36,747 nucleotides of DNA from positions 1 through 36,747 of the forward strand of contig CANHJH010000008.1 of assembly GCA_947460365.1 (NCBI GenBank). Reading direction: 5' to 3'. The notes under the pieces are model-generated. The model was not told the origin of the DNA. It saw only the letters and a program-made list of their open reading frames with translations, and did no database searches. The first letter of the stretch is position 1; each line of letters opens with the position of its first letter. This DNA comes from Sphingobacteriia bacterium. Its GTDB lineage: Bacteria > Bacteroidota > Bacteroidia > Chitinophagales > Chitinophagaceae. The position numbers and the translations under genes were made by a program. Positions 1-36,747 of the stretch are shown here, piece by piece.

Positions 1-180
1 ATTATAATTATCCCCCAAAGGTTTTTTGTTAACCTAATCAATGTGAATTAAGTAATTCCTAATATAATAAAATATATAAAAATATAAAACATTGAAAAAC
101 AATATTATATGAAACAAATTTATTTTAAATCTCCCTAAAATAAATAATAAATTAATTTAGAAAATGTATAAAAAGCATCA

Positions 181-223
181 TTTTATCGTTTCATTAACTG
201 ATTTTGTGTCCAAAACGATAAAA
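181..223. repeat. 11-bp perfect inverted repeat TTTTATCGTTT-N21-AAACGATAAAA upstream of ffh
   Basis: Direct reading: arms 181-191 and 213-223 are exact reverse complements. Confidence 0.6.
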
Positions 224-309
224 GTTAATTAGCGTCACATACAACTCCTCACATTTTGTGAAAATTAAATTCCATTTAAAAAACGAGTGCGCACTTTTAT
301 TTAACCCAG

Positions 310-317
310 TATATTTG
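310..317 (+). promoter_or_regulatory. Bacteroidota-type -7 box TATATTTG for ffh
   Basis: Matches TAnnTTTG about 30 nt before the ffh ATG; no clear -33 TTTG. Confidence 0.4.
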
Positions 318-347
318 CACTTCATTTCTTAACAGAGGGAGTAGATT

Positions 348-1670
348 ATGTTTCAAAGTTTATCGGAAAAGTTAGAGTCGGCCTTTAAAAATCTTAAAGG
401 CGAATCAAGGATTAATGAATTAAATATTGCCAATACGGTAAAAGATATTCGCAGAGCATTATTAGATGCCGATGTGAATTTTAAGATAGCCAAAGAGTTT
501 ACTGAAAAAGTAAGAGATAAAGCCGTTGGGGAAAAAGTAATCAATGCCATTAGCCCCGGGCAATTAATGGTTAAAATTGTTCAGGATGAGTTAACTGAAT
601 TAATGGGAGGACAAGAAGCTGCTTTTACTATTGAAGGCAATCCGGCAGTTATTTTAATTGCAGGCTTACAAGGTAGCGGTAAAACCACTTTCACCGGTAA
701 ATTAGCCAACTACCTAAAAAACCAAAAAGGGAAATCTCCGATGGTGGTTGCTGCAGATATTTACCGTCCTGCAGCCATAGACCAGCTAACTGTTTTAGCA
801 GAACAAATAGGCGTAACTATTTATAGCGAACGGGAAAATAAAGATGCGGTTTCAATCGCACAAAACGCCATCAAAGAAGCTAAAGCCACCAATAAAAATG
901 TGGTGATCATTGATACTGCCGGCCGTTTGGCAATTGATGAAGTGATGATGAAGGAAGTTGCGAATGTAAAAGATGCCGTTAAGCCTAATGAGATTTTGTT
1001 TGTGGTTGATGCCATGACCGGACAAGATGCGGTAAATACGGCAAAGGCCTTTAACGATCGCTTAAATTTCTCTGGAGTTGTATTAACAAAATTAGACGGT
1101 GATACAAGAGGTGGAGCTGCTTTATCCATAAAATACACGGTAGACAAACCGATTAAATTTGTGAGCAGTGGCGAAAAAATGGATACGCTCGATGTGTTTT
1201 ATCCTGAAAGGATGGCACAGCGTATTTTAGGAATGGGTGATATCACTACTTTGGTAGAAAAAGCGCAGGCTCAATATAATGAGGCAGAAGCTAAAAAGCT
1301 GGAGAAAAAAATCCGAAAAAATCAATTCGATTTTCAGGATTTTATGGATCAATTGCAGCAGATTAAAAAAATGGGTAACCTGAAAGATTTAATGGGAATG
1401 ATACCCGGCGTTGGGAAAGCCGTAAAAGATATCGATATTAAAGACGATGCATTCAAAGGAATTGAAGCAATGATCAGCTCTATGACGCCTTTTGAAAGAG
1501 CTAATCCAGATGCATTAACTCAAAGCAGAAGGTTAAGAGTAGCTAAAGGAAGTGGAAAAGATATTCAGGACGTAAATGCATTCATGAAGCAATTTGAGCA
1601 AATGAAACAAATGATGAAAATGATGAACAATATGCCAATGGGCGGACGGTTCCCCGGCATAAAACGGTAA
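348..1670 (+). CDS. ffh: Signal recognition particle protein Ffh (SRP54 GTPase)
   Basis: GLQGSGKTTFTGKLA P-loop, DTAGRL, TKLDGDTRGG motifs and Met-rich C-terminal M domain. Confidence 0.98.
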   Translation: MFQSLSEKLESAFKNLKGESRINELNIANTVKDIRRALLDADVNFKIAKEFTEKVRDKAVGEKVINAISPGQLMVKIVQDELTELMGGQEAAFTIEGNPAVILIAGLQGSGKTTFTGKLANYLKNQKGKSPMVVAADIYRPAAIDQLTVLAEQIGVTIYSERENKDAVSIAQNAIKEAKATNKNVVIIDTAGRLAIDEVMMKEVANVKDAVKPNEILFVVDAMTGQDAVNTAKAFNDRLNFSGVVLTKLDGDTRGGAALSIKYTVDKPIKFVSSGEKMDTLDVFYPERMAQRILGMGDITTLVEKAQAQYNEAEAKKLEKKIRKNQFDFQDFMDQLQQIKKMGNLKDLMGMIPGVGKAVKDIDIKDDAFKGIEAMISSMTPFERANPDALTQSRRLRVAKGSGKDIQDVNAFMKQFEQMKQMMKMMNNMPMGGRFPGIKR

Positions 1671-1694
1671 CTCGGTTCATTATTTATTTTTTTC

Positions 1695-1726
1695 TTTGGA
1701 TAAACTACCAAATTAATATACTTTTG
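1695..1726 (+). promoter_or_regulatory. Putative promoter TTTG-N20-TACTTTTG upstream of rpsP
   Basis: TTTG at 1695-1698 and TACTTTTG (TAnnTTTG) at 1719-1726, in Bacteroidota -33/-7 spacing. Confidence 0.5.
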
Positions 1727-1781
1727 CATTCTGGTTTCTACCAGATTAATTAATTTATTAACAGCCCTTAAATTTCTATTT

Positions 1782-2243
1782 ATGGCAGTAAAGATGAGAC
1801 TCCAAAGACACGGGAGTAAAAAAAGACCATTCTACTTCATCGTAGTAGCAGATGGCAGAGCACCAAGAGATGGTAAATTCATCGCAAAACTTGGCACTTA
1901 CAACCCATTAACAGTTCCTGCAACTATTCAGTTAGATCGTCAGAAATCATTAGAGTGGTTGAACAAAGGAGCACAACCTACCGACACAGTTCGTAGAATC
2001 CTTTCTTTTAAAGGCGTAATGTACCTTAAACACCTTTTACGTGGTGTTAAATTAGGTTTGTTTGATGATGCTACTGCAATGGCTAAGTTTCAAACTTGGC
2101 ATACAGACCACGAAGCTAGTATCACTCGCAGAAATGATGAGCATAAGAGCAAACAACGCGCTAAGAAAGTATACGTTCCAGTGGTAAAGAAAGTAGAAGC
2201 TAAAGCCGAAGAAGCTGCTCCAGAAGCACCTGCTGAAGCCTAG
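1782..2243 (+). CDS. rpsP: 30S ribosomal protein S16 with Ala/Glu-rich C-terminal extension
   Basis: [42 protein letters not shown] is diagnostic for S16. Confidence 0.98.
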
Positions 2244-2263
2244 TTTTATTTAATTTATTTTTG

Positions 2264-2296
2264 AAAGGGTTCGATTTTTTCGAACCCTTTTTTTTT
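2264..2296 (+). terminator. Rho-independent terminator after rpsP
   Basis: AAAGGGTTCG-atttttt-CGAACCCTTT perfect 10-bp stem followed by T-run. Confidence 0.85.
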
Positions 2297-2341
2297 GCCT
2301 TATTTGGTTAGACCTACCATCCATTTTGTAACTTGCACCCA

Positions 2342-2860
2342 ATGAAAGAATATATCCATATCGGTAAAATTGTTGCAGCATTTGGACTGAAAGGCGAAGT
2401 AATTATTACCCATTCCCTCGGTAAAAAAACAGCATTCACAGGCGTTGCCGCTTTATTTGTAGAAGAAGTGAAAGGCTCCTATTTACCCTATTTCATTGAG
2501 TCTTCCAAAGCCAAAGACCAGGAAGAAATGTATGTGAAATTAGAGGGGATTAATACAAAAGAAGCCGCTGCCAGATTAAATACCAGAGCGGTTTGGCTGC
2601 TCGATGCTGATTTTAGAAAACTTGCCGGTAAAAATGCACCCATTTCATTACTAGGGTATAACATAATTACCGATGAAGCCGAAGACCTCGGTCCAATTGA
2701 AGAAGTAATTGAACAACCTCATCAGGTTTTATTAAGAATTTCGTTAGATGGTAATGAAGCATTAATTCCATTGCACCAGGAAACACTCGATAAAATTGAC
2801 CATCCTAAAAAACGCGTTTATGTTACACTGCCCGATGGCTTATTAGATGTGTATCGTTAA
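2342..2860 (+). CDS. rimM: Ribosome maturation factor RimM
   Basis: IGKIVAAFGLKGEVIITH N-terminus and PRC-barrel-like C-terminus. ORF track starts at TTG 2333; ATG at 2342 preferred. Confidence 0.9.
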   Translation: MKEYIHIGKIVAAFGLKGEVIITHSLGKKTAFTGVAALFVEEVKGSYLPYFIESSKAKDQEEMYVKLEGINTKEAAARLNTRAVWLLDADFRKLAGKNAPISLLGYNIITDEAEDLGPIEEVIEQPHQVLLRISLDGNEALIPLHQETLDKIDHPKKRVYVTLPDGLLDVYR

Positions 2861-2863
2861 CTA

Positions 2864-4027
2864 ATGACTACTCCACAGCGCTATATCGCCCATTTAGATT
2901 TAGATTCTTTTTTTGTGAGTGTAGAAATGTTGATCGATCCCTCACTTAAAGGCAAGGCTGTGATAGTTGGTGGAACCCGTGAAAGGGGAGTAGTAACCAC
3001 TTGTAGTTATGAAGCCCGCAAATTTGGCGTGCGGAGTGCAATGCCCATGCACAAAGCAATGAAGCTCTGTCCACATGCACTAATTGTAAAAAGCACAAGA
3101 GGCGAATACAGCCGATATTCTCGATGGGTCACTGAAATTATTGCGGCAAAAGCACCCTTGTTTGAAAAAGCCTCCATCGACGAATTTTATATCGATTTAA
3201 CTGGAATGGATAAATACTTTGATCCACTTAAATGGACCATCGCGCTTCGAGAAGAAATTATAACTACAACCCAATTGCCTATTTCATTCGGATTGGCATC
3301 TAATAAAATGGTAGCCAAAATTGCTACTGATGAAGCAAAACCCAATGGATATCTATTTGTAAAACCCGGAATGGAAAAAATATTTTTGGCTCCTTTGCCG
3401 GTTAATAAGTTTTCTGGAGTGGGAGAGGCCCTGCATGATAAGCTGAAATCAATGGGTATCTTTACGATTCAGCAATTAAGCGAAACACCTATTACAGTTC
3501 TTGAAAATAAAATTGGTAAATCAGGCGTAGATCTCTGGAAAAAATCACAAGGTATACATGAAGGAATCGTACAACCTTATCATGAATCTAAATCCATCTC
3601 CACCGAAAATACATTTGAAACCAACCAGACCGATGAGGCATTTTTATTAAGCGAATTAGTCAGGATGACCGAAAAAGTTGCGTATGAATTAAGGAGCGAT
3701 AAAAAATTAACCGGATGTATGGCAGTTAAAATACGCTATGCAAACTTCGAAACTACTTCCAAACAAACCGCTATAAACTATACACTTAGGGATGATGAAT
3801 TGATCCCAATCGCCAAAGACCTTTTTAATAAACTATATCGAAAAGGAGAACCCATTCGGCTATTGGGCGTTCGGCTCTCCGAATTAACCAGCCATGTGCT
3901 ACAGGGTAGTTTGTTTACCGAAGATGAAAAGAAAAACCAACTATACAAAGCCATTGATGAGGTTAAAAATTTGTTTGGCAAATCAGCACTTAAAAAAGCC
4001 AGAACCATTACGGGAAAAAAAATCTAA
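2864..4027 (+). CDS. dinB: DNA polymerase IV (Y-family)
   Basis: YIAHLDLDSFFVSVE, VVTTCSYEARKFGVRSAMP and ASIDEFYIDLTG motifs. Confidence 0.96.
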   Translation: MTTPQRYIAHLDLDSFFVSVEMLIDPSLKGKAVIVGGTRERGVVTTCSYEARKFGVRSAMPMHKAMKLCPHALIVKSTRGEYSRYSRWVTEIIAAKAPLFEKASIDEFYIDLTGMDKYFDPLKWTIALREEIITTTQLPISFGLASNKMVAKIATDEAKPNGYLFVKPGMEKIFLAPLPVNKFSGVGEALHDKLKSMGIFTIQQLSETPITVLENKIGKSGVDLWKKSQGIHEGIVQPYHESKSISTENTFETNQTDEAFLLSELVRMTEKVAYELRSDKKLTGCMAVKIRYANFETTSKQTAINYTLRDDELIPIAKDLFNKLYRKGEPIRLLGVRLSELTSHVLQGSLFTEDEKKNQLYKAIDEVKNLFGKSALKKARTITGKKI

Positions 4028-4068
4028 CATTCCAGCTGAATATTAGTCTACTTATTTAGTAGAATATG

Positions 4069-4076
4069 TATATTTG
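4069..4076 (+). promoter_or_regulatory. -7 box TATATTTG upstream of peroxiredoxin
   Basis: TAnnTTTG match about 20 nt before the preferred ATG at 4095. Confidence 0.4.
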
Positions 4077-4094
4077 TATTCTAATACAAAAAAT

Positions 4095-4730
4095 ATGAGT
4101 ATACGTTTAGGGGATATTGCTCCCAACTTCAAAGCAAAAACAAGTACAGGCGATATTGATTTTTATGAATTTCTGGGAGATTCTTGGGGGGTGTTATTTT
4201 CACATCCTGCTGATTATACGCCGGTATGTACCACCGAATTGGGTAAAACAGCCTTATTACAGGGAGAGTTTGAAAAGCGCAATGTAAAAGTATTGGCCTT
4301 GAGTGTAGATAGTATTGGTAGACATGAAGGCTGGATCAAAGACATCAACGAAACACAACATACTACAGTAGGATTTCCTATTGTAGCAGATGAAGATAAA
4401 AGCATAGCCAATGCTTATGGTATGATTCATCCAAATGCCTCAGAAACATTCACCGTTCGTTCCTTGTTCATCATCGGACCCGATAAAAAAGTAAAGCTGA
4501 TGATTACTTACCCAGCATCTACCGGAAGAAATTTTTATGAAGTACTTCGTGTGATCGATTCTTTACAATTAACTGCTCAATACAGTGTAGCAACACCGGC
4601 AGATTGGAAAGACGGAGAAGATGTAATTGTGGTGCCTGCTGTGAGTACAGAAGATGCTATTCAAAAATTCCCCAAAGGTGTTAATGTAGTAAAACCATAT
4701 TTAAGGTATACGCCCCAACCCAATAAATAA
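4095..4730 (+). CDS. Peroxiredoxin (1-Cys Prx6-type/AhpC-TSA family)
   Basis: HPADYTPVCTTELG catalytic motif, Prx6-like length. ORF track start 4074 is TTG inside the putative promoter; ATG at 4095 preferred. Confidence 0.93.
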   Translation: MSIRLGDIAPNFKAKTSTGDIDFYEFLGDSWGVLFSHPADYTPVCTTELGKTALLQGEFEKRNVKVLALSVDSIGRHEGWIKDINETQHTTVGFPIVADEDKSIANAYGMIHPNASETFTVRSLFIIGPDKKVKLMITYPASTGRNFYEVLRVIDSLQLTAQYSVATPADWKDGEDVIVVPAVSTEDAIQKFPKGVNVVKPYLRYTPQPNK

Positions 4731-4737
4731 TTCAGGT

Positions 4738-4767
4738 AGAGACGCCATGTTGGCGTCTCTTTTTTTG
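4738..4767 (+). terminator. Terminator after peroxiredoxin built on an AGAGACGCCA-TGT-TGGCGTCTCT palindrome
   Basis: Perfect 10-bp stem, 3-nt loop, T-run; related to the palindrome at 23020-23038. Confidence 0.8.
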
Positions 4768-4780
4768 CGTGTCTTTGTAA

Positions 4781-4987
4781 TTAATATCTTTTAAAAACAG
4801 AAAAAATATTTCTATCCACCTTTTGATGTACAAAATCAGAAGTGTTATAGGCCACTTCTATCATAGCAATTGCAGTATTCAATTTTTCATCAATTGATTT
4901 GTCAAACCAAAATTGATGTTCAATATTCCCATCTCTAGCTTGATTTCTAGAAGCAATCGCTAAAATGTCTTCAAATTTTCTCGCCAT
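4781..4987 (-). CDS. Small hypothetical protein (MARKFEDILAIASRNQARDGNIEHQFWFDKSIDEKL...)
   Basis: Intact ORF; internal ATG at 4987 preferred over track start 5002. Confidence 0.45.
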   Translation of the reverse strand: MARKFEDILAIASRNQARDGNIEHQFWFDKSIDEKLNTAIAMIEVAYNTSDFVHQKVDRNIFSVFKRY

Positions 4988-5194
4988 AACAAAAATCTTC
5001 AAATAATGCTAATTCAATTAAATAGCCATTTTTAGATGCGCTGCTAACGAAACATGTATAGTTGAATTTTGAACTGATGAAAACTGAAATTAGTAATGCA
5101 ACTCAATAAACTTTTAGCAAATGCTATATTCCTATAATTTAAAAATTCATTTATTAAAAAAAACATTTAATTTAACTAAAATAATATCACCAAC

Positions 5195-6487
5195 ATGCAA
5201 AAAAGTTTACTATTCATTTATTTGTTCATCTCTTCTATCACTGCATTTTCACAAAAAACATTGCTTCATTGCGGGCAATTAATTGATGTGAAAAATCAAT
5301 CGGTATTAAAAGAAATGACCATCATTACTGACGGCGCTAAAATAGTGGATGTTCAAAAAGGATATATAAAACCCTCAGAAACTGATAAAGTGGTAGATCT
5401 TACCAAATTAACTGTTATGCCCGGTTTAATTGATATGCATGTACATATTGAAAGTGAAACAGGCCCTGCCAACTATTTAAATGGCTTTACCTGGAATGTG
5501 AGTGATTACGCTTTTCAATCGGTAGTGTTTGCTCAAAAAACATTGATGAGTGGATTCACTGCTGTTCGTGATTTAGGCGGTACCGGTGCTAATATTTCTT
5601 TACGTAATGCCATTAATAAAGGTTGGATTACCGGACCAAGGGTATATACTGCCGGAAAATCTATTGCTACAACCGGTGGACATGCCGACCCTACCAACAA
5701 CTACAGACGAGATCTAATGGGTGATCCTGGGCCTAAAGAAGGCGTTGTTAACGGGGTGGAAGATTGTGCCAAAGCAGTTCGTCAACGTTACAAAGAAGGT
5801 TCCGATTTAATTAAAATTACGGCAACCGGTGGGGTGTTAAGCATGGCAAAAGATGGAAGCGGTGCTCAATTCACCGAAGCAGAGGTTAAAGCAATTGTTG
5901 AAACTGCAAAAGACTATGGATTTAAAGTTGCTGCACATGCTCATGGAGCAGAGGGCATGAAACGTGCAGTATTAGCCGGAGTAAACTCTATTGAGCATGG
6001 CACTTATATGTCGGAAGAAGTGATGGATTTAATGAAACAAAAAGGTGCTTATTTAGTGCCTACCATTATTGCAGGTAAGTCTTCTGCCGACTCCGCCAAA
6101 AAGCCCGGTTATTACCCCGAAATTGTTCGGGCAAAAGCCTTAGTAGTAGGTAATTATATTCAGGCAACTTTTGCGAAAGCATATAAGCGCGGAGTAAAAA
6201 TTGCATTTGGAACAGATGCCGGTGTATATGCACATGGAAAAAATTGGTTAGAATTTGTTTATATGACCGAAGCTGGTATGCCAATTTTGGAAGCTATTAA
6301 AACTGCTACCGTAAATGCTGCTGACTTACTAGGCGATGATAATATTGGGAGTATTGAAAAAGATAAATTAGCTGATATTATTGCAGTAGAAGGCGATCCG
6401 GTTAAAGATGTAACCAGCATGGGACGTGTAAAATTTGTAATGAAAAATGGGGTAGTGGAGAAGCCTTTTACAGCTGCTCAAAAATAA
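5195..6487 (+). CDS. Secreted amidohydrolase family protein (imidazolonepropionase-like metal-dependent hydrolase)
   Basis: Signal peptide; VMPGLIDMHVHIE metal motif; AAHAHG, IEHGT, FGTDAG motifs. Confidence 0.92.
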   Translation: MQKSLLFIYLFISSITAFSQKTLLHCGQLIDVKNQSVLKEMTIITDGAKIVDVQKGYIKPSETDKVVDLTKLTVMPGLIDMHVHIESETGPANYLNGFTWNVSDYAFQSVVFAQKTLMSGFTAVRDLGGTGANISLRNAINKGWITGPRVYTAGKSIATTGGHADPTNNYRRDLMGDPGPKEGVVNGVEDCAKAVRQRYKEGSDLIKITATGGVLSMAKDGSGAQFTEAEVKAIVETAKDYGFKVAAHAHGAEGMKRAVLAGVNSIEHGTYMSEEVMDLMKQKGAYLVPTIIAGKSSADSAKKPGYYPEIVRAKALVVGNYIQATFAKAYKRGVKIAFGTDAGVYAHGKNWLEFVYMTEAGMPILEAIKTATVNAADLLGDDNIGSIEKDKLADIIAVEGDPVKDVTSMGRVKFVMKNGVVEKPFTAAQK

Positions 6488-6505
6488 AAACATCCCATTA
6501 AATAA

Positions 6506-7216
6506 TTACCCTTTCCATTTCCTTAATTGCTGCAATAACGCTTTTAAATCTTTAGGTATAGGGGCTTCCAGATTATATTGGTGGCCCTTATACTCAAAAT
6601 TTAAGCGATGCGAATGCAATGCCAATCTGGCTAAGATTGGCTTTTCTTCCTCTGCTACTTTTGCTAATTTAAAATTCCGTTTGATAGAACTTAACAATAT
6701 CGGTTTAGGATCACCATATATTTCATCACAAACAATGGAGTGACCTATATGTTGCATGTGCACCCTAATTTGATGCGTTCTTCCTGTATGTATCTGAAAT
6801 TGTACCCACGAGAATAATCGGAAAGATTCTAACACTTCATAATCGGTGAGTGATGGCTTACCTTTTACATGGGTAAGCATTTTAGTTGCTTTACCCGGAT
6901 GCTCCATAATTGCAGCATCAATTGTTCCTGTTGGATTCATCATTTGCCCATATACCAACCCTACATAAAATTTGTCCATATCCCTACCTTCAAATAGCAG
7001 CGATAGCGCTTTGTGGGCTTCCTCATTCTTCGCAAAAATAATTACACCGCTGGTATCTCTATCTATTCTATGAACAGTAAAAATATTCCCGTATTTGTTT
7101 TTCAAAATACTTTTTAAGGAGATTTCCTGTCCCATTCTATCGGGTATACTCAACAATCCGGATGGTTTATTGAGGGCTATAAAGTCTTCGTTTTCAAAAA
7201 TAATATCTAACTGCAT
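6506..7216 (-). CDS. RluA-family pseudouridine synthase
   Basis: HRIDRDTSGVIIFAKN and FQIHTGRTHQIRVHM motifs. Confidence 0.92.
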   Translation of the reverse strand: MQLDIIFENEDFIALNKPSGLLSIPDRMGQEISLKSILKNKYGNIFTVHRIDRDTSGVIIFAKNEEAHKALSLLFEGRDMDKFYVGLVYGQMMNPTGTIDAAIMEHPGKATKMLTHVKGKPSLTDYEVLESFRLFSWVQFQIHTGRTHQIRVHMQHIGHSIVCDEIYGDPKPILLSSIKRNFKLAKVAEEEKPILARLALHSHRLNFEYKGHQYNLEAPIPKDLKALLQQLRKWKG

Positions 7217-7219
7217 AGT

Positions 7220-8317
7220 CTATTCGGCTGTCTTGTTTTTTCTGATGAATGACTTATTCATGAATTTTAGTAAACGAACTTCTTTCTCATTTAAGAAACG
7301 CCATTTACTTCTTTCTACATTTTTCTTGGTAAGATTGGCAAACATCACTCTGTCTAATGCCTTTACATCATAGCCTAAATGTTCAAAAATTCTTCTTACA
7401 ATTCTATTCCTGCCACTATGAATTTCTATACCTACTACATTTTTGGTTTTGGCATCTGCATACCCAACTGAGTCGGCGGCTACAAAACCATCTTCTAAAG
7501 TTACACCACTAACAATGAGGTCTAAATCCTTTTTAGTTACAGGTTTGTCGAGCGTTACTTCGTAAATTTTCTTTACTTCAAACGAAGGGTGGGTAAGCTT
7601 TTGAGCCAATTCTCCGTCATTGGTCAGTAATAAAACTCCGGTGGTATTTCTATCTAAACGCCCAACTGGGTAAACTCTTTCAGGGGTTGCATGTTTAATT
7701 AAATCGAGTACGGTTTTTCTGCCCTGTGGGTCACTAGCCGTAGTAATAAAATCCTTCGGTTTGTTTAATAAAATATACACCGAATTTTTTTGTAAGAAAA
7801 CAGCTTTCCCTTTTACAACTACTTTGTCTGACTGGGTAACTTTTAACCCTGGTTCAAATATTTTATCGCCATTTACAGTTACTTTGCCGGCTTTTACCAA
7901 TTCTGCTGCTTCTCTTCTTCCACATACACCGGCATGTGCTATATACTTATTAAGCGGCATCTGTTCAGTTGCAACCGAATGTTCCTCTTTTTGATTTCGT
8001 GATGCAGCTGCCGGAGCCGATTGTTTAGTAGTGTTGGTTTTAAAATCTCTTTTATCTATGGCAGCTTTTTGGGGTCTTTCTCCAGCCACATGTTTATCTG
8101 CTTTGGGTATACCTTTTGAAATAGGTTTAACACGTTTGTCTTCGGGTTTTTCCCAAACTTCTCCACGTGCTTTGGCTTTTTTCTTTTCCCTCATTTCTTC
8201 ACCCGCTGCGCGGGCTTCAGCCTTTACTTTTCGCTTTTCTTGGCGCATCGCCTCTTTAATAGCACTACCTTTTTTCTGATTGGTAAATTTGCTGAAATTG
8301 TCGGTTCTTTTTTGCAT
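7220..8317 (-). CDS. RsuA/RluB-family pseudouridine synthase with basic N-terminal extension
   Basis: S4-like domain, VGRLDRNTTGVLLLTNDGELAQKLTHP, and EIHSGRNRIVRRIFEHLGYDVKALDR. Confidence 0.92.
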   Translation of the reverse strand: MQKRTDNFSKFTNQKKGSAIKEAMRQEKRKVKAEARAAGEEMREKKKAKARGEVWEKPEDKRVKPISKGIPKADKHVAGERPQKAAIDKRDFKTNTTKQSAPAAASRNQKEEHSVATEQMPLNKYIAHAGVCGRREAAELVKAGKVTVNGDKIFEPGLKVTQSDKVVVKGKAVFLQKNSVYILLNKPKDFITTASDPQGRKTVLDLIKHATPERVYPVGRLDRNTTGVLLLTNDGELAQKLTHPSFEVKKIYEVTLDKPVTKKDLDLIVSGVTLEDGFVAADSVGYADAKTKNVVGIEIHSGRNRIVRRIFEHLGYDVKALDRVMFANLTKKNVERSKWRFLNEKEVRLLKFMNKSFIRKNKTAE

Positions 8318-8351
8318 GTTTTTTAGTTTGCTGTTTTACAACAGGGTTTTT

Positions 8352-8385
8352 AAGTCAAAAGTCAAAAATTTTAATTTTGACTTTT
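8352..8385 (-). repeat. GTCAAAA heptad repeat/inverted repeat overlapping the rlmN stop
   Basis: aagtcaaaagtcaaaaattttaattttgactttt; AAAAGTCAAAA pairs with TTTTGACTTTT. Confidence 0.6.
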
Positions 8386-9468
8386 ATTCGCGAGTTGTCC
8401 GCAGGCTGCATCTATGTCTTTGCCTCTACTTCTTCTTAAGCGCGCATTCACTTTATTAGCAGCCAAAATATTCATAAAATTTTGTACATCTTCTTCATCC
8501 GGTTTGGTGAACTTAAAAGCATCAATGCTATTGTATTCTATGATGTTGATTAAGTCGGCCGGAATTTGTCGGAATACTTTCGTGAGTTCTTCTGCGTCTT
8601 TTGCAGAGTCATTCAAGTTTTTAAATAAAATATATTCCAGGGTTATTTCATTACCGGTTTTTTTATAAAAATAGTTCAGTGCCTCAATCAACACTTTAAT
8701 ATTGTTGGTTTCATTGATGGGCATGATCTGGTTGCGCTTCTCATCATTGGGTGCATGTAAGGAAAGCGCCAATTTAAACCGAACTTCATCATCTCCCAAC
8801 ATTTTAATTTGTTTGGCAACACCTGCGGTAGAAACGGTGATTCTTCTCGGACTCATAAATAAACCATCTACGGCAGTAATGCGCTCAATAGCTCTCATTA
8901 CGTTGCCATAGTTCATCAATGGCTCACCCATACCCATGAATACAATGTTGGTGAGTTTTTTTTCGTAAGCCTTTTCACTTTGTTGGTTGATTAAAACAAC
9001 TTGGTCTACAATTTCATCGTAAGTGAGGTTTCTCTTTCTATCCATATAGCCGGTGGCACAAAACTTACAGCTAAGGCTGCAACCTATTTGTGAAGAAACA
9101 CAGGCTGTTTTTCGTTCATCTGTAGGAATAAGCACTCCTTCTATATTATGACCGTCAAAAGTGGTAAAACGGCTTTTAATGGTTCCGTCGGTACTAAATT
9201 GGGTAGCATTTACTTTTAATGCAGGGAGAGAAAAATCAGTGGATAGTTTAGTTCTAAGGTCTTTGCTTAGGTTACTCATTGCCTCAAAACTGTGGGCATG
9301 TTTCTGCCAAATCCATTCCTGTAGCTGGTTTAAACGAAATTTCTTTTCGCCAATACTGTTAAAATAGGCTTCTAAATCGGCCCTGCTTTGGTGCCGAATA
9401 TTTGGTAAAGGGGAACTCATAACCGCAAAGATTGCTTTATTTTCCCATAATACGGAGGGGAATGCCAA
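8371..9468 (-). CDS. rlmN: 23S rRNA/tRNA adenine C2-methyltransferase RlmN (radical SAM)
   Basis: CSLSCKFCATG radical SAM motif, VFMGMGEPLMNY, and AACGQLA near the C-terminus. Start may be internal (MSSPLPNIRHQ). Confidence 0.95.
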   Translation of the reverse strand: MAFPSVLWENKAIFAVMSSPLPNIRHQSRADLEAYFNSIGEKKFRLNQLQEWIWQKHAHSFEAMSNLSKDLRTKLSTDFSLPALKVNATQFSTDGTIKSRFTTFDGHNIEGVLIPTDERKTACVSSQIGCSLSCKFCATGYMDRKRNLTYDEIVDQVVLINQQSEKAYEKKLTNIVFMGMGEPLMNYGNVMRAIERITAVDGLFMSPRRITVSTAGVAKQIKMLGDDEVRFKLALSLHAPNDEKRNQIMPINETNNIKVLIEALNYFYKKTGNEITLEYILFKNLNDSAKDAEELTKVFRQIPADLINIIEYNSIDAFKFTKPDEEDVQNFMNILAANKVNARLRRSRGKDIDAACGQLANKSQN

Positions 9469-9588
9469 TTATTAACTATATATTACTGAAATATTAAGTA
9501 TGAACTAATCATTACCTTATTCGTTAAATAGGTAAATTACATTCAATTAAATTGCATCGAGTTATTTAAAAAAAATCAAAATACACGT

Positions 9589-9960
9589 ATGAAAAAATTA
9601 ATTCTTTTTACATTATTATGGATAGGGGGTGCTTCAGTTGTTGCAGCCCAAACGCCACAACCGGATACCGCAGTTTTAAAACAATATGTAGGCAAGTACA
9701 AATTTCCTGAGGGAAGTGTAGTAAATGAAATAGTAGTTAATATAGATATTACAGGGTTAAATATGGTGGCTTCTGTAGGCACATCTCCATTACAAAAGAA
9801 AGAGGGAGATGAGTTTGCTATCATTGAATTTCAAGGTATCGCAAGTTTTAAAAGAAATGCCGATAAAAAAGTAATTGGTGTTAGTATAAGTGCCATGGGG
9901 TATAATTTAGAAGGTACCAAAGAAGACGAACCGGTTGAAAAGAAAACAGGTACTAGGTAA
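9589..9960 (+). CDS. Small secreted protein, possibly DUF3471-like
   Basis: Signal peptide MKKLILFTLLWIGGASVVAAQ; YVGKYKFPEGSVVNEIVV resembles DUF3471-type segments. Confidence 0.6.
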   Translation: MKKLILFTLLWIGGASVVAAQTPQPDTAVLKQYVGKYKFPEGSVVNEIVVNIDITGLNMVASVGTSPLQKKEGDEFAIIEFQGIASFKRNADKKVIGVSISAMGYNLEGTKEDEPVEKKTGTR

Positions 9961-10028
9961 TGGCATGAGTTGATGTTCCTAAAAATAAGGACGTCGACAT
10001 GTTTATTAGCAAGTTCAAAAATATTTAC

Positions 10029-10066
10029 ACACGAAATCCACGCAAGTGGATTTTTTTGTTTGTGGG
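10029..10066. repeat. 38-bp direct repeat copy 1 (contains terminator-like hairpin)
   Basis: ACACGAAATCCACGCAAGTGGATTTTTTTGTTTGTGGG, identical to 11862-11899; stem AAATCCAC/GTGGATTT, GCAA loop, T-run. Confidence 0.95.
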
Positions 10067-10208
10067 AAGAAGCGTTTTTTTAATGAACTGAAATGGAATT
10101 TAAATTTTAGGGAAGATCGATAAAGTGGGCGATTAAGAGATGTTTGCAGGCATAAAAGTTAAAGTTCTGCCTCAAAATATATAAAAAATAAACTTATAGG
10201 TTGATTTA

Positions 10209-10715
10209 ATGAAAATAGTTTCTATCTTAGCAGACAAATTATTCGCTTTTCATTATGTTGATGAGGATGAACATGAGTACAACAGATTGATGGAATTATG
10301 GACTGATGTGTCATTTTTAAAGAGTTATGCAAATAAAAACAACATAGACGATGTTACAACATTTATCAATGACATATTACAAGATGCTGAGCAGATTCAG
10401 GACTTTTTAGAAAATCTTAATCAAAACAATCAGCCCTATGAATTTTATTTTGAACCCTTAAAAACATCTGAAAGTATTAAATCGTTGGCATTTCATAAGG
10501 GGAAAATTAAGAAAAATCGACTAAGATTCTATGCCATTAAATTAGATGCGAATTGTTTTGTTATAACAGGAGGTGCAATTAAAATGAGTCAAAAAATGCA
10601 AGATCATCCTGATACAAATAATGAATTAATTAAATTGAAAAAAGCCAGAGCATATCTTAATATCAATGGAGTATTTGATGAAGATTCATTTTATGAACTA
10701 TTAATCGAACAATGA
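10209..10715 (+). CDS. Putative HigB/RelE-like toxin component of a TA(C) operon
   Basis: First gene of a coupled operon before an XRE gene; LRFYAIKLDANCFVITGGAIKMSQKMQDHPDTNNELIKL resembles HigB-like/Gp49-like toxin C-termini. Confidence 0.6.
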   Translation: MKIVSILADKLFAFHYVDEDEHEYNRLMELWTDVSFLKSYANKNNIDDVTTFINDILQDAEQIQDFLENLNQNNQPYEFYFEPLKTSESIKSLAFHKGKIKKNRLRFYAIKLDANCFVITGGAIKMSQKMQDHPDTNNELIKLKKARAYLNINGVFDEDSFYELLIEQ

Positions 10716-11176
10716 TGACAAACAAAGAAAAATTGCTAGCCTTAGTGTCTAGCGAAAAAACAAATACCTTAGAAAAGAATAAAGAACGAATAAGAAATCG
10801 TGCAATGTTGCGTGAATCGCAACAAATAGCCATTAAGGTATTAATGAAATTAGATGAATTAGGCTGGTCACAAAAAGACCTTGCCCAAAAAATGGAAGTT
10901 GCTCCACAACAAATTACAAAAATTGTAAGCGGAAAAGAGAACTTAACCATTGAAACGCAAATTAAGTTGCAGCATATTTTAAATATTCCTGTGTTGGCAA
11001 GCTATTATGAGAATAAAATGGTAAAAATTAACGAATGTATTCTGACCATTGAAAAAAGAGTGGAAAAAATATCAGCACAAACCATTCAGATTAAAGAGAA
11101 CTATCAGGCAACTAAAATCGTGAGAATAGAGCAACAAAATTATTTACAAGAATATTACCGAGCATTTGCTGTATAA
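10712..11176 (+). CDS. XRE-family HTH antitoxin with about 50-aa C-terminal extension
   Basis: LDELGWSQKDLAQKMEVAPQQITKIVSGKENLTIETQIKLQHIL is a classic HTH_3; ATGA overlap with upstream toxin. Confidence 0.8.
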   Translation: MMTNKEKLLALVSSEKTNTLEKNKERIRNRAMLRESQQIAIKVLMKLDELGWSQKDLAQKMEVAPQQITKIVSGKENLTIETQIKLQHILNIPVLASYYENKMVKINECILTIEKRVEKISAQTIQIKENYQATKIVRIEQQNYLQEYYRAFAV

Positions 11177-11616
11177 TGAAAAAAGAAAACGCACAGGTAG
11201 GTTTTGAATTGCAAGGAATAAAAACTGAGCAGTTTGCAATTTTGGAGGAAAATTTTGCTCCTCAAAAAGAAACAGGGTTAGTTACTGAATTACAGTTTAA
11301 GTTAGACCAGGAAAACGAACAAATCGGCGTATTTCTTGGGTTTGAATTTATTCAAGGAAAAAAGGTTTTTCTAAAAATTAAAGTGAGTTGTCATTTTAAA
11401 ATAGAAAAAAATGCTTGGGCAACATTTATACAGCACAACAAGTTGATAGTTCCTAAAGGGTTTTTGGCACACTTAGCAATGATAACCACGGGAACAACCA
11501 GAGGTGTGTTATTTGCAAAAACAGAAGCAACGCTATTTTCAAAATTTATGGTCCCCACTTTAAATGTTGCGGAAATGATAAAAGAAGATGCTTTGTTTGA
11601 TGTGGTAATTGAATAA
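11176..11616 (+). CDS. SecB-like chaperone (putative third component of a TAC system)
   Basis: TAATG coupling to the antitoxin; predicted beta-rich N-terminus then HLAMITTGTTRGVLFAKTEATLFSKFMVPTLNVAEMI, reminiscent of the SecB C-terminal helix and P-(L/I/T)-(N)-(hydrophobic) segment. Confidence 0.55.
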   Translation: MKKENAQVGFELQGIKTEQFAILEENFAPQKETGLVTELQFKLDQENEQIGVFLGFEFIQGKKVFLKIKVSCHFKIEKNAWATFIQHNKLIVPKGFLAHLAMITTGTTRGVLFAKTEATLFSKFMVPTLNVAEMIKEDALFDVVIE

Positions 11617-11787
11617 ACATACAGCAATTCAGCACATTTTACACCTAAACTTTCACCTGCATTTATTTCAAAAAAAAATCCTAAATTTCACAACCCCCCT
11701 TATCTGTTTTTACAGTAGCGAATTTTTCATTAAAAAGAAAGCGTTGGTATATTATATAATTATTTTTTTATTTATATAAAATACGAT

Positions 11788-11795
11788 TATATTTG
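11788..11795 (+). promoter_or_regulatory. -7 box-like TATATTTG upstream of the second 38-bp repeat
   Basis: TAnnTTTG match, about 70 nt before the hairpin/T-run at 11867. Confidence 0.35.
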
Positions 11796-11861
11796 TGAAG
11801 ATGTGGATAACACTTTTTGATGCCGCATAGAAACCAACCCAATAATTTATAATCCGATAAA

Positions 11862-11899
11862 ACACGAAATCCACGCAAGTGGATTTTTTTGTTTGTGGG
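11862..11899. repeat. 38-bp direct repeat copy 2 (contains terminator-like hairpin)
   Basis: Identical to 10029-10066. Confidence 0.95.
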
Positions 11900-12027
11900 G
11901 TGTTCGCATATATGGGTTGTAGGAAATTTAAATGGGGATTATATAGTTAATATAAGCGTTAGCTGAATGCTTACAAACCGAAAAACATGCAAAATATTTT
12001 GATTACCTTTGTTTTGACAAAATTCTA

Positions 12028-12492
12028 ATGAAACAACGAATTTATATAGACACTTCAATAGTTGGCGGCTACTTTGACGAAGAATTCAAGGATGCGACAC
12101 TAAAACTATTTGAGCGTCTAGATAATAATGAAATTATATTTGTAGTTTCTGATTTGCTTGACCTTGAATTAATAAATGCCCCACAACAAGTTAGAGAACA
12201 TCTATTTAAGTATTCGTCGGACAAATTTCAAAGAGTTGAACTGACTGATGAATCCGTAAAACTTGCTGACACTTATATAGATGAAAAAGTAGTTGGCAAG
12301 ACTAGTTTAGAAGATTGCCGTCATATTGCTTTAGCAACTATTCACAAAGTGGACGTTTTAGCAAGTTGGAATTTTAAACATATCGTAAACCTTGACAGGA
12401 TAAAGGGCTATAATTCTGTGAATTTGCGACTTGGATATTCAATGATTGAAATTAGAAGCCCTAAAGACTTAGTAAATTATGGTAACGAATAA
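12028..12492 (+). CDS. PIN-domain ribonuclease, putative toxin
   Basis: IYIDTSIVGGYFDEEF N-terminal Asp motif; TSLEDCRHIALATIHKVDVLASWNFKHIVN is the PIN acidic core. Confidence 0.85.
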   Translation: MKQRIYIDTSIVGGYFDEEFKDATLKLFERLDNNEIIFVVSDLLDLELINAPQQVREHLFKYSSDKFQRVELTDESVKLADTYIDEKVVGKTSLEDCRHIALATIHKVDVLASWNFKHIVNLDRIKGYNSVNLRLGYSMIEIRSPKDLVNYGNE

Positions 12493-12619
12493 AAAAGACA
12501 AACAGTTTGACGCTGTTAAAATGATGAGAGAGATCAGAGAAAAAATTAGTGCTGATACTCAAAACATGACATTCGAAGAGTTAAAAGTATATATCAAGAA
12601 AAAATTGGCAGACAATAAC
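12479..12619 (+). CDS. Small 46-aa protein overlapping the PIN gene, putative antitoxin
   Basis: Hand translation: MVTNKKDKQFDAVKMMREIREKISADTQNMTFEELKVYIKKKIGRQ*; ATG lies inside the 3' end of the PIN ORF; absent from the ORF track. Confidence 0.65.
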
Positions 12620-13007
12620 TCAAAACTTGTTGGCCAATAACAATTATGGAAGAAGGCTCTTATGTTAACATACTTCTCATTGTTCAGCGTACTTCATAAG
12701 TTTTAAAATGCTTTTGATTAGGTTTATTAATTTGTCGGGGAATGATTAAAATTTTTATTAAACGTATGTTTTTAATGCACTTTAATACACCATCCAAATT
12801 TTGCTATTTAGCACAATTTATCCCAAAACAATCGGAGCTACTAATGACGTCTTAGTAATATACCTAATTCATTACTTCTAAAAATGAAATGTGCTGTTAG
12901 GATTTTATTTTTCAATTCTTTTGATTATTTTGTGATGTAAATTAATTCGTCATATTGATAAGTTTCAAATGTTTCAAGCAATTACAATAAATTAAAAAAT
13001 ATAAACT

Positions 13008-13565
13008 ATGTTAATCCTGAAAAAAATCTCTTCATTTCAGTAACAGCATTCATTTGTAATATCGGTTTAGGTCAAATTGATCATAGAGTCGCGAATTGGA
13101 AAGTAGGTAGTGAGAAAATTATATATGGCAACAAAGTTTTAAGAATTGAGGAAAAGAATAAACTTCACGCTGTTACTAATATTAGCTTTGAAACGTTTGA
13201 TCAATTGAAATTAAAATTGATCAGGATGCTGAAAAAGAAATGTGGACGACAGAGAAAAAAATGAAACTATTGAATTATATGAAAATTTTGCTACTGGGGG
13301 CTTAATACATTTTTATATAACACGGCTTACAATTGGTGCCGCAAATACCGAATGGTTTACAATAATAGTAAAAGACTCAAATGAAAAAGAAATCTTTAGA
13401 AAAGAATTGGAACCAAGTGTGCCAAATACACCTACAATGTTTGTAGATTGGTCTAATTATAAGGCAATATTTCTAGATACAAAAATACAAGAAAACTTTT
13501 TTGTATATGTAATTGACAAGTTGGGTGATGAAAACTCTAAATTTAAATTCGAAGTAATACAATAA
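13008..13565 (+). pseudogene. Frameshifted gene for a small secreted protein (includes ORF 13242-13565)
   Basis: MLILKKISS in frame 1, then (F)ISVTAFICNIGLGQIDHRVANWKVGSEKIIYGNKVLRIEEKNKLHAVTNISFETFDQLKLKL in another frame to 13264, then VDDREKNETIELYENF... back in the first frame. Confidence 0.6.
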
Positions 13566-13609
13566 ATACTTTATTCAACTAAATTATAATCTATTCTTGA
13601 AAACGTAAA

Positions 13610-14968
13610 ATGATTTCAAAATTAATAAATAAGTGCTATGAAAATTATTTAAATGTTGATTTATATTCAATCCACAGTGAAATGAATTCGTTTTCTAAAT
13701 ATCATTCCAAAAATGGAATAAAACTTGAAATCGATGACCTAGATCTTGAAAAAAATCCAATAGAATTCACAAATGTTACTAATGAGGAATTCAAATTAAT
13801 TACTTTTAATAATAAAAATTATTTAATTAGTAATTCAACTTGCTATCCCTGTTCAAAAGTTTTAGAAAATGCAACTGGATATAGATGGGTAGAGGTCTTA
13901 ATTATTCCTGATGGTAAAATAATAAAAAAAAATAGTAATTCATCAGTCAGATATAGCTTTTATAGACTTAAACTATTTGAATATTTAAAATCATTGGAGG
14001 ATATATTTAAATTCGATGGTATTTACTATGATACATTTTCCAATAATAATTGGTTTAGCCAATTAGAGAGAATCCAGTTTTTAGTTAGGTCAAAAGCATC
14101 GGGAGTTGAAATTATAAAAGCATTTCAAACTTTAAAATTGTTTAATCCATTTCAAATTAGTATTATTTCAATAATAGATGGATTAACAATAAATAAAAAT
14201 GAAATTCAAAATTATTTACTGAATAATAATTCTATTCCAATTGCAGTACCTTATATAACAACTCCTTCACTTAAAATTAAAATATCAGATAGTACGAATG
14301 AAATATTAGAAACTCAAGATTTTGTAATATTTGTAAATTCATTAACTGATGAAGAAGTGTCACAATTTTTTGAATTAGATTTTCTCGAAGAATCTTTAAA
14401 TTTAAAAAATATTTATCCTGAGTTTAAACTAGACATTTTAGGTATAAAAGTTTTGGAAAGGTGGTATAAATCTGGCATTAACAATAATATTTCTAAAATC
14501 TTTCAAGATAGACTTTTCGCAATAAATATTTCTGAAAAACTTATCCGTGAATACTATAAAAAACTCAAAAAAAATATCAGATCTATTGAAAATAAAATTA
14601 GAACTAATAAAGGATATAACATTGTTGGAAGTCTTTATAATGAAAGTTTACTTTTTAAATTAATACAGGAGACATTCCCTCATTACGAAATAATTTCTCA
14701 ATATAGTCCTGTTTGGTTAGGAAGGCAAAGGATAGATATATTCATTAAAGAATTAAATATTGCTATAGAGTATAATGGAAAACAACATTATGAACCTGTA
14801 ATGTATTTTGGTGGTAAAGAAGGTTATTTAAAAATTGTTCAACGTGATAATATCAAAAAGAAAAAATGCAATAAAAATGGATGCAAATTGATAGAAGTAA
14901 GATACGATGAAGATTTATATAAACTAGTTGAATGGTTAAAAAAGTATACCAATCAAATAGTCAGCTAG
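13610..14968 (+). CDS. Orphan protein with C-terminal PD-(D/E)XK/VSR-like nuclease domain
   Basis: RQRIDIFIKELNIAIEYNGKQHYEPVMYF...QRDNIKKKKCNKNGCKLIEVRYDED matches the D-x(n)-ExK...RD..K pattern of DUF559/VSR-like nucleases; N-terminal ~330 aa unrecognised. Confidence 0.7.
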   Translation: MISKLINKCYENYLNVDLYSIHSEMNSFSKYHSKNGIKLEIDDLDLEKNPIEFTNVTNEEFKLITFNNKNYLISNSTCYPCSKVLENATGYRWVEVLIIPDGKIIKKNSNSSVRYSFYRLKLFEYLKSLEDIFKFDGIYYDTFSNNNWFSQLERIQFLVRSKASGVEIIKAFQTLKLFNPFQISIISIIDGLTINKNEIQNYLLNNNSIPIAVPYITTPSLKIKISDSTNEILETQDFVIFVNSLTDEEVSQFFELDFLEESLNLKNIYPEFKLDILGIKVLERWYKSGINNNISKIFQDRLFAINISEKLIREYYKKLKKNIRSIENKIRTNKGYNIVGSLYNESLLFKLIQETFPHYEIISQYSPVWLGRQRIDIFIKELNIAIEYNGKQHYEPVMYFGGKEGYLKIVQRDNIKKKKCNKNGCKLIEVRYDEDLYKLVEWLKKYTNQIVS

Positions 14969-15000
14969 TAATATTGGGTCTGTAATATTAACACTGGCAA

Positions 15001-16368
15001 CTAATGTAGTGTCTTCATCAACTCCTCTTGTCCAATTGTTTGTTGTTCTCCCGATAATAAATTTTTCACGGTGCAAGTTCCCTCCGCTAATTCCTTAGTG
15101 CCTAATATTACGATGTTTGGAATATTTTTCTTCTCAGCGTATTTAAACTGCTTATCGAACTTGCTGTTTTCATGATACAGTTCTGCGGCAATACCGTTTT
15201 CTCTTAATTGGTTCATCAGTTCAAACGACTTTGCTGCTTCATCTTCCCCTAAATTAAAGAATAGCACTTTAGTGCCGCGTTGCACTTCTTCCGGAAATAA
15301 TTGCAACTCTTCTAATACATCATAAATACGGTCTACACCAAAGCTAATACCCACTCCGGGCACGTTGGGTACTCCAAACAAACCAGTTAAATCATCATAT
15401 CTTCCACCACCGCCAATGCTTCCCATCTGCGCGCCAATGGCTTTTACTTCATAAATAATTCCGGTATAATAATTTAAACCACGTGCAAGGGTAAAATCCG
15501 TAATTACGGTAGCTTGTTGCGTTGGAATTGGATGATGAAGTACATATTCAATTTCAGCAATACCAGCCAATCCGGTTGCGTTATTTCCTAAAAGGTTTTT
15601 TAATTGAACAATTTTTTCAGCGTTGCTTCCAGATATCTGTAAATATTGCTCAATAGTTTTAATTTGTTCTGTGTGTAAACCTCTTGTCGATAGTTCTTCC
15701 TTAACTTTTTCCAGGCCAATCTTATCAAGCTTATCAATAGCAATGGTTATGTTCATCATTTGATCGGCGCCTCCACAAATTTCTGCCAGCGCTGCCAAAA
15801 TTTTCCTGCTGTTGATTCTTATTTCAACCGGTAATTTCAACCGATTAAATACTGTTGCATAAATACCGGTAAGCTCCACTTCGTTTAATAAACTTTTACT
15901 ACCTACAACATCCGCATCGCATTGGTAAAACTCTCTGTAACGGCCTTTCTGTGGACGGTCGGCACGCCATACCGGTTGAATTTGATAGCGTTTAAATGGT
16001 AAAGTGAGGGTGCCAAAATTCATGGCCACATACCGGGCAAATGGTATCGTTAAATCATACCGAAGTGCTCTTTCAGTGATACCTTTTGTATTTTTTCCTT
16101 CAAGTACTTTGTCGAAATCAGTGAGCGCCTGCTCCTTTTTTGCAGGATTGTCCAATCCATTATTTAGGATTTTAAAGATCAGTTTATCGCCCTCTTCGCC
16201 ATACTTACCCATTAACGTATCTAAATTTTCCATGGAGGGCGTTTCTAGTGGCTGAAACCCATACAATTCAAATACCGATCTAATGGTATTAAAAATATAG
16301 TTACGCTTTAAAACTACTGCTGCATTAAAATCTCTGGTGCCTTGTGGAAGGCTTGGTTTATTACTCAT
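15001..16368 (-). CDS. hisS: Histidyl-tRNA synthetase
   Basis: PQGTRDF, FRYxxPQKGRYREFYQCDADVVG-type motif 2, ARGLNYYTGIIYE, GGGGRYDDL. Confidence 0.97.
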   Translation of the reverse strand: MSNKPSLPQGTRDFNAAVVLKRNYIFNTIRSVFELYGFQPLETPSMENLDTLMGKYGEEGDKLIFKILNNGLDNPAKKEQALTDFDKVLEGKNTKGITERALRYDLTIPFARYVAMNFGTLTLPFKRYQIQPVWRADRPQKGRYREFYQCDADVVGSKSLLNEVELTGIYATVFNRLKLPVEIRINSRKILAALAEICGGADQMMNITIAIDKLDKIGLEKVKEELSTRGLHTEQIKTIEQYLQISGSNAEKIVQLKNLLGNNATGLAGIAEIEYVLHHPIPTQQATVITDFTLARGLNYYTGIIYEVKAIGAQMGSIGGGGRYDDLTGLFGVPNVPGVGISFGVDRIYDVLEELQLFPEEVQRGTKVLFFNLGEDEAAKSFELMNQLRENGIAAELYHENSKFDKQFKYAEKKNIPNIVILGTKELAEGTCTVKNLLSGEQQTIGQEELMKTLH

Positions 16369-16395
16369 GTGGTTGCAAAAATAACTAAAGTTTGG

Positions 16396-16863
16396 CTACT
16401 TCAAAGCGCCGGTATATGGTTGAATAATTCTTTCGCAGGCATCATCCAAAAGCTTAAATACCTGATGAAAACCATCTTCTCCTCCATACCAGGGGTCTGG
16501 AACCTCCATATTTTTACCCGGATGCAACTCCTCCAATATTAATTTTACTTTATCACTTTGCCAGTTTTTTCCACACAATTGTTTGATGTCTAAATAGTTA
16601 GCACCATCCATAGCATAAATTTTATCAAATTTTATGATGTCATTTTCAACAAATTGCCGGCATCGTTGGGTAGAAATATCAATCCCATTCAACAAAGATA
16701 CTTTTTGAGATAATGGGTGGGGAGGCTCCCCAATATGATAGTCTGAAGTGCCAGCACTGTCTACAAACCATGCTAATCCTGCCTTTGCTGCTTTTTCAGC
16801 AAGTATACCTTCTGCCAGTGGGCTCCTACAAATATTGCCTAAACAAACCATTAAAATATTCAT
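16396..16863 (-). CDS. Low molecular weight protein tyrosine phosphatase
   Basis: VCLGNICRSPLAEG (CX5R) and VPDPWYGGEDGF. Start at internal ATG 16863 preferred (MNILMVCLGNICRSP). Confidence 0.95.
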   Translation of the reverse strand: MNILMVCLGNICRSPLAEGILAEKAAKAGLAWFVDSAGTSDYHIGEPPHPLSQKVSLLNGIDISTQRCRQFVENDIIKFDKIYAMDGANYLDIKQLCGKNWQSDKVKLILEELHPGKNMEVPDPWYGGEDGFHQVFKLLDDACERIIQPYTGALK

Positions 16864-16998
16864 ATTACAAAGATAAATGATCAACATCAGTGAAATGCTA
16901 ACGCTTATTAGTTAGATTGCTATTTGATATGGAATTTTAAAAACTGTGCATCTCAGTGGAAATATTTCTTAAATTGCCGATTCGGAAAAATAAGTGAC

Positions 16999-17238
16999 AT
17001 GGAGAATAACTGGAGAGATAGTAGTCAACGAGGGTTTAGCAACTTTCGTCGAGTGTATGACATTACTATGGCAATATTGTTTTTAGCAATGGCAGCCTCA
17101 ATGTTTTTTATGGATTATTTTAAATTGAATCTGGTTATTGCAGAAGACAAAGCATTCAGGTATTTTTTTGGCAGCATTTGTTTATTGTATGGTGGATTTA
17201 GATTTTACAGAGGTGTGCAACAAAACAATACAATATGA
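16999..17238 (+). CDS. Small two-TM membrane protein
   Basis: MENNWRDSSQRGFSNFRRVYDITMAILFLAMAASMFFMDYFKLN...; track start 16924 looks extended; overlaps next gene by ATGA. Confidence 0.65.
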   Translation: MENNWRDSSQRGFSNFRRVYDITMAILFLAMAASMFFMDYFKLNLVIAEDKAFRYFFGSICLLYGGFRFYRGVQQNNTI

Positions 17239-18155
17239 TCCAGAAAATTAATTTTTATGTTTTGTTAACCGGATGCATGATCTTTTTTTCCTGTAAATCC
17301 CCCGATACAGTGGTTGAAGTAGGTGATACACCTACCCAAGGTACCATTCGAATTAGTGTGGATGAGAGTTTTAAGCCAGTAATTGAAGAACAGCTTAGCG
17401 TTCATCATGCATCTTTTCCTAATACGAATATTGTGGTAAGCTATAAACCGGAGGCAGATTGTTTCAGGGATTTGCAAAATGATAGCACCAGAATGGTTAT
17501 TGTTGCAAGAGGATTAACAGAAAAAGAAGCGGAAATTTACAAAAGCTCATTATCTTACAAGCCTCAATATGCAGAATTGGCTTATGATGCTGTTGCTGTT
17601 ATTGTAAATGTTAAGGCAAAGGATAGTATTTTTACCTTTTCAGACATTCGCGACATACTTAGCGGGAAAAATAATATTACTGCTATAATGGATGGGAAAT
17701 CTGCAACCAGTACAGTAAGGTATTTGAAAGATAGTGTATTGAAACAAGGAGAATTTGGTAAGAATGTAGTGGCAGCAGGGAATAGTCAGGAAGTGATTGA
17801 TATTGTTGCAAAAAGAGCAGATGTAGTGGGCTTTGTTGGGTTAAGTTGGGTGGGTGACTCATACGACCCCAAGCAGGTAGCTTACCTCTCTAAAATTCGA
17901 TTGTCGAGGGTAGAATGTACCGCATGCTTAGAGCGCAATGTTTTTGCAAAGCCCTCACAGGCAACCATTACAAGAGGGGAGTATCCGCTGGCACGCCCTT
18001 TGTTTTATATTTTGAAAGAGAATACAGCAGGTTTAGGTACAGGCTTTATGAATTTCATGAGCATGGAACGTGGACAGCTAATTTTTAGAAGAGCATTTTT
18101 AGCCCCGGCTAAAATGGCTTTTCACAGAAGATCAGGTAGTATTAAAGAAGAGTAA
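17235..18155 (+). CDS. PstS-like substrate-binding lipoprotein
   Basis: Lipobox MIFFSC, periplasmic phosphate-binding-like fold pattern (SGKNNITAIMDGKSATSTVRYLKDS...). Confidence 0.8.
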   Translation: MIQKINFYVLLTGCMIFFSCKSPDTVVEVGDTPTQGTIRISVDESFKPVIEEQLSVHHASFPNTNIVVSYKPEADCFRDLQNDSTRMVIVARGLTEKEAEIYKSSLSYKPQYAELAYDAVAVIVNVKAKDSIFTFSDIRDILSGKNNITAIMDGKSATSTVRYLKDSVLKQGEFGKNVVAAGNSQEVIDIVAKRADVVGFVGLSWVGDSYDPKQVAYLSKIRLSRVECTACLERNVFAKPSQATITRGEYPLARPLFYILKENTAGLGTGFMNFMSMERGQLIFRRAFLAPAKMAFHRRSGSIKEE

Positions 18156-18182
18156 AGAACCACCAACTATAAAAAGAGAAAC

Positions 18183-19952
18183 ATGAAGAAAACTGTTGCT
18201 TTGATGTTTGCAGCTTTATTTGCTGTTCAGGGATTAACCGCGCAAATTGCGGAAGGCATTAAACTGTTAAATTACGATAAACACAAGAGTGCAAAAGAAG
18301 TATTTCAAAAGTTGTATGATGCCAATTCAAAAGACCCCCAAAATATTTATTGGTTAGGTCAGGCACATATTGCCGGTAATGGTATTGAAGTAACTAAACA
18401 AGACATTGCCGCCGCTAAAGCAATCTATCAAAAAGGGTTGCAGGAAATTGGCAGTGATCCATTAGTAATTGTAGGCATGGGACACGTTGAAATCCGTGAA
18501 GGCGGTGATATCAATGCTGCTAAACAAAAATTTGAGCAAGCCATAACTGCTACTACCGAAACAAAAGGGAAAAATAAAGGAAAACTTAACCCTGCTATAT
18601 TAAATGCAATAGGTAGAGCTAATGCAGATGGTGGCATCAAAATGGGGGATCCTGTTTATGCAATAGATAAACTTAAACAAGCAGGAGCTGTTGACTTATT
18701 GAATCCGGACATCTTTATCAACATGGGCATCAACTACCAAAAAACCGGTGGTGAAAACGGTGGAGAAGCAGTAAAAGCTTACCAGGAAGCATTGACAAGA
18801 GACCCCAAAAATGCTTTAGCAATGTACCGTATTGGTAAAATTTACCAATCGCAGAATAACAAAGAATTGTTTGAGCAGTTTTTTAATAATACTATAGCAG
18901 CTGATCCTGCATTCCCATCGGTATATTATGCCTATTATCAATATTATTCTAATAGAGACGTATCTAAAGCAAAAGATTATTTAGATAAATATGTGGCTAC
19001 TGCCGATAAGGATCCTCGAAATGATTTGTACTTAGCCGATTATTTATTTCGCGCTGGTAAATATGATGAATCTCTTAATAAAGTAAAAGAAATTGAAGCC
19101 GCAGTCGGATTCAAAACATTACCAAGATTAGGGGTGGTTTATGCATACAACTATGACCGTAAAGGAGATTCTATATTAGCCAAAAAATACATCGACGAGT
19201 TTTTAAGAACCGCACCAGTAGCGGAAATTCAGTCTTCTGATTATGAATTAGGTGTTAAAATAGCTACCAAATTCCCTGGCTCTGAGGCGTTAGCTTCTGG
19301 TTATGTAGAAAAAGCATTGGAGTTAGACACCGTTAAAGCCAACAGAATTTCGCTAATTAATAATGCAGCAGATATTTTTGGTAGAGCAAAAGCATATAAC
19401 GAACAACTTAAATGGTTGAAAAAACAAATGGAGTTTAAAACAACTTTGTCTGAAGCGGATTATTATAAATTAACCTCAGCTTCATTTAATGCAAAAGCAT
19501 ATCAACAAACAATAGATTATGCAAAGTCTTATATGAAGGCGTTTTCTGATAAGCCTCAGCCATATAGTTTCTTCAAAAGAGCATCCATGCAAGTAAGTAC
19601 TGATTCTGCAGTTATTATCAGCCACTTAGATTACTTAGATTCTGTTTATTTAGTTGTAAATAAAGACAAATACAAAAAAGATATTTTTGTAAATGAATAC
19701 TTTAAATTAATTTATTATGTAACTAAGTTTAATAATTTAAAGAAGAGCCCGGATTTTAAAGTTAAATCTGATGGTTCTAAAACAGAAACCGTATATCAGT
19801 TCCTTGCCACTTGTCAAAAAGCATTATCCGTAACTGATACTATGTTGTCACTTTATCCTGATGTTGCAGATGAAAACAATAAATTTGCTACAGAACAAAG
19901 AGCAGCCATTCAAAAAAATATTGATTATTACTCAAAAGCCGGTGCTAAATAG
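18183..19952 (+). CDS. Secreted TPR-repeat protein
   Basis: Signal peptide; repeated TPR-like segments (EAVKAYQEALTRDPKNALAMYRIGKIY). Confidence 0.8.
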   Translation: MKKTVALMFAALFAVQGLTAQIAEGIKLLNYDKHKSAKEVFQKLYDANSKDPQNIYWLGQAHIAGNGIEVTKQDIAAAKAIYQKGLQEIGSDPLVIVGMGHVEIREGGDINAAKQKFEQAITATTETKGKNKGKLNPAILNAIGRANADGGIKMGDPVYAIDKLKQAGAVDLLNPDIFINMGINYQKTGGENGGEAVKAYQEALTRDPKNALAMYRIGKIYQSQNNKELFEQFFNNTIAADPAFPSVYYAYYQYYSNRDVSKAKDYLDKYVATADKDPRNDLYLADYLFRAGKYDESLNKVKEIEAAVGFKTLPRLGVVYAYNYDRKGDSILAKKYIDEFLRTAPVAEIQSSDYELGVKIATKFPGSEALASGYVEKALELDTVKANRISLINNAADIFGRAKAYNEQLKWLKKQMEFKTTLSEADYYKLTSASFNAKAYQQTIDYAKSYMKAFSDKPQPYSFFKRASMQVSTDSAVIISHLDYLDSVYLVVNKDKYKKDIFVNEYFKLIYYVTKFNNLKKSPDFKVKSDGSKTETVYQFLATCQKALSVTDTMLSLYPDVADENNKFATEQRAAIQKNIDYYSKAGAK

Positions 19953-19986
19953 CCTTTTAGGTAAAATATTTGCCTTTTTTTAAAAT

Positions 19987-20015
19987 AAAAAACTCCTCTT
20001 ATCGAGGAGTTTTTT
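19987..20015 (+). terminator. Terminator after the TPR gene
   Basis: AAAAAACTCCTC-ttatc-GAGGAGTTTTTT perfect 12-bp stem. Confidence 0.85.
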
Positions 20016-20035
20016 ATTTATATGCATATCAAACG

Positions 20036-20043
20036 TATTTTTG
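20036..20043 (+). promoter_or_regulatory. -7 box TATTTTTG, likely nuo operon promoter
   Basis: TAnnTTTG match between the preceding terminator and the preferred nuoA ATG. Confidence 0.4.
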
Positions 20044-20060
20044 CGTCCTTAAATGAAAAT

Positions 20061-20462
20061 ATGAGTTGGTTATTTACAGTTTTAGATGCAAGTGCGAATA
20101 GTTCCGCCGCTAGTTATCTTCCAATAGGAGTTCAGCTCATTTTTGCAGCAGGGTTTGTTGCATTTATGATTGGTTTCTCTGCCCTGGTTGGTCCCAAAAG
20201 AAAAACTGCTGATAAATTAGAGAATTTTGCCAGTGGTATAGAAAGCCATGGCAATGCCAGACAACCCATGGCAATTAAATATTTTTTAATTGCAATTCTT
20301 TTTGTGTTGTTTGATGTAGAGGTGATCTTCTTTTACCCTTATGCCGTAAATTTTAGAGAACTAGGATGGAATGGATTTTTTGCAGTGTTGATGTTTGTTG
20401 CTTGCTTTTTGGTGGGTTTCATCTACATCATCAAAAAAGGCGCTCTAAAGTGGGAAGATTAA
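20061..20462 (+). CDS. nuoA: NADH-quinone oxidoreductase subunit A
   Basis: KLENFASGIESHGNAR...FLIAILFVLFDVEVIFFYPYA. ATG 20061 preferred over track start 20022. Confidence 0.93.
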   Translation: MSWLFTVLDASANSSAASYLPIGVQLIFAAGFVAFMIGFSALVGPKRKTADKLENFASGIESHGNARQPMAIKYFLIAILFVLFDVEVIFFYPYAVNFRELGWNGFFAVLMFVACFLVGFIYIIKKGALKWED

Positions 20463-20569
20463 CAACTATTTTTAAAATGGCGCAGGTTAAAATGAACATA
20501 GATAGATCATTGTAGGTTATACATATAACGTGTAAACGCTAACGATAAACTACTAAAATAAAAAACTAT

Positions 20570-21160
20570 ATGTCACGTCCGGTTCGATTTAATATTCATC
20601 CTAAGGAAGCTACTACAGCAGATGCACTAGGCTATGCTAATATGCCGGAAGGCTATTCCGGTGAAGGATTCTTCACTACTCAATTAAGCAATGTAGTTGG
20701 ATTGGCTCGTAAAAATTCTTTATGGCCATTGCCTTTTGCTACATCCTGCTGTGGAATTGAATTTATGGGCACAATGGGCTCACATTATGATTTAGCCCGT
20801 TTTGGTGCAGAAAGAGTAGGGTTTTCTCCCCGTCAGTGCGATTTGTTAATGGTAATGGGTACCATCGCTAAAAAAATGGCGCCTGTGCTGCGTCAGGTAT
20901 ATTTACAAATGGCCGAACCGCGTTGGGTAATAGCAGTGGGTGCTTGCGCTTCCAGTGGCGGTATTTTCGATACCTACAGCGTTTTACAAGGTATTGATCA
21001 GGTAATTCCGGTTGACGTATACGTACCCGGTTGCCCTCCTCGTCCGGAAGCTATTTTAGACGGATTTATGAAGATTCAGGAGCTAGTAGGGAAAGAAAGC
21101 ATCCGCAGAAGAAATAGTGATGAATATAAAACCCTGTTAAGTGGGTACGGAATTCAATAA
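20570..21160 (+). CDS. nuoB: NADH-quinone oxidoreductase subunit B
   Basis: [10 protein letters not shown]...[15 protein letters not shown] 4Fe-4S motifs. Confidence 0.97.
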
Positions 21161-21219
21161 CGGTGCGGCACGACTAAAATAGTTTATGGTTTAATAACCA
21201 TCCTAAAGCAAATTGTATC

Positions 21220-21726
21220 ATGGGTTTAACAAACGAACAAATAAAGCAACAATTAACCGAAAAATTCGGCGAAGCTGTATTCAACTTTGAGGAAAGTTAT
21301 GGGATGCTAACTTTTGAAGCAGCCAAAGAAAATAACCTAAAAGTATTGCAGTTTCTGAACGATGAACCAAATATGGGGTTCATATTCCTTACCGACCTAT
21401 GCGGGGTCAACTATCCCGATGATAAAGGAAGAGAATTGGCAGTAGTATATCACTTGCATAACCTTAAAGAGAATATTCGAATTAGATTTAAAGTTTTCAT
21501 GCCAATCGAACATCCAGATGTATTTACTGCTTCAAAGCTCTTTTCAGCAGCTGATTGGATGGAACGTGAAACGTTTGATTTTTATGGGATTAATTTTATA
21601 GGTCATCATAATCTAAAGCGAATTTTAAATGTAGATGAAATGGATTATTTCCCACTAAGGAAAGAATTTCCATTGGAAGATCAAACAAGAATCGATAAAG
21701 ATGACAGCATGTTTGGTAGAGGATAA
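21220..21726 (+). CDS. nuoC: NADH-quinone oxidoreductase subunit C
   Basis: WMERETFDFYGINFIGHHNLKRILNVDE...PLRKEFPLED. Confidence 0.96.
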   Translation: MGLTNEQIKQQLTEKFGEAVFNFEESYGMLTFEAAKENNLKVLQFLNDEPNMGFIFLTDLCGVNYPDDKGRELAVVYHLHNLKENIRIRFKVFMPIEHPDVFTASKLFSAADWMERETFDFYGINFIGHHNLKRILNVDEMDYFPLRKEFPLEDQTRIDKDDSMFGRG

Positions 21727-21798
21727 TGGATAATTGATAATGGAATTGGCGAAATATATTTTTGAATTAAATAAAATAGCCCCAAATGGGGTTGTGGT

Positions 21799-23019
21799 AT
21801 GAATGAGCATATAACATTACCGGAAGGGTCAATTGAAAAGCATACAACCACCTTAAATGTTGGTCCTACACACCCTGCTACACATGGCGTATTCCAGAAT
21901 ATCATGGAACTAGATGGGGAGCGTGTGGTTTCTACCGAACAAACAGTAGGCTACATTCACCGCGCCTTTGAAAAATTAGCCGAGCGTAGAAACTTATACC
22001 AAATTACTCCAATCACCGACAGGTTAAATTATTGCAGCAGCCCTATTAATAATATGGGCTGGCATTTAACTTGCGAAAAATTATTGGGTGTATCAACTCC
22101 TAAAAGAGTAGATTATCTCCGTGTAATTATAATGGAGTTAGCACGTATATCTGATCACTTAATTTGTAACTCTATTGTAGGAGTAGATACCGGAGCATAT
22201 ACCGGTTTCCTATATGTAATGCAGTACCGCGAATTAATCTATGAGATTTATGAAGAAGTGTGCGGTTCCAGATTAACTACTAACATTGGTCGTATTGGCG
22301 GATTCGAAAGAAATTTTACGAATACTGCTTTTAAGAAACTCGAGAAATTCTTAAAAGAATACCCGAAGGTTTTAAAAGAGTTCGAAAACTTATTTACCCG
22401 CAACAGAATATTCATGGATCGTACCATTGGTACTGGTGCAATAAGCGCTGAACGTGCATTGAATTATGGCTTTACGGGTCCAAATCTTCGCGCAGCTGGG
22501 GTAGATTATGATGTGCGCGTTCACAGTCCTTATAGTAGTTACGAGGATTTTAAATTCAATATTCCTGTAGGTAAAACCGGCGATAACTACGATCGATTTT
22601 TAGTGCGCAATCAAGAAATGTGGCAGAGCTTAAGCATTATTGAACAAGCATATAAAAAAGTTCAGGATTTTAAAGGTGCAGAAGCCGAAATATTTCATGC
22701 GAATGTGCCAGAATACTATCTTCCTAAAAAAGAAGATGTTTACACCAAAATGGAAGCTTTAATCTGGCATTTTAAAATCATTATGGGTGAAATAGATATG
22801 CCTAAAGGAGAAGTATATCATGCTGTAGAAGGAGGAAACGGTGAGTTAGGATTTTATTTAATCAGTGATGGCGGTAGAACCCCATTCAGATTGCATTTCA
22901 GAAGACCTTCTTTTATTTATTATCAGGCGTATCCGGAATTAATTAAAGGCGGTATGTTGAGCGATGCAATTGTAACCATGAGTAGTTTAAATTTAATTGC
23001 AGGTGAATTAGATGCTTAG
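21799..23019 (+). CDS. nuoD: NADH-quinone oxidoreductase subunit D
   Basis: NVGPTHPATHGVFQNIMELDGE, GYIHRAFEKLAE. Confidence 0.97.
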   Translation: MNEHITLPEGSIEKHTTTLNVGPTHPATHGVFQNIMELDGERVVSTEQTVGYIHRAFEKLAERRNLYQITPITDRLNYCSSPINNMGWHLTCEKLLGVSTPKRVDYLRVIIMELARISDHLICNSIVGVDTGAYTGFLYVMQYRELIYEIYEEVCGSRLTTNIGRIGGFERNFTNTAFKKLEKFLKEYPKVLKEFENLFTRNRIFMDRTIGTGAISAERALNYGFTGPNLRAAGVDYDVRVHSPYSSYEDFKFNIPVGKTGDNYDRFLVRNQEMWQSLSIIEQAYKKVQDFKGAEAEIFHANVPEYYLPKKEDVYTKMEALIWHFKIIMGEIDMPKGEVYHAVEGGNGELGFYLISDGGRTPFRLHFRRPSFIYYQAYPELIKGGMLSDAIVTMSSLNLIAGELDA

Positions 23020-23082
23020 AGACGCCATGCTGGCGTCTAAAATTGGTTGCGTCTAACATCTTAAACACCAGCATGGTGTTTA
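23020..23082. repeat. Twin hairpins AGACGCCA-tgc-TGGCGTCT and TAAACACCA-gca-TGGTGTTTA in the nuoD-nuoE gap
   Basis: Both stems perfect; cores CCATGCTGG and CCAGCATGG are reverse complements. Confidence 0.85.
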
Positions 23083-23142
23083 CAAAAAAAATAAAACTTA
23101 TCTGCAATCGAAAGGGAGCAGTAAAAACGGAAATAAGATAGT

Positions 23143-23637
23143 ATGTCACAATTTTCAGAAACACAAATGGCCGAATTCAAAAGATTGGTCAGCCGATATC
23201 CCGAAGGGAAACAGAAAAGCGCTTTATTGCCGGTGCTGCATCTGGCACAAAATAGTTTTGGTGGATGGTTAAGTGAGAAAACATTAGATTATGTTGCTGA
23301 ACTACTAAACATTACTCCAATTGAAGTATATGAAGTAGCCACCTTCTACAGTATGTATAATCTTAAACCGGTAGGTAAATATATGTTTGAAGTTTGTCAA
23401 ACCGGACCATGTATGATCAGCGGTAGCGATAACATCATTCAATACATTCAAGATAAACTAGGGATTAAACCCGGTGAAACTACTCCGGATGGATTGTTTA
23501 CCCTTAAAACGGTTGAATGCCTCGGCGCATGTGGTTATGCTCCAATGATGCAGTTAGGTAAAACATATCGGGAGCATCTTACAAAAGATAAAGTAGATGC
23601 GATTATCGCAGAATGCAAAAGCATTGCTGCTGAATAA
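23143..23637 (+). CDS. nuoE: NADH-quinone oxidoreductase subunit E
   Basis: EVYEVATFYSMYNLKPVGKYMFEVCQTGPC...VECLGACGYAPMMQ 2Fe-2S thioredoxin-like. Confidence 0.97.
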   Translation: MSQFSETQMAEFKRLVSRYPEGKQKSALLPVLHLAQNSFGGWLSEKTLDYVAELLNITPIEVYEVATFYSMYNLKPVGKYMFEVCQTGPCMISGSDNIIQYIQDKLGIKPGETTPDGLFTLKTVECLGACGYAPMMQLGKTYREHLTKDKVDAIIAECKSIAAE

Positions 23638-23692
23638 AATTAACAACTCCATTGGTTAAGAACAATATAACCAATTCGAAAATAACAACACT

Positions 23693-25048
23693 ATGGGTGT
23701 AAAATTATTACTAGAAAAAGCACATGTTGAAGGAATCCGCACTTATGCGGTGTACCGTAAAGAAGGTGGCTACAGAAGCGTAGAGAAAGCCCTCCAACAA
23801 ATGGGACCCGAGGCTATTGTAGAAGAAGTAAAGAAGAGCGGTTTAAGAGGTAGAGGTGGTGCTGGTTTTCCGGCCGGTATGAAATGGAGCTTTATTGCAA
23901 AGCCGGAAGGCGTTCCACGTCACTTAGTTTGCAATGCAGATGAAAGTGAACCAGGTACTTTTAAAGACAGGTATTTGATGGAAAACATTCCACATTTACT
24001 AATCGAAGGTTTAATTGTAGCTTCTTTTGCACTGGGTAGTAATGATACATACATCTACATCAGAGGGGAATATGCATGGATTGTTGATATCCTCGAAACC
24101 GCTATCGAAGAAGCAAAAGCCAATGGCTTTTTAGGTAAAAATATTTTAGGCAGCGGATTCGATTGCAACATACACGTTCAGCGTGGTGCTGGTGCTTATA
24201 TCTGTGGAGAAGAAACTGCATTAATTGAATCTTTAGAAGGTAAGCGAGGTAACCCGCGTATTAAGCCTCCATTTCCTGCTATTCAGGGATTATGGCAACG
24301 CCCTACCGTGGTAAATAATGTAGAAACACTGGCAGCTGTAGTGCCTATCATTAATATGGGCGGAGAGGAATACGCTAAAATTGGCGTTGGAAGATCAACT
24401 GGTACCAAGCTTATTTCTGCTTGCGGAAATATTAATAAACCAGGTGTATACGAAATAGACATGACTATTTCTGTAGAAGAGTTTATTTATGCTGATGAAT
24501 ATTGTGGTGGTATTGCAAATGGCAAACGATTAAAAGCTTGTATACCCGGTGGTTCCTCTGTGCCTATTTTACCGGCAAATTTATTGTTAAAAACAGCCAA
24601 AGGAGAAACCAGATACATGAACTATGAGAGCTTAAGTGATGGCGGATTTGCAACGGGTTCTATGATGGGATCCGGTGGTTTTATCGTATTAGATGAAGAT
24701 CAGTGTATTGTAAAAAATACGTACACATTGGCTCGTTTCTATCGTCATGAAAGTTGCGGTCAGTGCTCTCCTTGTAGAGAAGGTACCGGTTGGATGGAAA
24801 AGATTTTGTACAAAATTGAGATGGGCAAAGGAAGAAAATCTGATATAGATTTGTTGTGGGACATTCAACGCAAAATTGAAGGCAATACCATCTGTCCGTT
24901 AGGGGATGCTGCTGCATGGCCAGTGGCTGCTGCAATTCGTCACTTTAGAGATGAATTTGAGTGGCATGTGTTGAATCAGGATCAGGCACAAAAAAGAAAC
25001 TATGGCTTAGCGCATTATGCTGAACCTATTTATGTGCCGGCAGGATAA
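23693..25048 (+). CDS. nuoF: NADH-quinone oxidoreductase subunit F
   Basis: GLRGRGGAGFPAGMKW, NADESEPGTFKDR, ESCGQCSPCREGTGW. Confidence 0.98.
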   Translation: MGVKLLLEKAHVEGIRTYAVYRKEGGYRSVEKALQQMGPEAIVEEVKKSGLRGRGGAGFPAGMKWSFIAKPEGVPRHLVCNADESEPGTFKDRYLMENIPHLLIEGLIVASFALGSNDTYIYIRGEYAWIVDILETAIEEAKANGFLGKNILGSGFDCNIHVQRGAGAYICGEETALIESLEGKRGNPRIKPPFPAIQGLWQRPTVVNNVETLAAVVPIINMGGEEYAKIGVGRSTGTKLISACGNINKPGVYEIDMTISVEEFIYADEYCGGIANGKRLKACIPGGSSVPILPANLLLKTAKGETRYMNYESLSDGGFATGSMMGSGGFIVLDEDQCIVKNTYTLARFYRHESCGQCSPCREGTGWMEKILYKIEMGKGRKSDIDLLWDIQRKIEGNTICPLGDAAAWPVAAAIRHFRDEFEWHVLNQDQAQKRNYGLAHYAEPIYVPAG

Positions 25049-25080
25049 ATTAATCAAAGTAATAAGTCATGCTAAATGTT

Positions 25081-25139
25081 TTGAATTTTGAATTTAGTTT
25101 TTGACTTTTGACTTTCGAATTTTGACTTTTGAATTTTTA
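25081..25139. repeat. TTTTGAC/GAATTTT-type heptad repeat tract in the nuoF-nuoG gap
   Basis: ttgaattttgaatttagtttttgacttttgactttcgaattttgacttttgaattttta. Confidence 0.75.
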
Positions 25140-25142
25140 AGT

Positions 25143-26240
25143 ATGTCTGAACAACCATTATTAAAAGTAACAATCGATAACATTACGATTGAAGTGCCTG
25201 CAGGAACTACAATTTTACATGCTGCACGTAAAATTGGTGGCGAAGTTGCACCCCCTGCTATGTGCTATTATAGTAAGCTAGAAGGTAGTGGGGGTAAATG
25301 CCGCACCTGTTTGGTAGAAGTAAGCAAAGGTTCTGAAAAAGATCCTCGACCGATGCCTAAATTAGTTGCAAGCTGCCGTACCACTGTAATGGATGGAATG
25401 GAAGTTAAAAATATAACCAGTGAAAAGGTAATTGACGCACGTAATGGCGTAGTAGAATTTTTATTGCTGAATCATCCACTCGATTGCCCTGTTTGTGATC
25501 AAGCCGGTGAATGTCATTTACAAGATTTAAGCTACAACCACGGCAAAGCCGGTACTCGTTACGAGTTCCAACGCAGAACTTTTAAGAAACACAATTTAGG
25601 CGAGCATATTCAACTACACATGACGCGTTGTATTCTTTGCTACCGTTGTGTATTTACTGCAGATCAACTTACTAAGAAGAGAGAACATGGGGTGTTAGAC
25701 AGAGGTGATCATGCCGAAATTGCTACGTTTATTGAAAAGAATTTAGACAATGAATTCATTGGTAATGTTATTGATGTTTGTCCGGTTGGCGCATTAACTG
25801 ATAAAACATTCCGTTTTAAAAACAGGGTTTGGTTTTTAAAACCCATGGATGCTCATCGCAACTGCCCTACTTGTAGTGGTAAAGTAACTTTATGGAATAG
25901 AGGAGAGGAAGTGTTTAGAGTAACTGCCCGTAAAGATCAGTGGGGTGAAGTAGAAGATTGGATTTGTAATACCTGCAGATTCGAAACTAAGAACGCTAGC
26001 GATTGGGTAATAGAAGGTCCAAGAATGATCGACAGACATTCTGTTATTTCTCAGGGACACTATGCAGGCAATATCGGCACGCATGTACCAACCGAAACAT
26101 TTGAAGCAGTTAATCATGGTAGACAACCACAATTGCTAATGGATATACATGACGTTAGTAAAGTAAACAAGCCGGGTTCTTCCTTAGCTAAACTAAAAGG
26201 CCCTGCTCATTCAAAAGATTTTAATAATAATCAAGACTAA
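25143..26240 (+). CDS. nuoG: NADH-quinone oxidoreductase subunit G, short form lacking the molybdopterin-like domain
   Basis: N-terminal 2Fe-2S ferredoxin (PAMCYYSKLEGSGGKCRTCLVEV), DCPVCDQAGECHLQDLSYNHG, CILCYRCV...VCPVGAL; ends about 100 aa later. Track start 25101 reads through the repeat tract. Confidence 0.93.
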   Translation: MSEQPLLKVTIDNITIEVPAGTTILHAARKIGGEVAPPAMCYYSKLEGSGGKCRTCLVEVSKGSEKDPRPMPKLVASCRTTVMDGMEVKNITSEKVIDARNGVVEFLLLNHPLDCPVCDQAGECHLQDLSYNHGKAGTRYEFQRRTFKKHNLGEHIQLHMTRCILCYRCVFTADQLTKKREHGVLDRGDHAEIATFIEKNLDNEFIGNVIDVCPVGALTDKTFRFKNRVWFLKPMDAHRNCPTCSGKVTLWNRGEEVFRVTARKDQWGEVEDWICNTCRFETKNASDWVIEGPRMIDRHSVISQGHYAGNIGTHVPTETFEAVNHGRQPQLLMDIHDVSKVNKPGSSLAKLKGPAHSKDFNNNQD

Positions 26241-26251
26241 TAAATATAAGC

Positions 26252-27301
26252 ATGACACTATTGGCATTTGACTGGTTATTAATGATAGAAAAACTGATAC
26301 TCATAGCAATAATTGTATTTGCTAGTTTGGGTATTGCCTTATATACCACCTTCGCAGAAAGAAAAGTGGCAGCACTTTTACAAGATCGTCCGGGACCTGA
26401 AAGAGCCGGCCCTTTCGGTTTATTTCAACCTTTTGCGGATGGTCTGAAACTTATCACTAAAGAAGAAATTATTCCGGGCAGCGCAAATAAAGGATTGTTT
26501 ATCTTGGGCCCTGGCTTAGCAATGACGGCCGCTTTAATGACTTGCTCTGTAATACCCTGGAGCAGTCATGTGGAGTTGTTTGATCGTAAAATAGACCTGC
26601 AAATTGCAGATATTAATATTGGCATCCTATACATTTTCGGTGTGGTGAGTTTAGGTGTTTATGGAATGATGATTGGAGGTTGGGCTTCCAACAATAAATT
26701 CTCTTTAATGGCTGCATTGCGTGGCGCCTCCCAAGCTATAAGCTACGAATTAGCTATGGGGCTTTCCTTAATTGCAGTATTAATGCTTTCCGGTTCTTTA
26801 AGTTTAAAAACTATTGTTGACCAGCAAATGGCTGCAGGAAATCTATGGAATATTGCATATCAACCATTGGGTTTTTTAATATTTTTTATCTGCGCATTGG
26901 CAGAGTGTAACAGAACGCCGTTCGATTTGCCCGAAGCAGAAAACGAACTGAATTTTGGATACCATCAGGAATACTCTTCCATGAAATTGGGCTTTTATTT
27001 ATTTTCGGAATACATTAACATGATCATGAGCAGTGCGGTAATGGCTTGTTTATTTTTTGGCGGTTATGACATTCCTTTTTTAGATGAAAGCAAATTAGCA
27101 GTTAACACTGCTGCAATAATTGGCGTATTGGCTTTACTAACTAAAATAGTCATTTTTATTTTCGTATTTATGTGGATTAGGTGGACAGTTCCGCGTTTTA
27201 GATACGATCAGTTAATGAATGTTGGTTGGAAAAAATTAATACCATTGGCATTGTTTAATATGTTGTTAACCGGAGCAATTATTCTTTGGCAACAAGGATA
27301 A
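26252..27301 (+). CDS. nuoH: NADH-quinone oxidoreductase subunit H
   Basis: AERKVAALLQDRPGPERAGPFGLFQPFADGLKL...AECNRTPFDLPEAENEL. Confidence 0.98.
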   Translation: MTLLAFDWLLMIEKLILIAIIVFASLGIALYTTFAERKVAALLQDRPGPERAGPFGLFQPFADGLKLITKEEIIPGSANKGLFILGPGLAMTAALMTCSVIPWSSHVELFDRKIDLQIADINIGILYIFGVVSLGVYGMMIGGWASNNKFSLMAALRGASQAISYELAMGLSLIAVLMLSGSLSLKTIVDQQMAAGNLWNIAYQPLGFLIFFICALAECNRTPFDLPEAENELNFGYHQEYSSMKLGFYLFSEYINMIMSSAVMACLFFGGYDIPFLDESKLAVNTAAIIGVLALLTKIVIFIFVFMWIRWTVPRFRYDQLMNVGWKKLIPLALFNMLLTGAIILWQQG

Positions 27302-27362
27302 ATCAAAAGACTAACAAACCGTATAATTGAATTTTATTATAAATTTTTATATAACGTAATAC

Positions 27363-27908
27363 ATGCAAGCATTAACCAACAGAAGGAAAGAAGTCAGCAG
27401 AAAACCAATGACTTTTATAGAGAGTCTGTATATTCCTGCAATTCTCAAAGGCATGGGCATTACCTTCAGGCACATTTTTACTAAAAATCCTACCATTCGT
27501 TATCCGGAACAGAAACGACCATTTAGTCCGGTTTTTCGTGGGTTACATGTATTAAACCGTGATGAAGCAGGCCGTGAACGTTGTACTGCATGCGGATTGT
27601 GTGCGGTAGCTTGTCCGGCAGAAGCCATTACGATGGAAGCAGCAGAGCGTGTGCCTGGTGAAGAAAGCAAGTACAGAGAAGAAAAGTATGCAGCAAAATA
27701 TGAAATCAACATGTTGCGTTGTATATTCTGCGGATTGTGTGAAGACGCTTGTCCAAAAGACGCCATCTATCTAAGTGAAACAGTTACGCCTGCTAATTAT
27801 ACCCGAAAAGGGTTTATTTATGGGAAGGAAGATTTATTAATTCCTAATCGTAATGTAGAATTAGAAGAATATGCAGAAGCAATCGGCGAAAGCAGAAGAA
27901 AATATTAA
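27363..27908 (+). CDS. nuoI: NADH-quinone oxidoreductase subunit I
   Basis: Two CxxCxxCxxxCP 4Fe-4S motifs (CTACGLCAVACP, CIFCGLCEDACP). Confidence 0.97.
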   Translation: MQALTNRRKEVSRKPMTFIESLYIPAILKGMGITFRHIFTKNPTIRYPEQKRPFSPVFRGLHVLNRDEAGRERCTACGLCAVACPAEAITMEAAERVPGEESKYREEKYAAKYEINMLRCIFCGLCEDACPKDAIYLSETVTPANYTRKGFIYGKEDLLIPNRNVELEEYAEAIGESRRKY

Positions 27909-27927
27909 TCATAGGTAATACAACAAG

Positions 27928-28431
27928 ATGAATACAGTTCAAATACTATTTTTCTTTTTAAGTGTACTGGCCATATTCAGTGCTGTTATGGTTTTATTTA
28001 GTAAAAGTCCGGTACACAGTGTACTCTGGTTAATTGCGGTGTTTTTTGCAATTTCCGGACATTATATCTTGCTAAATGCACAGTTTTTGGCAATTGTAAA
28101 CCTGATCGTTTACGCAGGCGCTATCATGGTTCTATTTCTGTTTGTAATTATGTTGATGAACTTAAATGCAAACGCAGAACCAAAAAAGTATTGGTGGATG
28201 AAATTTGCAGGTGTAATTTCCGGAGGATGTTTTTTAGTAGTGTTGGTCTCCTTGGTTCAACAAGCTACCGAACTAACCGGAAAACAAGCATTAGTCAAAG
28301 AAGGTAATATCGGTCTGATAAAAAATTTAGGAAAAGTATTATTTAGTGATTTTGTACTACCATTCGAAATAAGCAGTGTGTTGTTTTTAAGTGCAATGGT
28401 AGGTGCTGTAGTAATAGGAAAAAAAGACTAA
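27928..28431 (+). CDS. nuoJ: NADH-quinone oxidoreductase subunit J
   Basis: QFLAIVNLIVYAGAIMVLFLFVIMLMNL. Confidence 0.95.
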   Translation: MNTVQILFFFLSVLAIFSAVMVLFSKSPVHSVLWLIAVFFAISGHYILLNAQFLAIVNLIVYAGAIMVLFLFVIMLMNLNANAEPKKYWWMKFAGVISGGCFLVVLVSLVQQATELTGKQALVKEGNIGLIKNLGKVLFSDFVLPFEISSVLFLSAMVGAVVIGKKD

Positions 28432-28477
28432 TGCCGCAGCATAATTTTTAAATGATTAATTAAATAACTAGTTAAAT

Positions 28478-28813
28478 ATGCCAATACAATACTATATCTA
28501 TTTCTGCTTAGCCCTTTTTAGTATCGGAATAATAGGAGTGCTTACCAGAAGAAATGCCATCATTGTTTTCATGTGTATAGAGCTTATGCTTAATGCTGTA
28601 AACTTATTATTAGTTGCTTTTTCTAAATTACATCATGGAACAGCTTTGGCAATTGATCCGGCTACAACCGTTGGCACAGATGGCCAACTATTTGTATTTT
28701 TTATCATGGTGGTTGCAGCTGCAGAAGTAAGTGTAGGGTTAGCCATTATTGTTATGATGTACAGAAATACACATTCCGTAGACATTAACTTTTTGAACAG
28801 ATTGAAAAATTAA
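28478..28813 (+). CDS. nuoK: NADH-quinone oxidoreductase subunit K
   Basis: [30 protein letters not shown]...[17 protein letters not shown]. Confidence 0.96.
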
Positions 28814-28814
28814 T

Positions 28815-30758
28815 ATGAGTAAGATAGCATTTTTAGTTCCTCTTTTTCCGCTAGTTGGATTTCTGATCAATGGATTGGGAAGAAAATACCTTTCTAAAAC
28901 AGCCATAGGTGTCATTGGTTCGGGAGTTATCTTTTGTTCTTTTGTAACCTCATGCATATTATTTCAGCAGGTTTGTAATGAGTCTTGTAATGAACAAACC
29001 TTCCATGCAGTAGTAACCCTATTTAATTTTATTAAAGTAGATGCGTTTACTATTCCATTCGCTTTTCAGATTGATCAATTGTCTGTATTATTCTTATTAA
29101 TTATTACAGGAATCGGATTCTTGATTCATCTCTATTCAACAGCGTATATGAAGGAGGAAGAATCGCACCATTTTGGTAGATATTTTGCCTACCTTAACTT
29201 ATTCGTATTCTCCATGCTATTATTGGTTATGGGCGCCAACTATGTAATCATGTTTATTGGTTGGGAAGGCGTTGGATTATGTTCTTACCTACTAATTGGT
29301 TATTGGTTTAAAAATAACCAATATAACTACGCAGCTAAGAAGGCGTTTATTATGAATAGAATTGGCGACCTAGGTTTCTTATTAGCTGTTTTTTGGATAT
29401 TATTTAAATTGGGAACTGTAAACTATGGTGATGTGTTTAGCAATGTTGCTAAACTTTCTGCTTTTGATATTGCTGCGATTACCATGTTGCTTTTTGTAGG
29501 AGCCATGGGAAAGAGCGCTCAAATTCCACTATATACCTGGTTACCCGATGCAATGGCAGGCCCAACTCCTGTTTCTGCATTAATACATGCTGCAACTATG
29601 GTAACAGCAGGTATTTATATGATCGCAAGAAGTAACATCTTATTTACTTTAGCCCCTTCTACTCAGGCGATAATAACTATTGTAGGGTTGGCTACAGCCG
29701 TTTTTGCAGCTACCATAGCGCTTAAGCAAAATGACATAAAAAAAGTATTGGCTTATTCTACTGTTAGTCAGTTGGGCTATATGTTTTTAGGATTAGGTGT
29801 TGGAGCTTACACCGGTGCTGTATTTCATGTGTTTACCCATGCCTTTTTTAAAGCATTACTCTTTCTAGGCGCTGGGTCTGTAATTCATGCTATGCACCAC
29901 GAACAAGATATTCGTAAAATGGGCAATCTAAAAAAATATATGCCAATTACGCATATTACTTTCTTATTAGGTTGTTTGGCAATTGCCGGCATTCCTCCTT
30001 TCTCCGGATTCTTTTCTAAAGATGAAATCTTAGCCGCAGTATTTACTAAGAATCCAATTTACTACTACATAGCAGTGGGTGGGGCGTTAATGACTGCTTT
30101 CTATATGTTCCGTTTATATACCCTTACTTTTCTTGGTCAATTTAGAGGTACATCGGAACAAGAACATCATTTACATGAAAGTCCTTATTCCATGACGATT
30201 CCTTTAATTGTTTTAGCCATTCTTTCAGTTATTGCTGGATTCATCGGTATTCCGGAAATCTTTGCCCCCGATAGCCATTGGTTAGAGCATTTTCTGGCTC
30301 CAATATTTAAGGAATCAACCAAATTAGCAGCGGTGCATCATGTAGACCATTCGCAAGAATACTTGATGATGGGAAGCGTAACAGGGTTGGTAATCCTGAT
30401 GATTTTAATCGCTTTAATTCTGTATAAAAAATATACCATTAAAGAGGATGAAACCAGTTGGGGAATTGGTAAACTATTGACTAACAAATGGTATATCGAT
30501 GAATTATATAATGCAATAATTGTTAACCCAATGAATGCATTTGCAGGATTTTGTAAAAACACTATAGAGAAGAACGGAATTGATGGAATAGTAAATGGAG
30601 TAGGTAAATTGGTTTCTTATAGCTCCAGACAACTGCGCCTTTTACAAAGTGGTCAAGTTGCCAGCTATTTGTTGATTATGATTTTATCGATAGTGGTGTT
30701 CTTCCTGATTTGGTTCAATGATTTAACCATAATTCGATTTTTAAACAATATATTTTAA
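28815..30758 (+). CDS. nuoL: NADH-quinone oxidoreductase subunit L
   Basis: GWEGVGLCSYLLIGYWF, LPDAMAGPTPVSALIHAATMVTAG. Confidence 0.98.
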   Translation: MSKIAFLVPLFPLVGFLINGLGRKYLSKTAIGVIGSGVIFCSFVTSCILFQQVCNESCNEQTFHAVVTLFNFIKVDAFTIPFAFQIDQLSVLFLLIITGIGFLIHLYSTAYMKEEESHHFGRYFAYLNLFVFSMLLLVMGANYVIMFIGWEGVGLCSYLLIGYWFKNNQYNYAAKKAFIMNRIGDLGFLLAVFWILFKLGTVNYGDVFSNVAKLSAFDIAAITMLLFVGAMGKSAQIPLYTWLPDAMAGPTPVSALIHAATMVTAGIYMIARSNILFTLAPSTQAIITIVGLATAVFAATIALKQNDIKKVLAYSTVSQLGYMFLGLGVGAYTGAVFHVFTHAFFKALLFLGAGSVIHAMHHEQDIRKMGNLKKYMPITHITFLLGCLAIAGIPPFSGFFSKDEILAAVFTKNPIYYYIAVGGALMTAFYMFRLYTLTFLGQFRGTSEQEHHLHESPYSMTIPLIVLAILSVIAGFIGIPEIFAPDSHWLEHFLAPIFKESTKLAAVHHVDHSQEYLMMGSVTGLVILMILIALILYKKYTIKEDETSWGIGKLLTNKWYIDELYNAIIVNPMNAFAGFCKNTIEKNGIDGIVNGVGKLVSYSSRQLRLLQSGQVASYLLIMILSIVVFFLIWFNDLTIIRFLNNIF

Positions 30759-30782
30759 TTCGTTCATTAAGTATTCAGAACA

Positions 30783-32210
30783 ATGATAGCTTTATTACTC
30801 ATATTAACCCCTTTAGCAACCGGATTGCTTTCAATTTTAATGACCAAGGGTGGTTTTGCAAAAAACTTTTCACTACTTGCTTCATTAGTTACACTTGTTA
30901 TAGCCATTGCGGCAATACAAGCGCCTGTTGCACCTGCATTTGATATTGTATGGTTAAATAATTTAGGTAGCAGATTTACCCTGAAGATGGATGGAATGAG
31001 TAAAATGCTTTGTTTATTAACAGCAGTAGCATTTCCAATCATCTTTACTTCGGTTTATAAAAACACCTATAAAAATGCTGCCTCTTTTTTTGGTTTGATG
31101 TTGCTTACTCAAGCAGGCTTAATGGGTGTGTTTCTTGCAGCAGATGCGTTATTGTTCTATTTTTTCTGGGAATTCGCTTTAATACCTGTTTATTTTCTAT
31201 GCTCTATTTGGGGAGGTGAAAAACGCATCGCCGTTACGTTTAAGTTTTTCATTTATACCTTTTTAGGCTCTTTGTTGATGTTGGCTGGCATACTGTTCAT
31301 TTATTTCAGAACTGCCGATCATTCATTTGCCCTTCAATCATTTTATCATGTAAACTTAAGCGGCAAAGAGCAATCCTTAATTTTTTGGTTATTCTTTGTA
31401 GCATTTGCTATTAAAATGCCCATTTTCCCTTTTCATACATGGCAACCAGATGCTTATGAACAAGCACCCACTGCAACCACAATGGTGTTAAGTGGCGTAA
31501 TGGTAAAGATGGGTTTATATGCAGTACTGCGCTGGTTATTACCTGTTTTCCCATTAGCAACAGCTCAATTCAGTAATGTTATTATTATACTTTCCGTAAT
31601 AGGAATGATTTATGCTTCTTTAATAGCCATTCGTCAGGATGATATTAAACGATTAATTGCCTATTCTTCTATTGCACACATTGGATTAATGAGTGCTGCT
31701 ATTTTTTCGGCCGACAAAACTGCGCTGGAAGGAGTAATGTTACAAATGTTTAATCACGGTATTAATGTGATAGGATTATGGATCATTGCAGACATAATTG
31801 AGCAACAATTAGGCACACGCAAAATGAGCGAAATGGGTGGACTTGCTCAAAAAGCACCGGCTATGGCTATTCTATTTGTGGTGATGGCCTTTGCTAATGT
31901 GGCATTGCCACTTACCAACGCTTTCATCGGAGAGTTTTTAATGTTTAGTGGTTTATTCAGGGTTAATATGATTATTGCCGCTGTGGCAGGTGTAAGCATT
32001 ATTTTAGCTGCGGTTTATACACTAAATATGGTGCAGAAAGTGATTTATGGTGAACTCGGAGAAACTGCAATAAAATCAACCGATATTAAGCTTAATGTTA
32101 AATTAGCATTGGTAGTTATTGCGTTGGCCATTATTGCTTTAGGAATATACCCTCAGCCAATGATCAACTTAACCAATGACAGTGTAGTAGGGTTAATTAT
32201 TAAAAAGTAA
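30783..32210 (+). CDS. nuoM: NADH-quinone oxidoreductase subunit M
   Basis: FFWEFALIPVYFLCSIWGGEKR, FHTWQPDAYEQAPTATTMVLSGVMVKMGLYA. Confidence 0.97.
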   Translation: MIALLLILTPLATGLLSILMTKGGFAKNFSLLASLVTLVIAIAAIQAPVAPAFDIVWLNNLGSRFTLKMDGMSKMLCLLTAVAFPIIFTSVYKNTYKNAASFFGLMLLTQAGLMGVFLAADALLFYFFWEFALIPVYFLCSIWGGEKRIAVTFKFFIYTFLGSLLMLAGILFIYFRTADHSFALQSFYHVNLSGKEQSLIFWLFFVAFAIKMPIFPFHTWQPDAYEQAPTATTMVLSGVMVKMGLYAVLRWLLPVFPLATAQFSNVIIILSVIGMIYASLIAIRQDDIKRLIAYSSIAHIGLMSAAIFSADKTALEGVMLQMFNHGINVIGLWIIADIIEQQLGTRKMSEMGGLAQKAPAMAILFVVMAFANVALPLTNAFIGEFLMFSGLFRVNMIIAAVAGVSIILAAVYTLNMVQKVIYGELGETAIKSTDIKLNVKLALVVIALAIIALGIYPQPMINLTNDSVVGLIIKK

Positions 32211-32228
32211 AGAATATCTAAAATAATT

Positions 32229-33617
32229 ATGAACGCAATTATATTTTCAGCTATAATGGGAGTGGTGATGATGTTTAGTGGTATCATCACAGAAAAAAAG
32301 TCCGCCATATCTTTTGTTGCGGTTGTTGCCTTGTTTATTTTATTAGCCGCAAACATTGCCAATACGTACGGCTTATGCTCCATAAGTATTAATACGCACG
32401 ACCTATTGCATTTCAGCAAGTTTGGATTGTACTTCAATTCAATATTAATTACAGCAGCATTAATATTTGTATTACTTAGCGGCTCAGCTGTTGAAAAAGT
32501 AGGGAACTATGCCGCAGATTATTATGCACTAATATTTTTTGTATTATGTGGCACCAGTATTCTCACCTCGTTCAATGGACTGTTGATGTTGTTTTTAGGG
32601 ATAGAAATTATGACCATACCGTTATACATCCTAACGGGTGCCGATAAAAAGAACTTAAAAAGCAATGAAGCTTCCTTGAAATATTTCTTAATGGGTTCTT
32701 TTTCTACCGGAATTATGTTAATGGGCATAGCTTTAGTGTATGGTGCTAATGGCTCCTTCGCATTAACTACTCCTGCCGCTGTTCCAAATTCCGCAGGGGT
32801 TATTCCTGTTTCTTTCTTGTTAGTGGGTGGATATATTTTATTATTTGTTTCTATGTGCTTTAAGGTATCTGCAGCACCTTTCCATTTTTGGACGCCGGAT
32901 GTATATGATGGCGCACCTACTGTGTTTACCGCCTTTATGTCTACCATTGTAAAAGCTGCAGGTTTCTTTGCTTTCCTTGTTTTGTTTGAAGCAAACGCAA
33001 CGCTATTGGGTCCTTCATGGAAAATTATGCTAACTTTTGTAATCATTGCAACACTCCTCATCGGCAATATAACGGCTGTGTTTCAGCAGAGTGTAAAAAG
33101 AATGTTGGCATATTCCAGTATCGCTCAGGCAGGATTTATGCTTTTCGCTTTATATACTTATAACGACCTTGCAAAAGAAGGTATTCTATTATATGCTGTT
33201 GCATATTGTCTGGCCACTATTGGCTTTTTCGCTGTTTTGGTAAAAGTTAAGGATCATAGTTTTGATGGATTCAATGGCTTGGCTAAGGCCCAACCTGTAT
33301 TGGCATTTAGCGCAGTGGTATTTTTGATGTCATTGGCAGGTATCCCCTTAACTGCCGGATTTTTCGCCAAGTACTACATGCTTGCTGCCGTCATAAAATC
33401 GGGCGGATCTTTTTGGATTGTGCTGGTAGCGTTGGTATTTGCTGCAATAAGCGTTTATTACTATTTCAAAGTAATCCAGGCAATGTATTTTAAATCAGGT
33501 GATCCCGAAATCATGGAAGTATCCAGTGGGTATAAAACTGCAATCGTTTTGGTGTCTTTGTTGGTGATAGCCATTGGCGTTCTTCCTTCAATAGTGCTCA
33601 ATTGGTTTTATTTTTAA
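32229..33617 (+). CDS. nuoN: NADH-quinone oxidoreductase subunit N
   Basis: LFLGIEIMTIPLYIL, FHFWTPDVYDGAPTVFTAFMSTIVKAAGF. Confidence 0.96.
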   Translation: MNAIIFSAIMGVVMMFSGIITEKKSAISFVAVVALFILLAANIANTYGLCSISINTHDLLHFSKFGLYFNSILITAALIFVLLSGSAVEKVGNYAADYYALIFFVLCGTSILTSFNGLLMLFLGIEIMTIPLYILTGADKKNLKSNEASLKYFLMGSFSTGIMLMGIALVYGANGSFALTTPAAVPNSAGVIPVSFLLVGGYILLFVSMCFKVSAAPFHFWTPDVYDGAPTVFTAFMSTIVKAAGFFAFLVLFEANATLLGPSWKIMLTFVIIATLLIGNITAVFQQSVKRMLAYSSIAQAGFMLFALYTYNDLAKEGILLYAVAYCLATIGFFAVLVKVKDHSFDGFNGLAKAQPVLAFSAVVFLMSLAGIPLTAGFFAKYYMLAAVIKSGGSFWIVLVALVFAAISVYYYFKVIQAMYFKSGDPEIMEVSSGYKTAIVLVSLLVIAIGVLPSIVLNWFYF

Positions 33618-33705
33618 CCACTCTTCATAATTAACAACGAAAGTGCATTGAATTAATCAATCTGCTATTACCTTTAGTATATAGCTTACCTAAATAAATT
33701 ATTCA

Positions 33706-34986
33706 ATGACGGTTTTTGATTCACTTAATTTAGCCTGGAGAACTGTTCGAAGCAATAAACTTCGTGCTGGAATTACTATAGCCATTATTGCATTTGGTAT
33801 AATGGCCTTAATTGGTATTATTACCGCTATTGAGGCGATGAATCAGAGCCTTAAGGAGAGCTTTTCTTCAATGGGTGCCAATGCTTTTAATATTCGATTT
33901 AAAGAGTCCAGAGCCAGAATGGGACCTGATGGGGGTGGTAATCAAGTAGTTAAAGTACGAAGAGGTTTAAAACAAAAAAAATCAAGTCTGGGTAAACCTA
34001 TCCGTTTAGAAGAAGCTGAATTCTTTAAATCTAATTTTAATTTCCCCGGATCAGGCGTTTGTATTTATAGAAGAGGCCCCGGTGCGCAGGAATTGCACTA
34101 TAAAGAGAAAAAAACCAACCCGCAGATAACTGTTTGGGGAGGTGATGAAAACTATTTGGCTGTAAACGGTTACTCCATCAACTTAGGAAGAAATTTAAAT
34201 AGCTTAGATATTCAAAGTGGCAGAAATGTTTGCTTAATTGGAAGCAATGTGGCAGAAAAACTATTTGGAAATAATCCTGAAAAATGCCTCGATAAAATCA
34301 TTAAAGTAGGGAGTAGTCCATATAGAATTATCGGATTATTAAAAAGTAAAGGATCGAGTGCAATGCTCAGGCAAGATGACATGATTCTTACCTCATATAC
34401 CAATGTCAGGAGATTCCCCAATGCTTCACAGTCTTATTTGTTAGGAGTTATTGTAAGAAATATCAATGAACTGCCCGTAGCTACCGATGAAGCCACCTCC
34501 GTATTCAGAGCAGTTAGGAAATTAGAACCTACGGAAGACAACAACTTTGTAATTGAAAAGAGCGATAAGTTCGCCGAAATGTTTATAGGCTTCTTAAGTA
34601 GTATTACCGGTGCTGCCAGTGCAATTGGACTAATTACTTTAATTGGCGCCGCTATTGGCTTAATGAATATTATGTTGGTTTCCGTAAATGAAAGAACCAA
34701 AGAAGTAGGATTAATCAAAGCATTAGGTGGAAAGAGTAAATATGTACGTCAACAGTTCTTATTCGAAAGTGTAATCATTAGTCTGCTAGGTGCATTCTTT
34801 GGAATTGTGTTAGGAATATTAGTGGGTAACCTGTTCGGGTTAGTATTGAAAACAGGGTTTGTAGTGCCTTGGGCTTGGGTAATCATCGGTATTGTGATAT
34901 GCACAGCAGTAGGACTAGCAGCCGGTATATATCCTGCAATGAAAGCTGCCAGATTAAATCCTATAGTTGCATTGAGGTACGAGTAG
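33706..34986 (+). CDS. ABC transporter permease, MacB/FtsX type
   Basis: N-terminal TM plus MacB_PCD-like region; FtsX domain NIMLVSVNERTKEVGLIKALGGKSKYVRQQFLFES and PAMKAARLNPIVALRYE. Confidence 0.93.
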   Translation: MTVFDSLNLAWRTVRSNKLRAGITIAIIAFGIMALIGIITAIEAMNQSLKESFSSMGANAFNIRFKESRARMGPDGGGNQVVKVRRGLKQKKSSLGKPIRLEEAEFFKSNFNFPGSGVCIYRRGPGAQELHYKEKKTNPQITVWGGDENYLAVNGYSINLGRNLNSLDIQSGRNVCLIGSNVAEKLFGNNPEKCLDKIIKVGSSPYRIIGLLKSKGSSAMLRQDDMILTSYTNVRRFPNASQSYLLGVIVRNINELPVATDEATSVFRAVRKLEPTEDNNFVIEKSDKFAEMFIGFLSSITGAASAIGLITLIGAAIGLMNIMLVSVNERTKEVGLIKALGGKSKYVRQQFLFESVIISLLGAFFGIVLGILVGNLFGLVLKTGFVVPWAWVIIGIVICTAVGLAAGIYPAMKAARLNPIVALRYE

Positions 34987-35063
34987 AGCATACATGCTGA
35001 CGTCTTGAAAAGTCAAAAGCCAAAAGTAAAAAGTAAAAATTCAAAGGTCAAAGCTTTGAATTT
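34986..35063. repeat. Degenerate GACGCCATGCTGGCGTC-type palindrome followed by GTCAAAA heptads and a 10-bp hairpin
   Basis: GAGCATACATGCTGACGTCT (15/20 match to GAGACGCCATGCTGGCGTCT), then agtcaaaagccaaaagtaaaaagt; AAATTCAAAG-gtcaaag-CTTTGAATTT. Confidence 0.6.
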
Positions 35064-35067
35064 CAGC

Positions 35068-35781
35068 TTATTTTTTATTCATGATTTTCAATTGCTCATT
35101 AATGTAGTATTTGATGTCTTCCTCTGTAAGATTTGCTCTCAGCCATTCGTAATTGGGGCGAAATTTCTGCATGAATTCTTGTAAAGTATCATTGGTGAAT
35201 CCTGTGTATTGGTTAACCAACTGTGCCGGAAATCTATAATTAATGTAAGCCTCACGTTCATTGGTCTCAAAAAATTGAAATGCTTTTCTTTTATTTTTTT
35301 CTTTACGTGAAAATCGATCAATATTTAAGGCGATGCCAGCTCCGGAATTTGCACTAGCAACTGCGGGAATTTTATATTGAACAATGTCTTCAAAAAAATC
35401 TTTTCTTCTTTCAATACTGTCTAGCTGATAGGCATTCATTCCTTTTGTTTTTACAGTAACATTTCCTAATGAATGTGTTAATGGAACAAGTTGTAGGTAA
35501 AGCGTATCATGTATTAATAATCGTTGTTGAAACAATACAGTATCAAAATGGTAACCCACCGCTGCAAATGAAAGGACCTGATTTTGAGTAACTTCTATCT
35601 TTAAAAGTCCTTTATTGCTGGTCATTACCGTATGTTGGGTATTTAAATTAGTAACACTGGCCAATGCAATGGGTTCATTGGTTGCACTATCTTTTAAATA
35701 GCCCCAAACATATTTTTTTTGTTGCGCAATAACTGTAGAGGAGAAAAGGAACATCAAAATAAATACATACAATGCCCGCAT
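35068..35781 (-). CDS. Secreted protein with CarboxypepD_reg-like N-terminal domain
   Basis: Signal peptide; VWGYLKDSATNEPIALASVTNLNTQHTVMTSNKGLLKIEV. Confidence 0.75.
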   Translation of the reverse strand: MRALYVFILMFLFSSTVIAQQKKYVWGYLKDSATNEPIALASVTNLNTQHTVMTSNKGLLKIEVTQNQVLSFAAVGYHFDTVLFQQRLLIHDTLYLQLVPLTHSLGNVTVKTKGMNAYQLDSIERRKDFFEDIVQYKIPAVASANSGAGIALNIDRFSRKEKNKRKAFQFFETNEREAYINYRFPAQLVNQYTGFTNDTLQEFMQKFRPNYEWLRANLTEEDIKYYINEQLKIMNKK

Positions 35782-35809
35782 ATCTTTTTTTTACAAAAAT
35801 AGGCATAAA

Positions 35810-35842
35810 AATACCTCACAATCATGATGATTGTGAGGTATT
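35810..35842 (-). terminator. Terminator downstream of the metalloprotease gene
   Basis: AATACCTCACAATCAT-G-ATGATTGTGAGGTATT perfect 16-bp inverted repeat, followed on the minus strand by a T-run. Confidence 0.75.
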
Positions 35843-35875
35843 AAAAATATTTTCAATCAAATTATTGGCCCAAAG

Positions 35876-36747
35876 TTATTTAGGCTCTAATCCTTGTTTG
35901 ATTTTTTCTGTCAAATCCTGTAAATGAATTTTAGTCATTTTATCTTCAACTCCTGTTGATGATGCATTCAATTGAGCGCGTAATGCTATTAGCTGAGCTC
36001 TTACAATTGCAGGAACATCTGTTTTTTTCAAATCGGTACTTGAACTTGAGCCTCCACCAATACCAAAACTAACATTAACTAATGGTGTTGTTGGATTTAC
36101 AATGTTTAATAAACGTTCTACGTATGATTTCTGCAATAATCTGCGATACATGCTGATAGACTTCTTGCTCTTCACCTCACTAAAAATTCCGTTTTCTACG
36201 TCGTTTAATAATTCAATAGCAGCATATGCTTTGTCCAGTCCAAAACGCTCTCCGCTAAGTTGCAGCCTGTTTAGTCTGTCGGCACTAACTAAGTTGTTTA
36301 AAGCCGCATCTTGTAAGTTCATTATTGGATCATTACTAATCGGGTTATTAAATTTATTCCATAAGTTATGATCGATTAACCAACTTGGAGTTTCAAAAAC
36401 ATGTTTATTTAAAAAAGCTACCGCTTCTTTCTGGCGAGATTTTGGCGTTATTTCGTAAACTGCTTCGTCTTGTTCAACTGTTTTAAATGTTTCGTACACG
36501 CCTGCAACATTTGCAGTCACATGTCCTACATATCTTCTGAATTGACCTAACAACTGAACATACATGCTGCTGATATTTTCATATTGGTCAGCTGCTTCTT
36601 TTGTCCACTCAGGCAAGCCTTTAATAATACGCTTAAGATTAGCAATACCATATTCACTTGCTTTCACAGCGTTATCACTTAAGTCTTCACTTTGACTTCT
36701 TGGATCAGCTCTGTTACCCAATTCATAGGTACCAAACCAACGGCGAG
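35876..36747 (-). CDS. Zinc-dependent metalloprotease (DUF5117/DUF4953-type), C-terminal part, 5' truncated by window end
   Basis: Reading continues upstream of the track start as RRWFGTYELGNRADPRSQSEDLSDNAVKASEYGIANLKRI. Confidence 0.75.
   Translation of the reverse strand, partial: RRWFGTYELGNRADPRSQSEDLSDNAVKASEYGIANLKRIIKGLPEWTKEAADQYENISSMYVQLLGQFRRYVGHVTANVAGVYETFKTVEQDEAVYEITPKSRQKEAVAFLNKHVFETPSWLIDHNLWNKFNNPISNDPIMNLQDAALNNLVSADRLNRLQLSGERFGLDKAYAAIELLNDVENGIFSEVKSKKSISMYRRLLQKSYVERLLNIVNPTTPLVNVSFGIGGGSSSSTDLKKTDVPAIVRAQLIALRAQLNASSTGVEDKMTKIHLQDLTEKIKQGLEPK

Follow-up and report, generated by a model that had tools for sequence, protein, structure and literature searches.

A toxin-antitoxin-chaperone module in Bacteroidota with a SecB-like third gene, and the joint variation of chaperone and antitoxin tail among its relatives

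Introduction

Three overlapping genes on a contig of a Chitinophagaceae bacterium (10209..11616, forward strand, of the window, by which we mean the whole analysed stretch of 36,747 nucleotides; source assembly 2.7 Mb, 82% complete) raise a question about dependence. Does the antitoxin of an apparent toxin-antitoxin pair rely on the SecB-like protein encoded directly behind it, and what might such an arrangement be for? Modules of the toxin-antitoxin-chaperone (TAC) kind have precedents in both Mycobacterium and E. coli. In these, a C-terminal chaperone-addiction (ChAD) segment causes the antitoxin to aggregate and to be degraded unless it is held by SecB (PMC5105189, PMC6377645). The mycobacterial antitoxin HigA1 ends in the ClpX degron Val-Ala, within its ChAD (PMC8165232), and CmdA of E. 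coli ends in LAA, likewise a ClpX degron (PMC11618068). The systems CmdTAC, MqsRAC and HigBAC protect E. coli against phages (PMC11618068, PMC9519451, PMC11980606). Phage proteins can divert the chaperone of a TAC module (PMC11618068), and for HigBAC a tail protein of lambda is cited as doing so (PMC11980606).

Results

The three reading frames are intact and coupled as the original prediction had it. The toxin gene (gene 1, 10209..10715, 168 aa) shares an ATGA overlap at 10712-10715 with the antitoxin gene (gene 2, 10712..11176, 154 aa), which in turn runs into the chaperone gene (gene 3, 11176..11616, 146 aa) through a TAATG overlap at 11174-11178. Gene 2 may truly begin at its second ATG (10715), because relatives start at the equivalent codon. 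Toxin, antitoxin and SecB-like genes are thus found in one operon, and this operon is not a product of chance, since homologous three-gene operons are present in many Bacteroidota and dN lies far below dS. In the comparison with L006, the nearest relative of good quality (RDZY01000027, 69-76% protein identity), dN and dS are 0.20 and 2.5 for gene 1, 0.17 and 1.7 for gene 2, and 0.14 and 1.1 for gene 3; dS is close to saturation, so that only the direction of the inequality is meaningful. Purifying selection acts on all three genes.

What kind of protein does gene 1 encode? Of the family libraries searched (Pfam, NCBIfam, PADLOC), only PADLOC recognises it, by its PDC-M64 candidate (1.6e-5). 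No HigB/RelE model of NCBIfam matches the window protein and none of Pfam matches any member of the toxin alignment (A5), and PDB sequence searches, with the single protein and with a profile, gave nothing useful. Weak Pfam matches (V-ATPase H, UvsY and others) are absent from the relatives of gene 1 and were set aside. The AlphaFold2 model built from 27 homologues (pLDDT 93.8, pTM 0.89) combines the strands and C-terminal helices of a RelE-like toxin with a three-helix block at residues 23-72, and this insert accounts for the length of 168 aa, which had been remarked upon as exceeding that of a typical HigB. A Foldseek search of the PDB places the toxin 6af4/6af3 of a toxin-antitoxin system from S. 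pneumoniae first (6af4_C: probability 1.00, E 2.3e-3, TM-score by target 0.65) and HigB2 of V. cholerae next, far behind; toxin-antitoxin toxins are the only high-probability matches. Gene 1 therefore has a fold of the BECR/RelE type, in agreement with the HigB-like toxin that had been proposed, and we use the term HigB-like with reference to fold only, since no HigB or RelE model of Pfam or NCBIfam matches. The two closest solved folds are shorter and lack the helical insert, and we know of no chaperone for either of them. Residues R106, G121, G122, K125 and E139 are invariant in the 27 relatives. Most likely, gene 1 encodes a ribonuclease that would block translation.

The assignment of gene 3 likewise depends on structure. 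The motif that had been read as SecB-like is present in the protein, which has no match in Pfam, NCBIfam or PDB sequence searches (single and profile) and does not reach the gathering cut-off of Pfam SecB (PF02556); nor does that family occur elsewhere in the window's own assembly, 82% complete as it is. The AlphaFold2 model, derived from 19 homologues (alignment A4; mean pLDDT 93.4), shows four strands that lead into a short helix, after which comes a long C-terminal one. Its best matches in the PDB are SecB proteins, all at a Foldseek probability of 1.00: SecB of H. influenzae (6.8e-4), SecB of E. coli (1.3e-3) and 5mtw (1.5e-3), the last being the SecB-like chaperone Rv1957 of M. tuberculosis together with a ChAD peptide. 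The E-values are modest overall (6.8e-4 to 2e-3), and 2o2a, a structural-genomics protein of unknown function, attains a similar one, but with a TM-score of only about 0.3. Aligned by hhalign to a profile of Pfam-positive SecB proteins, the gene 3 profile is collinear across 128 columns, a weak match with a probability of 40%. Modelling and fold comparison hence identify a SecB fold, contradicting the notion that gene 3 has no structural similarity to SecB, while sequence-level support is weak. Both folds anticipated for the module, that of SecB and that of HigB/RelE, were recovered by AlphaFold2.

A SecB-like protein had been considered notable in this lineage. Pfam SecB scores above cut-off in only 4 of 198 Bacteroidota genomes. 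Three of these four proteins (L125, L126 and L128, the last being the third gene of locus L040; genomes G237, G245 and G366) are encoded as the third gene behind relatives of the window toxin and antitoxin, and are thus positional equivalents of gene 3 that pass the Pfam threshold. The PADLOC candidate model PDC-M64C matches gene 3 (1.9e-12) and all 19 of the 19 chaperones in alignment A4.

Gene 2 contains an XRE helix-turn-helix (HTH_3, residues 47-93, 5.9e-10) and also matches PDC-M64C (1.6e-12); its score against the HigA family (2e-8) falls below the cut-off. Beyond the HTH extends a tail of about 57 aa (residues 98-154, 11003..11173), the putative ChAD, which ends in NYLQEYYRAFAV. This layout is close to the one first described, with an HTH up to around residue 95 and roughly 50 further residues. 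Within the antitoxin, the tail is faster-evolving than the part with the HTH.

Is the tail linked to the chaperone? Our set of operons comprises 64 loci, most of them found by running a toxin profile across Bacteroidota; the profile detected loci in 60 of 395 genomes of a phylum-wide sample and in 40 of 396 within the class. Among 52 non-redundant loci, 34 have a SecB-like gene (31 called by the profile script and three, with long overlaps, on inspection), 17 have none, and L040 carries the Pfam-type SecB. A six-frame profile search uncovered no hidden chaperone in the loci called chaperone-less. With a single exception among the 34 chaperone loci, the stretch following the HTH spans 48-141 aa where a chaperone is present (median about 55 aa) and 6-53 aa in the 17 loci without one (Mann-Whitney p=7.5e-8); the median number of aromatic residues in it is about six as against one (p=1.5e-8). 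The last two residues are small or hydrophobic in 27/34 antitoxins with a chaperone and in 2/17 without (p=8e-6). The chaperone-bearing members thus possess a ChAD-type C-terminal extension that chaperone-free relatives lack.

The association persists when phylogeny is allowed for. On an unrooted tree of toxin and HTH, from which the tail was excluded, the chaperone switches between present and absent at least 14 times. Eleven phylogenetically independent pairs are separated by well-supported branches; the tail is concordant with the chaperone in 10.5 of them on average and opposed in none (sign test, p about 0.001). Omitting three doubtful no-chaperone calls, two near contig ends (L014, L046) and one in a tandem array (L047), leaves nine pairs, 8.5 concordant on average and none opposed (p=0.004). 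Pairwise distances of chaperone and toxin are correlated (r=0.79 overall, 0.56 inside the large clade); this speaks for three genes in the ancestor and repeated loss afterwards, although the unrooted tree leaves gain versus loss unsettled. Among the relatives, chaperone and antitoxin tail come and go in concert about ten times. The ChAD role, which had been proposed from the position of the tail alone, now draws on this covariation.

Several individual loci deserve mention. The sole short tail beside a chaperone is that of L036 (2043-2483), in which a premature TAA lies just after the HTH and the chaperone gene is intact; past this stop the tail can be read at near-normal length to an end that overlaps the chaperone ATG. 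This is what an escape from chaperone dependence would be expected to look like. L003 (G180:C93) is a decayed copy of the entire module with in-frame stops TAG, TAA, TAG and TAG spread over all three genes; recoding of TAG was considered and rejected, as one of the stops is TAA. L080 (G755:C1) holds two or three copies of a toxin-antitoxin pair of the family in tandem, without a chaperone, and in L005 an ORF of degenerate VDYASRA repeats (978-1319) adjoins the TAC module.

The extreme C-terminus of the antitoxin resembles a degradation signal. In chaperone-linked tails, Ala occupies 52% of the -1 and 52% of the -2 positions and at most 12% of any other among the last 25, so that the typical end is -AA, or something similar in most chaperone-bearing relatives, as in a ClpX degron. 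The window antitoxin ends in -AV instead, and its RAFAV terminus fits the hydrophobic class of putative ClpX degrons. The chaperone's overlapping start codon might have imposed these Ala-rich ends, but this was rejected, given that they occur with both ATGA and TAATG junctions. Genomes of module-carrying relatives encode full-length ClpX in 8/9 cases and ClpP in 9/9. Neither was found in the window's own 82%-complete assembly; a single assembly gap would explain both absences, because the two genes are neighbours in the relative G067.

Of about 41 loci of the family that were examined, 13 lie in or beside restriction-modification (RM) genes: type I HsdS/HsdR (L009, L011, L082, L084, L087, L096), type III Mod/Res (L008, L085, L088, L115), type IIG or II methyltransferases (L086, L092) and McrBC (L095). 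Three-gene and two-gene forms alike are among them. The window module itself has rlmN on one side and hisS on the other; a PIN-domain gene and a small ORF come after it, and no RM operon surrounds it. PDC-M64 models match all three window proteins; PDC-M64 is a PADLOC candidate, and we found no description of its function in the literature searched. Two plasmids of Bacteroidales and a pair of Mu-like viral contigs also carry the two-gene form, here with an antitoxin of some 101-115 aa and lacking the chaperone. A scan of viral contigs with gene 3 retrieved no relative. On the Mu-like contigs of Bacteroidota (L121, L123), the two genes are placed between structural genes.

Discussion

By every feature testable here, the module belongs to the TAC kind, its toxin and chaperone being HigB-like and SecB-like by fold rather than by Pfam membership. 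How might it work? We consider it very probable that the locus encodes a type II TAC module, composed of a HigB/RelE-fold toxin, an HTH antitoxin with a ChAD tail and a SecB-like chaperone; most likely it would be triggered by phages to bring about abortive infection. The gene 2 protein would bind and neutralise the toxin and probably repress the operon by way of its HTH. Its tail, as the comparative evidence suggests, would have to be held by the gene 3 chaperone to be spared aggregation and degradation by ClpXP, the latter proceeding via the hydrophobic or Ala C-terminus. By analogy with CmdTAC and HigBAC, we envision that something, most likely a structural protein of a phage, draws the chaperone away, that the antitoxin is then destroyed and that the freed toxin would halt growth. 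Points that weigh against this reading are the very weak sequence resemblance of gene 3 to SecB, the modest Foldseek E-values, the -AV end in place of -AA, the position outside any RM operon, the failure to find ClpX and ClpP in the source assembly and the faster evolution of the tail.

The closest counterpart is HigBA1-SecB(TA) of M. tuberculosis (Rv1955-1956-1957), with which the module shares the order of toxin, XRE antitoxin and SecB, a HigB-type toxin, the SecB fold as seen in the match to 5mtw, an aromatic C-terminal extension of the antitoxin and a hydrophobic C-terminus of the ClpX degron type (Val-Ala in HigA1). Unlike its mycobacterial counterpart, the window module is from Bacteroidota and its toxin has the added helical insert; the chaperones are only 9-14% identical in the structural alignment, and the ChAD sequences are not recognisably alike. 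E. coli CmdTAC (PD-T4-9) is likewise tripartite with a SecB-like chaperone, and its antitoxin, ending in LAA, is degraded by ClpP once its chaperone has been taken up by a capsid protein of the phage. By contrast, its toxin CmdT is an ADP-ribosyltransferase, and the published description of CmdA is of two helices with an unstructured tail, not of an XRE protein. E. coli C496 HigBAC and MqsRAC resemble the module as TAC systems with RNase-type toxins that are reported to restrict phages, but we did not recognise in them the sequence families of the window module, and it is the relatives of the window module that are associated with RM genes.

Could the SecB-like protein be a general or export chaperone that acts on its own and is a mere companion of a two-gene system, the antitoxin having no need of it? 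Two-gene versions without a chaperone are common and evidently viable, as such a scenario would predict. We nevertheless regard it as very improbable, because antitoxins without a chaperone repeatedly lack the tail, the one changing along with the other, because toxin, antitoxin HTH and chaperone are co-inherited, because the genes overlap, and because three of the four Pfam SecB proteins of the phylum sample occupy this same slot. Hardly credible, in our estimation, is the idea that phylogeny, wrong start or stop calls or contig ends have only simulated the association of tail and chaperone: a few of the no-chaperone calls do come from near contig ends or from a tandem array, but the independent pairs remain concordant with none opposed when these are left out, and the six-frame search speaks against overlooked chaperones.

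The purpose of the module is a separate matter, and here an alternative has appreciable weight. It is possible, if rather unlikely, that this is a TAC module serving a stress response or the maintenance of a genetic element and not defence against phages. The first TAC studied, that of M. tuberculosis, was described as stress-responsive; the two-gene relatives reside on plasmids and Mu-like viral contigs in the manner of addiction modules; and the window module stands outside any RM operon. Against this are set the 13 in roughly 41 loci in or beside RM genes, the status of the family as a PADLOC defence candidate and the defence that CmdTAC, MqsRAC and HigBAC confer on E. coli. Anti-phage abortive infection thus appears the likeliest role of the family, since it is widespread in Bacteroidota, is frequently associated with RM operons and matches PDC-M64.

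Chaperone addiction has been demonstrated in the laboratory by tail grafting. The present family seems to constitute a natural experiment, run about ten times, on whether the tail makes an antitoxin need its chaperone. This repeated, paired switching of tail and chaperone is the new part and, as far as the limited literature searched shows, has not been described. A wider reading, in which we place as much belief as doubt, holds that a single toxin family of Bacteroidota has changed state many times: between three genes with chaperone dependence, a form often found in RM operons, and two genes without a chaperone, a form that plasmids and viral contigs carry as well. The ChAD and degron tail would have moved along with the chaperone each time, and the three-gene form may be a backup that halts the cell when a phage beats RM and diverts the chaperone. 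Close pairs of chaperone-bearing and chaperone-free members could reveal which residues create dependence, whether degron and chaperone-binding site are separable and whether an addiction module becomes a phage sensor on acquiring a chaperone. More generally, the findings widen the known range of TAC modules by a large phylum; canonical SecB is rare there, and most of these chaperones and toxins escape Pfam.

How the module came to its present site may be recorded in its flanks. A perfect 38-bp direct repeat, a hairpin followed by a T run (fold z-score -3.8), borders it on the left (10029..10066, forward strand) and, in identical form, on the right (11862..11899, forward strand). The assembly contains only these two full copies and one 24-nt partial match (C79:10225-10248). 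At other loci, flanking direct repeats are at most 21 bp long, except at L035, where a 71-bp exact direct repeat surrounds a chaperone-less toxin-antitoxin pair. The 38-bp repeat suggests a recent gain of the module or a recombination route to its loss; no empty site was found for it, the relatives within the genus matching the upstream gene only. Directly after the TAC genes, at 12028-12640, comes a PIN-domain gene (Pfam PIN 2.6e-4, just below cut-off) and, behind and overlapping it, a 53-aa ORF, a candidate for an atypical toxin-first PIN toxin-antitoxin pair. Further downstream, 13610-14968 encodes a protein of 452 aa that has no match in Pfam or PADLOC, and whose C-terminal part (IDIFIKELNIAIEYNGKQHYEP) resembles an endonuclease of the VSR/DUF559 type.
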